Below, piece after piece: positions 1 through 64,000 of a stretch of DNA of 64,000 bases. A program made the position numbers and the translations under genes. The notes below the pieces were generated by a model that was not told the DNA's origin, ran no database searches, and saw nothing but the letters and a program-made list of their open reading frames with translations. Numbering within the stretch: the first letter of the stretch is position 1; every line of letters starts with the position of its first letter. The stretch is from Lojkania enalia (taxonomy: Eukaryota > Ascomycota > Dothideomycetes > Pleosporales), in the NCBI GenBank assembly GCA_010094045.1, contig ML986619.1:291596-355595 (forward strand), read 5' to 3'.

Positions 1-971
1 TTTATATGCATCGGGACCCTTGTTTGCTGTCTCCTCTGCCTGTTTCTTAACCACCCACTGGCCTGACCAAGAGCTGTTGAGCCTCCATTAAGTGCCAAGG
101 CTCCGGTGAGAATACCGATCTGAAACAACATCAAACGCCACCGCTGATTGCCACCGCAACTAAACGAGAGGGCTAGTTGAGAAAACAGGGAATTTTGTCA
201 GATAACACTCGTGTACCTGCATAGGCTCGGTCAGGTGAACTAATTCTTGCATAAGTCATTTCGTTTAGTTCAAACTCTCATGATCTTCCATGTTCACTTA
301 CAGACCGATAACACTGCCCGGTAAACTCGCAATATGCTCCAGTAAACTTTTCTACCCACCCTCCAAAAGTACACATTACATGCGTTATGAGACGAGATCT
401 GCAAAGAAATTGTTTTGTCCGGAAAGCTCCGCCAGTGGAGCACTGACCAAGTTACTTGCTTTTTCTCACATTGCAGCGGCGTCGTCCTGGGCCCGCGGTC
501 ACACGCCAGAGAGAGCCGATTTCCCCAGAAAATCATGGCCGTAGCTTCTGCGACGTACACGATGGGCTTTGTGAGCATGAGAGCTGCGAGTACAGATAAA
601 ACGCACTTAACCCCAAGGCAGGTTAATGCAGCAGGATCTCCTACCTCAGTCATTACCTCTTCACACAGTATAGTTTTTCGTAAGCTTATTCTTTACTGGC
701 GCTCCTTAATACCACTGTCGTTTCTGAAAATTCATTGCTTAATTTACAGGGTGTCTCCGCCCGTGGCTGTAAGGATTCCGGATCTAGTCATTATTACGGG
801 CTTTTTTCCATCACAGGAAGGTCACCGAAGAATCGCAGCAGTGTGGAGTACGTCTCGATCCGTTTTAAGTCGTTATATCTAGGTAAGGGGAGAGATACCG
901 GTCATCGACGCCAATCAGCCGCAAGCGATCGATTCCTCTTCCCCGCAAAGCCCCACGCGGTCCACATTACA
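1..971. other. Unresolved 5' edge; possible minus-strand cysteine-containing fragment
   Basis: I cannot build a gene here. On the minus strand an open frame (653 to 294) starts with a hydrophobic stretch that could be a signal peptide and has Cys residues near its end. A second minus-strand frame around 380-290 reads as a Cys-rich segment (Cys in contexts MCTF, AYCE and GQCY) and ends at a consensus GTAAGT donor. The phases of the obvious donors and acceptors between the two do not fit, so I do not call a CDS. It may be the 3' part of a small secreted protein gene running off the window, or decayed sequence. The plus-strand frame open from 735 is the 5' extension of the C2H2 gene that starts at 972. 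Confidence 0.2.
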
Positions 972-2505
972 ATGGAAGCAATGATGAGTCCTCCGATGGA
1001 ACTTAGCCGTTGGTACGAAATTTACGCGAGTGCGATGGAACTTGAGTCCTTCGAACAGGTCCAGTTGTCCAATGCTTTGCTGGCCCTAATATCCCAGAAT
1101 TCGATCACTGAAGGCCAAGTCCTACTGCCACCGACGAACATTGAGCATGGTGTGTGATAATATTCCCCCAAAAGCACCTAATTTCTAAAATTTTCTAGAT
1201 ATTACCTACGCCGCTCCGCTTGATACAGCCTTTGAACACCCGAACTCTCAAACAAGTTCCTCTCTCAGCAGTAGCGCCGCTTCCATCAGCTCCACCGAGG
1301 AGCCTCACACCGAGCCAGTGCGTCTTTTCAGTCAACCCTTGGTAGCCAGTGAGGGTGACGAGTCCCCGTGGCCGGAAGCCAGTGCATCATCTGATATTAT
1401 TCCTCTCACTACCACCCTACCTCATAATCATGTACACGAGGTCAACGATAGGAAGGCCGTGCTCGCACATAACCCATCGATGCCATTTACCTACAGCACC
1501 AATTCCACTAAGGGCCGTTTCCACTGTCCATTGTGTTTGGAGCTTGATGTTCGCGTTTCGTTCAACGCTAAACATGACTCCAAGAGGCACCTACATAACT
1601 TCCATGAAGCTAAATTCGAGTGGTTCTGCTCATCATGCTCGGAATTCTTTGACCGCGACCGGGACTTCAGGAAGCATTTTAGGAAGTGCCATCATGGCCA
1701 GTTACTTCCTCAAAACAATAGGCATTCAGTACCTGATAAGTGTGTGTATGCATGCGGCTTCACGGATTGTCGTTGGATTACTTATAATTTCAAAGACTGG
1801 TGGGATCATGTGGCTAGATGTATGAAGGAGAAACCAGTCAAAGAGTGGAGTTATACCTGGAGGATGCGCAACCTTTTGAGACACCCTCGTATTGCACCCA
1901 CTTGGAAACACATCCGGTCTCATTGGTGTGAATCGCGTGGCATCGATACGTCAAAATTGCAGTGGGACCCAAAGATCACTCGCAGCATAAGACAGCAACT
2001 TGAGAGCCATGTGTTTGAGTCCACACTCGAAGAGCTTCTTGAGAAACTGTTGGTATTGGGACTCCGGAACAGCAACCCCCGGTTGGACTCGGTTTTTCTT
2101 CCAGATCAAAAGCAGCCTACCAGCACTTCCTCCGCTGGTTACCAACCAACTCCTCCCGCAGCGGAATATTTTCCTTTTACCCAAGATACATTTCCACAGC
2201 ATGATCAAGGCCGGATGCAATTCTTCGATAAATCCTATAGCACCACCACCCTACCGCCGGAAAATATGTCATACGGCAGACGGAATGTTTTAATGACAGA
2301 TGTGCCTTCCCCGAGTAGTATAGATCCTAATACTTCTCAGGCTGGTAACTCTGCGCCTTTGGATCAAGACAACATCTCTTGGCAGAATTTTCTGTACACA
2401 GACACTTATTCTACCAACACTACGCGACCGCTACCGGACGAGCCGAATAACAGCACTGCGGGCTCATTCAGGGTTCTTCGTAGCTCTTCTAGGTGCAACT
2501 TTTGA
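972..2505 (+). CDS. C2H2-type zinc-finger protein, putative regulator (2 exons)
   Basis: Exons 972-1149 and 1199-2505 are joined across a 49-nt intron (GTGTGT donor, CTAAT branch-like site, TTTTCTAG acceptor) that keeps the frame, giving 494 aa. From about residue 165 to 270 there is a Cys/His-rich block: HCPLC with a later H..H, then CSSC followed by HFRKCHH, then a CxxxFTDC pair with a distal H. These read as two or three divergent C2H2 fingers, as in many fungal C2H2 proteins of unknown target. The flanks are Ser/Thr/Pro-rich and probably disordered. A nuclear DNA-binding role is inferred from the fingers only. The ATG at 972 has a good context (ACAATGG), but the frame is open back to an ATG at 735, so an N-terminal extension is possible. 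No neighbour suggests a target pathway. Confidence 0.7.
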
Positions 2506-3800
2506 CATAGCAGACAACAATTTGAGCAGGTAAGCCGATATTTAACTAAACCTTCTCGCTATTCACCGAAGTCTCGAACTTCAGCCACACGCTTCGCCAA
2601 TCACAAATCAGGAATCACGCTTACATTATTTTGTTTGCATTTAACTGATGAGATTAGTCCGTAACTTGCACGAGAACGCAGTCACTAGTAGGAAAAACTT
2701 TCGTCTATTGCATAATTAACAACTCTGTAACAATTTGGCTACACATCACTAATCTCATGCTTGCGTTAACATTTCTTCTTCCTCTTCTCCTCTAATTGAC
2801 TACAATTAGCAATTATGTACTTTAGTTTTGTGACTTATTATTTTTCACTTACTCTTTTCTCCAATCCGGAAACGAGACATCGTCACGGACTGGATTAGGG
2901 TTCTAAATGGATCGGAAAAGTGGCTCTGGGTTATAGAAGGTACTGTGGAATAGCCAAGGGTTTGGAAATACTGGCTCTGGACGTGACTGTTTTAAAGTTC
3001 AAATTCTTGTTTCCTTCAGCTTTCATCTCTGCCTTCCAACATTGTCTCTTGCTATTCATTCTCGGTTTACATCTAATCTCCTAAAGATGGCTCTTGAAAT
3101 TAATTTTATACCAGTTCACTATTCTAAGCCACGAAACCATGGACACCAACATTGCTCTCTCGCAATTGCGCGTGATGGTCTGACATCTAAGGATCCCCCG
3201 CTAGCACTTAGTAGTTTGTGCAAGCACAGCCTTTCGGAGGGCATGCGAAGCCTATAAGACTTTCAATAAGTGGCTACGCATTATATTCGTCATACACTCA
3301 CTAGGATATATTACACATCCGGAGTAACCAGTTGCTCTACAGTTTTGACCCCTTGCTCCACAATCTGTGGAACACGTTAATATGGCCGAGACATCTGAAG
3401 GGGCCTACATTGTACTTTTCGTTTCACACGGCCCTGTATATTCAGGGTACACACCGTACTGCTTCTCACAGTCTGTCTGTCGATCTTGCAGTTCTATCGA
3501 TGCATCTAGAGCTAGAGCATTGACATTCACAACTAAGAGGGCAGCGCCCAAAAGCAATGACTGAGATACGCGCATGTTTTATTCCAATGATATTTAGCAC
3601 AGTGACTAGAACAAGTACAACGTGAAGAAGAGGATGAAGCCCCCTCATCGCATGAGCCGGCTTTTATAATTGCCGCCAAGCTGGGGGATATTTCTCTAAG
3701 AAAGCTATATTGATCGCAGTTCTTGTCCCTCGCCAATCTCATTGCCACGACACCAAAACTAGATACCCGTATAGTAAACTTAATCGCCAAAGTTGATCGG
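2506..3800. other. Intergenic; no gene recognised
   Basis: Open frames here are short (at most about 85 codons), overlap one another and have no recognisable motif. The stretch holds the 3' flank of the C2H2 gene and of the convergent minus-strand secreted-protein gene. Confidence 0.5.
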
Positions 3801-4156
3801 TTAGAAATCCGTGCATGAGCAGCCCTTTAAAGGACATTGGACATCTATCTGTGTAAGCGCTTGAGTGGTCCCCCGGATGCTGTATACTTACTTGGAAAGC
3901 CTACGCAGCCGCTAAAACCTTCATCGAGGCAATTTCTTCCACTAGCTCCGCAGTCTGGCGAATAGATGAGCTTAGTGCTATTATTCTAGTGAGTATTTAT
4001 ATTGCGCTTACTTGTCGCTTCGCAGGGACCGGAAAAGGCCTCGAAATCGCCATAGACAGAGCAATCCACTTGGCGACTTTCCAGATTGATCAAACACCGT
4101 GCATTCACATAGGCCATAAAAGTAAGGGTCGTAGTTAGAAGAGAGAGAAGTTGCAT
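3801..4156 (-). CDS. Small secreted cysteine-rich protein (3 exons)
   Basis: On the minus strand, exons 4156-4012, 3954-3892 and 3844-3801 join in frame across introns of 57 nt (GTAAGC...CCAG) and 47 nt (GTAAGT...ATAG), giving 83 aa. The N-terminus, MQLLSLLTTTLTFMAYVNA, is a clear signal peptide. The mature part, about 64 aa, has nine Cys: one just after the predicted cleavage site, then VDC, GPC, TNC, RNC, SGC, VQC, KGC and SC, ending CTDF-stop. This is the usual profile of fungal effector-like or antimicrobial secreted proteins with disulfides, but I do not recognise a named family. A TATA-like ACTTAAGG lies roughly 90 bp upstream. Splice phases, a signal peptide and in-frame Cys spacing all agree. 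The third acceptor is the least certain: CACAG four bases upstream would give a longer frame. The second secreted protein at 46107-46543 has similar Cys spacing. Confidence 0.72.
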
Positions 4157-6746
4157 CGTGAATCAGGACTGAACGAAGGGGATTGTGGGAAGGACTGGAG
4201 AAGCAACAGCACCCTGAAGAACGAGAGATGAAGCCTCGCCCCCCTTAAGTATCCACCGCTCCGCTCAACACCGTCGTAGGCTCTGGCTTGCCTGCTCTAA
4301 AGGCATGATCCCTCCCTCTACCATACCTGTGCCGCCCCGCCCTCACACCATCGCAGCAGCTGTCACACTTCTCCTACCCACCTCTCACTCGCTTACGCTT
4401 GGCCGCATCTGTCGAGTCTGAATACCCACGTCCAAGATAGCTAAGATCCATGATCAAGATAGGGATATCTAGCATACATTGTTTCTGCATCTGCGCCCAA
4501 GAAATTTAGTCGCTAGCTTGAGTTTCAACGTTTGCCAAACAACTTGCGAGTATGGGATTTGGGCCAGACTACTGAGGCTATTGGCGCCCGGTCAAGAGGC
4601 TTGGTGCTGCTTGGCAATCTTGGGTATAAGTGGGGTACATGGATCCCCATCTACGTGGTGTTGCAAATGCTCAGGGACAAGGCGGGGGCTGTGACGACCG
4701 CGCGGTGACGTCGAGTTGGCTTATCGATATGTATGCTGTGCCTACGTTTCGGGCTTGGGGATGGTGGAGCGGAGGGCGGAGACGCTCCGTAGGCTTAGAG
4801 GGGAATGGGATTTCGGTTGTATGACAGCTGATACAGAGTTTATTTGGATACGCTTCTTCGAGTGCTGTATAGGTGGGTGGTTATCATAATTCCTTGCTCT
4901 TAGAAGGCTATCTTGATGTCGATCTGTAATTGTCGTGCCTGCGGCTCGGATCGGCTCGACGAACTATGTTGTATCTTCTAAGACCAGATTATTTCTCTCT
5001 CGAAATCATCGTATTCTCCTGATATTTTAAATTGCCTCCGAATATTATAATACCCCATGCTCCATGCAGACTAACCACCAACGTCGGAAGGATCACTTTG
5101 TATTTTTACCGCCGCAAGGCTCTCACGTGCGGTGTACCGTCGTTTGCTTCTTGAATTCTTCTCCAAGTAGGAAATCTAGATTCGTGAAGTTATTTATTTC
5201 CTTGTCCGTTTACGGCTTCAAGTAAGCACCCTAGTCTCTTTCTGCTCTCACCCTTCTGCAGAACTCGTTCTGTACATGCATTTTGATCAAATCCAGATTC
5301 TTCGCCAAACGTCTCAACTTTGTAAGTCCTGCGCTGCTTTTCGCCTTAAGAAAACATAGTAGGATATCAATGGGCGCAGCATCTTAGAAAATGCAACGCC
5401 GAGCTTCCAGCCTCGCTTCGCCTCGCCTTGCACTTAGTGAGAGACCAGCTTTCGCGCAAATCTTGGACATATCTAAAACCGTTCACGCTGCAGGCTCCGA
5501 GAAACCAAGTATTTAATCTTAAAGGCAACCACTTGGGTCTTGCACGCAGCCGGATGCCTTTGTAAACTGCGTAGGGGCCACTCTGGTTGTTGTCGTCCTC
5601 CGGCTTCAGGTCGGCGCCCCCATTCCGATTGGGGATTTTGGAGCCTTGGCCATCCTTTCGAGTTGGACTATGTAAATGCGATGCATATTATTCTTATAAA
5701 GAGCCAAGTCTGATTGCAGTTTCCATCTCCGTCTCTTGTACTCTGTCGCATGGCTTATGGTATATGCGTGATCTTAGCCTTTTCTATTCGAATCTTCTGT
5801 GTTGTTTGAAGACTAATTAGTCCGACTCTTACTACTTCAGATATGCTGAAAGCGGGGTAATGGGTGTCCACTATTTGTTTCCGTAGGTGGCTTTGTTGCA
5901 GACTTGTAAACCCAAGATATGTGGTCGGACCCCTAAGACAAGAGATGTTTCGCTATTGACAAAACGATACTCTTTTGGGGACATGATTATCATGTGAAAT
6001 AGTTAGTGGTTTCGTTAGAGGTGTGGGGTAGTGAAACGGGAGGTCCGACTTGGCGCTAGGTCGGGCTCGCAGCCTGAACTTAACGGAGGGATAGAAAACA
6101 GATTGGTATGGATGCATATATAGGGACTCGCGATTCAAGAGGGATTATGTTTGTGATTGGTTCGGTAGTAGAGGAGTAAAATCGATCCTTCCGCAAAAAG
6201 CTCTCACGCCGCTCTCAACCTGTATTAAGAATATTAGGTATAAATGGGTTGTCTCTCGGCAAACATTTCAATGTCTACGTTTTGTTCTTCGTTCCATGGG
6301 ACCTTGATTTCACCTTGCCGCACATGGTAGTATTGACTTACCCCGCGTTCTTCTGGCGCCGAGGAACTTACACAGCCGGCTCTGATCATCGATTGGTTGA
6401 CTACGGATGAGTCTCTGGTAGCGGATGATAACGCCTAAGCAATGCAGTTGTATGTTCGCGGACGGGCGGGTTATAAGAGTTGTTCTTGAGATGTTCGGGT
6501 GGCATTGGCCCGGGATTGGGGGAAAAATCTCCGCATGACTGTTGATCATCCCTCCCAAGGTTGGAGATGAAGACGATCCCCAGGTTTTCCCCCCAGCTTT
6601 GGCTCCTCGGTTTCTAGTATCGGCAGGTGTCATTAGATGTTACCATGGTGCGCTCTTATAACCAACGGAGCGCCTTCCGCTCCTCTACTGTCCTGTCTTT
6701 CATATCTTCGTCTACATGCAGCTCAGAAGAGCTTTGAGCTGGAATC
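4157..6746. other. Long intergenic stretch; no gene recognised
   Basis: About 2.6 kb between the divergent secreted-protein gene and the FHS permease. It has pyrimidine-rich patches at 4250-4400 and 5220-5340 that look promoter-like. No open frame has a recognisable motif; the longest, on the minus strand at 6633-6310, is low-complexity and has no family signature. I see no RNA gene. Confidence 0.5.
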
Positions 6747-8123
6747 ATGAAGTTTTTCAAGAAGAATTCGCTGAAGATTAGCGACGACAAGAGGACGCGA
6801 GCAGCAGAGCTTTCTTTGCGCGAATCTATTTACCCCCTCTGCCTCGTCACAGTCCTTTTCTTTCTTTGGGTAGGCGGCAGTGCGCACCATGTTAGTTTCC
6901 GCTCATTAAACTTGTAGGGATTCTCATATGGCCTTCTCGATACCCTCAACAAGCATTTCCAAGAAGCGCTTGACATTACGCGCTCACGTTCCTCGGGCCT
7001 CCAGGCAGCCTACTTTGGTGCATACCCGCTTGCTTCTCTAGGCCATGCGAATTGGATTCTCAGACACTACGGGTATAAGCTAGTATTCATATGGGGTCTC
7101 GTGCTCTACGGCGTTGGCTCTCTGATTGCCTGGCCTTGCATCCTTCATCGAAGCTTCGGTGGCTTTTGTGCCGCAATTTTCATCATCGGAAATGGTCTAG
7201 GATCACTCGAGACTGCAGCAAACCCTTATATCACCGTTTGCGGACCTCCTAGGTACTCTGAAATCCGAATCAACATCGCCCAAGCGTTTAATGGCATCGG
7301 AACTGTGGTTGCGCCGGTGCTTGGGTCATATGTGTTTTTCAAACATACTGGGACAGACCAGAAATCGCTGGAAAATGTACAGTGGGTGTACCTTGCTATC
7401 GCCTGTTTCGTCTTCCTTCTAGCGGTCGTCTTCTACTTCTCACCAATTCCTGAAATCACAGATGCCGACATGGCTTTCCAGGCCCAAGAGACGCACGCTG
7501 GTACAGACGGGAGGCCGTTTCGAAAACAATACCGTCTATTCCACGCTACTCTTGCCCAATTCTGCTACACCGGCGCACAAGTCGCCATTGCCGGGGCATT
7601 CATCAACTATGTTACAGAAACACGCGGCAACACTGACTCTTCTCTGGGCGCACAGTTCCTTGCTGGTGCTCAGGGCGCGTTTGCGCTGGGTCGATTCGCG
7701 GGATCCGCGTTGATGAAGTTCGTCAGACCCCGCTGGATCTTTTTCGTCTACATGACCTTGTGTATTGTATTCATTGCACCGAGTATCACTCAACGTGGTA
7801 ACACGGGCATGTCGATGCTCTACCTCACACTCTTCTTCGAATCCATCATCTTTCCAACAATCGTCGCGCTCGGGATGAGAGGATTAGGAAAATACACAAA
7901 GAGGGGCTCTGGGTTCATTATCGCCGGAGTCTCTGGCGGTGCGGTTGTACCACCTATTCTCTTTGCAGCAGCCGATTCTGCGGATTCGACGGCGACGGCG
8001 ATGTCGGTTCCTCTCGCTTTCTTTGTTGTTGCATGGACATATGCAATTGCCGTTAACTTTGTCCCTGCATACCGTGATGTGGCAGACAAGTTTACCGTAG
8101 TAACTATGTCCAGGGACTTTTAA
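6747..8123 (+). CDS. MFS sugar permease, FHS (L-fucose:H+ symporter) family
   Basis: Exons 6747-6869 and 6918-8123 are joined across a 48-nt intron (GTAGGC...TTGTAG, phase 0), giving 442 aa. TM1 is split by the intron: LCLVTVLFFLW is followed by GFSYGLLDTLNKHFQ. The second half of that, with the following Q-AAYFGAYPLAS and the later GNGLGSLETAANPY, is the typical signature of the FHS/fucose permease and fungal glucose/galactose transporter group (TC 2.A.1.7). About 12 membrane segments can be read along the chain, with a hydrophilic loop in the middle (around residues 235-265). It should be a plasma-membrane proton-coupled sugar importer; the substrate cannot be told from sequence. The ATG at 6747 is the first in frame and leaves a short basic cytosolic N-terminus. 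The nearby Pogo element starts about 100 bp downstream and does not break it. Confidence 0.88.
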
Positions 8124-8280
8124 CTTCTTTTTGGGAGGTTTTATCATTTTATGTTTTGTAGATTCTAAAATTTGTAATAACTAAATAGGCCTGAAAATAG
8201 ACTTATATACATTCTATTAACGTAGTTTACAAGCGAGTCGCGTACTTTTGTTAAGTCATACCCTACCTACTTACAACGCG

Positions 8281-9360
8281 ATGCGGCAACCACCTCAACC
8301 TCAATCAATCTATCAAGGCCAGATATCGCTGGCTATCTCAGCCATCAATTAAGATCATATTTAGAGCGTATGAAACGCTGCAGCTACCTATAGCATCCCC
8401 TAAACGACACTTAGAGATGTCGTGTATCAGGCAGCATCAATTGCTGAGGCAAATATTGATGTATTGAAGGAGGGTAGGTGGCCTGCCTGGGCAGAGGCTG
8501 GCAGTGACGAGACTGTATAGGCCTGAAAACAGACCAACTATAATAGGATAGTGGAAACACGTGACAAGAGACCGACGCGCTGGTAGATCTTCACGACGCG
8601 ATTGCGAGCCCTTCTAAGAAGCTTACGAAGCTAGAGGAATCGACTATTATTCAGCATATGCTAGACCTATCTTCTCGCGGATATCCTCCTATAATCGATA
8701 GTGTGCGAGATATAGCCATCTATTTGCTCAGAGCTTGCTCTACTGACTATGTTAGTAAAAACTGGCCAGCAAACTTTATTAATCGCATTCCTGAGCCCAA
8801 AACATGCTTCTGTCGAGAATACGACTACCAGCGAGCTCTCTGTGGGGACTCAAAGGTTATTAGTAGCTGGTGTGACCTAGTACGTAATACTTAAGCAAAG
8901 TATAGTATTGCCAATAACGGTATCTGCAATTTCGACGAGACGGGCTTCCAGAAAGTTATCCCATCTACTAGTAAGGTAGTCACTGGTGCTGAGCTATCAG
9001 GTAGTCAACTAAAATTACTGCAGCTAGGCGATCGTGAATAGGTAACATTTATTTAGGCTATCAGCGCTGATGGCTCATTTATGTGCGCTGCTTCAGTGTC
9101 AGGTTGGTCAGTTTCAGGAAGCAAATAAGGCTCTATCGCAGCGCAAAAAGCGACCAAAAAAGGCTCTAAAGGAGCAAGGTAGTCCTACTAAGACTAAAGC
9201 TGCCGAGATAGTTTCCTAAAAAGAGGTGGATAAGTAGCTGGGAAATGAAGTGCGCGCAAGTAGGAAGCGCAGAAAAGTCGGCACGCCGCACCAGAAGCGC
9301 TGCAGTCGCTGCAGCAAGCCTGCACATAACGCTAGAACTTGCGCAGTAGCAGATAAATAG
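8281..9360 (+). pseudogene. Pogo/Fot1 transposase relic (CENP-B-like HTH plus zinc knuckle)
   Basis: An ATG at 8281 opens a frame with a psq-like helix-turn-helix (ISLAISAI, later TYSIP.TTLRD), cut at 8417 by the nested element. The frame resumes at 8572 and includes the CENP-B-type second HTH region (IIQHMLDLSSRGYPPIIDSV, then NWPANFINRIPE). The DDE core survives only as NFDETGF near 8925-8945. After that a large piece is missing, and the basic C-terminus ends in a CX2CX4HX4C zinc knuckle (CSRCSKPAHNARTC, about 9300-9345). Stops and frame changes occur throughout. Domain order is that of fungal Fot1/Pogo transposases of about 500 aa. Confidence 0.8.
8418..8566. mobile_element. Short TG...CA element (solo LTR or TRIM-like), copy 1
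   Basis: A 149-bp unit starting TGTCGTGTATCAGG and ending AACACGTGACA, bounded by the perfect 5-bp direct repeat AGAGA (8413-8417 and 8567-8571). It sits inside the HTH-coding part of the Pogo transposase. TG...CA ends with a 5-bp duplication are the mark of LTR-retrotransposon integration, so this is probably a solo LTR or a tiny LTR element. A second copy lies at 30267-30419. Confidence 0.75.
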
Positions 9361-9471
9361 CATATTTATCTCCTATAAAAATAAAATACTAACATCTACT
9401 AGTGTTGCCGCGATATATGCCTTAAATATAAAGATGGCTGATGAGGTGGGCGACTCGCTTGTGAACTACGT

Positions 9472-9994
9472 TACGGTCGTTCGAATTGTATTAAATATTA
9501 AGGCAGCATACTTCTCGCTATGTATTTAGCCTCTTTAAGTATCTGAGAAGGCTAATTTCACTTGATTCTCGTCCTAGGCTATATCATTATTGTTTCGTTG
9601 TTATATCATCGTTGAAAGCCAACGAGTTGCGTTTTACTAATGGGTGGACCGCTCGCTTTTAAGGTACGTCATTCTTTAGCTATGGCAGTAATTTTTCTTG
9701 ATTCTCCTGGTTTCAACGATTACAGAGCTGCTAGTGCCTCATCAATACGATACATATTGGTGAAGTTATTAATTTTTATAAAATTGTTAAAATCTGGCTT
9801 TATGAGGCCGTGTATCCACTGAGTCATCTTGGTAAAGCCACAATTGCGCCCATACTACCCAAATCAAACATGAGGTTATTTAGGTCAATATAAATAATAA
9901 ATAATTGTGAAAATTCAGTTGATGAATCTTTAGGATAGGCAGAATTGATTGGCGTGGTCTATTTATTCGCGAAATCGCCATGGAAGTTTTATTT
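9472..9994. other. Intergenic; no gene recognised
   Basis: AT-rich spacer between the Pogo element and the STAND relic. One 60-codon open frame (9640-9822) has no recognisable motif. Confidence 0.4.
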
Positions 9995-10680
9995 GCCTAC
10001 CTTGCCGATTTCGGGTAGTATGCAGTCCTCCACTTCAACTTCTGGCAGATCAACATCGATAAGATCTATTCGAAGGGATCGATGGAGACTCTACAGTTTT
10101 AGAACCAGTCCAGATGGGTTGCTAAGGTCTCGAATTCCTACAATGGATCGACTCGGCCGAGTCAAAGGTTCTGGCTATCTAGGGACACTCTGAACTTGAG
10201 CCTATCTCGCGTATGTCACTCCTAGTTACGCCCCTGATTCCGAAATTAAATACAAGTAACAATGTCTTAGTGTTACTGTTCCGCGGTCTACACACCGGTA
10301 GTCGATTTTCTGATTCTGAGGAACCCAGTCGTCTTCTTTTTATCATACGAGCGCTGTTGATCCAGATCTTGAACAGAACGAGCATTGACTGGAACGAAGG
10401 TAACGATGGTCTCTCATTGTTGTCTCCAAAACCAGAGGAGATGATGAGACTAAAACTGGGGTCTTTTTCGGCCTACATGAAGTTGATTAGCCACCTCATT
10501 GCTACTTTGAGAGAACAATTCGCAGCCATCTTCATTATCCTTGACGGCATCGACTATTACAATATAACCTGGGAGAAAGAGGTTAGATAAATGGTAAAAA
10601 GTTTTTGCAGTCTGATACGCGATAGACTCAACTGGAGTCCTCAAGGTTACATTTTCGGCTGCAACGCATTTCAATAGCCC
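9995..10680 (+). pseudogene. STAND/NACHT-like NTPase relic
   Basis: The plus-strand frame from 10213 reads VLVLLFRGLHTGSRFSDSEE, then a conserved-looking helical stretch with RALLIQIL, and then FIILDGIDYY near 10525-10560, a Walker-B-like strand. This order (LSFFCGLHT-like, RSLL-QLL, ILDGIS-Y) is the one seen in a family of fungal NTPase proteins related to STAND/NACHT ATPases. A stop follows at about 10588, after which the same frame continues with a plausible WMVKSF..LI-like stretch and GYIFG. There is no start codon, no P-loop and no C-terminal part, so I read it as a broken fragment. The assignment rests on remembered family patterns, so confidence is moderate. Confidence 0.45.
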
Positions 10681-11228
10681 ATAGGCTAGAGAAGATAATA
10701 GTATAGAAGTTAGTTGATGTTCTAGACGAGATGAATGGGAAGGGTGAGAGTTTTGAAGAGTTGAATTTGCGATTGGCCGAGAAAGTTCGGTATCTATGGA
10801 ATTAATGGTGAAATATGGCACTTACGAGAATCTAGGGTCTGTTGAGCGTCAAAGGAGCAGGAACAAAGTGTTAGCCATATCTCGGATTTAGCTTGTTAGT
10901 CAAGTAGAGATGAACCCTTACCATGTAGCGAAGTATATTTTCACACCATGTCGAGGTGATTGATTATATGGTGAGGATATTAAGGACGATGCTGTCCTGT
11001 CAACATGTGCACTAGCGCCTTGTGCACTCTAGCTGTGCTTTGAGTGTAGTTGACGATATGGCTCTTCCGTATCGCAACAGACATCTGGCGTAAGGACCAC
11101 AAAATTTAAAGAGCTTCAAACCATTACTGGACTCCTGGAGTTTCCAATTGTACATTAGTCATATAGTCATAGTGGTGCGTACATTTGAGTCGCGAGTAGA
11201 GAATGACTCACTCAAGGTATCAACTAAC
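10681..11228. other. Intergenic; no gene recognised
   Basis: Spacer between the STAND relic and the left inverted repeat of the 1.9-kb element. I see nothing coding. Confidence 0.4.
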
Positions 11229-13103
11229 GTGTTTTATCAGCGAGCTGGCCACTTCACTAAAATCATGACGGCTTTTTATAGATAGCTGCACAACGCTATA
11301 ATAAATTAGCTAGTAGATAGATCTATAAGAAATTTGCTATCCAGTAGTACATTATGCTCTTCTATGACCTTGTTCATGATAGTTGCTGCATGTAGGTGGC
11401 GCTCGTTGTCTGTCTGCCGCTCAAGCCTAGTTATCCTCCAGGACTACACTATCGGCCTCTACGACTAGCCGTCGACCTTCCTTAGCCTGTAGAGCATCCC
11501 CCACGGGCTATATACGACTAGCGCTGCTGCTGCTTGCGCTGCTGACGCTGACTAGCCTGTCGAAGCTTTATATTTTCTACTATACGAATCGTCGCTGAGT
11601 TTATTACAAGTTTACAACTTTTAATAACCTGACGGAAAACCTGAATAGTAGGGTTCTGTAACTAATAATAAAGTAGGCCTTGTAAATATTTAGCCTCCTG
11701 CTGAAGCTAAGATACAGTATACGGCCTCTCCGCTATCTATATAGCCTTAGTATTAGCTGATATTGTTGGTGGAGACGGCGTTCTAACTACTATAAGCGAT
11801 AATAGGGCATGATCTAAATAGGAAGGGACTAGTTCTATCACTTAGAAGCTAGCCTTAATATTTATATACTATCTTAAGAGGTAAGAAGTAGCTAATATTA
11901 AGTAACTATAGTAGATACGATATATATATAGGTATATCAAGGCTAGTAATCTTCGCTCTATATAGTACTAATTGAATTTGTTCGTAGCATAGCTACTATA
12001 GCTGTTAAGTATAAGTAGGTGATAAATCTTACATACGCAGGATACTATATATTATAATATCTTATAGCTTTGAGTTACGGGTTAATAATATAGAGTTACC
12101 TGACCTAGGGTTAAAATAGCCGAATCGCACCCTGCAGGGATAGTAGCAATTCATCTCTCTTTTATCAGCTATCTCTTTTCTAAGAGAACTGAATATACGA
12201 ACATTTTAGCCCTGCTACTCTATCTATTGTTACTACGCTGTAATCTATTATACTAGCCTATTACATATATCTATTAAAATACTATAGTTATATAAAGTCT
12301 AGGTTGTCTATTATCTAGCTATTATCGTTTACTACAACTACCTAGCTAGCAGGCAGGTCTCTATACTAGCTAGCCTAGTATAGCTTTACTAATAGGATAA
12401 TAAAAGGCGGAATAGTATAGCTAGACGTGTTTGCGCTCTTAGTTATTATAACCTACTCGCGATTGCCTAGCCGTATAGTAACTAATTAAATAACTATATT
12501 AGAGCTTATAATAACTTTTAATATTGCTGTAATACCTATTATAAATCCTATCTTATTAAAATTATAGGTGTCTTCTTCAAGGATACTATATATCTAGCAT
12601 ATATCCTCTACATGTTAGTACTATGCGCCTATTATAATAGGATCTTTACATCTTGCGCGCTCCGATTAGAACTTCCTATTCTACTTTATCTAGAACTCTG
12701 GGTGAGTCTTAATAAAGTGCGATATCTATTATTTACTTATAGGCTATAAAGGAGAATCTGCGGTAGAAATCCTTATCGGGTCAGGTCTAGGATCTATTAA
12801 ACTAGTAACTGCTCCTCGGCAGAATCTAGCTTTTAATTAACAGGTCTAGTCTTAGATCTTAGCTTAATATCCTAAAGGCGTGCCTATATGGTCGATTTTA
12901 GTATATTATAGGCTGCTGCTAACGCGCGTATAGATTGTGATGGTTTATTATTAAAAGTTGCAATAGCAAGACCAAGTCTACCCTCTTTTTGAAGCTGCTC
13001 AGTATTCTGCGTGGGCGGCATCGTAAGTCTTGTAAGAAGACCCGTATTTTTTTTTTGGTGGGGTGGCTAGCTCGCTGGTATGGCCAGCTCGCTGATAAAA
13101 CAC
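11229..13103. mobile_element. AT-rich TIR transposon relic, 1.9 kb
   Basis: A 23-bp sequence starting GTGTTTTATCAGCGAGC at 11229-11251 recurs as a perfect inverted copy at 13081-13103. Just outside, TAAC and its counterpart CAAT may extend the repeat with C/T differences only. The interior between about 11270 and 12960 is very rich in TA steps and in TAG/CTA words with no open frame, as expected after RIP. The 23-bp ends are less mutated than the middle. I find no convincing target-site duplication, so the superfamily (hAT, Mutator or other) is open. The unit separates the STAND relic from the beta-lactamase-family relic. Confidence 0.7.
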
Positions 13104-13153
13104 ATTGTCACGCATTCCGGCTGGGTCCTCTAATGCTAGACAAGTTTTAATAA

Positions 13154-14290
13154 AAGACAAAGATTATAACACAGATCAGGGAGATAATTGGCACACCTGC
13201 AATATCGTGCGGTGTCCTGCATTATGGCGAGCTTGTCCTTCACAGTGAAGGCCATGCGGATGTTGCCAAGAATCTCGCTGCCTATGCGGATACCGTTAAC
13301 AGCATTGGTTCATGCTCAAAAGGAGTTGTTCCCGCACTCTGGAACGTCCCAGTTCATAAGGGAAATTATCCTGGAGGATTCCGCTATCGGCATTCCTTCG
13401 CACCTTTCGAACGGTGCATGACCTTGAGATTAGTAAACGTGCAATACTTAGATCTCTGCTCACACGGCGCTGGACTAACTCACATTGGCTCACTCAATTG
13501 CGAGTTCTTCAATGAATTCTTCAGTAATTGCATAGATCAGGTACACATAGCCGTAGATCTACTGGTTGCTCACGACTCTCGCTTTCGTTAGTTGTACAAT
13601 ATTTTTATGCTCGGCGTCGTTGGTGAAATCATAGCTGCAGTATGTAGGAAGAGTGCAGGGGTGGTATGGAAAGAAAAACCTCTTTGATCCATTAGTGCTC
13701 AATCGCACGTGCGCAGACGCTGCGGGCTACCCACGGGACGTCAATGTCGATATCGGCTATTCCGTAATTCTAGGCGAGGATCCAGAACGCAAAGATGGCA
13801 GCATACAAAGTGCGTCTAGATTTCTTAGAAGTACGGTGAAGGGTATGCTCTCGCGAGCGAAAGCGTTATGCTCGTAGAAGCAACATCAGGGCAACTATTG
13901 GAAATAGACTCGCCTGATAAGGAACGATATCGAATCCTGGGAGACATCGAGACCTTGCGATGCGCCCGCCGTTCAATAATCTTTGAAGGCGACCAGAGCA
14001 GAAATTTCTACGGACTCAGGTGATCTCGCCACACCTTGCCTTCCCGTTGGCTTGTGTCTATCGGGGCCAACTTTGCCCTATTGCGGGATCCGCCTGTCAT
14101 AGCACAAATTAGTGAAACTCGACTAGCCCTCCACTACTACGGGAAATTCGGAGGATTTCTCGCATCCTTCTATACTTTTCCGGACACCTGCAGCGCCATA
14201 AATTGCTTTGGGCTAATTCTTCAGCTTCCTCGGGTGATCCGACTGATTATATCACCTTATCTCAAGAAGAGTCTGGTAGGTTTGCGGTAG
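13154..14290 (+). pseudogene. Beta-lactamase/transpeptidase-family (PF00144-like) pseudogene
   Basis: A frame open from 13154 to the stop at 13589 reads IREIIGTPAISCGVLHYGE, then GHADVAKNLAAYADTVNSIG and SCSKG, the last containing the catalytic SxxK motif. Later come DLCSHGAGLTH and, in a shifted frame, GVVGEIIAAV and KNLFDPLVLNRT, all in the order found in class C beta-lactamase-like serine hydrolases. A further shifted frame (about 14036-14290) has the C-terminal pattern RLALHYYGKFGGFLASFYTFPDTCSAI. There is no start codon, and at least three frame changes and an in-frame stop are needed. Families of this kind in fungi are often in secondary-metabolite loci, but here the gene is dead. Its 5' end is lost about 50 bp from the right end of the TIR element. 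Confidence 0.72.
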
Positions 14291-15112
14291 GTTTGGAGCG
14301 GCTGTTTAGATCCAAACAACAATCTTTGAATTGTGATAATTTTTAAAATATGAATTTTCGGAAAACCAAGCATCTATCACATATGACCATTGCTCCTAGA
14401 TAAAAGCTCCTCTCCGATCTGCCATCTGTCGTGCGACTGTTTCTAGTATATTAGCGCTCATTACTCCGAATGCAGAGAAAAACTTCCTCCCGCACATACC
14501 CCTGTATGTGCACGCGAAATTAATCCTATGTAGCAGGATTCAGCTGCGGTCGCACAGTTGTTGCTAGGTACACTACCTATGTACTATTCTAGATTATGTT
14601 GCGCATCCATTACAAAGCAGCAGGTAGCACAGCAGATAGCTCCATTTATCCACTGCGCTCCCTTAGGATTCCTAGCCCGTCCCAGATCCTTCTCCTCAAC
14701 ACTATTACCCTCAACATTATACTCAAGAAATTGTCGTATAACCACCTCAACCTTACAGTACTATGTAAATAGCGAGTTTCCTAAAGTTATTTATAGAACA
14801 TTTTTAGAATTAGTAGATCGGTGGATAGAGTGTTGATAGATTGAGATGGTCGAGTATGGATACCTTAGTGGCTGACATTAAAAACCCGAGCACCAGGTGG
14901 GTGGGAACGGCACAAGTACTGGCCTCGGTGTCCGAGGACTAAGCCTTGTTAAACAGAGGCAAACGCCAAGTCCGTTGTTTTGTGCATCCTGCAAGCGTCA
15001 GGCCTTCAAAATATGAGAAATCTTCTCCACCTCCCGCATTCAGATGTTAAGGCTTCATAGGCGTTCGATTCATTCCACTTCTTCGTATTGCATACGAGCG
15101 TAGCTTACCTCA
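14291..15112. other. Intergenic; no gene recognised
   Basis: An open frame of 92 codons at 14558-14836 has no recognisable motif. The last 200 bp should hold the promoter of the next gene. Confidence 0.4.
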
Positions 15113-16298
15113 ATGAGCTCGATTGATAATCATTTGGCGCCAGCCATCATAGGTACCGCATATGCATTCACCATACTGGGTACTTTTGCTATTGCCCTGC
15201 GGTTCGTTGCAAGATATGTCAAAGGTGCACGCTTCGGACTGGACGACTGGACGATGTTGGCCGCATATTCATTGTTCGTGATTACGATGGGAATGGAACT
15301 TCGGGGTTGGTATTACTAATCCAAAATTGCCTTTTACAAATTTTGATGAATTCTTAGGTATCACGGCCTTTGCAAGAATTGAACGTGGCTATCAAGACCG
15401 TGAATACTCAGAATTTGCGAAGGCAAGCTCACCCGGAACTAGATCGCGAATTAACCGCTGATGAAATGCAGTACATCTACCTCTATGGAATTCCCTACCA
15501 TCTCTGTGTGTGCATCTTGAACATCTCCATATTGCTTATCTACCGCCGCATTTTTACCACAAAATGGTTCACGAATGTCTCAATGGGATTCATCTGTCTC
15601 AACATACTTTGGGGTATTCCTGCAGTCATCGTTTCAATCTGGGCATGCAATCCCATAAGCTCCTGGTGGAAATCACCCACACCGACTTGTATCCACTACG
15701 GAACGTTTTGGGTCATTATAGCGACATTTGAGGTGTTTATACAATTCTGCATGATGATTCTACCCGTCAATGAAGTGCGCAAGTTGCAGCTTACAACTGC
15801 GCGCAAGGTCAGCGTCTCCGCCATTTTCATGCTAGGTGGCCTGTAAGTAGAGTTGCTATAAATACTATGTCCTTATTTGTAAGCTAACTCTCAAATAGTG
15901 CCATTATATCCGGAATTGTTCGCATTGCAGTATCCTACAAGAATTCAATGGCGATTGCACTCGACGTAGATGCCCTTTGGCTCAACATTCATTTAGGGAT
16001 AGCTGTCGTTTCAGCCTGCTTGCCGACGTATAAACCGCTTGTTTCCATGGCCACAGATAAGGCTAGGTCTTACTACTCCTACGTGACTGGCAGCAACGTC
16101 ACATCCTCTATTGGATCGTCGAAGAAATACAGAGGATCCGCGTCAGACGAACAAAAAGGAAGCGCTTTCATAGTTAGCAAAACCAGTTCGAAAGCATGGG
16201 AACGTTTAGATGCTCTTGAGCGCCATGACGGTGATAATGTTGAACTTGTTGGTAGAGAAGACTCGAAGGTGAGATCAACTGCAAGTACGATTGTATGA
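15113..16298 (+). CDS. Seven-TM fungal rhodopsin-like (Pth11-related) membrane protein
   Basis: Three exons. Exon 1 starts at ATG 15113 with TM1 (IIGTAYAFTILGTFAIALRF), then GARFGLDDWTML and TM2, the FG-DDW signature of the fungal integral membrane family often annotated as rhodopsin domain (PF20684). Exon 2 (to 15842) has LDRELTADEMQYIYLYGIPY, TM segments and YRRIF, and a CNPISSWW loop. Exon 3 is 15899-16298, after a certain 56-nt intron (GTAAGT...AATAG, phase 2), and carries the last TM and a Ser-rich cytosolic tail. The first intron, around 15306-15376, is uncertain: no obvious donor/acceptor pair is ideal, and the frame after it is open only from about 15358. Length is about 350 aa, normal for the group. 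Ligand and partner are unknown. The gene is convergent with the hydrolase next door. Confidence 0.75.
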
Positions 16299-16649
16299 GA
16301 AACCGCGGTGAGAATTGACAATGAAATATTGTTTTAAAGGCTTCAGCATCAAGCTTTAACTAGAGGCCTGCTAGTACTTCAGTTGTACCGTGTATAATAA
16401 GGCGTCCGAGAAGTGAAAAATCTTATACCAGTTCGCGGTACGGGCTCGTTCTCAAAAACAGAAGTAAAATAAAACAGTTGGATAGGTCACAACATACACA
16501 CTATGCTATTGGTGGCCAAGCAACAGGAGACTCAATGACGATGGATACTACAAAAATTCTCTGCTCCAATTCCTCTCTACTCTTAGCTAAAGAGTGAACG
16601 TGTGCACACAAAAACAATCTCAGCATGTTTCGCGGACTCTACAGTAGCA
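16299..16649. other. 3' intergenic between convergent genes
   Basis: Shared terminator region of the rhodopsin-like gene and the minus-strand hydrolase. Nothing else is seen. Confidence 0.4.
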
Positions 16650-17769
16650 TCAAGCAGCACTTGATGATTTCGCGAAACTCTTCAGAAGCGCGACGAACTC
16701 AGTGGGTTTTTCAAGTGGAATCCAGTGACCACATTGTAAACGCTCGATACGATGGTTGCAAAGATAAGCATTAGCAGTCGGCTTCTGGAAGTCTGGAACA
16801 CAGACATAATCGTACTCGCTCACAATCACCAAAGATGGTAGCCCAATACTCTTACTCTCCTCTGTTGTAAGAGTTGAATTATACGGTTCGTCGACTTTAT
16901 GCATGATTCCTTTGTACCTTCATGAATTAGTAAATGTTAAGTATTCGCTATGCAATCCTTACCAATTCAGTGGAGCCGTGTACCCGCCTCTTTTAAAAAT
17001 CTGGTTGCGCTTCTGTACATCGTCCTCACTCAACCAGGCAGGCAAAGGCGTCACTTTGGCATTAGTGATCCATGATTTCGCTGCACCTATAGGACCCATG
17101 GTGGTTTTCCAATCCTCCGGATGTTGCGGGTAGAGAAGCGACACGAACGAATCTGAATTCGTGTCGAGGGTGCTTCCAGCGTTATCTTCGTCGAAAAATT
17201 TCCAGTACCCGAAGGTGGGGTAACCTAGGATTTGTTCTGTCATGATGTTGAACTGGTCTACATCAAATGATCCTGGGGGAACATATCCGACTGAGGAAAA
17301 TACAATACTTGCGAACAACGACGGATGCGCTAGTGCGGTGTACGATAATAACCCTGAGCCCCTGAAAAACATTGAATTAGCGCATTCATTGCTATACCAA
17401 AGCTAGTCATTTTCAGAGAAGCTCACGTGCTACTCACATATCATGCCCAACTCCGATCACCTGCTGAATATGTTCCTTCTGGAGGAGCTCGCTTAAGTGG
17501 TCGGCCATTCGTTTCATAGAATACGCCGAGAGTTCCGTAGGCTTGTCTGTGTCTCCGTATCCAAGAAGATCTGGGGCAATGATGCCGTAGCCATCTTCCT
17601 GAAGGAGCGGAACTACGCGTCTCCAGTCGAAGCTGGAGCTGGGGAAGCCATGTAGTAAGAGAAAAGTGGGCTGAGTTGGACTCAACGGTGGGATGAAGAT
17701 GTACGCATAGGTGGTGCCGTCTTTCAGAGCTATGCTCTTGCTCGTGTCGGGAAACAGCTGAAGCGCCAT
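16650..17769 (-). CDS. Alpha/beta hydrolase, soluble epoxide hydrolase-like
   Basis: Exons 17769-17438, 17361-16963 and 16917-16650 (minus) join across introns of 74 nt and 45 nt with matching phases, giving 332 aa. The HGFP oxyanion motif is at residues 40-43, the nucleophile elbow GHDMGS puts Asp at 110, and an acid in SEYDYVCVPD (D280 or D286) and His308 (CGHWIPLEKP) complete the triad. The cap carries YPTFGYWKFF, in line with the tyrosines that polarise an epoxide. Family members add water to epoxides; an Asp nucleophile fits epoxide hydrolases or haloalkane dehalogenases rather than esterases. The Trp usual after HD is Met here. The start at MALQLFPDTS is chosen over a longer frame to 17886 because the domain begins there. 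It lies 1.6 kb from the PKS and divergent from it, so a role in the same pathway is possible. Confidence 0.85.
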
Positions 17770-19326
17770 GTTAGTAACTGCCGTGATTGTGATGATGCTG
17801 CAATGTTGTCCGGAGTGTGAGATGAAGAGGGAAGATGAAGCAAAAGTGATGAGGCTCAGCAGCAAGGGGTATCCACCAATTTCCAAATGTTAACGTTCGC
17901 GCGGGGCTACAAACGTGGGATGGCATAGACTCCACAAGCTTGTTATCGATCGAACGGGGGCAATGCTGGGTGATGTTGCACAACACCTACGCCGGAATTG
18001 GCTGACCACCATTCGCGCTTCGGCAAAACGAACAATCTCACATCTTTCGACGCGACAAAGAATAGAGAAACCTTCCTCAAAAATAGAGAACAAATATTCA
18101 AAAACAAAGAGACTTTCTTCCTTGCTGAGGTAGTACTTTCAAATCACGCCAAGTTTTCTTCGCATAATAGCTAACACGGAAAAGAGAAGTAATTACCCTT
18201 TTTGTAACTGTTAAGGGGGAAATGAGCGGTAGGTAAGTCCAGCATGGATATTGTGCAATGTGACCCGGCGATGCGGGGCAAAAATTGAAATGAGGATCGT
18301 TACTTAATTGTGACGCATGCACTTCGGCATCCTAAACGGCAAGCATATGGCACAGTTAGTGCTCTGCATGCCCAGCTGCGGGTTCGCCAGGGGTAGGCGT
18401 TTGTGAAGTTGCCATAACGTTACTTAGTCTCACTAGGTACAGTCGCCGACAAGCCTCGTTTAAATACCTAAAAAGGTTAATCATTTACCTTGCATTATCT
18501 TGCGGTTGAGCGACCTAGTTGGGAGACAGCACGGCGTATCTTTATGTGAGCTTGCCTCTATCGTTTAAGGAAGTCGTAGCCGGTCAAGATGGGTCAGGCC
18601 GACAGAATACGGTCTGTAAAAAACTACGCTTCAGACTATGCAAGTTATATGTATCATAGTAGGTAAAGTCAATATATTTCCCCCTCTAAACAAGATACTT
18701 ACGAGAATAACTAGTTATTAGTATAGAGTTAATAAATTACCTGTAGAGGATCTTAGTAATAAATTTTAAATCAAAAATTATATGGAATAGGAATATGTAA
18801 GTAAAAAAGTATTAGTATTAGCGCTAGAACCCCGTTAAGAGGGGAGACTATATAGAAAAATATTAACAATGCTTATTTAGAAAAACACTATTAGTAGGTT
18901 CTAGATACATAGTAATGCTAAAGCTCCTAATATTCTTGGCAGCCATGGGGACTGTAGTGGATGGAAAGTTCTCCTCAGGAAAGAGATGACCATCAAGAAT
19001 CCTGTATGCGTGCAGTATACAGGGACCAATTGGCTTGTTAACAACCTGCAAGAAAATATTCTTTTATCCGTCACTCCGGTGTAGCTTATCTAGTAGGATT
19101 CTGTATGATTCCGTGACTAGGATACCAATTAGGGAAAGAGAGGTATACCCCATTCTTTGATTCCGTCTTACCCAATTTGAGGTAATGCATTGTAAAGGAT
19201 TTTCTACCTAACATAACTATAAAACACTATCGTTGTGGACTTCATACGGCCGAGAACCGTTGTTCAATTCCTGTATCTCTTCGTTCTCAATTGACGTAAC
19301 GATTAGCATTGAAGCATTCGAGCAAG
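17770..19326. promoter_or_regulatory. Divergent intergenic region between the hydrolase and the PKS
   Basis: About 1.55 kb between two divergent genes, so both promoters should be here. An AT-rich patch at about 18630-18920 has the TA-rich look of a small decayed repeat. I recognise no specific operator. Confidence 0.4.
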
Positions 19327-22300
19327 ATGGCGCCCTTCATTGAGGAAAGTCCAAGTTCCAGTAGTATGGCAAGTACTACTAGTACTGAGTCTATCAGTGA
19401 TGGTGCAAGCGAACTCGATGGGAACAATGCTGAGCCTATCGCTATCATCGGCTTTGCGTTCAAGTTTCCGCAAGAGGCCGACACGCCGGAGGGATTTTGG
19501 AAGATGTTGCTCGAGAAACGATGTGTGATGACGGATTTTCCAGAAGACCGGATGAGCGTGAAAGGTCATTACCGCAAGGAAAAGAAGCAGACTACCGTAC
19601 GTAAATCATTTTCATCTAGTGGTAGTCTGCTAAATTTCCGTAGCTCCAATTGAAGGGCGGGCACTTTATCAAAGAAGAAATGGCAGCATTTGATGCTAAT
19701 TTCTTTTCCATCTCTCCAACTGAAGCCTTAGCATTGGATCCCATGCAAAGGTGGCTTTTGGAAGTTTCCTACCATGCTTTCGAAAATGGTGAGCAGGCTC
19801 TACTCATACTACTAAGCCATCCCAGATAACTGATCGATTATAGCTGGACTTCCCATAGAAACAGTTGCAAATTCAGCTACTTCCGTACATACCGGATCCT
19901 TTGCACACGATTACATGATTCAGACGACAAGAGATGTGGAACAGTTCCCTACTTATGCTGGATATGGCCTCGGTGCGGCCATGCTTGCGAATCGAATCAG
20001 CTGGTTCTATAATCTCACCGGTCCTAGTATTGCAGTAGACTCTGCTTGCTCGAGTAGCGCCATGGCGCTGGACATGTCATGTCAATCCCTTAGGACTAGA
20101 TCCTCTAATATGGTGAGTTCAAATATGCACCATCGTACTGTAAAGGTTTGCCTGGCTAATAATGGGATGTTTCAGGGACTGGTTGCTGGCTGCAACTTGA
20201 CGTTCTCACCAGAGACCTTTGCCTGGCTTTCTAACATGAACATGCTCTCACCCGATAGCAAAAGCTATTCATTTGATCACCGAGCTAATGGTTACGCCCG
20301 TGGTGAAGGAATTGCTGTCATGGTTGTCAAGCGTCTTGAGGACGCAATTCGTGATGGCAACACAATTCGCGCTGTCATTCGATCGACTGGCGCTAATGAG
20401 GACGGACATACGTCAGGCATAACACAACCTAGTCAGATGGCCCAAGAACAGTTGATCAAAGAAACATACGAAAGAGCAGGGTTGTCAATGGAATTCACAC
20501 GTTACTGCGAGGCCCATGGGACCGGTACTCCTCTTGGCGATCCTTTGGAAGCCACAGCAATTGGTAACTCCTTCCGCTCATACCGTAGTGAGGAGGAACC
20601 TTTGTACGTTGGCTCAGTCAAGTCGAACATCGGACACTTAGAAGGCTCGAGCGGACTAGCGGGAGTTATCAAAGTAGTCCTCGCTTTAGAAAGCGGATTG
20701 ATTCCACCGAACGCCAATTTTGAAAAGATCAACCCAATGATCGACACAAAGCATCTGCGAATACGTATACCGAGCGACGCGACCCCTTGGCCGTCACCAG
20801 GTCTTCGAAGAGCATCTATCAACTCCTTTGGATATGGTGGGGCTAATTGCCACATTGTCCTAGATGATGCCTACAATTACTTGAAATTGAGGGGTATGAA
20901 AGGCACACACAAGACTGCAGCATCTCCTCCAGCAGCAGATGAGTCAAAATGGTATTCTTCTAGGGTTGAGAGTCCGGCTAGTAGAGACTCTTCTGCAGAT
21001 ACTCGTAAGACGCCAAAACTCCTTGTTCTGTCAGCAAGCGATGAAGCAGGTATTCAACGCCTTGCTACGTCCTACGAGGCACATTTCGCAAAAAATTTCC
21101 AGGACGGAGATCTGCCCCCGAAAATTCTGGATGCTGTAGCATACACACTGGATAGCCATCGGAGCGTACTCACGTACCGCTCCAGCTCCGTTGCACATTC
21201 CCTCGAAGATCTCCTTAGAATAGCAACGACAGCCTCGATGGCAGTAAAGCCTCGTGGGACTCCTCTTCAGCTCGGTTTTGTCTTTACTGGGCAAGGCGCA
21301 CAATGGTTTGCCATGGGAAGGGAGCTCCTTGACTACCCAGTTTATCGGAAATCAGTAGACGATGCTAGCATTCACCTTGCTAGTCTTGGTTGTCCCTGGT
21401 CAGCGTTGGATGAGTTGAACCGAGGTCTGGATTCCACAAAAGTCGACGAGTATAGCCAGGCATTATGTACAGTCATTCAGGTCGCTTTGGTCGATCTCTT
21501 GAATGAAGTCAACATCAAGCCATCCGCAGTCGTTGGCCATTCTTCCGGAGAAATAGCAGCGGCGTACGCTGCAGGGTATATCTCGAAGCAAGACGCATGG
21601 AAGATTGCGTACTTTCGCGGCATTGTCGCTTCGAAGTTGTCGAGTTCATATGATCACGGTTCCGGCGCAATGATAGCAATCGGACTTCCCGAGGAAGAGG
21701 TGCTACCACATATTGCAGATATTCTTTCGACGGAAACGAGCAGTCTTGGTTTAAATGTGGCCTGCATAAACAGCCCCAAGAACGTTACTGTTGCTGGAGA
21801 TAGAAACCTGATCCACATTCTCAAGCATCGTTTGGACCAACAAAACGTCTTCGCGCGCGAGCTACGTGTGAAAGTTGCATATCACTCCAAACAAATGCAA
21901 GCTGTTGCAGACGAATACCTTAACAGCATCGGGGCAAATCTAAAAAGCTCTCCAACTCAATACACGGTCCCTATGATCTCAAGTGTGTCCGGTAAAATTA
22001 TTGGCGGAGATGATCTGCGTAGTCCAGGGTATTGGGCGCAGAATATGGTTTCTCCAGTTCTTTTCAGTCCTGCTGTCTTGGAAATGTGCACCCTATCACG
22101 CGCATCTTTGGGAAAGGACACTAGCCATGATCGTGGAACAGCTTGGGTTGTGGATTACCTGGTCGAGGTTGGCCCTCACTCTGCCCTACAAGGACCTCTT
22201 CGAGACATTCTAAAGAGTCTTGATAGAGGAAGTGACATAGGCTATAGTTCTGTGCTTGTACGAGGCGAGGCTGCCACGAAGACATTACTAAATGCGGCTG

Positions 22301-25300
22301 GGGCTTTATGGTGTACGGGGCATCCAGTCAATATCCGGGCTGTAAACGAACTCGATGTTATTGAAGGCGGAGCCCAAAAGGATTCAACACTTGGAATGGG
22401 TCGACCTCGCATCCTGGGAGGCCCTGAAATGCTGATAGATTTACCCGCATACCCTTTCGATCATACAGAAAAATACTGGTTTGAGAGTCGAATTAGCAAA
22501 GCTTACCGCTTCAGAGACCGTGTTCCCCAGGATCTACTTGGCAGCCGATGTAGTGATTGGAGTCCTCTAGATGCGCGATGGAGGATGCTCATACGGGAGA
22601 GAGATCTCCCTTGGACTGCAGACCATTTAGTGAACGGTAGAAAGGTATATCCAGGCACTGGTATGTTGATCATGGCAATAGAGGGCGCCAAACAACTCGC
22701 TGATCCTGAACGGATCGTGTCCGGCTTCGTCCTTCGTAACGTGGAATTCGAAAGCGCAATGGATCTCGAGGGTCCGTCAGGGACTCTCGAGGTTTTGACA
22801 TCTCTACGTCCCTCAAATAGCGATACAAGAGTAGATTCAAGGTTCAACTTCAGCATCAGCTCCTACACCGATCCGGACTGGGTTCGAAATTGCCGAGGTT
22901 CGATCGAAATTGAATATGAAAAGAGCAATGACGATTGGAATGCGGGAAAGAGAATGGATCATTTGAACGATCTTGCCAGCAAGTACCAGAAAAAGATTGA
23001 GGATTGTAACACGGCAGTTGATAAGTCGGTGATGTACCAACGTCTCAAAAACTGGGGCCTGGATTATGGGCCAGCATTTCAGATTGCGACAACTCAAATG
23101 GTGAGCACCAATAGCGAAGCGATTGCAGACGTTGTAACGTTCAAGGGAGATGGAGAAGAGTTGCAACCTCATGTGATTCATCCGGTTACTTTTGATGCGA
23201 TTGGCCACTTGTGTTTCACTGCCTTCACCGCTGGTGGCATAAAGCCAATGGCGACAAGCATGCCTCAGAAATTGAACTATGCGTGGATTTCGGACCGTGG
23301 CCTCGCTGCACCAGATGCATCCTCAGTCCGGGCATGCTCGACGATCGTTGGACAAACACCTCGTGGCTTCGAAGGGGACTGCGTTGTTTTCGATGCAGAG
23401 AACTCGAAGGAGGTCCGACTTTTTATACAGGGACTCAAATTAGCATTCATCTCAGACATCCCAAGGGAGTTAGAGCTTCCCAATCGAGCACAGCAATGGT
23501 ACAACATTGAGCGAAAAGTTGACTTATCCATGCTCAGTTGGAGTGAGGTGGAACAATACCTGCGTGGAAAGTGCAAGACGTCGGCCGGACCGATGGAGTT
23601 GGCGTACCAGTACATTGAGCTAGCGGCCCATCAAAATCCAGGCATGCGAGTGTGCCAAATAGACGCAGGAAATGGAGATAATACACGACGAATCTTTGAA
23701 CATGCGCTAGATCTCAATCATTCAGGATATTTGAGTTGCGCAAGATATAGCTTTGCAGATCGTGCTCAGACAAATGTGGAGCACGCAAAGGAGTCGTTTG
23801 CAAAATATGGAGCCAAGATGAAATTCCATGTCTTTGATCCTGTCTACGGATCTCAAACCAAACAATCTGAAGTCGAGGATTACGACATGATCATTGCTTT
23901 TGATCATAGCTGGACATTAAAAAATATGCAAGAGACATTTGAGAATCTGCGAAAGACCCTCAAGCCGGGGGGCAAGATGGTGATAGAAAGACCGGCCTTG
24001 GATGATGGGGTTGTCGTAGATTGGAATGAAGTACTGCATCGGAGTGGATTTTCTGGAGTGAACCTTTATCTCGAACCTAGCGACACAGCCAAGGGCATCA
24101 TAATCTCCACGGCGGTTGAGGAGACTACTAGCCACCAGACAATCCCCGGGGGAATTCGGATTATAGTTGTTGGGAACTTTGCAAACGATCAGCATGACGG
24201 ATTGGCTAAGAGAGTTGGAGAACTGGTGAAGCCAGATGTAGCATCGGACATTGTCCAGATGAGCTTATCCGAAGCATCGCAGTATCCGGATCTGAAGAGC
24301 TCCCTTCTGATAATACTCTCGGATCCAGAGCATTTGTGTCTTGAGACCTTGAGAAAGGATTCGCTATCTCAATTGCAGCGCATTATTCCCACTGTGCCCT
24401 ACGTTCTCTGGGTTTCCGATATGGCCGCCGAAATTGGCATTGGAGGCTCACCAGTTTCAGCTATCATTGAAGGATCAGCTCGTTCACTCCGCTTTGAGCA
24501 CAACGACACGCGTTTGGTAACGCTGGGACTGGAGTCATTCAACGATAACAGGAGCGCACGACATATATTCCAAGTCGTGGAAAGGATCTTGTCGACCCCA
24601 GCCGGTTCAAACTACGAGCAAGAATATGTTGAAGTTGGTGGGTATTTGTCTACGGACCGTATCGTGGAGGCCGCTTATCTGAGGCAAATTACAAACGCGA
24701 AGCTCGTGCCCCAGCAATCCACAACCGTGAGACTGGAAGATCAGAACTTCAAGCTGGGTATAGCCCAGATCGGCAACCTTGAAACTCTTCGCTATGTCCA
24801 AGAAGCACCTTTATCGACGGAACCACGGCCAGGCGAGGTTGAAATTCAAGTGTCCGCGGTTGCAATCGAGTCTCGGGATTACAGGAGGGCGATGGGCAAG
24901 ACTCAGAAAGTGCAATTCGGGAATGCTTGCGCGGGGACAATTGGAAAGGCCGGCCTACACAGCGGCTTCAATATCGGTGACCGTGTCTTCTATGTAGGAA
25001 AGAATACTTTCAAGTCACGAATCCGGACCCCAGATCACTACGTACGCAAGCTACCAGATGGACTAGATTTCGCGGATTGCTGTTTGTCGATACCGGCGCT
25101 GGCCGCAGCTCATCACGCGTTGGTGGATGTTGGTCGTTGGCGTGAAGGTGACACGGTTCTGATCTATCCCTGCGCTGGTTTCATTGGAAAGGCAGCACTT
25201 AGGGTCTGCCAAAAAGTAGGAGCTCCAGTGTGGACAACAGTTCACGAGGATGGGCAAAGCAGAACTCTTTCCGAGCAACTCGGTATTCCCGGGACATCAA

Positions 25301-26883
25301 TCCTATCGCACGACGCGTTTGCCTTAGGACATACTCGGCATCACCCAACATTCCATGGCGCCGACATAGTACTTTGCACTGAGCCAGTACCGAACGACCA
25401 GTCATGGGATTTTGTGAATAAATTCGGCCGGGTCATTTACATGCCATGTATTACAGGCGCGCCTATCTTGTCACCTTCCTTTCAACATATTCCCCCGAAC
25501 ATTTCCTACGGTGCTGTAAATTTTCAAGAAATCGCAGCTGAGCGCCCAATATCTTTGCGAGAATCAATTACCAGTGCCTTTGAGATTCTTTTGGCCGATG
25601 GAGGAGGGGTGCAGACTGCAGCACCTTTTCCGGCGTCGCAAGTAGTGGAAGCCTTCAAACGTGTTGGGAATACAAATGGCCAGGTGGTAGTCAAATTCGA
25701 TGTTGACGATGAAATAGAGTTGACATGTGACACTCAACCCACGACTAAGCTTGACGCTGACGCGAGCTACCTAATCTCTGGCGGTACAGGAGGTATCGGC
25801 CGCGGCATTGCTCGGTGGTGCGCCGCACGAGGTGCTCGCTACCTCATCCTACTTTCTCGGTCGGGTGCGAAGGGAAGAGAAGCCCAAGAGCTAGTTGAAG
25901 AGTTGGCCGCACAAGGCGTCCACGTTGAAGCGCCGCCGTGCGATGTGGCTGATGAGAAAGCGCTGCGCGTGGTGTTGGACGACTGTGCGATCCGCATGCC
26001 GCCAATCAAAGGGTGCATACAAGCTTCTGGCGCGTTTAAAGACATTTCCTTTGAGAAGATGTCTCTCGACGACTGGAATGTTGCCATCAAGTCCAAAGTC
26101 ACGGCGTCGTGGAACTTGCACAAGGCGCTGCCCGCCGGGATGGACTTCTTCGTCATGACGTCCTCCATGTCCGGCATTCTGGGCATGATAAGTCAGAGCA
26201 GCTATGCAGGCGGAAACGTGTATCAAGATGCCCTGGCCCGCCATCGCATAGCGCTCGGGGAGAAGGCTGCTGCGCTCGATCTCGGAGTCCTCCAGGACGT
26301 TGGCTTTCTCACCGAAGCTCAGAAAGAGCGGCTTAACCGAATGGGCTACTTCGTGTTCAATTATGAAGCAGAGATTCACGCCCTACTCGATATATTCTGC
26401 GACCCAGCGAATGCCATGTTGACTGCAATAGAGTGTAGGCCGATTACCGGGTTCAAGACCACTGCTCAAATGGTCGCCGACGGCGTGGAGGTTCCCTTTA
26501 CGTTTGGGCAGCCCCTATGGCGACACACGCAGTATGCGCATGTCGAGGAGACGAAGAAATCGCGAGTCGCGTCTACGGGGTTTGATGTCAGAGGTCTGAT
26601 TGAAAGTGCCGAAACGATGGCCCAGGCAACAGCTATTGCGACCGGCGCGCTCCGTAAGCGCGTGGCGGTACTCTTGTCCACGCAGGAAGAGCGGCTTGTC
26701 GAGAGTTCGGCCATGCATTCGTACGGCATCGACTCGCTGGTCGCCATTGAGCTACGTAACTGGTCGCAGAAGACATTTGGCGTCGAGGTCGCTGTCTTTG
26801 AGATTGTCGGTGGCGCGTCGTTTGTCGGAGTCGGTATGTCGATTGCAACGAAGATTAGGGGAGGGGAAACGGAACGGGCTTAG
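19327..26883 (+). CDS. Highly reducing type I polyketide synthase (KS-AT-DH-MT-ER-KR-ACP)
   Basis: Exons 19327-19596, 19656-19788, 19844-20112 and 20176-26883 give 2459 aa. The third intron (63 nt, GTGAGT...TTTCAG) is in frame and would otherwise read as coding, but removing it restores the KS sequence (QSLR...SNM then GLVAGCNL). KS: Cys203 in DSACSS, His in [12 protein letters not shown] and [16 protein letters not shown] with Ser680. DH: H1041 in [11 protein letters not shown] and D1231 in [12 protein letters not shown] region around 1383: motif I is QIDAGNGDN, so the usual Glu is Gln. ER around 1887: the nucleotide motif reads [13 protein letters not shown] instead of a GGVG form. KR: GGTGGIG at about 2094 and [21 protein letters not shown] with Ser2411. 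There is no thioesterase or other release domain, so release needs another enzyme. The product cannot be predicted. MT and ER may be inactive. Confidence 0.93.
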
Positions 26884-27253
26884 TGTACTGGAGAAGAATG
26901 TATCTGGTTATAGGGAAAATGTATATACAGTTTGGCCGGAGTTGAGACGGTGGGGAGCTGGAGAAGACGGCTAGGTTTTGATGACCGGGGGCGCGAGCGA
27001 CGTTGAGTGAAAGAGTGCGAGACCGTGCCCAATAAAACTGAACCAATCTCCTCATCCCACGCATGTAAAGCGGCAATATGCTTGAAATCATGGCTGTTCA
27101 TGTTGACTAGATTCAGAGAGCAAGAAACAGCATGCACGACGCGGATAGCTTTGCCGCATGTTTACTCGCTACAAAGAGACTAATGCCGCTGGCTTAGGTG
27201 CGCGCCTCAACCGATGGCCGTAAACGAGAAATTTCGCAAATCGAGTATGGCTA
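26884..27253. other. PKS 3' flank
   Basis: Terminator region of the PKS up to the TA that flanks the next Pogo element (27252-27253). No gene is seen. Confidence 0.4.
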
Positions 27254-28352
27254 ACATCGTTTACAAGCGAGCGCTCACACCAACCAACTTCAGACAATAC
27301 ATTCCCTTCTACACGCGATGCCTCAACGCAACAAGGCGCAATCAACCTGCAAAGAAGCTCAGGCTCTCCTTGGCCTCTCTACTATTAATAAAAATAAATT
27401 CGAAGCGAAAATCACGCTGTATCAACTTTCTAGTACGACTGAAGGACCCTGCGATAATAACGCGTCGGGATTGCTTGCGCGACGCGATTGTGAGCCTAAT
27501 TTAAAGAAGCTCACCAATACTGAAGAGGAGATGATTATCAGATATATCCTTGAGCTTGATTTACGAGGGGTTTCGCCCATACTAGATACTATACGAAATA
27601 TAGCTAATTGATTACTGGCTAAGCGCGGCGCTAGCTAGGTTGGTATCTATTAGCCTCGAAACTTCATAATGTGTACCTATCGCCTCCCTTAGAACTCGAG
27701 ATAATCGCGCTTACGATTACTAACGAGCTCTATATAAGGATCTAGAGGTTATAGGCATATAGTTTAAGCTACTACAGGGTATGAAAGATAAGCATAGTAT
27801 GCTAGTCAAAGACACCTATAATTTCGATAAGACAGGCTTTATTATAGGCTAGAAATTATCTTAGCTAGTTGCTACTACTTTAGAAAGATGCTATTAAACA
27901 AAGAGTATCTAGCTAGGTAATTACAAGTAGATATTTATTTCAGTCGCGCTAATGCGCGATCGAATCAATGGCCTTAAAAGAGTAAACGCGGTTGCTATAA
28001 AGCGGAGACGGTTAAAAATAGAGCTGATCTTGATGCAAGGGACCCTAATAAAGGCCGAGGGCGAGGAGATAATCGCTTAAAACAACGTTGAGAAGCAGCT
28101 TAGGAAGGAATTGCGTGATTCGAGGGCTCAATTAAAAGCAGCTAGCCAGCTTTAATAGTACCCTGGGCCTTGGAAAGAGCCTAAGCATAATTCTCATACG
28201 TGCGAAATCGATATCATAGGTACCGTATGATATAATAGACTATCGCTTCCTATAGCATCTGCGCCCGCTGTTGATTATTATCGTATTATAGCCGTCTGAA
28301 ACTGGTTGAGATGGGCGCTCGCTTCTACCGAGCGCTCACTTGTAAACTACAC
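27254..28352 (+). mobile_element. Pogo/Fot1-like transposon relic, copy 2
   Basis: The inverted ends share GTTTACAAG(C/T)GAGCGCTC (27254-27276 and 28330-28352) and are flanked by TA at 27252-27253 and 28353-28354. The interior starts with an ATG at 27318 (MPQRNKAQS) and a CENP-B-like HTH region (MIIRYILELDLRGVSPILDTI), then NFDKTGF near 27815, with many stops after about 27610. It lies between the PKS and the first dead P450, so it is one of the insertions that split this locus. Its ends differ from those of the 8.2-kb copy (GAGCGCTC against GAGTCGC), so it is another subfamily. Confidence 0.75.
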
Positions 28353-28388
28353 TACTACGGTTCCTGAAAGCTCATACGTATCTCAGCG

Positions 28389-30113
28389 ATGCATCTGATC
28401 ATTCTCAGTCTTCTTGCCCTCAACTTTGTGACATTCAATTTAACGATGAATTATGTCCGCTTGGATAAAATCCCGGGCACTATCGCTGGTCGACTCACCA
28501 AGTTCTACTGTATCTGGTTTTGTATAGACGACTGCGGGCCATTACGATACTGTCAGCTCTTTCAACATTATGACCCTGTTGTTCGAACTGGCCCCAATCC
28601 TGTGTGTCTATTCAAGTCTGAACTCATCCCCGTTTTGTACGACTTTCGATACAAGTTCAAGGAGGTAAGTATGCATCGCCAATATTTTGATGGTAACCCC
28701 TGACTATTGAAGAGCAACTTCTACGGGGTCTTCCGTCTCATATACAAAGGAATGCCCATGGATAGAATATTTACACTCAAGGATACTATCTAGCGGAGGG
28801 CTGCGAAACATCAACTAGTGACGCACATGGCGTCTGTACCTGCCCAATTCAGAGCTCCCATCAGAAACAGTGTGTGCAGTTTTCTTAACAAACTACGTGG
28901 GCTTGAGGGAGACTCAATCGATCTTTAGAAATAGTCTTGCTTTTGGGCGTTCGACTTAAGCTACCATGAGCTCTTCGGGCAGAGCTTTGGATACCTAGAT
29001 TGTGGACGCAACTTCAACAGTATGATCACTGCCTTGTTTGACATCCTCATAGGCGCTTCTGTGCTTGTACACGTACCCAAATATAGCTGTACGCTCTTTA
29101 TGAGCGAAAAGGCTATGAAAATCTTTCAAAAAGTCCAGAGACGTCCAAATCCGGTTGAAATTGTGCTGAGTTGGGTACAGAACTTTTATGAGATGAACTT
29201 GGCTAATTGCATTGCTTTAGATCATTGAAGAAAGAATTCGTTTGCACCTATCCGAGCCGCACAATTGCGGAAGCACATTCATCTGCAAGATTTTAAATGA
29301 ACGAGATCTAGGCAATGAGGATGGGTATAAAGAAGTCGTAAATATTCTTCTTGAAGCGTTGTATGGACCCCTTCTGCAATGGTTTCAACTGTCAATGCTA
29401 AACGTAGATAAGTTTCGCTCCCTGGTATGAGAGCGGTAGTGAGCCTAGACTGCATAATTTACTGCTTGATGACTCCTCCAGATGTCTACAGAAAGCTGCC
29501 ATTAGCTTAGAGTTAGTTTTGAATGTCACGAGCCACAGTTTTCCAAAGTAAATGATGCCTATCTTGAGTGTAATGTCAACAGACACGAGCTAAAAATCTG
29601 ATATGCGCAGAACCACCGTTATCAAGGAGTCTCTGCACCTTTACACTCCCAATAGTATGCCAATGGCGCGTGTCGCGCCTCCAGAGTTTTTTGTTGACGG
29701 TCACTTCATCCCTGAGAAGACAGTTGTTAGCATTCACTCTTATAGAACCCATCGCGATCCGCAGGTATACGGCGAAGAGGTAGAAACATTCAGGCCAGAG
29801 AGGTAGCTAGAGGTAGACAGTAGCAGTGGAAAATTGACCCAGCGTAATTCTTTGGTTGTGAATCAACGTTTGAGATACATGCGCCCCATTAACTTAGCTC
29901 TCTGATAGTAACAATTAGTTCGGTAATGGCAGTCGGGCTTGTTCTGGCTGTGACCTTGCGATGCTGCAGCTGTGCACTACTATCTCAGACATATTTGAAC
30001 TGTTCGATGTCACTTTGACGTCCGAAAAAAGTGATGTTTGCTTGAACATGTTCTGGGTGATTGAGTTCTCCGGTTTGGAGGTTAAATTTGCCAGTGCAAA
30101 TGGGAAACAGTAG
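28389..30113 (+). pseudogene. Cytochrome P450 pseudogene 1
   Basis: The start at ATG 28389 gives a hydrophobic anchor and then YVRLDKIPGTIAGRLTKFY and VVRTGPNPV, the usual N-terminal pattern of fungal class II P450s. A GTAAGT intron follows at about 28665. Later pieces in three frames carry KESLHLYTPNSMPMARVAPP (near 29620), HRDPQVYGEEVETFRPER (near 29750) and the heme loop FGNGSRACSG (near 29920). Stops occur at about 28790, 28930, 29225 and 29805. The ExxR motif reads ESLH, so the essential Arg is lost (a CGN to CAN change). It once encoded an ER-membrane monooxygenase of about 500 aa, possibly a PKS tailoring enzyme. It is not functional as read. Confidence 0.8.
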
Positions 30114-30266
30114 CATGCTAATCAGTGTTATTTTGTCACTTCTTTTAAATTTTTCACTCTATATTCAGCTCACATAGCCACTTTTCCTCGAACCCAAATT
30201 CTAAATGTGATCCATGAGTGGATTGTTCTTAAGACTTGTTATTTATCATCTCAGATGAGTGTGTAA

Positions 30267-30419
30267 TGTCGCGTATCAGGCAGCATCAATTGCTGAGGCA
30301 AATATTGAAGTATTGAAGGAGGGTAAGTGGTCTGCCTGGCCAGAGGTTGGCAGTGGCGCGACTATATAGGGCTAAAAACAGGCCAACTATATATAATAAG
30401 ATAGTAGAAACACGTGACA
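30267..30419. mobile_element. Short TG...CA element, copy 2
   Basis: A 153-bp unit clearly homologous to 8418-8566, starting TGTCGCGTATCAGGC and ending AACACGTGACA, flanked by the perfect 5-bp repeat TGTAA (30262-30266 and 30420-30424). The duplicated TGTAA contains the TA that borders the adjacent Pogo relic, so it landed exactly at that junction. A TATATAA run lies in its 3' third. Confidence 0.75.
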
Positions 30420-30423
30420 TGTA

Positions 30424-30890
30424 ACGTGGTTTACAAGAGAGTCGCCAGCCCCACTACTTTTTTGCGACACGTCATTCTTCAATTGCAATGGCTCAACAGC
30501 GCATTGCTCAATTAAGCTATAACGAAGTAAATATTGTCCTTGCTATCTCCTCTATTGAAAAGAAGCGAATTAGAAGCGTTAGCCTCGCTACTTCAACTTT
30601 TAACATCTCTGTTGACGCAGCGCAACCAACGCGCTAGAAACCTCTACGACGCGATTGCAAAGCCTAAATCAGAGAAGTTTTTAAAGATGGAAGAGGAAGT
30701 AATAGTTAGGCATATACTAGACCTACATTCACGTGTATTTCCGCCCACATTTGATGCCATGCGAGATATGGCTAATAGACCATTTGCTGAGCGAGATGGC
30801 TGCCCTGTTGGCATCTAGTGGCCGCGCAACTTTATTAGGCGAACAGACAGCCTTGCAAACCGTTTTAATAGGCCATATAACCTAGATTAT
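30424..30890 (+). mobile_element. Pogo/Fot1-like transposon, 5' fragment (copy 3)
   Basis: The left end ACGTGGTTTACAAGAGAGTC... follows TA (30422-30423). An ATG at 30488 starts a transposase N-terminus (MAQQRIAQLSYN), and after a frame change the HTH region VIVRHILDLHSRVFPP and DMANRPFAERD follow. The element stops at about 30890, just at the ATG-like start of the next P450 relic, with no right TIR found. It is truncated. Confidence 0.7.
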
Positions 30891-32187
30891 GGTACTGTCT
30901 TTGATCTTCGGCTCGCTTTTCCTCGCAGCAACGATTGCCGTTCGCTATTACCATCTCACGTGAATAGTGGACTGGAAGACTTCCTTTGAGTGCAAGTCAG
31001 CGAAGCGTTATCCGCATACCGATCCAATCTTTGGACTGGACCTCTTGTTCGTAACTGCCATCAAATTGATTCAGAACGGCCACATCACCGCGCTGCAAAT
31101 CGGCACAAGAAGTACGGCCACACTTTTGCAATCATCAGTGTAGGGTGCACGACCTTTCGCACCATGCACCCGGAATACACCGAGACTATTTTCAGAGAAT
31201 TCTAGGAGGATTGGCGCGTTGGTCCTGTGTGGGAATTCACCATGGAGCCATTCTCCGGCTAGAAGTTTGTTAAAATAGATGGAGAGTAGCATCGATTCCC
31301 AACTATGATCGACCTGTCTTCCTCGGATGCCAATGCGTCAACCCTAACCTCATTATATGAAGCTCTTGATTAGTTCCTTGACAGTCTGCCGTCTGATAGA
31401 ACTACAATAGATCTTGCGCCAATTTTCTCCGAGCTTGGGAGTACCACGTTCTACTTAGCCACATCCTCACCAACTCATCAATTCTAGTTTCTAGACTTGA
31501 CTGGCGACTTTCTCCTAGGTAAGAAATTCAGCAAAGTGTAGACACAAGAAACAAAACACCTGTCGATAATACCGCCGCAAGACTTTCTCCAGGCTTTTTA
31601 TGCGGAAGGATTCTGGGTAGACTTCGAGAGGAGGTGAACGCTCTGGGGACCCAGCCCTTGACTGCAGTCTCACTGGGAAAACTTCAGCACCTACAGAATA
31701 TAATCAGTGAATGTGAGTGCCTCTCCTCCTGCTACTTCACCTGTTTAATTGCTGCGGCCGCACTTCGTCTTCATCCAGTCTTTGGACAGATGGGCCGCAC
31801 CACAGGAAGCGACACTGTATTGCCTAAAGGAGGTAGGGAAGACGGACAGAGTCCTGTCTTTGTCCCGTCAGAATGCAGAATCATGGCAAGTTTTCATGCT
31901 CTTCATCGTCAAACGGCTGCCTTTGGTCTAGGTGTTGAGTGTTTCAACCCAGACAGATAGAAAAAATTGAGCCGCGGGTGTGGGAATATCTACTGTGTCT
32001 CAATGGGCCGCGGAATTGCCCCGGCAGAAAACAGATCATGATCCAGATCTCCTTCTGTCTTGCACTTTTGGCGCAGCGGGTTAGTCGCATTGAAAGCCGA
32101 GATCATCGCGATTGTGCTGGAGAATGGAAATTAATTGTAAAGAAAGCTCATGAATATAAGGTAGCGATCTACCGTGACATTAGGTAA
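30891..32187 (+). pseudogene. Cytochrome P450 pseudogene 2 (alkane-inducible/CYP52-like)
   Basis: The frame from 30891 starts MVLSLIFGSLFLAATI, a membrane anchor, and after a stop continues with KRYPHTDPIFGLDLF, the P-x-x-DPIFG pattern of fungal CYP52-like and related P450s. FREF.EDWRVGP and FTMEPFSG with DGE follow (about 31190-31290). The heme loop GPRNCPGRKQIMIQISF is near 32005-32050. At least eight stops and several frame changes are needed. It is a full-length relic that has lost all function. It shares the locus with P450 relic 1 but is from another subfamily. Confidence 0.78.
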
Positions 32188-33812
32188 GAGTAGTGTACAC
32201 AGCCCACGCACCCCAAGAGCACTGGGCAGGGTAATCGTCGGGCGCTACTGGACCTTCTTACTGACGAAGATGCACCTAAATCCTATGTAGTTTTGTATCG
32301 AACTGTGCATATCATGGCAGAGACCCGTGTCACAACTTACCTGCCACGAACACACGCTTCTGCAAGTCAATTTCTTCAGTTATGAGCATATTGATGAGTG
32401 CATCGTTCGTCCTAAATTTGCAACATCTTGAACCACCCGCTCGGCGCAGCTCTCAGATCCAGTCGCCTAGCTACAGGAGAGTGAGCGTTTTACAGCCGTT
32501 GAAAGTGGCGGGTTAATAGGCCGAGGAGCGATGCCTGATGTGAATAAGCGCAGGGACTACACTAAAGCCGAAGAGGGAATCTCCAGACAGATTACGACGA
32601 CCAAGATTGGAGTCGCCAAAGCTCTGAGTCAGGGCATCGAAAACCAGGTGGTGGGTCCTGGGGTTCCTGATTCAGAGGCCAAAGACCCGCCCACGCGAAT
32701 CGAGCACGTAGACACGGAGGGAAAAATCCGAGTTGCCTGGGTTCTTACAAAGTATAGATCAAGAAAATTATTGTACCGATCTCATCAGGAATAATTCCGC
32801 CCCTGATAGTAATGCAAATACGCATGTAGTCAGAACTGCCGAGCGATTCGTCCCCAAATCAAGGCTTTAGCGTGAATCCACAAAGCTTCGTCGAACGCTA
32901 TTTCCTTCCTACCTAATTCGGCCCGAGTATTGAATGTATTCCTATTCTCTTACTCTTATGAATTGGTTCCTAACAGAATCAAGGTGTAGTATTGCCCCTT
33001 CTCCATGCTTCTTATCTTCATTACAGTTCCTAGTCCTATAGTGGACGCGTCAGTGTAGTTAGAAACTAAAGCTAGCTGGGTCCGGATCGAACAGACAAGC
33101 CTCTCCACAGCGCCTCTGTGCAGATTCTAAACTCAATTGCGATAACGTTGCGCTGTCATGAGACCCGCCAAGGCTGAAGACGGCTTAATTCCGATCCAGC
33201 CTACTTACCACCCGACGAAAACTACCAGCATTCTTCATCCGGTGTCAGTCACATTTTGCTGATCTGTAGTGCGACTCATAAGGCTGACGTACAGCATCGT
33301 ACATGGAACTTTACTTTACTTTATTTTACTTTATTTTATTTTATTTTATTTTATTTTTTGTATTTGTATTTAACCCTGCCCTGCTTACCCTTTCTTAGCA
33401 CCTTCCAGATGTCCGGAAAGAATAGCTACACCACCTTAATAATGACACAGCTCTCTTCCTATCATGTAGCTGTCGGGGTACGAGACTGCACGTGGGGCAA
33501 TATAACACACGAATCAATCCCCGGCTTTGCGGAGGGCGGGGGTGGGGCCTCCATAGCATACCCTAGACGACAGATTATCTCCCTAGGACTTAATAGAGCC
33601 TACTAACTGCAATCGAATTAGGATACACGGTAATTATGGGTGCGGCAATTCCCCCTTGTCTAAATGCCGAGAGTGTTTTGCTGGGGAGCATTTAAAGATG
33701 CAGAACCTTCATTTTTGGGATCTGCACAAGCTCTTGTTTCTTGCTTTCTTTCACGTTGTGGCTCGAGCACGCGACCTTTTTTTTTTTTTTTAAGCGGTAA
33801 TAGTTTTCCATC
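32188..33812. other. Intergenic with AT-rich microsatellite and poly(T)
   Basis: About 1.6 kb without a gene I can support. An 87-codon frame at 32531-32794 is hydrophilic and has no family signature. A T-run of about 14 lies at 33778-33791, shortly before the next ATG. Confidence 0.4.
33309..33359. repeat. TTTTA/TTTAC pentanucleotide microsatellite
   Basis: A run of about ten copies of a 5-bp motif that drifts from TTTAC to TTTTA. It is a simple repeat with no coding meaning. Confidence 0.85.
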
Positions 33813-35626
33813 ATGGGTCTTGGAATTCTTGATGATCGCCGTCTGGAGCACGTGCCTGGCACGGCACTACTCACGGATATGTTGGACGCGCAACATCATC
33901 AGTATCAAGGTAAGCTGTGCTCCATGGATTTGCACGACTTGGTCTAATATCACCAAGGCCGCGATACATCTGCCCTCAAGCATGGCACTGGTCGCAATAA
34001 GGACGTTGTGCTCGTCCCACAGCCATCCGAGTCTCCTCGTGATCCGCTTAATTGGCCTCAATGGAAAAAGGAGTTGCTCTTGGCCATCATTTCCATAGAC
34101 ACGGCTGTCGTCGGGGCCTGGGGTCCTATGATCTCGCCCGGATATGCGGACATGGCAAAGCAATTTAACATGTCCTACAACTCCCTCAACGGCGGCCTCG
34201 GCTGGGCTATTTTCGCCATCGGTGTGTCGTGTTTTATCACCAATGGCCTTGCCGTCAAGTTCGGTAGGCGGCCTGTGATGATACTGGGAAATCTGCTCTT
34301 GTTCATTAGTAGTGTGTGGGCATACTTCGCACATAGCTATGAGAGTCTGCTTGCGAGTCGGATTGTGGGGGCTATCGGGATGAGTCCATTCGAAGTTCTG
34401 ACCACGGCGGTTATTGCGGACATTTACTTTGTCCATGAAAGAGGTTTACGGCTTGCTGTGTGGGGCCTGTGTCTCTCGGTTGGTGTAGGCGGTGGTAGTT
34501 GTATTTCCGGTTACATTATTGAGGTTAGTTACTCGGCAGACGGCTGGGGCGCGTGATACTAACCCAAATGAACAGGATCTTGGATGGAACTGGACCTATG
34601 GCATCTGCGCGTGTTTCTACGGCGCTTTCATCCTCCTGATATTCTTCTTCGTCCCCGAAACAATCTATAGGCGCGATCCTGCCTACAACGTGGACTTGGG
34701 CACTGTGGATCATCAAGCAGAATTACTCGATGGAAAACACCATGCTAATGATGAGGAAATCAAGGGCGGTGCCATGCACATGGAGACGTTTCGTACGGAG
34801 CCTATATACACAGGCGCTGACGAGAAGCCCCTCACATTTTGGGAAGAGCTCAAGCCTGTTCGTGGCATTGAGTCTGACGAGAATCTTCTTGCCATCATCT
34901 TCCGCCCGTTTGGTATGCTGCTCTTCCCACAGGTCTTATACGGCTTTATTACGTATGGTCTCTCGACCTCCTGGCTTGTGGTCATGATTTCAGTCCTTGC
35001 GCAACTCTTCACGGTACCACCGTACAACTTCTCTGTCTCGGCCGTTGGCCTCATTAGTATTGCGCCGCTTGTTGCTTCCCTCTTGGGCGTGGTCGCTGGT
35101 CCACTAAATGATTGGTTAGTCAAGAAGCTCGCAAGGTGGAACAACGGCATCTACGAACCAGAGTTCCGTCTGGCGCCGAATATCTTGACCTTCATCCTGG
35201 GCATTGTTGGATTTTTTGGATTCGGAGCATGCCTGGAGAACAGGACGCCCTGGCCGGGACCAGTGATCCTCTACGGCATCATCTACTTTGCAATGGCATT
35301 CTTGAACATTGGGCAAGTGCGACTACATCTTTCAACCTGACTAGATGCTAACATTGATCAGCATCTTCGGATACATCACCGAATGCCACCGTTCCAAAGC
35401 ACCGGAGGCGTTTGCGTCGCTCAACTTGCGAAATTTCTACTCATTCGGAATGAACTACTTTATTAGCTCCTGGATCACGAGCCAGGGCCCGCTGCAGGTG
35501 TTTTCCATCATCGGCGGACTGCATATCTTCATTCTGCTGTTGACGGTGCCCATGTGGGTCTTTGGGAAGCGGTGCCGCAGCATGACGGCGCGGGTGGGCT
35601 TCTATAAGAAGCTGCAGGGACATTGA
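33813..35626 (+). CDS. MFS transporter, DHA1-like
   Basis: Exons 33813-33909, 33958-34523, 34576-35312 and 35362-35626 give 554 aa. The N-terminus MGLGILDDRRLEHVPGT and the PRDPLNWP before TM1 are typical of fungal DHA1-type MFS proteins. Motif A is GLAVKFGRRPV, the central loop is acidic (about residues 290-345), and about 12 TM segments can be read. The third intron needs a GC donor (GGGCAAGT) at 35313: with it, FLNIG joins GYITECHR and the frame continues; no GT donor there gives the right phase. It is probably a plasma-membrane exporter. It ends the stretch that contains the PKS and could be its exporter, but this family is widespread and its presence proves nothing. Confidence 0.85.
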
Positions 35627-36108
35627 GGCTCACTCGGTTCGTTCTTGATAGGCGGATTAGAATGATAAAAGCGAAGTGGAGGGTCTCTCCCTCTCTATTA
35701 GACTATGAAACTGTTGTTGATGGAGTATGTCTCTATTGAAGAGCGTCCCGTCCAGGCATACAAATAGATTGATCGGCGCTTTCGCTCCACGAACAACGCC
35801 CCCATCTCTTTCTTGTGTGACTGCCGGCCCGGGAAGCAACAAATGCGCAGTCATCGTCGCGGGTATAGCGGCATCCCGGATGCAGGCGTGACGGTGAATG
35901 GCGACTGACGTGTGCACGGAGCTGGATCCTGCTGGACGAGTTGATTTGCTCAGCCTCGGTGCCCAGGAACTAGTGCAGGCCCGTCCGGCCGGGGCTTGGA
36001 CGGTTCCTGAAGTCGAGCCGCAGTCAACACCCCTCCGCGTGTTAGATCGTCATGCTGTCGCTCGTTGCGCGCCTTTGGTAATGCGAAGAAGAGAAGCATG
36101 AGGGTATC
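35627..36108. other. Intergenic; no gene recognised
   Basis: Spacer between two plus-strand genes; the open frames are short and unconvincing. Confidence 0.4.
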
Positions 36109-39100
36109 ATGGACAGGAAGTGGCTGCTCTATCCCTGGTGAGTCGAGTCGCGCAGCCTCGAGCGCCTCCCCCTTCTGCATCTGCCTCTGTTCCCGCTGGC
36201 CGGACACGCATCGCTGACACGACCCTCACTGCGCAGCGGAGTCGTCACAGGGACCTGCTATCTCGCCTCCACCGTAGACAAGTCGTTCGCTTTCGACCGT
36301 CCAGTGCACTCGGCCGCCGCCGTCCTCTTCCTCTCCGGGCTGGCCTTCGTCGCCAGCTACTTTCTGGCCTCGTCCTCCCGCCAGCCGCACCGCAAGGACC
36401 AGTACCTCCTCATACCCTTGGACGAGAGTGGACGAGCCGTGTCCAGGGAGCCATCTCCGGCTGGTCAGCGGACATCTATATTCCAGGCGCGGCTTCTCGA
36501 CATCAAGACGCGCGTGGCATTGGCCGTCCTGCTCCTGGTTGCCGTCTGCGGCCGCGTCGGCGTGTTCTGGCGGGTCGCAAAGGACATTGAGTGTGCTGGG
36601 CCAACGCCTCTTGTAGGACTCCCACAAAGTTTCGATGCATTCGCTAACTGACCATTGCCAGGCATTCATTCCGCTCGTTCTTGCGCTCTACAACGTTGGC
36701 TATCACCTAAAATACTCCAATCCGGCTCCCCGACTGGCTGCTGACCTGCCCCCGACTGCGCCTCTCGACCTTCTGCCTAACCTCGCATTTCGCGGGCCCA
36801 CCCGATATGTACTCCCCTCGTTCCTCCTCTCTATCAGCAGCTTCCTGGCTACTTGGAGAGCCAGCACCCTGCGTTCGACGTACATTTGTCCAATTATCTC
36901 CTCCACAGCGTCCAAAATACACCGCCTCCAATTTTTTGGCTTCGTTCTTGATTGCATTATCGTCTTGGTGCTTTATACGCTCGTCAACGAATATCTTGCT
37001 AAGACCGATACTTCCTCCCCTGAACCAGGAGATAGCACTGGCAATGCTCTATGGCTCGCCTCAGCTTTCATCGTAAGCCCTGCTCTCTGACAACGTCGCT
37101 CTCTGTAAGCAAACTAACTCTGGTAGGCTTCTTCGGTAGTTTTGGCTGTGGTAGGCTTGATTGTATATGCGTCAATGCCCGAGCACCGCCAATGGCTCCT
37201 CGAATTTCCCTCTGAATATACCCATAGTCTCCTTCAATTGTGCTTTACGATACCCTGTACGATAGTCTGTTTTCTGTTTACCGTGAGTGCCCCGCAACCC
37301 CCCTGCTACGCTCCTCCATTGACGAGACAGATTCGCATGTACGGCGTTATGAGCGCCGTCCTCATGATCGGTTTCACTTCTGCATTTACTGGCGTTATAC
37401 GAACACTTCGGGCTGGCGTTTCTCATTCCTTTCCCCCCAAACCCACTACATCGCTCACACTTTGCCTGATCTTGCTTACAATCGCGCTCATCCTATTTCT
37501 AATCACGGATGCGAGTGCTGAAGGTCGCGCTCTGCCGAAAATACACATGCGGCTTGGAAGGTACCAGGCTTTGCTTTTTCTGCTGCTCCTTTTTGTCCTT
37601 TCCATGACTAGATATGGCTACTACGCTAGCTCTTATGGACCGTCAACTCCCGGCCATCCCATTGCGACGCTTATCGAGACTGCTGACGATCAATTTGAGC
37701 AATGGGCTAGACAGGCGAAGCGAAGTAGAAACCTACCTGAGGCTGTGAAACACTATCAGGAACGATATCTTAGAGACCCTCCTCCAGGCTTCGATATATG
37801 GTATGATTTTGCTACTAGTCGGAGTTCCGACATCATCGATGATTTCGACAATATTGACGAAGACCTGGCTCCCTTCTCCTCTCTAAGCGCTGCAGAACTC
37901 CGAGGACGGACTGGGAAGATACTTGCAGATGACAATAGCGTTGGGGGTATACGTGTCCGGAATGGAACGGCGGAATCACTTGGGAAAATACCCTTCAACC
38001 GGACGTGGATGAAAAATGATATCCTTGCTGTGATCGAAAAGTTTGTTCAGTATCTACCGGATATGGATCTAGCCTTCAACTTCAACGATGAGTGTATGGT
38101 TGCCGTGCCATTCGAAGATATGCAAAATGCATACGAACAGCGGCAAGTCTATCCAGACCCTAAAACAACTAAACCGACGGTCGATTTTAGCGCCAATCGC
38201 GCATCCAGCTGGTGGGATATTACGGAAGTTCCCATGACAGACTCATACTTCAGACCGACTGGCTTCAGCCCAACATATCAATCACATGGCTCTGTTGCTT
38301 GCCCTCCAGATTCACGGGCTAGACAAGAGCGTCATTGGGATACTGGCGCGCTCTGCGCATCATGTGCGGCACCCCATTCTATGGGCATCTTCATCTCAAA
38401 CTGGACGCTTTCTGCGTCTCCTTGCCATCAGCCGGACCTCGCCAACTTACATGGCTTTCACCTAAGCCCATCTGCGCTTGACGGCACTCACGCCCTTATT
38501 CCCGTCTTTAGCATGGGCCGTGCGCCAGGTTATGCCGATATTCGATATCCCCCGGCTTTCAACTACCTAGACAAGGCTTCCTATGCATTTGATGAAAAGC
38601 ATCCCGATCCACCCTTCTCAAAGAAAGAAAAAACCCTCTTTTGGCGTGGCAGCACAACCGAAGGCATGAGTCCTGGTACTGGGGCTTGGAAGGGCATGCT
38701 GAGGCAGCGACTTGTTCATCTAGTGAACAATGAGTCGCACCCTCAAGCCATACTTCTTCCTGGAGGTAAAAAGAGTTTCGCTTATACAATGGAAGACCCA
38801 GCAAGCATCAAGGATCAGTTGGGAGTGAAACTAGATGCTCGGTTTTCTGGGGCGTCAATTAACCATTGCGCTAAGCCCGATTGCGAAATCCAAACATTGG
38901 AGTTTGGTCTCGCTTCGGGAATCGATTTCAAAGGGCACTGGCGCTTCAAATACCTCTTTGATGCGGATGGTCAGGGCTTCTCTGGCCGCTTCATTCCGTT
39001 TCTAAGATCCAACTCGGTCGTTTTCAAATCTGCGCTCTACCGCGAATGGTACGAAGGGCGCTTGATTGCCTGGAAACACTTCGTCCCTGTCGATCTTCGT

Positions 39101-39406
39101 CTCCATGATCTGTGGAGCTCTGTGGCCTTCTTTGGAGGCTATGGAGAGGGCGAGGATGGCAAGTGGACGATGAAGGCCAAGGAAAAGGAAGCTGAAAAGA
39201 TCGCCCGAGAAAGCAAGGTGTGGAGCGAAAAAGTGCTTCGGAAAGAGGATATGGAAATATACATGTTCCGGCTCTTACTGGAGTGGGGCAGGTTGACAGA
39301 TGAGAGGAGGGTGGAGTTGGGATTTAGGTTGGGTCCTGATACAAAAGGAGGAAAGGGGAATAGAAAGACGGCTGGGAGGTATGTGGAGGAGAGGGCGGAA
39401 TTGTAG
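36109..39406 (+). CDS. GT90 (CAP10-like) glycosyltransferase with N-terminal membrane domain
   Basis: Exons 36109-36137, 36237-36612, 36662-37072 and 37127-39406, with in-phase GT-AG introns of 99, 49 and 54 nt, give 1031 aa. About the first 430 residues hold roughly ten hydrophobic segments. The C-terminal 600 residues are soluble, with KTLFWRGSTTEGMSPG, HCAKPDCEIQTLEFG, FKGHWRFKYLFDADGQGFSGRF and LFLRSNS-like and DLRLHDLW patterns, which are the GT90/DUF821/CAP10 signature (a xylosyltransferase required for capsule in Cryptococcus; related proteins act on secretory-pathway glycans). A Golgi membrane location is likely. The first exon is only 29 nt and is chosen because it alone supplies a start and the right phase. 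Substrate is unknown. Confidence 0.85.
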
Positions 39407-41583
39407 ATAGCCGTTTTTGGGAGTTTTCGGGTTTGGTGTTAGGCGTTTTTTAAGTAGTGGGTATGGGTTATGTAATGGCATCGGTGGAGTCTGATAAAAT
39501 TTAACTACATATTTTTCTTGACTACATATGCTTAGGCTAAGCGTGATGTTTGGTTTGCTGGATTGTGCTCTGTTTTTGATACCATGTTCGAATTTGAGAA
39601 CTATCGAGGGGATGATAGTAGCGCAACCATTCCTGTTCGCTCATAGTAGGCAAAGCGAACCCAATATCAAGGATATGTGAATGTAGAAGTTTAGGAAGCA
39701 TTGAGCGAAGTGATGGTGCGGTGGGACGGGATGGTAGCCATTCATCGTCTATGAATTTTGTTTTTTGTCCGAAAGGTAGCGCGTGATATTGACTGGTGAG
39801 GCACATGCCCGGTCCTGCATGGGCTACTAGGTTGAGCTTCTACAATTTCTACGTCGTGGCAGAATGTATTATATGACGCTATTCTTGCGATCATATTGAA
39901 CAGGAAAGCATATAGGCAGTTGGCGAGGAAAGGGGACGTGACGGTGATGCGCGGGGACTCTGTACGACGCGGTACTCACTCAGACTCGTCACCTTCCTCT
40001 CCCACCAAATGCCCATAAACAAAGTCATGAATCTTGCCCTTCACTATCAATATAGATGGAAAAATTTATAATTATTAGATAACACGAACACAGTATTTAG
40101 TGACTTTGGTCACCGCCATCAAATTAAATGCACTCAAGTCATCTAGGCCAACTACTTGGGTGAGGGCCAACTACCTTTCTTTGGCCCGTCATACCTGTCT
40201 GACGGCGAACCGTCGCAGTCCACCAGCTACCTTGAACCCGATCTCTGGGGCGCCCTATAGAGATTTAGATCCCTTTCGTACAAATCCTTAAGTGATGAGC
40301 ATGTACTCTATATATAACTCGCTTAATTCCTGTTGCATCCATGCACGGACGGGAAAGCTAGCGCACGTGTCTACAGAAGTGGGTACCTATTGCGATGGAT
40401 CGGTGAAGGACTTTGCATGTGGCAAAGCTATGAGAGATGACTCTGGACTTATTATTTTTGAATGGAAGTGTTTGTATATGAATTTGGCTTAGAGATTGCT
40501 ATATTCGTTTTAGACATTAATTGAGTTACGTGGATTGGTTACGCGCGCTTAGAGTTGAAGTCTGCTAACTGTTTCCTTTGCTGCACGTACCGGATGTATA
40601 ATGAGCCCATCCGAATATCTGCGCGCTTGAAATCATTATAGGTTGTTCTGTATTTCTTCTTAGCTTGGCAGTCTAATATGCACTTATTCGCTTTGCTAGT
40701 AAACCGTTCTATGTCCTCGCGACATTATGAGAGTTGCATTCATACTTGCTGTTATGGGATAGCAGAGGTTTTAATAATTCAACTTGTATTCCTAAACTAC
40801 AGTATAAAAGCAATAGAGAAGAGAACAAGAGTTGCGTACAAAGACATAGGATGCCTATATAAGGAGACCTGTCGTGCGCTTGACTATAAGTCTTATCTTT
40901 CCTTAAGCGAGGTAGATCTTCTCGACTGCCAAGCTATAGCCGTTCACAGTCGCTATTAAGGCTCTCAGATAATTTGGGCGCAGCCCCTTACACTTGCCCA
41001 GATGTATTCGTATCATAAGATTGAGAACAAATATTGTAAGGAAGTGTGTATGGGAACTGTATAGTATTGTGTATGTATGTGGAGTATGTATCTGCTGACC
41101 TCTCGGCCTAAGATACAGTCGAGAAATATATAATACATGAGATTGCTTTGTTAAGGGCTGCATAGCCTGATCAGGCACGTGACCTGAGCTTTTAAATATC
41201 GATGCTGCTTGTTGGCTGCGTTAATGTATCTCACTGAATCGCACAAAGAAATGCATCGAAAACATTACCTTGAGATAAGCTATGTCGCTATCGGCAATCA
41301 GCGTGATTGTGAAGTACAGCAAACGTAGCTGATATCCTCATTGGACTAAAATGCGTGATGAAAGGAAGTCATTCTATCCTTTTTGCCTGGGATGGGAAAG
41401 ACAAATATAGCCTCTAAGCATGGATATATACGAGACAAATTATTGGTATGGTACATTACCTTCCACCAATATACTATCATTAAGCTCACTTGGGATTCCA
41501 CCTACGGTAAACAAATGCCCGCCATGACAGCCGACGGTTCATAAAATCAAGGCCCTTACACAACCACATATTCACAAACAAGA
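39407..41583. other. Long intergenic stretch; no gene recognised
   Basis: About 2.2 kb. Open frames are at most 93 codons, overlapping and motif-free. The part after about 40,600 is AT-rich. I see no RNA gene or element ends. Confidence 0.45.
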
Positions 41584-41850
41584 ATGCCGCTAAATTACCT
41601 CCCCACGAACTTCTTTAAATTCCCCAAACGCTTCATCAATGAGTTATTCGCGCTGCTCTCGTTCTTCCCCGGCTTCGAGAACGCTTTTGCGAATCTCTCA
41701 CACGCACATATTGCGTGGGAACTTGATAACATGCGAGGTCATGTTGCTATGAATGATCTTCTCGCGGATAGTGTGAGGGATGCGCTCATGAAGCTGCGTG
41801 ATGAGCGGAGAATGGCGTATAATGAACTTGTAAAGGATTGGCCGACTTAG
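41584..41850 (+). CDS. Small hypothetical protein, 88 aa
   Basis: A single-exon frame from ATG to TAG. The product is mostly helical-looking: an aromatic-rich first half (NFFKFPKRFINELFALLSFF) and an amphipathic second half (VRDALMKLRDERRMAYNEL), with no signal peptide and no Cys. I do not recognise it. It lies 240 bp from the convergent dehydrogenase gene. The codon pattern and the clean start make a real gene more likely than not, but this is not certain. Confidence 0.45.
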   Translation: MPLNYLPTNFFKFPKRFINELFALLSFFPGFENAFANLSHAHIAWELDNMRGHVAMNDLLADSVRDALMKLRDERRMAYNELVKDWPT

Positions 41851-42090
41851 AAGGAGATGAGATGTTCATCGAAATAGTACTTTGCGAGGGGCGATGAGGA
41901 GGGGGGCATGGTAGTTCGGAGGTTCTTGGATGGATCTGTAGATTTGCGGAAAATAAGGAATTGGCAAGAATAGACTGAGATCTTTACAGTGCAAATACGT
42001 AGCAATAACATGATGCAATAAGCGCAGTATGCGCTATAATAGATTGTTAAATTAAATTTCACCCTTTTACTGGTTGGATCGAGACTACGA

Positions 42091-43067
42091 TTAGTCCTTG
42101 TTTTCAAACTTCAAACCACTTTCCTGCCTCACCGCACCATAAATACTCGGAATGTCCCCTTTGTCCCCGAGATGTTCCTTAACTTTTATTAGATGAGCAT
42201 CGCCAGTCTTCACGTTCGGCAAACTCGTGCCTGTCTTCTCCGCCAAATCCAAGGCATGCCTAGCATCCTTCCTCGCAAGATCAACATGGAATAGCGGCTC
42301 ATCTCTCTTATAGTAGTCGCCTGCGAGCATTCTACTCGAGTAGGCTGTGTATGGTCCAGGGAACATGGTCTCGATCCAACGATGTAAGTTCTCCGGCCCA
42401 AGACTAGTTTTTTCAGCGAGTGTATGGCCTTCAGAGAGCTGTTCGACCATGTTGAGGATAAAGGTGTTGCCGATGATTTTCAGCAGCGAGGAGTTGCCCG
42501 CGGGCTGACCTGGGAAATCAATATCGGCACGGCCCATGACGCCCTTCGTATAAGACTGAACCTTCTTGACCGATTCGCTCTTTCCAGCAGGTACGCAGAC
42601 GAGCTGTCCTGAATCGGCCATAGCTGGAGCGCCGAAAACAGGCATGCCAACGAACTCGGCTCCCATCGACGTTGTTGCCTTTTCGAGAGCATTGGTGGTG
42701 TCCGGATGCACAGTCGAGCAATCACAGATCAACTTTCCAGTAACATCTTGCTGCAGGATCGCATTGACAGCCTCCTGAACTGCAGCATCGTCGCCTAGAC
42801 AAATGAATATTATATCCGAGCTCTTGACCGCATCTCCGATATTTTCGACGACCTTGGTCTTGTCGGCTCCCAGCTTGGTGGACAGGTCATCAGCACGCTT
42901 CTTGGTGCGGTTGTACAGAACCAGAGGCTTGTCCAGATTTCCCTTTTCGACGAGGTTCTTGCACATACCCTGCAAACATTAGATGCGAGATCGGAAGCAG
43001 CTGGAGCCACGGCTATAGTTACCCTGCCCATATTGCCAAGGCCAATCCAAGCGAGCTGAAGTGTCAT
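42091..43067 (-). CDS. 3-hydroxyisobutyrate dehydrogenase-like beta-hydroxyacid dehydrogenase
   Basis: Exons 43067-43023 and 42969-42091 (minus) join across a 53-nt intron (GTAACT...TTGCAG, phase 0), giving 307 aa. The Rossmann motif WIGLGNMGRGM is made by the splice junction. DCSTVHPDTT matches the substrate-binding D-x-S-T region, and the catalytic Lys is in GNSSLLKIIGN. The family oxidises 3-hydroxy acids with NAD(P)+; valine breakdown (HIBADH) is the classical role, but fungi have several paralogues with other substrates. No mitochondrial presequence is visible, so a cytosolic location is likely. It is divergent from the NAGS gene, with about 490 bp between them. Confidence 0.88.
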
Positions 43068-43555
43068 TTTATCTGCTTACGCTGTGCGGGGATGAGGCCA
43101 GAAAGCAATTACAAGGCACTTCGAAATGGGCGTTCCTTTTTTATCTTTCTCCGCGTTGGCATGGTACTACAGTTGTGTCCGACGCGTTAATAATCTGCTC
43201 GGCATGTCATCACGATGGGGGCAGATATTCACGTTCATCCCTCGGAGCGACGAAGCGGGCCGGTGTCGGCTAAAATTGTGACGTACGCCCTACCGACAAG
43301 CAGCGAATTTGGAACTCAACCTGAGCAGAGGAGCTTGCAAGCGTGCAGCTGTCACGAGCTCGCCACCTCAGACCACAATGCCTGGTTTATAATTCCTCTC
43401 TCTCGGACCCTTCGGTGTTTGCGAAATACATTCGAGCATGAAGCATGGTTATTCCCCGAGCATCCCATTGTCGGGGCCTGGGGAGCACCGCAGCCGCCAG
43501 AGTGAGCTAGCCTGAGTCACCGCCCAATTCACACAGCAGATGCATCCTGACGTTT
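43068..43555. promoter_or_regulatory. Divergent promoter region, dehydrogenase / N-acetylglutamate synthase
   Basis: A plus-strand frame of 96 codons at 43215-43505 has no recognisable motif. Part of this stretch may be the 5' leader or an unrecognised first exon of the NAGS gene. Confidence 0.4.
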
Positions 43556-45739
43556 TTGTACGAGAAGCTGCTTCCCAGGCACGATAATGTCTGTAAGCCG
43601 TACGAGCTCCACGCCTCGCCCTATCCTGTCCCTGTACGCCACTACGCCGCCGAGCCGGTCCGCAGCGGGTCGAAGAAGAGCCCTCTCAAGGAGCGACAAC
43701 GCGCCGAGCGAAACCAATTGATCAAGTCGCTTAAAGAATCGCCCGGCAAACGCGATGCGAAGAACTTCCTTAAGCATTTCGATACGCCCAAGAAGCCCGA
43801 GTCGAGGTCAGCGTCCAAGGTCGAGCGAGCCCACAGCGAGAGGGTGGAGCAGGCACATCACAATGAGTGGAGATTGACAAGGACGGGCGTCAATTTGGGC
43901 CAGTTGTATGAGCCAACGAAGGCTATACAGGATAGCCCCGTGTTTACGCAGCAGCCACTGCCAGAGCAGCTGCCCCAGGAAACTGTCGAGCCGCTGCATA
44001 TTGCATTGGTCAAGCTGCGGCAGCCACAGGCACTGGATGACAAGACATTGGGAGGCATCGCCTTGACCCTCAGCCAGATGGTGCGTTTGGGCCTGAATAT
44101 TGCAGTCGTCGTGGACGTGGACGAGGATATCACTTCGGATACTCTCGAATTGAGCCCGACTTGGGAGAATACTCTTCGAGAACAGGTTTCCAGGATAGTC
44201 GACTCTTTGGAAGAATTCAACGAGCCCGGGGCATTTGAAGTAGGCCATGCTTTGTCGTACTCGGGAGTCCATTCTGGAGTCTCCCATACTGTTCACAGCC
44301 GTGGTAGGATCGAGGTAAAGCACAGCCACCTTCTTTTTCACCCTATGGAAGAAGGAATTGTAACCGTAATACCGCCGATAGCATACGACGCCAATTCGAA
44401 GAGAGTTAGAGCACGGCCTGACGAGGTGCTTCTTGCCTTGACCCGCGAGTTCTCAGGTCTTTCCGCCCAAACCGCCGAAAGGAACGATGTAGTCGATTTG
44501 GGTGACCTAGTCGAGGCGAAAGTTAAATCCTTCGCTGATAAGCCACTTTTGGATAGAATTATCATCTTAGACCCACTGGGTGGTATTCCGTCCGAAAATA
44601 GGGCCGATGGTGCACACGTCTTCATCAATTTGGAGGCGGAGTATCAAAGTGTGAAGGAAGAGCTGCAGCGATCATCCTCTACAACATCCGATAGGAGCTC
44701 GGAGCTTAAGACCTCCCTGGGTCAAAGCAATCCCTTCTCGAAGATTGTCGAGAACGAGATGTCTTCCTTACTAAACACTTCTACTCGCCAGATTACATGT
44801 GCACCGCGGCAAAATCGCCACTTCCAAAACCTCGAGATTGTTCAACAATCTCTGAAGCTACTTCCGCCGTCATCTTCAGCGCTCATTATCACGCCAGCTG
44901 AAGCTGCGGTATCATCCCAAGCACCACTCATACCAACCCTTTCAACAGGCGTTCGAACTCGACGATCCAAAAATCCACTTATCCATAATCTACTCACCGA
45001 CAAACCCATGATATCGTCCTCGCTCCCCGCCCCGCTCGTAAATCGCTCCACTTCATCAACTGCGCCCAACCCAGCGACATTCCTCAAAAAGGGCATACCA
45101 GTAACCACCATACCCTCACTTCCCTGGGCACCGCCCTCCCCAAATAACCCTTCCATTGAGCTAGAAAACGACCCGCGTATAGATTTCCCCCGTCTCGTAG
45201 ACCTTATTGAAGACTCCTTCCGCCGAAAACTAAACGTAAAGCACTACCTCGACCGCATCCGCGGGCGCGTAGCCGGCATCATCATCGCAGGGAACTATGA
45301 AGGCGGGGCGATATGCACCTGGGAGACTCCGCCTGCCCTCCCCGGCGCCCCACACCCGGACTCGCCCATGTGGATACCTTACCTCGATAAATTTGCTGTT
45401 CTGACTTCATCTCAGGGATCTGGCGGCGTGGCAGATATCGTTTGGGGTGCGCTGACGAGAAGCTGTTTTCCGAATGGGCTGGTATGGAGGAGTCGGACTA
45501 GTAATCCGGTTAATAAGTGGTATTTTGAGAGAGCGGTTGGGATGTGGAATTTGCCGGATGGTCAGTGGACTATGTTTTGGACGACGGAGGGGGTGGTGGA
45601 AGAATGGGCACAGATGCACAAGGGAAAGAGAACTGAGCGAATTGGTAAGGATGGGAAGGAGATGAGTAGGTGGGATGCGTATGTTGGGGTTTGTAGCGGC
45701 GTGGCCCCGAGTTGGGCGGATGCTAAAGCGCCGGACTAA
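43556..45739 (+). CDS. arg2: N-acetylglutamate synthase (amino-acid acetyltransferase), mitochondrial
   Basis: The frame is 727 codons from a TTG at 43556; it is open back to 43511 and has no ATG, so the true start is not resolved. The C-terminal NAT domain is clear: DLIEDSFRRKLNVKHYLDRI, VAGIIIAGNYEGGAICTWE, LDKFAVLTSSQGSGGVADI, SNPVNKWYFERAVG and the Trp-rich FWTTEG. The N-terminal half is the amino-acid-kinase-like domain of fungal NAGS, starting near AERNQLIKSLKESPGKRDAKNF. The enzyme makes N-acetylglutamate from acetyl-CoA and glutamate, the first step of arginine synthesis, in mitochondria. RHYAAEP near residue 28 looks like a presequence cleavage region. An ATG at 43587 in another frame also reads like a presequence (SRTSSTPRPILSLYATTPP), so a splice or a frameshift may join the two. 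Symbol follows the yeast/fungal naming. Confidence 0.85.
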   Translation: MYEKLLPRHDNVCKPYELHASPYPVPVRHYAAEPVRSGSKKSPLKERQRAERNQLIKSLKESPGKRDAKNFLKHFDTPKKPESRSASKVERAHSERVEQAHHNEWRLTRTGVNLGQLYEPTKAIQDSPVFTQQPLPEQLPQETVEPLHIALVKLRQPQALDDKTLGGIALTLSQMVRLGLNIAVVVDVDEDITSDTLELSPTWENTLREQVSRIVDSLEEFNEPGAFEVGHALSYSGVHSGVSHTVHSRGRIEVKHSHLLFHPMEEGIVTVIPPIAYDANSKRVRARPDEVLLALTREFSGLSAQTAERNDVVDLGDLVEAKVKSFADKPLLDRIIILDPLGGIPSENRADGAHVFINLEAEYQSVKEELQRSSSTTSDRSSELKTSLGQSNPFSKIVENEMSSLLNTSTRQITCAPRQNRHFQNLEIVQQSLKLLPPSSSALIITPAEAAVSSQAPLIPTLSTGVRTRRSKNPLIHNLLTDKPMISSSLPAPLVNRSTSSTAPNPATFLKKGIPVTTIPSLPWAPPSPNNPSIELENDPRIDFPRLVDLIEDSFRRKLNVKHYLDRIRGRVAGIIIAGNYEGGAICTWETPPALPGAPHPDSPMWIPYLDKFAVLTSSQGSGGVADIVWGALTRSCFPNGLVWRSRTSNPVNKWYFERAVGMWNLPDGQWTMFWTTEGVVEEWAQMHKGKRTERIGKDGKEMSRWDAYVGVCSGVAPSWADAKAPD

Positions 45740-46106
45740 GTACGATGAATATCTTGGTTTATTAATGTTCGAATGTGCTTAGAATTGTCATGTCTTGTTC
45801 GAGAATGTGGACTATGCATTGCCAAACTGATTCCATTTGCATGGAGGAATATCGATTGATGGAATAAGCTATTCCAAGACTCCCACCGTCTGTTCTAGAG
45901 CGGATGGAGAGGGACTCCCTCAATCGCCCATCTACCCCTTCATCCACCATACTTATCAGCGAAGCGCCGCTATCATGGTTTCCATTCATATACCCCGCCC
46001 GATATCACTCGGTTCGGTTCCCATCAGCGTTTTACTTGCACTTCCAAGCGCAGTTGTTCCAGGCACACTGTCCCCGCTACTCGTCAACATCCGCTCAGGC
46101 ATCCAA
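45740..46106. other. 3' intergenic between convergent genes
   Basis: Shared 3' region of NAGS and the minus-strand secreted-protein gene. Nothing else is seen. Confidence 0.4.
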
Positions 46107-46543
46107 TCAATTACTATTGATAGATGTATTATTAAATAATTTCCAACATACCTCAGGCTTCTTCTTCAGCACCGTGCACATGCATTCTGGCCCGCACTTC
46201 GGTATCTGGCGGCCCCCGGGATGCGGGCACTCGTGCTATACATGTCGTTAGTGGAGTAGGAGACGAATGAAGACGGGAGAGACGGCGAGGACGTACAGAT
46301 GCACAACTCGCCCAGGATTCAAGGCAGTCGCGGTTTCTGCAGTCAGCGCCGGTGATGGTGCCGTCTTGGGACTAGGTGGGGAGTTAGAGTGGAGCGGAGA
46401 GGGGGAAAAGGGGGAGGGAGAAGTTGTACCATTTGGGTATAGAGGTTGAGGGTTTCGGTATCAGAGTGAGAGGGGAGAGAGATGGTGGGCGGTAGGGCAA
46501 GGACAGTGGCTAGGAGAGTCGGGAGGAGGAGCACAGTTTTCAT
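46107..46543 (-). CDS. Small secreted cysteine-rich protein (3 exons)
   Basis: Exons 46543-46430, 46371-46297 and 46235-46107 (minus) join in phase 0 across introns of 58 nt (GTACAA...CCTAG) and 61 nt (GTACGT...TATAG), giving 105 aa. The N-terminus MKTVLLLPTLLATVLALP is a strong signal peptide. The mature part has a Ser/Thr-rich linker and then eight Cys: ADC, RDC, ASC, HEC, PKC, PEC and MC in the packed region, with the last in EVCW. The even number supports reading through to the TGA at 46107; an alternative donor GTATGT at the PEV codon would end the protein earlier, with seven Cys. I do not recognise a family. It is effector-like by size, signal peptide and Cys content. Confidence 0.72.
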
Positions 46544-47290
46544 ATTAGACAATGGAATATGATATGCGCTTCTAAGGTGTGGAACGGTGGCGCACTGTGA
46601 TGTAGCTTCTGAGGCGAAGGACATTAATGTGAGGACGAGGCCGAAAGTGTGGTAGGCTCATAGAGGAGGTGTGTGACGTTGAGATTGTTTGTGTGAAATG
46701 GAGGGAAGGCGTGGTAGAATTGTATAAGAAGGTACACAGATGCATGGAACAGTGCACAAGCATAGGGCATCTTGCCGACCTAAAAGGCTCCTTACAGCGC
46801 TCTACGGTAGTACAACGATTTAATCTGTTCTTCTAATTGGTTACTAGTAACACCTTTCGAGTCTGCTGCATCGAGAATAAAGACCCCAATTTTATGCAGA
46901 TAAGATGTCTCTTACGTTCGGAGGCTGGCTGAGAACCTCAAATTGATTCTCCTTGTGAATTGATTTTTTTTTTTTTTTTCCCTTCATGGTCAAACCTCGG
47001 CGTTGGATATACTTTGTGTATTGGAATTTATTTATTAGAACTATGTTGAAATCCGGGATTTTCAATTTAAGGATATATATGTACCATGATCCCTATTAAG
47101 GACTAGCCCTAATATCATGTGATACCAGGATTGATTGTATAAAAAGCCTTGATCCTCCATAAATATTAATCAACGTAGTTACTCTCCTCATTTGTCCCGA
47201 TATATTACATCCAGTAACTCCACTCTCCAATTTTGTAACCTACTGATTTATTTGCTAGAGTAGAATCACTAGCGTGACTTCTGGTAGTGA
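46544..47290. promoter_or_regulatory. Intergenic; poly(T) and TATA-like site
   Basis: There is a T-run of 16 near 46965-46980 and a TATAAAAAG at 47138-47146, well placed for plus-strand transcription, but no ATG follows it until 47310 in another frame. The minus-strand promoter of the secreted-protein gene is also here. Confidence 0.3.
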
Positions 47291-47677
47291 GATATTTTAA
47301 GCTCGGTTGATGTGCCTAGCGGACGGGTGGATTGTTGCTCGAAATCGAGGTATTTGTGGTGTAATGTTACCGGTTTTAAAAATGATCGCTTAATAGATCT
47401 CTCGGATGCTAATGACAGATGTGTTGTTGATCTAATTACCCATGATTCTCACGGCTGTAACTGCATTATCTGTGCTGCGCCTCGAAGTCAAGCAATTTGT
47501 AGCGAGCAAAACATGCTAGTTGGAAGCTGTACGTGGAATAATTCAATGACTATGGTTAAAATGCCCGTGAAAATTAGTTGTAATCAAATCTCTAAAAATT
47601 TAGTCAGAAATAGAAGTATAGTTCTACAGGTGCCTTCCTTTGATCCCTTAATAAATGCATCAAGTTCAACGCAATAA
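47291..47677 (+). CDS. Cysteine-rich ORF without start codon, hypothetical
   Basis: The frame is open for 128 codons after a stop at 47288 and has no ATG in its first 75 codons. It has ten Cys, including DCC, LWC, DRC, GCNCIIC, AICS, GSC and ISC, with a His/Asp-rich region between them (DLITHDSHGC). I do not recognise the family. Either an upstream exon carries the start, in line with the TATAAAAAG at 47138, or the gene is a relic. It is convergent with the HET relic. Confidence 0.25.
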   Translation, partial: DILSSVDVPSGRVDCCSKSRYLWCNVTGFKNDRLIDLSDANDRCVVDLITHDSHGCNCIICAAPRSQAICSEQNMLVGSCTWNNSMTMVKMPVKISCNQISKNLVRNRSIVLQVPSFDPLINASSSTQ

Positions 47678-47691
47678 GATTGAGACAATTC

Positions 47692-49511
47692 CTAAATAAT
47701 AACAAACATTTTTGAATCGTTTTCCTCCCATGATACTGCTTCTCCATTCATGATACCCTCAAGATAGCAGTCCCCGAGAATTCTATACTCTTTTGACTCC
47801 TCATTTACAATTTCTAACACGATCAGCACAATACAACCATGAATGATGGCAATTGGCGAGCCATTCTTATTTACACCCCAGGGTTTCTTGCCAATGAATG
47901 GTGAGAGTCCGAGTCGACCCCTTGCAGACCTCATAAATTTTCGACCCCTCGGGCCATACTTAAGCATAATCCGAGCGGCTCGTTATAACCCGCCAAATTG
48001 TGGAGTTCGTTTCCAAAGCCCCTAGGCTGAACCCCTATTACTTTTTCCACGGTGTCTCTGGGCGTGTTCTCGCTCGAGCTGACGACATTGAGGAAAGCGA
48101 TCGTGTCTTTTACAGTCTAGTGATCTAGGCCAGAAAGATCTTTCTTGGCCTGGTTCATAAGACTGTTCAGTTAATCTTCATCTGGGTCCCAGCATCTGTG
48201 ATACCTAGCACCGCCGATAGAATCCACATAATCTACGCCTCTCCCTCTAGTATGAAGGCGACCGGTTTTTGTAGCGTTGCTCTCTTGATCATGAACATGC
48301 CGTCGACCCTGAGCTGCATTCCAAGCAATGTCTTCCCTTATTGACCGCACGCCTCCGGTTGTGAGCCGGAATGGGGCTGAAAGAGGAGTGTTTGGCCATG
48401 ATGGCACCCAAGACGGGAATCCCTTGAGTTCGTCTGGGGTATCAGGCAATAGAGCGTCAAGGTTCGCAGACTAGAGCGAAAGGAAATTAAGCGACCCGTA
48501 GGTCTTAGCCAGGGCTGCGGCAAACTCTGTGACATTCTTTCGGATGATTAAGGCGTAGTCGGGGGTAAACCCGGAACCGTCAATCATGCCTAAATATGAA
48601 AAGAGTCGATCAAATAATTCGGAACTGTGGAACTATTTCCCCCCTTGACACATGTAACGTAGGAATCTCAATGATTGGGGATCAGAAAACGGATGTCGCT
48701 TGATATTCATCAAGATGTTGTAGCTGTACCAGCTACCTACCTCTTCACCAGGATTGGTATTTCGATCTGGTGGGATTGTGAGAAAGTCCGCTAAATTCTG
48801 GATACTGAAGCTCACCGAGCCGACAAAGAACGTCTCCGTCTTTGCCAGGAGAATCTCTTGCACAATCCAACCTCGCGAAAACCAAGGATGAGTCCAGAAC
48901 TTCCGGATAGCTGCTTCATATTTGCGATCATTTGCTGGGTTTATGAAAGTACTCCGCACGACGATGCATCGTATGTCTGGATTATAGGTGGAATTGCCAG
49001 GGGTCATTCTATCCAAGTGGGGCATCTCTCGCAACATTTTGTCGACTTCAATAACCCATTCTTTGCACAGACGTGCGCTTTCATCTTCAGGCCCAAGCCA
49101 CACTAGCACTCCCGTTGCAGCTTTGTATATCCGTGCCATCATAGCTACTTGCTTCGCTTTTTCGATTGGATCTTCTTGGTTTATGCAAATTTGGTCAATC
49201 AACGGAAATTGAGTCTTCGAATCGCGGCTCAGGTGCGGTAGAGTTTGTGACAGGTTCTTCGTAGGTCCGATGAGATCGGCATCGTTATTCACAGGTAGAA
49301 ATGCAACACGGTCTGGCCTGCCCCAAGTGTAAGAAATAGCCTCGAAGGTCACTCAACTGTCCTCATCCACTAGCTTTTGATGAACAACTAGATATTTATA
49401 TGTTGGGGCCATTTTATTGCCGTCTTCATTAGAAACTTGAAGCAGACGGATGTGGTGCTCGCTCTCTAGGGGCTGGTATACATAGGCTGTTTGGCGAGCA
49501 CTAGTATTCAT
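47692..49511 (-). pseudogene. HET-domain (heterokaryon incompatibility) pseudogene
   Basis: The minus-strand start at 49511 (MNTSARQTAYVYQPLESEHHIRLLQV) is followed by FEAISYTWG, then LIDQICINQEDPIEKA.QVAMMARIYKAA, VLVWLGP and RFWTHPWFSRGWIVQE-type sequence. These are the three conserved HET-domain blocks. The frame is broken by TGA at 49355-49353, immediately before TFEAISYTWG, and by TAG at 48635-48633; the later part (FHSSELFDRLFSYLGMIDGS, then PSWVPSWPN) needs further frame changes. The C-terminal block YRILGDCYLEGIMNGEAV lies in the frame at 47967-47692. The intact family triggers cell death on non-self contact. It is next to the CHAT/gasdermin-like pair. Single-base changes such as CGA or TGG to TGA would explain the first stop. 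Confidence 0.8.
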
Positions 49512-49767
49512 AGTAAAAGATTCTTTACAATACATGTAGGTTGGAGAGGGCAACCGAATGCAAGTTTATGATAATCAAGGATTCAAAATTCCTTCTGCTT
49601 GCAAGTAACAAGTTCAAGAGCGATGTAGGCTCTAATCCTAAGTTTATCGTAGTTTGTACGAAGAAGGGTGCCTGAGGATTATTCAGATTTGGTAGAGGAC
49701 CGACAATTCTGGTTAGTGCTGGTACTAAAATTTTTTGGTCCCTCTAGCTCCTAATCTCAAAGAAACA

Positions 49768-50607
49768 CTATTTATCTATGGATATCGCAGAATCATACTC
49801 TTGCATCCCATCTCCCAGTGGCTCTAGGCTGATATCAGAGATATCGTCGTCCATGACATCTTCGTCTTCGTCCTCCCCATCCCCGTACACGCCCAGGCGA
49901 CCTGCTGATGTCGGGAGGCTAGCCCTATTCACGGCATTGGCCTTCCTCCAAAAGCTTCCTTTCGTAATTTTGTAGTATTCGACGCCAAATATCTTCCTTC
50001 CGTCGATCCTTTGGCTCTCAACCAGCTCCTGGGTTCTTAAGCGATCCCCACCTATACTAGCGGGAATAGGCGGTAACCCAGCCGCTGCCAGTGCCCCTCC
50101 CGCTTCTAGCTCACCCCGATCAATATGTTTGTCGCTGGACGTTACTGTCAACTCGGCATCTTCGAGAATTAGTGTTGCTGCTGCCATAAAAGCGACGCCT
50201 TTGTTGGATTTCAGCATGGCTAAAAGCTCCTTTTTGATATCCTGATTCTCGAGCAGCGCGTCTAGATAATCATCCAACTGTTGAGCTCTCCGAATAGTCG
50301 CTTTTCCTGAGTTTAAGTTGATTTGTAGGATATGTTCTCGTGATGCTTCTAAGCGGAAGACGGCGGCTAAACGGGCCTGAAGAGTCGGAGCGCCAAGGTC
50401 TTTCCCCTCCCGCTGGAAACTGAAAATCGTCTCTAAGGGCTGCGACAACATCGCACTGAGAACGCTTTGCAACATCTTTAAATCTCGAGGTCCAAATTTA
50501 ATGGTCGGATCGCTTGGATTGGCACAAAAACGCCCCAGAAATTCACCAGCTGCAGATGGATCCAAAGGTTGACGTAGGAGAAAATAAGTGTGACGTTCAG
50601 ACAGCAT
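49768..50607 (-). CDS. Candidate fungal gasdermin-like pore-forming protein (RCD-1/HET-Q1 type), 279 aa
   Basis: A single exon from ATG 50607 to TAA 49768. The start MLSERHTYFLL is the first in frame. No signal peptide, TM segment or Cys cluster is seen. The chain is mixed, with probable amphipathic strands (ETIFSFQREGKD, RLEASREHILQINLNSG, GRKIFGVEYYKITKGSFWRK) and a helical middle. After about residue 241 comes a very acidic tail (GDGEDEDEDVMDDDISDIS) of about 38 residues, roughly 4-5 kDa. Fungal gasdermins such as Podospora HET-Q1 and Neurospora RCD-1 are of about this length, and HET-Q1 is activated by removal of a C-terminal piece of about 5 kDa. The gene is divergent from a CHAT-NLR gene, as is typical of gasdermin/protease pairs. 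I infer the family from length, tail and context, not from alignment; a conserved protein of other function remains possible. Confidence 0.55.
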   Translation of the reverse strand: MLSERHTYFLLRQPLDPSAAGEFLGRFCANPSDPTIKFGPRDLKMLQSVLSAMLSQPLETIFSFQREGKDLGAPTLQARLAAVFRLEASREHILQINLNSGKATIRRAQQLDDYLDALLENQDIKKELLAMLKSNKGVAFMAAATLILEDAELTVTSSDKHIDRGELEAGGALAAAGLPPIPASIGGDRLRTQELVESQRIDGRKIFGVEYYKITKGSFWRKANAVNRASLPTSAGRLGVYGDGEDEDEDVMDDDISDISLEPLGDGMQEYDSAISIDK

Positions 50608-50915
50608 CTTGAGTGCCCAAAGATTTTTCTTAGGATTCTTTCAATATAGTAGGTTGAAAGAGCCTTCATTCATGAGAGATGGGAGCCGTGCTGAAATTCT
50701 ATACAGCCGAACTCACGCCATTTACCTCAACTCACCCCACCACCGTGGCGTTCGCTTCCCAACATGGCGGAGCTGACGACAAATGGACGATAGCAAAACC
50801 TATATCATCCGCGCATTACCGTGTCATAATTATCTGTTTCTTCCCTTCTTCACCTCCACCTAATAGCGCTATCTATTGACTGTGTGCGACTAATATAGAG
50901 ATCGACGGGTCCAGT
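50608..50915. promoter_or_regulatory. Divergent promoter of the gasdermin-like / CHAT-NLR pair
   Basis: Only 308 bp separate the two start codons, so the promoters are shared or adjacent, which would allow co-expression. I recognise no specific operator. Confidence 0.5.
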
Positions 50916-53900
50916 ATGGGAAACGCACCGTCTTCCTTTGAAAATAATGTAGGAGTAGAAGAAATAACCCACCATCGATCACTCATTCAGATAATTGCGG
51001 TGGGTTCGGGTAACAAGCATGGTTCCAATGATTCTTGGGAAGTCAACGTTAAGATAGGAGACGAGAGCAAGACTGGAATTTGTTTGTTTTTCCCGCATAA
51101 TCTGATCAATTTCATCAACCAGCTTACGATGAACGCAGCCATTGAAAATCCTTTCGAGCCCGCAGAAGAAGAGAATCTCCGTTGGCATGTGGAAGAGAAC
51201 GCGCGCGTTAGTCCATATGAGAAGTCAAAGAGAAGAGCCGTCCAAGATGGACTTCGACGTTATGCTCATGCATTGATTACCAAACTGTTTCCTTCAGCAT
51301 TCTTCAACCGACAGACAATATGCATCCTGGATATCCAAGCGAAGCCCAAGTTTTCGTCATTCCACAAGCTTCATTGGGAATTACTCGAAGATTTGGAGCT
51401 TTGGCCGCCGAATTTTAGCAAACCATCATCAGTCCTTGTTCGTCGTTCTTTTATGGATCGGTCACCCGCGCTCTCACTACTACGAGCAAGACAATGGAAG
51501 CGAATACTCATCATCACTTCGCGACCAAAAGGACATCGAGATATTCCTGCAAGGCTTGTGTCTCTCCCACTGTACAGGTTGATTGATGAGTTAAAGAGTC
51601 AGAATGTGAATGTTCGTGCCGAAATCGTTCGTCCAGGGACGTGGGAGGCCGCTAAAGACCATTTAGCAAGGAGCGGGCCTAATTATTTCAATATCGTGCA
51701 TTTTGATGTCCATGGATGCATACAAAACTCAACGTAAGTGATGGGCAAGGTCTGAATTCTGAAATCATTCCGTAGCTCACCGCTATATATAGTGCATTTT
51801 TGAAATTTCAATCCCCATTAGCAGGCCATCCTCCAACTCTTGTCTCTGCAAAAGAAGTCGGTGTTGCTCTTCAAGCCGCAAATATTCGATACGTGGTAAT
51901 AAATGCATGCGAGTCCGCCAAATTCGGCATGGGCACAGTGGGAAGCTTTGCTGAGAGCCTACTTCAAAATGGAGTCCAGGAAGTCACCGCCATGTCCTAC
52001 GAAATATCTGCATCCTCGGTTGAGAAATTTGTTGAGACCTTCTATAGCTGCTTACTCCGTCACGGCCTAGATTTTTTGGAGTCTGCATGCCTAGCTAGAA
52101 GGTACCTAGCTACAGATAAAGCGCGAGAAGCAAGATTTGGGGAGTTACTTGATGTCGAAGACTTTTTCGTGCCAATCTTGATATCTGGAAGCCCTATTAT
52201 GCAAATCAGCGACTGTGAAACCTTTCAGGCTACATGGAACCACCCCAGGGAATTATTAGGTTCCGACTCAGTGGTGCGCAGGGATCCAGAAAGCGAGTTG
52301 CGAGGACGGGAATACGACGTTACTGAAATCGAGCGACTTGTCATTGAATCCCTTAATCTCCAAGTTCCATCAGTCAATGTCTGTGTAATTCATGGCATGA
52401 TTGGTGTTGGTAAAACCGCGTTAGCGAGGCATCTTCGCTGGTGGTGGCGGGCGTCCCATCTTGTGGAGAAGGGATTCTTTGACTTCTTCGATTGGGACCC
52501 TTTTAGTTCCAAAAAACCGCTTGATGATTCCATGAAGTGGTTGCAAGAGGCTCTGCATTGTTCTTCTGATGATGAATTGGTACGCAAACTATTCAACAAT
52601 CCTTACCTAGTGGTGCTCGACGCAGTGAATATTGTCTCTCAAAACACAACAACCGGTCGCAACAAGTTTACAAACGCGGAGAAAGAAACATTCAAACGTT
52701 TTTTTCAGAGTCTTCAAGGAGGGAAAAGTTTCCTTATACTGACATCGAGATGCGAGGAAGATTGGTTGGAAGTACCGGCTCTGAAGTATCGACTAGAAGG
52801 ATTGAACGACAAAGACTTCGCAGTGAAGCTTCTAGATCAGCGGCTCAAGGAAATGGGCTCATTAAAATCTCATAACATTGATCCAAGGACCTTCGAGAGT
52901 ATCCTGCAACTACTTGAATACAACCCTGCTGCCGTCCAGATTTTCACATCAGGTTACGAAGACGATTTTGGTCCTACAGCGCCACAAAAATTGCTGAATG
53001 ATCTCCGACGAAACCTGGTCAGCTTACCGAGACTTAATCCTTTCTCAAAAAGATGGTTGGGTCTGCGATCGATGGAGACCCTACAGTCAGGTCAAGTCAC
53101 ATGCTCACGTGTGCAGTTTGGTAAACCAGAAGGTTTGCTCGTGCTGGCGATGATCGCTGTTTGCTGTTCTAGGGTTCGCAAGGATTGGTTTGAATTTTGG
53201 ATCCGCCATATTATAGATAGCCAAGGATCAGGACAGGCTTCGGATATTCTTCTTCCACTTTACACATCAACTAACCCGTTGTTCGTTGTGCCAAGGGCAA
53301 TGCTTGTTTGGACGGGAACCATTGATCCTGAGGTTGCAGCCCAATTGAGAGAATACCGATCTTTTACTGTCGAATCCATGATGAAGCTTATCGAAGAAGA
53401 GTTCGTCAACGCAGGACTGCTTACTCATGTCTGTGGTCATCCGGAGTATTTTGATATCAGCTCATTTTTAACGTGGAATGCTCGATACATACTCCAATGG
53501 GAGAAGCCCAATATTATCATGAAGGAGTTGGCGAAATGGACTGCCCGGCAATATTTTGTTCTTCGATGTGCCGCGATGAACGAATTGTCTAGCACAGCCA
53601 TAAATGAATGCTCTGCTGAGATCGAGTTTGAGGCTCCCAACTTCCTCGCTGTTTTTGACGAGTTGATAGAGCTTGAGGCCGATAAAAGTGTACCTATTCT
53701 TCCAACGATAGCGTCCGTTTTGAGTCAGCCGGGCATGCAAGGTAAGATTCAACCTAGTTTCTTAGTTTTTACACCATTTCCTAATCTTTTTTTTTTTTTT
53801 AGTAACGGCGGAATGCCCACCGGATCCGACAGCAACTGCCCTAGATTTGAGCAACGCAGAAGTTGCGCTTTTCCTCTTATTTTCGACTTTTGCACGTCTC

Positions 53901-55343
53901 GCTCTTGTCTCAAGAAATGATACTCTCGCTGAAGAAATTCGCCGGCGATGTGAACGTTACCTTCGAAGAGTGAATATTTTGGTTGATAAAAGAAGCCCCC
54001 AATATATTCCACCAGATTTGGCTCTTCCAATTATCCAGGCCTTTGCATGGCTGGGAACTTCTAGTATATCAACTGATCCTCAAAAGGCGGCTCAATATTT
54101 GGATTTTATCCTCAACCATATCCTTGGTCCACTCATTCCTAAGACAGGCACTACAGAGTCATTACTTCTTCTAGAGCTAAATCAAATGATGTTACGACTT
54201 GCTAGAGCACTGATAGCGTTCGTATTGGGGGATTTGGCAACAGCAACAGCGTTCTGTGAAAGTATTGCGGAATCAAGTTTCGAGAGCATCAATCCAGCTT
54301 CACTGTCACAGACCAGCAGAAGCTTTTATCTTGTCCATGCTCTGTGTCGCTCCCGCGCATCACTCTTCCTTTCCGCTATGTCTCACTCTGATCCGTATAC
54401 TTCTAATCGAACCAGCCAGGAAATACAGAAATCACACGATATAGCTACTACAATCAAGAGCCTTGAATCCGAAATAAACTCAAGTCGCGATAGTATTACC
54501 AACTGGGCACGTTTGTGGGCTGGTCTTTGGGGCATGAGCGCCTTCGCACAATACCTAGGTCTAGACAGCTCTCAGCGAGGACGAAGACGATTATCAACTA
54601 CTTTATCAATGGATTCCGGCTTGCAATGGGTCGACCGTCAGTTCCGCATTCTCCAGCAAAAATTTGACTCCGTCTCAAAAGAGATGCGGGATGGTTTACT
54701 TAGCTTGCTGCAGCAGGCTACCCGTAGTGATGATCTAGACTCCCAGTTATGGATACATGATCACCTGGCTCATTACTACATGCAAACGAAAGACTGGAGT
54801 ACGGCGTGCGAACACATACAGAAGATCCGCGACTTGCAAAGCCGCTTATCCCTGGAAACAGGCTTCTTCACTTTTGTTACCCTCACAACGTTTAATCCGC
54901 TCATCAGACTCAGAAGGGACCTAAGATGGGGAATCTGCTACCTGATGACTAAGCATTTGTTCTCCTCCGCCGCTTGTTTCGCCACGGGACTTGCAAGCCC
55001 AGCAATTGTCCAGTCGAAGATGGAGCACGCCAAGATCAACGTTAACCGCCAACTTTGCCTCCTCAAGCAATCTGGAGATGATAAAGGTGTGCCTATTGCG
55101 GAGCAAGTGCTCATTCAATTGAGTGGATCTCTTTCAAAACTTCAAGGAGCACAGAGACAAGCTTTTGCAAACTCAATTGCTAGACATATGACAGCAGACT
55201 CAGTGGATACCGAGGTTAAGACAAAAGATCGTGCGCGTATTCTGCTATTAGGCCTCAATGCAGCCTTAATTATGGGAATTGTCGACGAGAATGACTTCAA
55301 TGCTGCGATCCGGTCACTCGTTGGAGCAGCTAAGCAATTGTAA
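50916..55343 (+). CDS. CHAT protease - STAND (NB-ARC-like) - helical-repeat NLR-type protein
   Basis: Exons 50916-51733, 51793-53741 and 53803-55343, with introns of 59 nt and 61 nt (the second ending in a 14-T tract and AG), give 1435 aa. The N-terminus MGNAPSS fits an N-myristoylation signal. A CHAT (caspase/separase-like) domain follows: LHWELLED, RILIITSRP, His266 in VHFDVHG and Cys312 in INACESAK, a complete His/Cys dyad. Next is GREYDVTEIERLV and a P-loop GMIGVGKTALA at about 473-480, a Walker-B strand YLVVLDAVN at about 545, and SFLILTSRCEEDW, the sensor-1-like SR motif of STAND/NB-ARC NTPases. The last 700 residues are helical, probably TPR-like superstructural repeats. The layout is that of fungal NLRs with a protease effector at the N-terminus. 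The likely target of the protease is the divergent neighbour. Confidence 0.85.
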
Positions 55344-56370
55344 ATCCGATATTGGCAGTCAAGAACCTGGAATATTCCAAGGGTGTTGGCGTATCCTTTA
55401 GTGTAGCGAATCATAATTCATCATCATAAAATCATGTTAAGGTAGGGTTCCACCGTCCCGAAAAGAAGTGCCTAGGCGTGTGTCGAAGGGCCGGACCGCG
55501 TGAACCACTCTTCTTGGCAACACCGAATACTATATATTAGACATCGGGCCCCTCGACGCCTTCTTAGGGAATAATATTAATAGCTTTATTTACCACTTTA
55601 TCGGTAGCCTCAAGCCCATGATTCAGAATACTAGGATGCAACAGAATCGTGCTTGGTGTCTCGGTGCGGACAGATAAAAGTTCGCGTACACATGCTAAGT
55701 TTATGCAAGACTGATATATGTACAGACGTTATTGATGGATATTAAACTGTCCATGAGTAGTATATGTTCGGCTTAGGTACACTCCCGAGTGTAAACTGCA
55801 CTTCCAACAACTAGTATAGCAGATAGAATCGAGGCTTCCCCATGGCGCTTAAATCTATTCACCTAGCGATCGAATTAGTCTTCTGGATCAGCCTTCTAGA
55901 CTTCCGTACTCAGCAGCGATGCCTTGACTTCTGGCATATCGGTGTAGGGAATTTCAATGTCGGCCAAGTCTTTCATTAGTGTCCTCTGCCAATTTCGTTT
56001 GATGAAATACTTACGAAAGTTATGTGCCACTTCAAGTTGGTTTCTAGATATTCCACAGCATTCTATGCTGTGGTTTTACCATCTACAATCCTATTCTCTA
56101 ATAGCCTTTGTCATACCTACATCTCCAAATGCATTCTTGTAGAAGAGCGTAAGGGCTATGCCCAACTCAACATAGTGGTCTTTCATATTAGTCTATACTT
56201 ACGGCTATTAGAATTTAGTATCTCATCATTCTGAATAGTCCAAGTTGGAGTCTCGGCTTTGCATTGCTCAACATACGTGTCTAGATAAACCGCTTGGAAA
56301 GGAGCTAGATATCGGTCGGTGTTACTACGTATGTTTCAATTTAGATTGTATTGCAGATAAAAATATGTTC
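55344..56370. other. Intergenic; no gene recognised
   Basis: About 1 kb after the CHAT-NLR gene. Some short plus-strand frames (55957-56234) lack any motif. The stretch next to 56370 may hold the decayed C-terminal part of the tyrosinase relic. Confidence 0.4.
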
Positions 56371-57319
56371 TCATTCATGGTGCAACCAGAAGACTGGATT
56401 GAAAGCGGCGACGGTAGGTGGTACCATGTGTGCAGGAGCTATCGCTAAATGAATGTTATCATGTTCGTACTCTAAGTAAAGAATGAAAACCCGGGTCAGC
56501 GCAATGTCCGTTGTTAGAAAATGAATCAAAAAGCTGCCAGTGGGATAGCACATTGTAGAGACCTGTTCAAGTCGAGTATAGCAGTTTCGTAGACCTAATA
56601 TCCACGGCGGTATGATTATTGACATCTCGACTATCAATAGTGGCTTTGCGGGCCGTTTTTAGGCCTTCGTTACAGATTTTGGCATGGTTATCCTCGGTCC
56701 AACCATTATCTACGCATCCCTAGATTCTCAATTAATGCTACTTTGTGAGATTCATATCCAAATACTGTGCTTTTAATCTCTCATCTGCGACGAGGATGGG
56801 GGTTGTAATCAAAAAAAAGGGTTGTCAATTTGAGCAACAGAATTATTAGGAAAGGTTCCTTCAACCCTCAGAGCTGAAGAAAACACAGGTTCTGCTGATG
56901 GAATATCCTTAGCTTAACCCTAGAACGGTAGATGAAGCTTGTTGGCTGCGTCCTGATACTTTGCTTTTGACGGATGAGGGGAGTTGATCCGCAATATTGA
57001 TAGCAATCGACAGCGGCTTTTGCTATCACGAATAAACAAGAACGTAAACTTCTCGAAAGAACTTGAGACCTACTTCAAACAGTACCATATACAGACAATG
57101 CCATATAACGAAGTGAAGATCTGAATGCATGCAGAAGCCGCGGTTTGGTCGTTGGGATTGAGTCGTGGGAACTCCGTTCCAATCGAACCTTGAGCCAGAC
57201 GTCAAACATAAGAAACCGCATTTCTTGGGGATTAGATATCTTACCAAGGCATTCCATGGATCCCTTGAGGAGATAAGTTGTAATAATTTACGTGAAAGTC
57301 CATAGGTCATGGGCACCAT
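56371..57319 (-). pseudogene. Tyrosinase (type 3 copper protein) relic
   Basis: On the minus strand the frame 57319-57026 has CMHSDLHFVIWHCLYMVLFE, the CuA-side pattern (normally WHRPY) of tyrosinases. The frame 56637-56371 has DNIHLAIAPAHMVPPTVAAF and NPVFWLHH, the CuB pattern H-x3-H and HH. The two are in the right order and distance for a tyrosinase, but stops lie in between and after, and the WHRP of CuA reads WHCL (C-to-T type changes). The parent enzyme would oxidise phenols to quinones. The relic is inactive as read. It lies 1 kb from the CHAT-NLR gene. Confidence 0.65.
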
Positions 57320-59039
57320 ACCTGCGATTTAATAGTATGAATCAATTTGGTTCTGATCAACAGCTTTGAATTCTGCTAAGACCAGGAGGAGAAGATTCCA
57401 TGCTTCTTTAAGTTTTGCAGTTGAATTTCAAATCGCAGATGGAAACCCTCTATAGCTCCTATAATTGCATGGTATAGGCCCTCAGTTTGACGAGGGTAGA
57501 AGTTCATTAATGGAGGCTAGAGGAAAGACACCAGAGCAGCAACGCTTCACCGATATGAGCGAGTTTCATAGTAGAAGACTAGATAGACGAGTAGTTGCTT
57601 CGAGTCGACAAAATCTACATAGACTGGTGACCCGAATGATACAAAGGCAGAAATATAAAGTCCACAAAGCAAGGAGGAAAGCTTGTTAGTATCCTTATTA
57701 TATATAAAAAAGCGCTCGTAGTTGTATTCAATAGATTTGCGGCTTCTAAGATATATTAGCGGGCTATATGATGCGCATACGTGCACAACATGTTAAAACT
57801 AAGAGGTTTCTTCGACAGTGTCGCAATCACGTTGATTAGTTGCTTCGGTAAATTTCTAGTTCTTAGGTAGACAGTTCAGCAAGTCAAACGATTATTTTGG
57901 GATTTAATTCTAGGGTTACAATTTGTAGTTAATAGGTCAGACAAGTATATGAAACCTTGCGAAGAAATGAATTACTAACCCATGTACGGGAGGTGGGCTC
58001 TATAGCAGGATCCTTAGCGTATGCAATTGAATCGTCGAAAAGGTTCGCATATGAAATAAATAAGAGGCGCCTAAATATCAGGCAGCAGCATCAATTTGAT
58101 TGTATACTTTAACGTCCTTTTCTCTTAAATCGTTGCGTTCCTTCTTGGCGGGATTATAGTGGGATTATTGCTTCAGCAATATTTAAGTTTGTAGAGTATG
58201 CTTTGTGAATACATTATCAAATGGCAAGAGACTCTCCGCATTGTTTCTCGTGAATTTAGAAATTACGAATGAAGGAAGTGTACGGGGATGGCTTAAGCAC
58301 AGACTCCCCGTATTCAAGCCCAATACGAGGTGAGAAGCAGGATTGGCATCCACTGTCGGAACTTCCGTTTTCCCTGTGTTTGAGATTCTAGAAGTATTGA
58401 AGTGATAACCAGAGAACGAGCGTCAAGGTCGACGTAAAAATAGCTGCACACAGCCTGCTGTTATAGTATCGATACTCATTCTTTTTGGACGATCCACGTA
58501 GCCTTCTTATTCCGTTGACCTAATATAGAAGGCGAGCTTTGTAAAAAGTGAATTTGAGCAAAATTAGCAGCGATTGTACTATTATACTTACATTCAAAAA
58601 TTTTAGGCGGACATTACCTAGGCTAGTATCCTTTTCATACCATCTTACTTAACACGTAACGTATTGTAGAGTTCATCATTAAACTTGCTACAAAGCTGAC
58701 CCTTGAAGCAGGGAAATTACTGTAGCCATCGTAGCCTTAAATCATAAGCTGTATCTTTAACGTATTATTAGGGCAATCGAATATTTGATATATCGCCTTT
58801 AAGTCAGTATTAATATCTAGCGAATCGTACGCAGGTTCGACATACACTATACTCAACTTAGTTTATCTTATGCTATTTATATTTTATATCTAGACTACTA
58901 ATAATACTATTAGCCGGCGCTTCCTGGGTAACGGTGCAGCCGTACGTGCGGCTAACTGTTACCTTTCGACCCCGTCTTTAAACCTGGCACGTGGCTAATC
59001 CTATAGGATTGCCCCAAAACGGTCTACCTACGCCCAGAT
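57320..59039. other. Intergenic to repeat transition; no gene recognised
   Basis: The AT content climbs towards the right. A short Arg/Lys-rich frame at 57465-57689 has no family signature. Around 58075-58110 the text ATATCAGGCAGCAGCATCAAT resembles the first 25 bp of the TG...CA elements and may be a fragment. A less AT-rich patch at 58910-59035 is not recognised. Confidence 0.35.
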
Positions 59040-62000
59040 TATCCTTCTTAAGATAGTAGATTCCGTGAGATTAGGCTATAGGTCTCTCCAGCCCTTTTAC
59101 CACCTTAAAGAACTAAACACCGTATTATTGTTTGTGAAATCTTCTAGAGAGTTAGGCGGCGATTAATACTAAATATTTTCGTCTTAGGTTTACTATTCCG
59201 TTGATGTGCTAAGCGAGAATTCATTTTTAAATCTAAAGCGGTTTTAAACCTTCTACCTAATATATATACAGCCTCTTCGCAGTAGTAGCTGTGTTTTAAA
59301 TACCTATAGCAGAAATGCTTCCTTAGTATTTTCTTAAGTACCCTCGTCTTAAATACGAGAGGAAGTACTAAAATTAGAGCACAATTTAGAAATATAAAAC
59401 CCTCTAGGATAGAAGAAATAGGGCATTTTATTATATATCTCTACTATCCTATTATAGTTAGCCTACTTATTTAGGTATATATAGCTCTAATCAACCTTAG
59501 GTTAAGTAGGCTATTTATATTCCTTTAATATACTGCTATTTACTCTAGTATTCGGCTACTCTAATATAGAACATATTTTAGTATACTTAAGTAATAATTA
59601 AAGCTATAGTTAATAATATATCTTATAAGTAAACGGCCTATATAAGCAAGTAGTCTACTCTATTATTAAAACGTGATACCTAAGCTTTTTATAATAATAT
59701 AATAATAAAATAATAAGAATATAGCCTAAAATAAGAATTAAGTAAACTTAGCCCTTTTAGTTATTAAAAAACGCGCTATTTTAATATTTAATATAATTTA
59801 AATAACTATATACTAATAATATCTTAGAATCTACTTATAATATAATTATAAGCCTAACTTAAAAAAACTAATAAAATCTAAAGAAAAGGTTATTATTAAA
59901 TATATATTTAATTTAGATTTAGACTAGTAAATAGAGTATTATTATAATAATACCGCGACACCTCTATATCTATACTACTCTTACTATAATACCCGAACCA
60001 GCTGCTAGTAACAGCTGTTAGCTGCTAGCTAGAATATAACCGACTTATTTTAACTAAGATAGAGGAAGGTTTTACTAACCCGGCTAGCCTGTATAGTAGT
60101 ATAGACCTAGCTTCTATAAAAACCTGTATAATATAGATATCTCTATTCTTTATATAACATCTTAATATTTATATATAATATATAGTAATAGAGTTAACTA
60201 CCTAAAGTATAATTAATCAACTATATATAAGCGTCTATAATATTATATTATATTATCTACTATTATATACTATAGATAAGAACGCACTTGTTATTATATT
60301 TAAAGAGATCTAAGGTAAACTAGACTCTTTATAGTAGAAGAATAAAATGCTAGTAGAGGCCTTAATAACCTAAGAGAACTGCTATAAGTTAGACCTTAAA
60401 GCGATATAAAGAGAATTTAGTAGCTGCTAAACGGCTACTCCTCTAATAGCTACTAGTATATTAATAGTAATAGAACTATTACCTACTCTTAGCCCGATTT
60501 AGCTTACAACTCTAGCTTCTAAACAGATATCTACGTTAACTCCTAATCTACCTAAAACTATATATAACCCGTATTTCTATTCTAACTATTTATCTAACCC
60601 TCTAATATTCTCTAGTAAATATTTAGAGCTTTTATACTTTATTAGAAAGCTCTACTATAAACTAGAAGGAAACGCTAACCGATACCTAACTAAACGTACC
60701 CGCCTTCTATATATCTATTTCTATCTAGAATAAAATCTAGTAATATTAGTTAACCTATTAATAGATAATAGTATTAACTTTATAGATAGCTTAGTCGCCT
60801 TTTTAGAATCTACCTATAGCAACTAGAATAAGGAGACTATAGTATAGAGTAAGCTAAAGACCTTAAAATAAGGCTAAAGTAGGTTCCCTACTTATTTTAC
60901 TAAATTCTAACGCCTAATTATAGATACTAAACTAAATAAGACTAGATAAATTATATATCTCTAATATCCTCTCTTTAATAAGTTCCGCTGTACTATAATA
61001 GGTATTATAATATCTAGCACCCTAAACAACTATACTAACCTAATTTCCCTATACGATACTAACCTATATTATCTACCTAACAACTACCGCAAATAACTAA
61101 AGTATTATACTACTTACTAGAAGAACCTAAACGCTATAGAACTTAATACTTCTAGCTATATACCTATAGGTTCTAATAAATAAGAAAGGTACTACTATAA
61201 AGTATAATAATGCAAAGAAATCGTTCCACAAAAAGCTTTATATATAACCTTATCCTAAAGCTTTTCGCTTATCTTATCCTACCCCTAGTTCTACCCCTTT
61301 TCCCTTCCGTATATAGTTGTACACTCCCTTATAAATAGCTTAGTAGTTCTTCTATATCCTTTCGTATAAGGCCTATAGGTGTTAATAGAATTCTTAGGTC
61401 CCTAAACCCCTACGTACTCTTATATACCTCTAAGTAGATTTGTGCCGTATTTAGACCTATTATCTTACCTACGCTGTTATATTATATAGAAGAATTTAAT
61501 ATTACTAGTAATAGTCTCTTTAATAATATCGTATTAATTGTTTATTTAACTATATTTAAGTCTAAAATATACCCGATTTAGTTTAGATTATAATATTTAT
61601 ATACTATTATATTAAATTATTTAGTTATTTAGATAGAATCTTAGAGACTTTCTATCCCCTACAATTAGGATTACCTTTAGAAAAGCCGCGTAGAGTACGC
61701 CTAGATAGAAACTTAGAGACTACTAATAACCTATTAGAATCGGAGGCAACCGCTAATATCTAACTATAATTTACCTTCTAATTCCTATATTAGAACCGAT
61801 ACACATATAAGTTATAGTAAGAGTAAGCTTCTATCTACGCGTATAGAATAACTGTTACCTCTTATAGGAGGCCCTATAATAGGCGGACCCCTCTCTATAA
61901 GGCTTATAATAAAGAACCTATCTAATTTAGAGGGAAATTAGAGTAAACTAACCCTTAAAGAATAAATCGCAATTTTATAGGAGGAGATTATATATTTAAT

Positions 62001-64000
62001 ACGATAGAGAACTATTAGTTTTAATTAACCTCTATAAACTACTAAATTAGAACTAATAATATACTAAGAAACTTTTGCGACTCTTCTAGTAAGAAACCTC
62101 TCGGCTACCTTTAAGCCCCCTTAAGCCTACTTTACTAAATATACGTCTAAGATTAAAAGCTTTATAGATAGTAATAAATCTATATTTAAATAATAGTAAG
62201 TCTTAATTCTAAACTAACTTAAGATTAATATAGATTACTATTAGATAGAGTATATATATATAGCGTTAGTATAGAAATATACCTCTAGTACTATAAAAGA
62301 GTATCTAGAGCTAAAATATCTAGCTAAATTAGACTAATATCAGTTTAAGAATACTAAAGAAATAATTTCGCTTCTATAATTATATTTTATTATAGATAAT
62401 AAAGAGATAGAGGTATAACAGGCGTTTTAGGTCCTAAGGATAAATAAGGAAGAAGTATTCTTAACTTTTAAAGCTCGCTTTATTAGTACAGCTATTAGGG
62501 GATCTGTATCCTAATCTAAGTAGTTCTTCTACCTATAGGATAAAATTCTCCCCAGCCTAAAGATACTAAACCTTAGCTTTAAGCTTATATAGAAAGGCTT
62601 TTTTAATACTATAGTTGCCTACTTAATAGCTTATAATATAGAAAGAAGAAGTATTTCTAATCTTCTAGAATAAACTGCTAGCTTATAAGTTATAACTAAA
62701 ATAAATTTAGATCGGTATTAGAAGGTTTTTAAGAACTTATCTAAAGTAACCTATAATCTAATACCACCCTAATCTACCCTAGTATTAATACCTCGTTCTA
62801 CTATAATTACTTCTTAACTACCTAGTAAGACTCCTATACCTAAAAGGTATATAACTCTAGGTAATTACTATAATTATAGTAAACTAGAATACTTTATAAA
62901 TAAATATATAGTCTTTAGAGTATAAGAGATAGAGGTTAAATAAAAGAAAATTAAGGAAGAAGAGTTTCTAGACGCAAGTAAGTACTACCTAGATAGTTCT
63001 TAGATAGGAAATAGAAACGTCTAGAAAAACTCTCTATCCTAGACTTAAGTAAGTATAACTTATTAAATATCGATTTATTATATTTATTTAGAGGAAAGTA
63101 CTTCTAAATCTCTACTATTCTATATTTAAAAGGCGTTAGTATATAATTAAACGCCCTTATTAATACTAGCACCTAAGGCTTTCTATTCCTTAATTCTATA
63201 GTAACTAGATTACTCTCCTAAGCTCTATATATATTAATATAGCGCTTACCCTTTAAAATTACTATTAAAGGTTTTTAGGACCGAATCTAAACCCTAGTTA
63301 ATTAGTATATCTACTTACACCTACGAATTAATAGAAAAACTATCTAAAACTACCTATTTATTATTATAGATCTAGGTACTTAGGATTATATTATTAGTAT
63401 TAAATAGTTATATTATTTTCAACTCTAGCTAAATACAGATAAGAATCGGATTATATAGCCTTTTAAGTATCCTACTACTTATAATCCTTTACCTCCTCTT
63501 TTTATATAATTAACTTAGCTAGTATATAATAAGAAAGTAAAGCTAGATATTCGGCGACGCAACGCTCTATAGGAAAAGGACTAGTATTAGTAGTCCCGTA
63601 GTCTAACTATCTATTATATTAAGAGTCTACTAAGACTGCTAAAACTATATTAGTTTCTTATAACCTATAGTTTAAATAAACTCGGAGCTCCTATACGCCT
63701 GTATAAAATAAAGTCTAAACCCGATCTAAAGAAAGTTTATTCTCCTATTATTACTCTTATCTTAGCTAATACTTTCTATTTTAATATAAAGAGGAAAGAG
63801 AACGAGTTTTTCTCCACGTCTCTATATAAAATTGAGCGGCTGATTAAAGATAAGTAAGCTTTAGAGCTGGAAGATAAAGCTAAAAATAAAGTACTAGTAA
63901 ATCTCCAATTACTATCTAAATATTATAGATATTAGAATATGTTTAGTAAAACTGCGGCTTATTAATTACTAGAATACTACCCTTATAATTATAAGATTAT
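59040..64000 (+). mobile_element. RIP-like mutated Ty3/gypsy-type retrotransposon(s), running off the window
   Basis: The region is extremely AT-rich with TA as the dominant step and no open frame of any length. Read through stops on the plus strand, 60640-61110 gives a gag-like stretch: KLEGNANRYLTKRTRLLYIY, VAFLESTYSN, SKLKTLK.G.SRFPTYFTKF, then NKFR.TIIGI. A second unit at about 62400-62920 ends in a degraded zinc knuckle (YYNYSKLEYFINK). The last 110 bases read LLSKYYRY.NMFSKTAAY..LEYYPYNYKI, which corresponds to the start of a gypsy reverse transcriptase domain (SKYHDFLDVFSK...LPPHRPYDHKI in intact copies). No LTR is visible in the window. Two gag-like units suggest at least two elements or a nested pair. 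Confidence 0.75.

Follow-up and report, generated by a model that had tools for sequence, protein, structure and literature searches.

Gasdermin genes adjoining CHAT-NLR genes are already described for fungi (PMC12881547, PMC10197012, PMC9815663). Reviews place a protease gene close to about 80% of the gasdermin genes of fungi; CHAT accounts for 19% of the neighbours of gasdermins according to one source and for about 17% of the proteases according to another, and some of the CHAT proteins concerned are NLR-like (PMC10197012, PMC12881547, PMC10989679, PMC9815663). HET-Q1 of Podospora anserina, compared here by its published description, is a 278-aa protein whose last 40 residues are cut off by proteolysis (PMC10989679). 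Its partner HET-Q2 is a 388-aa S8 subtilisin-like protease, whereas the neighbour in the present locus is a CHAT cysteine protease. RCD-1 of Neurospora crassa has no inhibitory C-terminal domain and works via two alleles (PMC11760362). In bacteria, gasdermin and protease genes are reported to be likewise clustered (PMC10197012).

The locus analysed here lies in a 64,000-nucleotide stretch of Lojkania enalia DNA (the window), in which a gene for a 279-aa gasdermin-like protein and a gene for a 1435-aa CHAT-NTPase are divergently arranged. We consider this pair to be a two-gene fungal cell-death module, with a probability of about 0.82. In pairing a small gasdermin with a multidomain CHAT protein, the locus resembles the fungal gasdermin clusters with CHAT-NLR or TPR-CHAT (Q2L) genes, but its NTPase falls below the NACHT cut-off. 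Unlike in the bacterial systems, the host is a fungus and the partner a large CHAT-NTPase. What the first-pass annotation took the pair to be is most likely right; the system is less new than it implied, because fungal gasdermin genes beside CHAT-NLR genes are already in papers, and the arrangement is one that fungi are known to have, as a probable cell-suicide switch.

The divergent gene pair and its CHAT-NTPase

The gasdermin-like gene is an intronless ORF on the reverse strand (49768..50607), with 15 relatives in the family alignment (P0001-P0015) and fold matches to RCD-1 and other gasdermins. As annotated, its product ends in a highly acidic tail, with 16 Asp/Glu and a single Lys/Arg among the last 38 residues. 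On charge, this end of the protein divides into a basic linker (residues 212-237, net charge +6; 49897..49974, reverse strand) and an acidic tail, the proposed inhibitory piece (residues 238-279, net charge -15; 49771..49896, reverse strand). The protein thus shares with described fungal gasdermins (fGSDMs) a predicted N-domain fold, in a model of moderate confidence, a small size with a short C-terminal piece (279 aa with a 42-residue acidic tail whose inhibitory role is putative), and clustering with a protease gene, which is usual in fGSDMs and not universal.

An intergenic stretch of 308 bp (50608..50915), the upstream region common to both genes, separates this ORF from the CHAT-NTPase gene, which starts at an ATG at 50916 on the forward strand. 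Its three exons (50916..51733, 51793..53741 and 53803..55343, all forward) yield exactly 1435 aa, the length first annotated, once two introns are removed. Intron 1 (51734..51792, forward, GTAAGT..TAG) is the sole one of 12 tested choices that leaves the frame open, while intron 2 (53742..53802, forward, GTAAGA..TTAG) was chosen by consensus signals among 17 tested splice choices that keep the frame open and give proteins of 1409-1440 aa. The CHAT domain, which begins in exon 1 and is completed in exon 2, scores 36.4 bits against a Pfam cut-off of 24, and the annotated residues His266 (HFDVHG; codon 51711..51713, forward) and Cys312 (NACES; codon 51908..51910, forward) are its predicted catalytic pair.

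Exon 2 also encodes the NTPase and the start of the C-terminal part. The annotated P-loop is present (GMIGVGKT, residues 474-481; 52394..52417, forward), accompanied by the stretches LVVLDAV and LILTSR, which we take to be Walker-B-like and sensor-like, respectively. Curated NTPase profiles match below their cut-offs: NACHT at 23.2 bits (E 6.7e-5; cut-off 26.7), nSTAND3 at 21.3 (27.2), AAA_16 at 21.6 (32.6) and NB-ARC at 14.9 (23.5). The best PDB sequence match is the NACHT domain of NLRP5 (E 0.034). The C-terminal third, encoded by exon 3 and proposed as the sensor, has weak matches to TPR_2 (E 0.046) and TPR_12 (E 0.085). The NLR label of the first-pass annotation therefore holds in part: CHAT precedes the NTPase, as an N-terminal effector domain does in NLRs, but the NTPase is below curated cut-offs and the C-terminal part belongs to no clear repeat family, so the partner is best described from its sequence as a predicted STAND-like NTPase that is NLR-like rather than a certified NLR.

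Several other features of the window were recorded. A heterokaryon incompatibility (HET) domain frame (48633..49352, reverse; Pfam HET, E 1.3e-24) lies on the same strand as the gasdermin-like gene, 415 bp past the latter's 3' end, and it may or may not be part of the module. An in-frame stretch upstream of the HET frame resembles the start of a HET protein; the two are parted by a stop codon, so the gene is either spliced or damaged. A frame for a highly reducing polyketide synthase of 2322 aa (19915-26883, forward) has ketosynthase (KS), AT, DH, methyltransferase, KR and ACP matches. The G+C content falls to 27-30% at 59001-64000, against 39-59% earlier in the window except for one kilobase at 34%; this AT-rich block, which begins at 59 kb, 3.7 kb past the pair, perhaps consists of decayed repeats.

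Recurrence of the pairing within the genome

A search of the genome (58.1 Mb in 400 contigs) located at least eight CHAT places, and searches with the window protein and its relatives identified five members of the gasdermin-like family, four of them acidic-tailed. Three of the five, including that of the window, adjoin a CHAT gene and one adjoins a truncated TPR gene, at distances that depend on the start codons we chose. On contig C128, the gasdermin-like gene lies 373 bp from a 1772-codon frame with CHAT and a P-loop (motifs IVHLDMHG and LNACESA). On C183 it lies 269 bp from the gene of a 1261-aa protein with a C-terminal CHAT, in which our script found the Cys motif LSACCTA and did not find the His pattern. 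On C298 it lies 293 bp from a TPR-match frame that runs off the contig. As a guess, this TPR gene and a CHAT frame beginning at the start of contig C131, around which no family member was found in the 9 kb searched, are one gene cut at both contig ends. The fifth member, on C16 (L039:3969-4862, 297 aa; profile E 4.3e-6), lacks a comparable acidic tail. A match on C17 (E 0.19) was dropped after inspection of its neighbourhood; it was absent from the profile hits, although the locus had been searched.

The pairing therefore recurs, with diverged paralogues, elsewhere in this genome. Partner layouts differ among the window, C128 and C183 pairs. The window and C128 CHAT proteins are 28% identical over residues 78-503 (E 2e-44), which comprise CHAT and the P-loop, with later parts unaligned, and the window and C183 proteins do not align (E 0.41); these comparisons do not favour a recent, simple duplication of both genes together. 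By our own arithmetic, the 1 kb upstream of eight CHAT genes amounts to about 0.014% of the genome. Two further relatives are very unlikely to have landed there by chance, and the natural alternative is that ancient pairs were inherited.

The more durable of two competing explanations accepts the gasdermin fold and denies control by the neighbour: the tail would regulate in some other way, through an RCD-1-like second allele or partner or through phosphorylation, and the CHAT protein would have other substrates. Such independence has a precedent in Neurospora RCD-1, which needs two alleles and in which proteolytic activation has reportedly not been seen (PMC11760362), and it would suit the C16 paralogue, which has no acidic tail and on whose contig neither a CHAT nor an S8 match was found. 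However, all four acidic-tailed members found in the genome face a CHAT or TPR gene head-to-head, and we regard this explanation as unlikely next to that of a module in which the CHAT partner controls the gasdermin-like protein.

No family member was found within about 9.9 kb around each of four other CHAT loci (C51, C30, C186 and C36). Caspase-like Peptidase_C14 genes lie near the TPR-CHAT genes of C51 (L015:6994-9048) and C186 (L017:152-2119) and are possible protease pairs with them. Unnamed proteins of 285 aa (L015:1951-2808) and 274 aa (L016:7159-7983) are also encoded near TPR-CHAT genes; for these two, Pfam gave nothing above cut-off and PDB sequence searches nothing below E 0.1, and they are candidate partners of other kinds.

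Family and predicted fold of the gasdermin-like protein

One relative of the 279-aa protein is 67% identical to it. A profile built without either of these two sequences recovered both (E 3.4e-7 and 1.3e-7, for 30,000 sequences), while the best unrelated decoy reached only E 23, so the relationship goes beyond chance. Sequence searches with Pfam, PADLOC and the PDB gave no gasdermin match. PF04598 matched neither the 279-aa protein, nor the other 15 alignment members, nor anything in the whole genome. Matches of single family members to CAF1A_dimeriz (E 0.00095) and REase_II (E 0.0047) were taken as chance. No relatives turned up by tblastn among viral and prokaryote contigs, and a hydrophobic-moment scan of the family alignment gave mixed signals and was left unused.

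The fold check set by the first-pass annotation, in which a confident fold other than gasdermin would have counted against the proposed identity, supported that identity. An AlphaFold2 model of moderate confidence, built from 16 sequences only, contains a predicted gasdermin N-domain core at residues 9-217 (49957..50583, reverse strand), delimited by its secondary structure: a strand, two helices, a long hairpin, two helices, a second long hairpin and a last strand. Within this core, pLDDT falls under 50 at residues 58-84 and 170-182, and beyond it at residues 218-273. A single-sequence model was useless (pLDDT 33) and was left out of the fold searches. The first model retrieved gasdermins at ranks 1-10 with Foldseek and 1-12 with VIA-align, fungal RCD-1 leading in both, yet identity to RCD-1, the best fold match, is 10-15% in the structural alignments. 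Bacterial gasdermins were also among the fold matches (8sl0, 9a84 and 7n50). The protein thus has a predicted gasdermin fold. That AlphaFold2, given so few sequences, drew some other pore-forming or lipid-binding fold as a gasdermin is very improbable, since gasdermins fill the top ranks of both searches and the matches extend over the entire core.

The acidic tail and a proposed mechanism

Tail charge was compared in 18 sequences (the window protein, P0001-P0015 and the C183 and C298 paralogues), with a script placing the start of the tail, past the conserved IFxVxY strand, at the first ten residues whose net charge was no higher than -4. All 18 have an acidic tail, with a length of 35-67 residues and a net charge of -9 to -27. 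A basic stretch (net +2 to +9) precedes it in 17; in P0013 this stretch is neutral. In the C16 paralogue, where the strand motif is missing, the same rule marks off the final 48 residues, which have a net charge of -1. A hydrophobic strand motif in the tails, considered as a latch, was rejected because it was within chance (shuffled tails; Fisher chi-square 26.7, 36 degrees of freedom).

By analogy with HET-Q1, from whose C-terminus a protease removes 40 residues, the CHAT partner would cut the acidic tail and free the pore former. The module may then operate as a chain of sensing, assembly, cleavage, pore formation and death. As in characterised fungal gasdermins, the core would be held inactive by the tail. 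Sensing of a trigger would fall to the C-terminal part of the CHAT protein, and the NTPase would bring CHAT domains together. CHAT would cut near the junction of linker and tail, the freed and now basic end would help the core to bind acidic lipids, and the core would assemble into pores, causing cell death in the course of allorecognition or defence.

More tentatively, the CHAT-linked clade as a whole might use an electrostatic latch, in which the acidic tail (35-67 residues) masks the basic linker until the cognate CHAT removes the tail and the exposed basic end drives acidic-lipid binding. The tail would then be a mark of CHAT control; within this genome, the four tailed members are paired and the sole tail-less member is unpaired. 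The repeated pairs in one genome and the common charge pattern are the freshest part of this work, and we make no claim that the pattern is unpublished.

These results add compact fungal pyroptosis-like modules, several within one genome, from a gasdermin-like family that goes unnamed in the sequence libraries searched. Because the putative receptor bears a caspase-like protease and adjoins its likely substrate, receptor sensing and the freeing of the gasdermin by CHAT can be tested in yeast with two genes. The common charge pattern of the tails suggests a concrete way in which short-tailed gasdermins might be kept inactive and, if the latch is true, CHAT-NTPase or TPR-CHAT receptor layouts could plug onto one executioner family.
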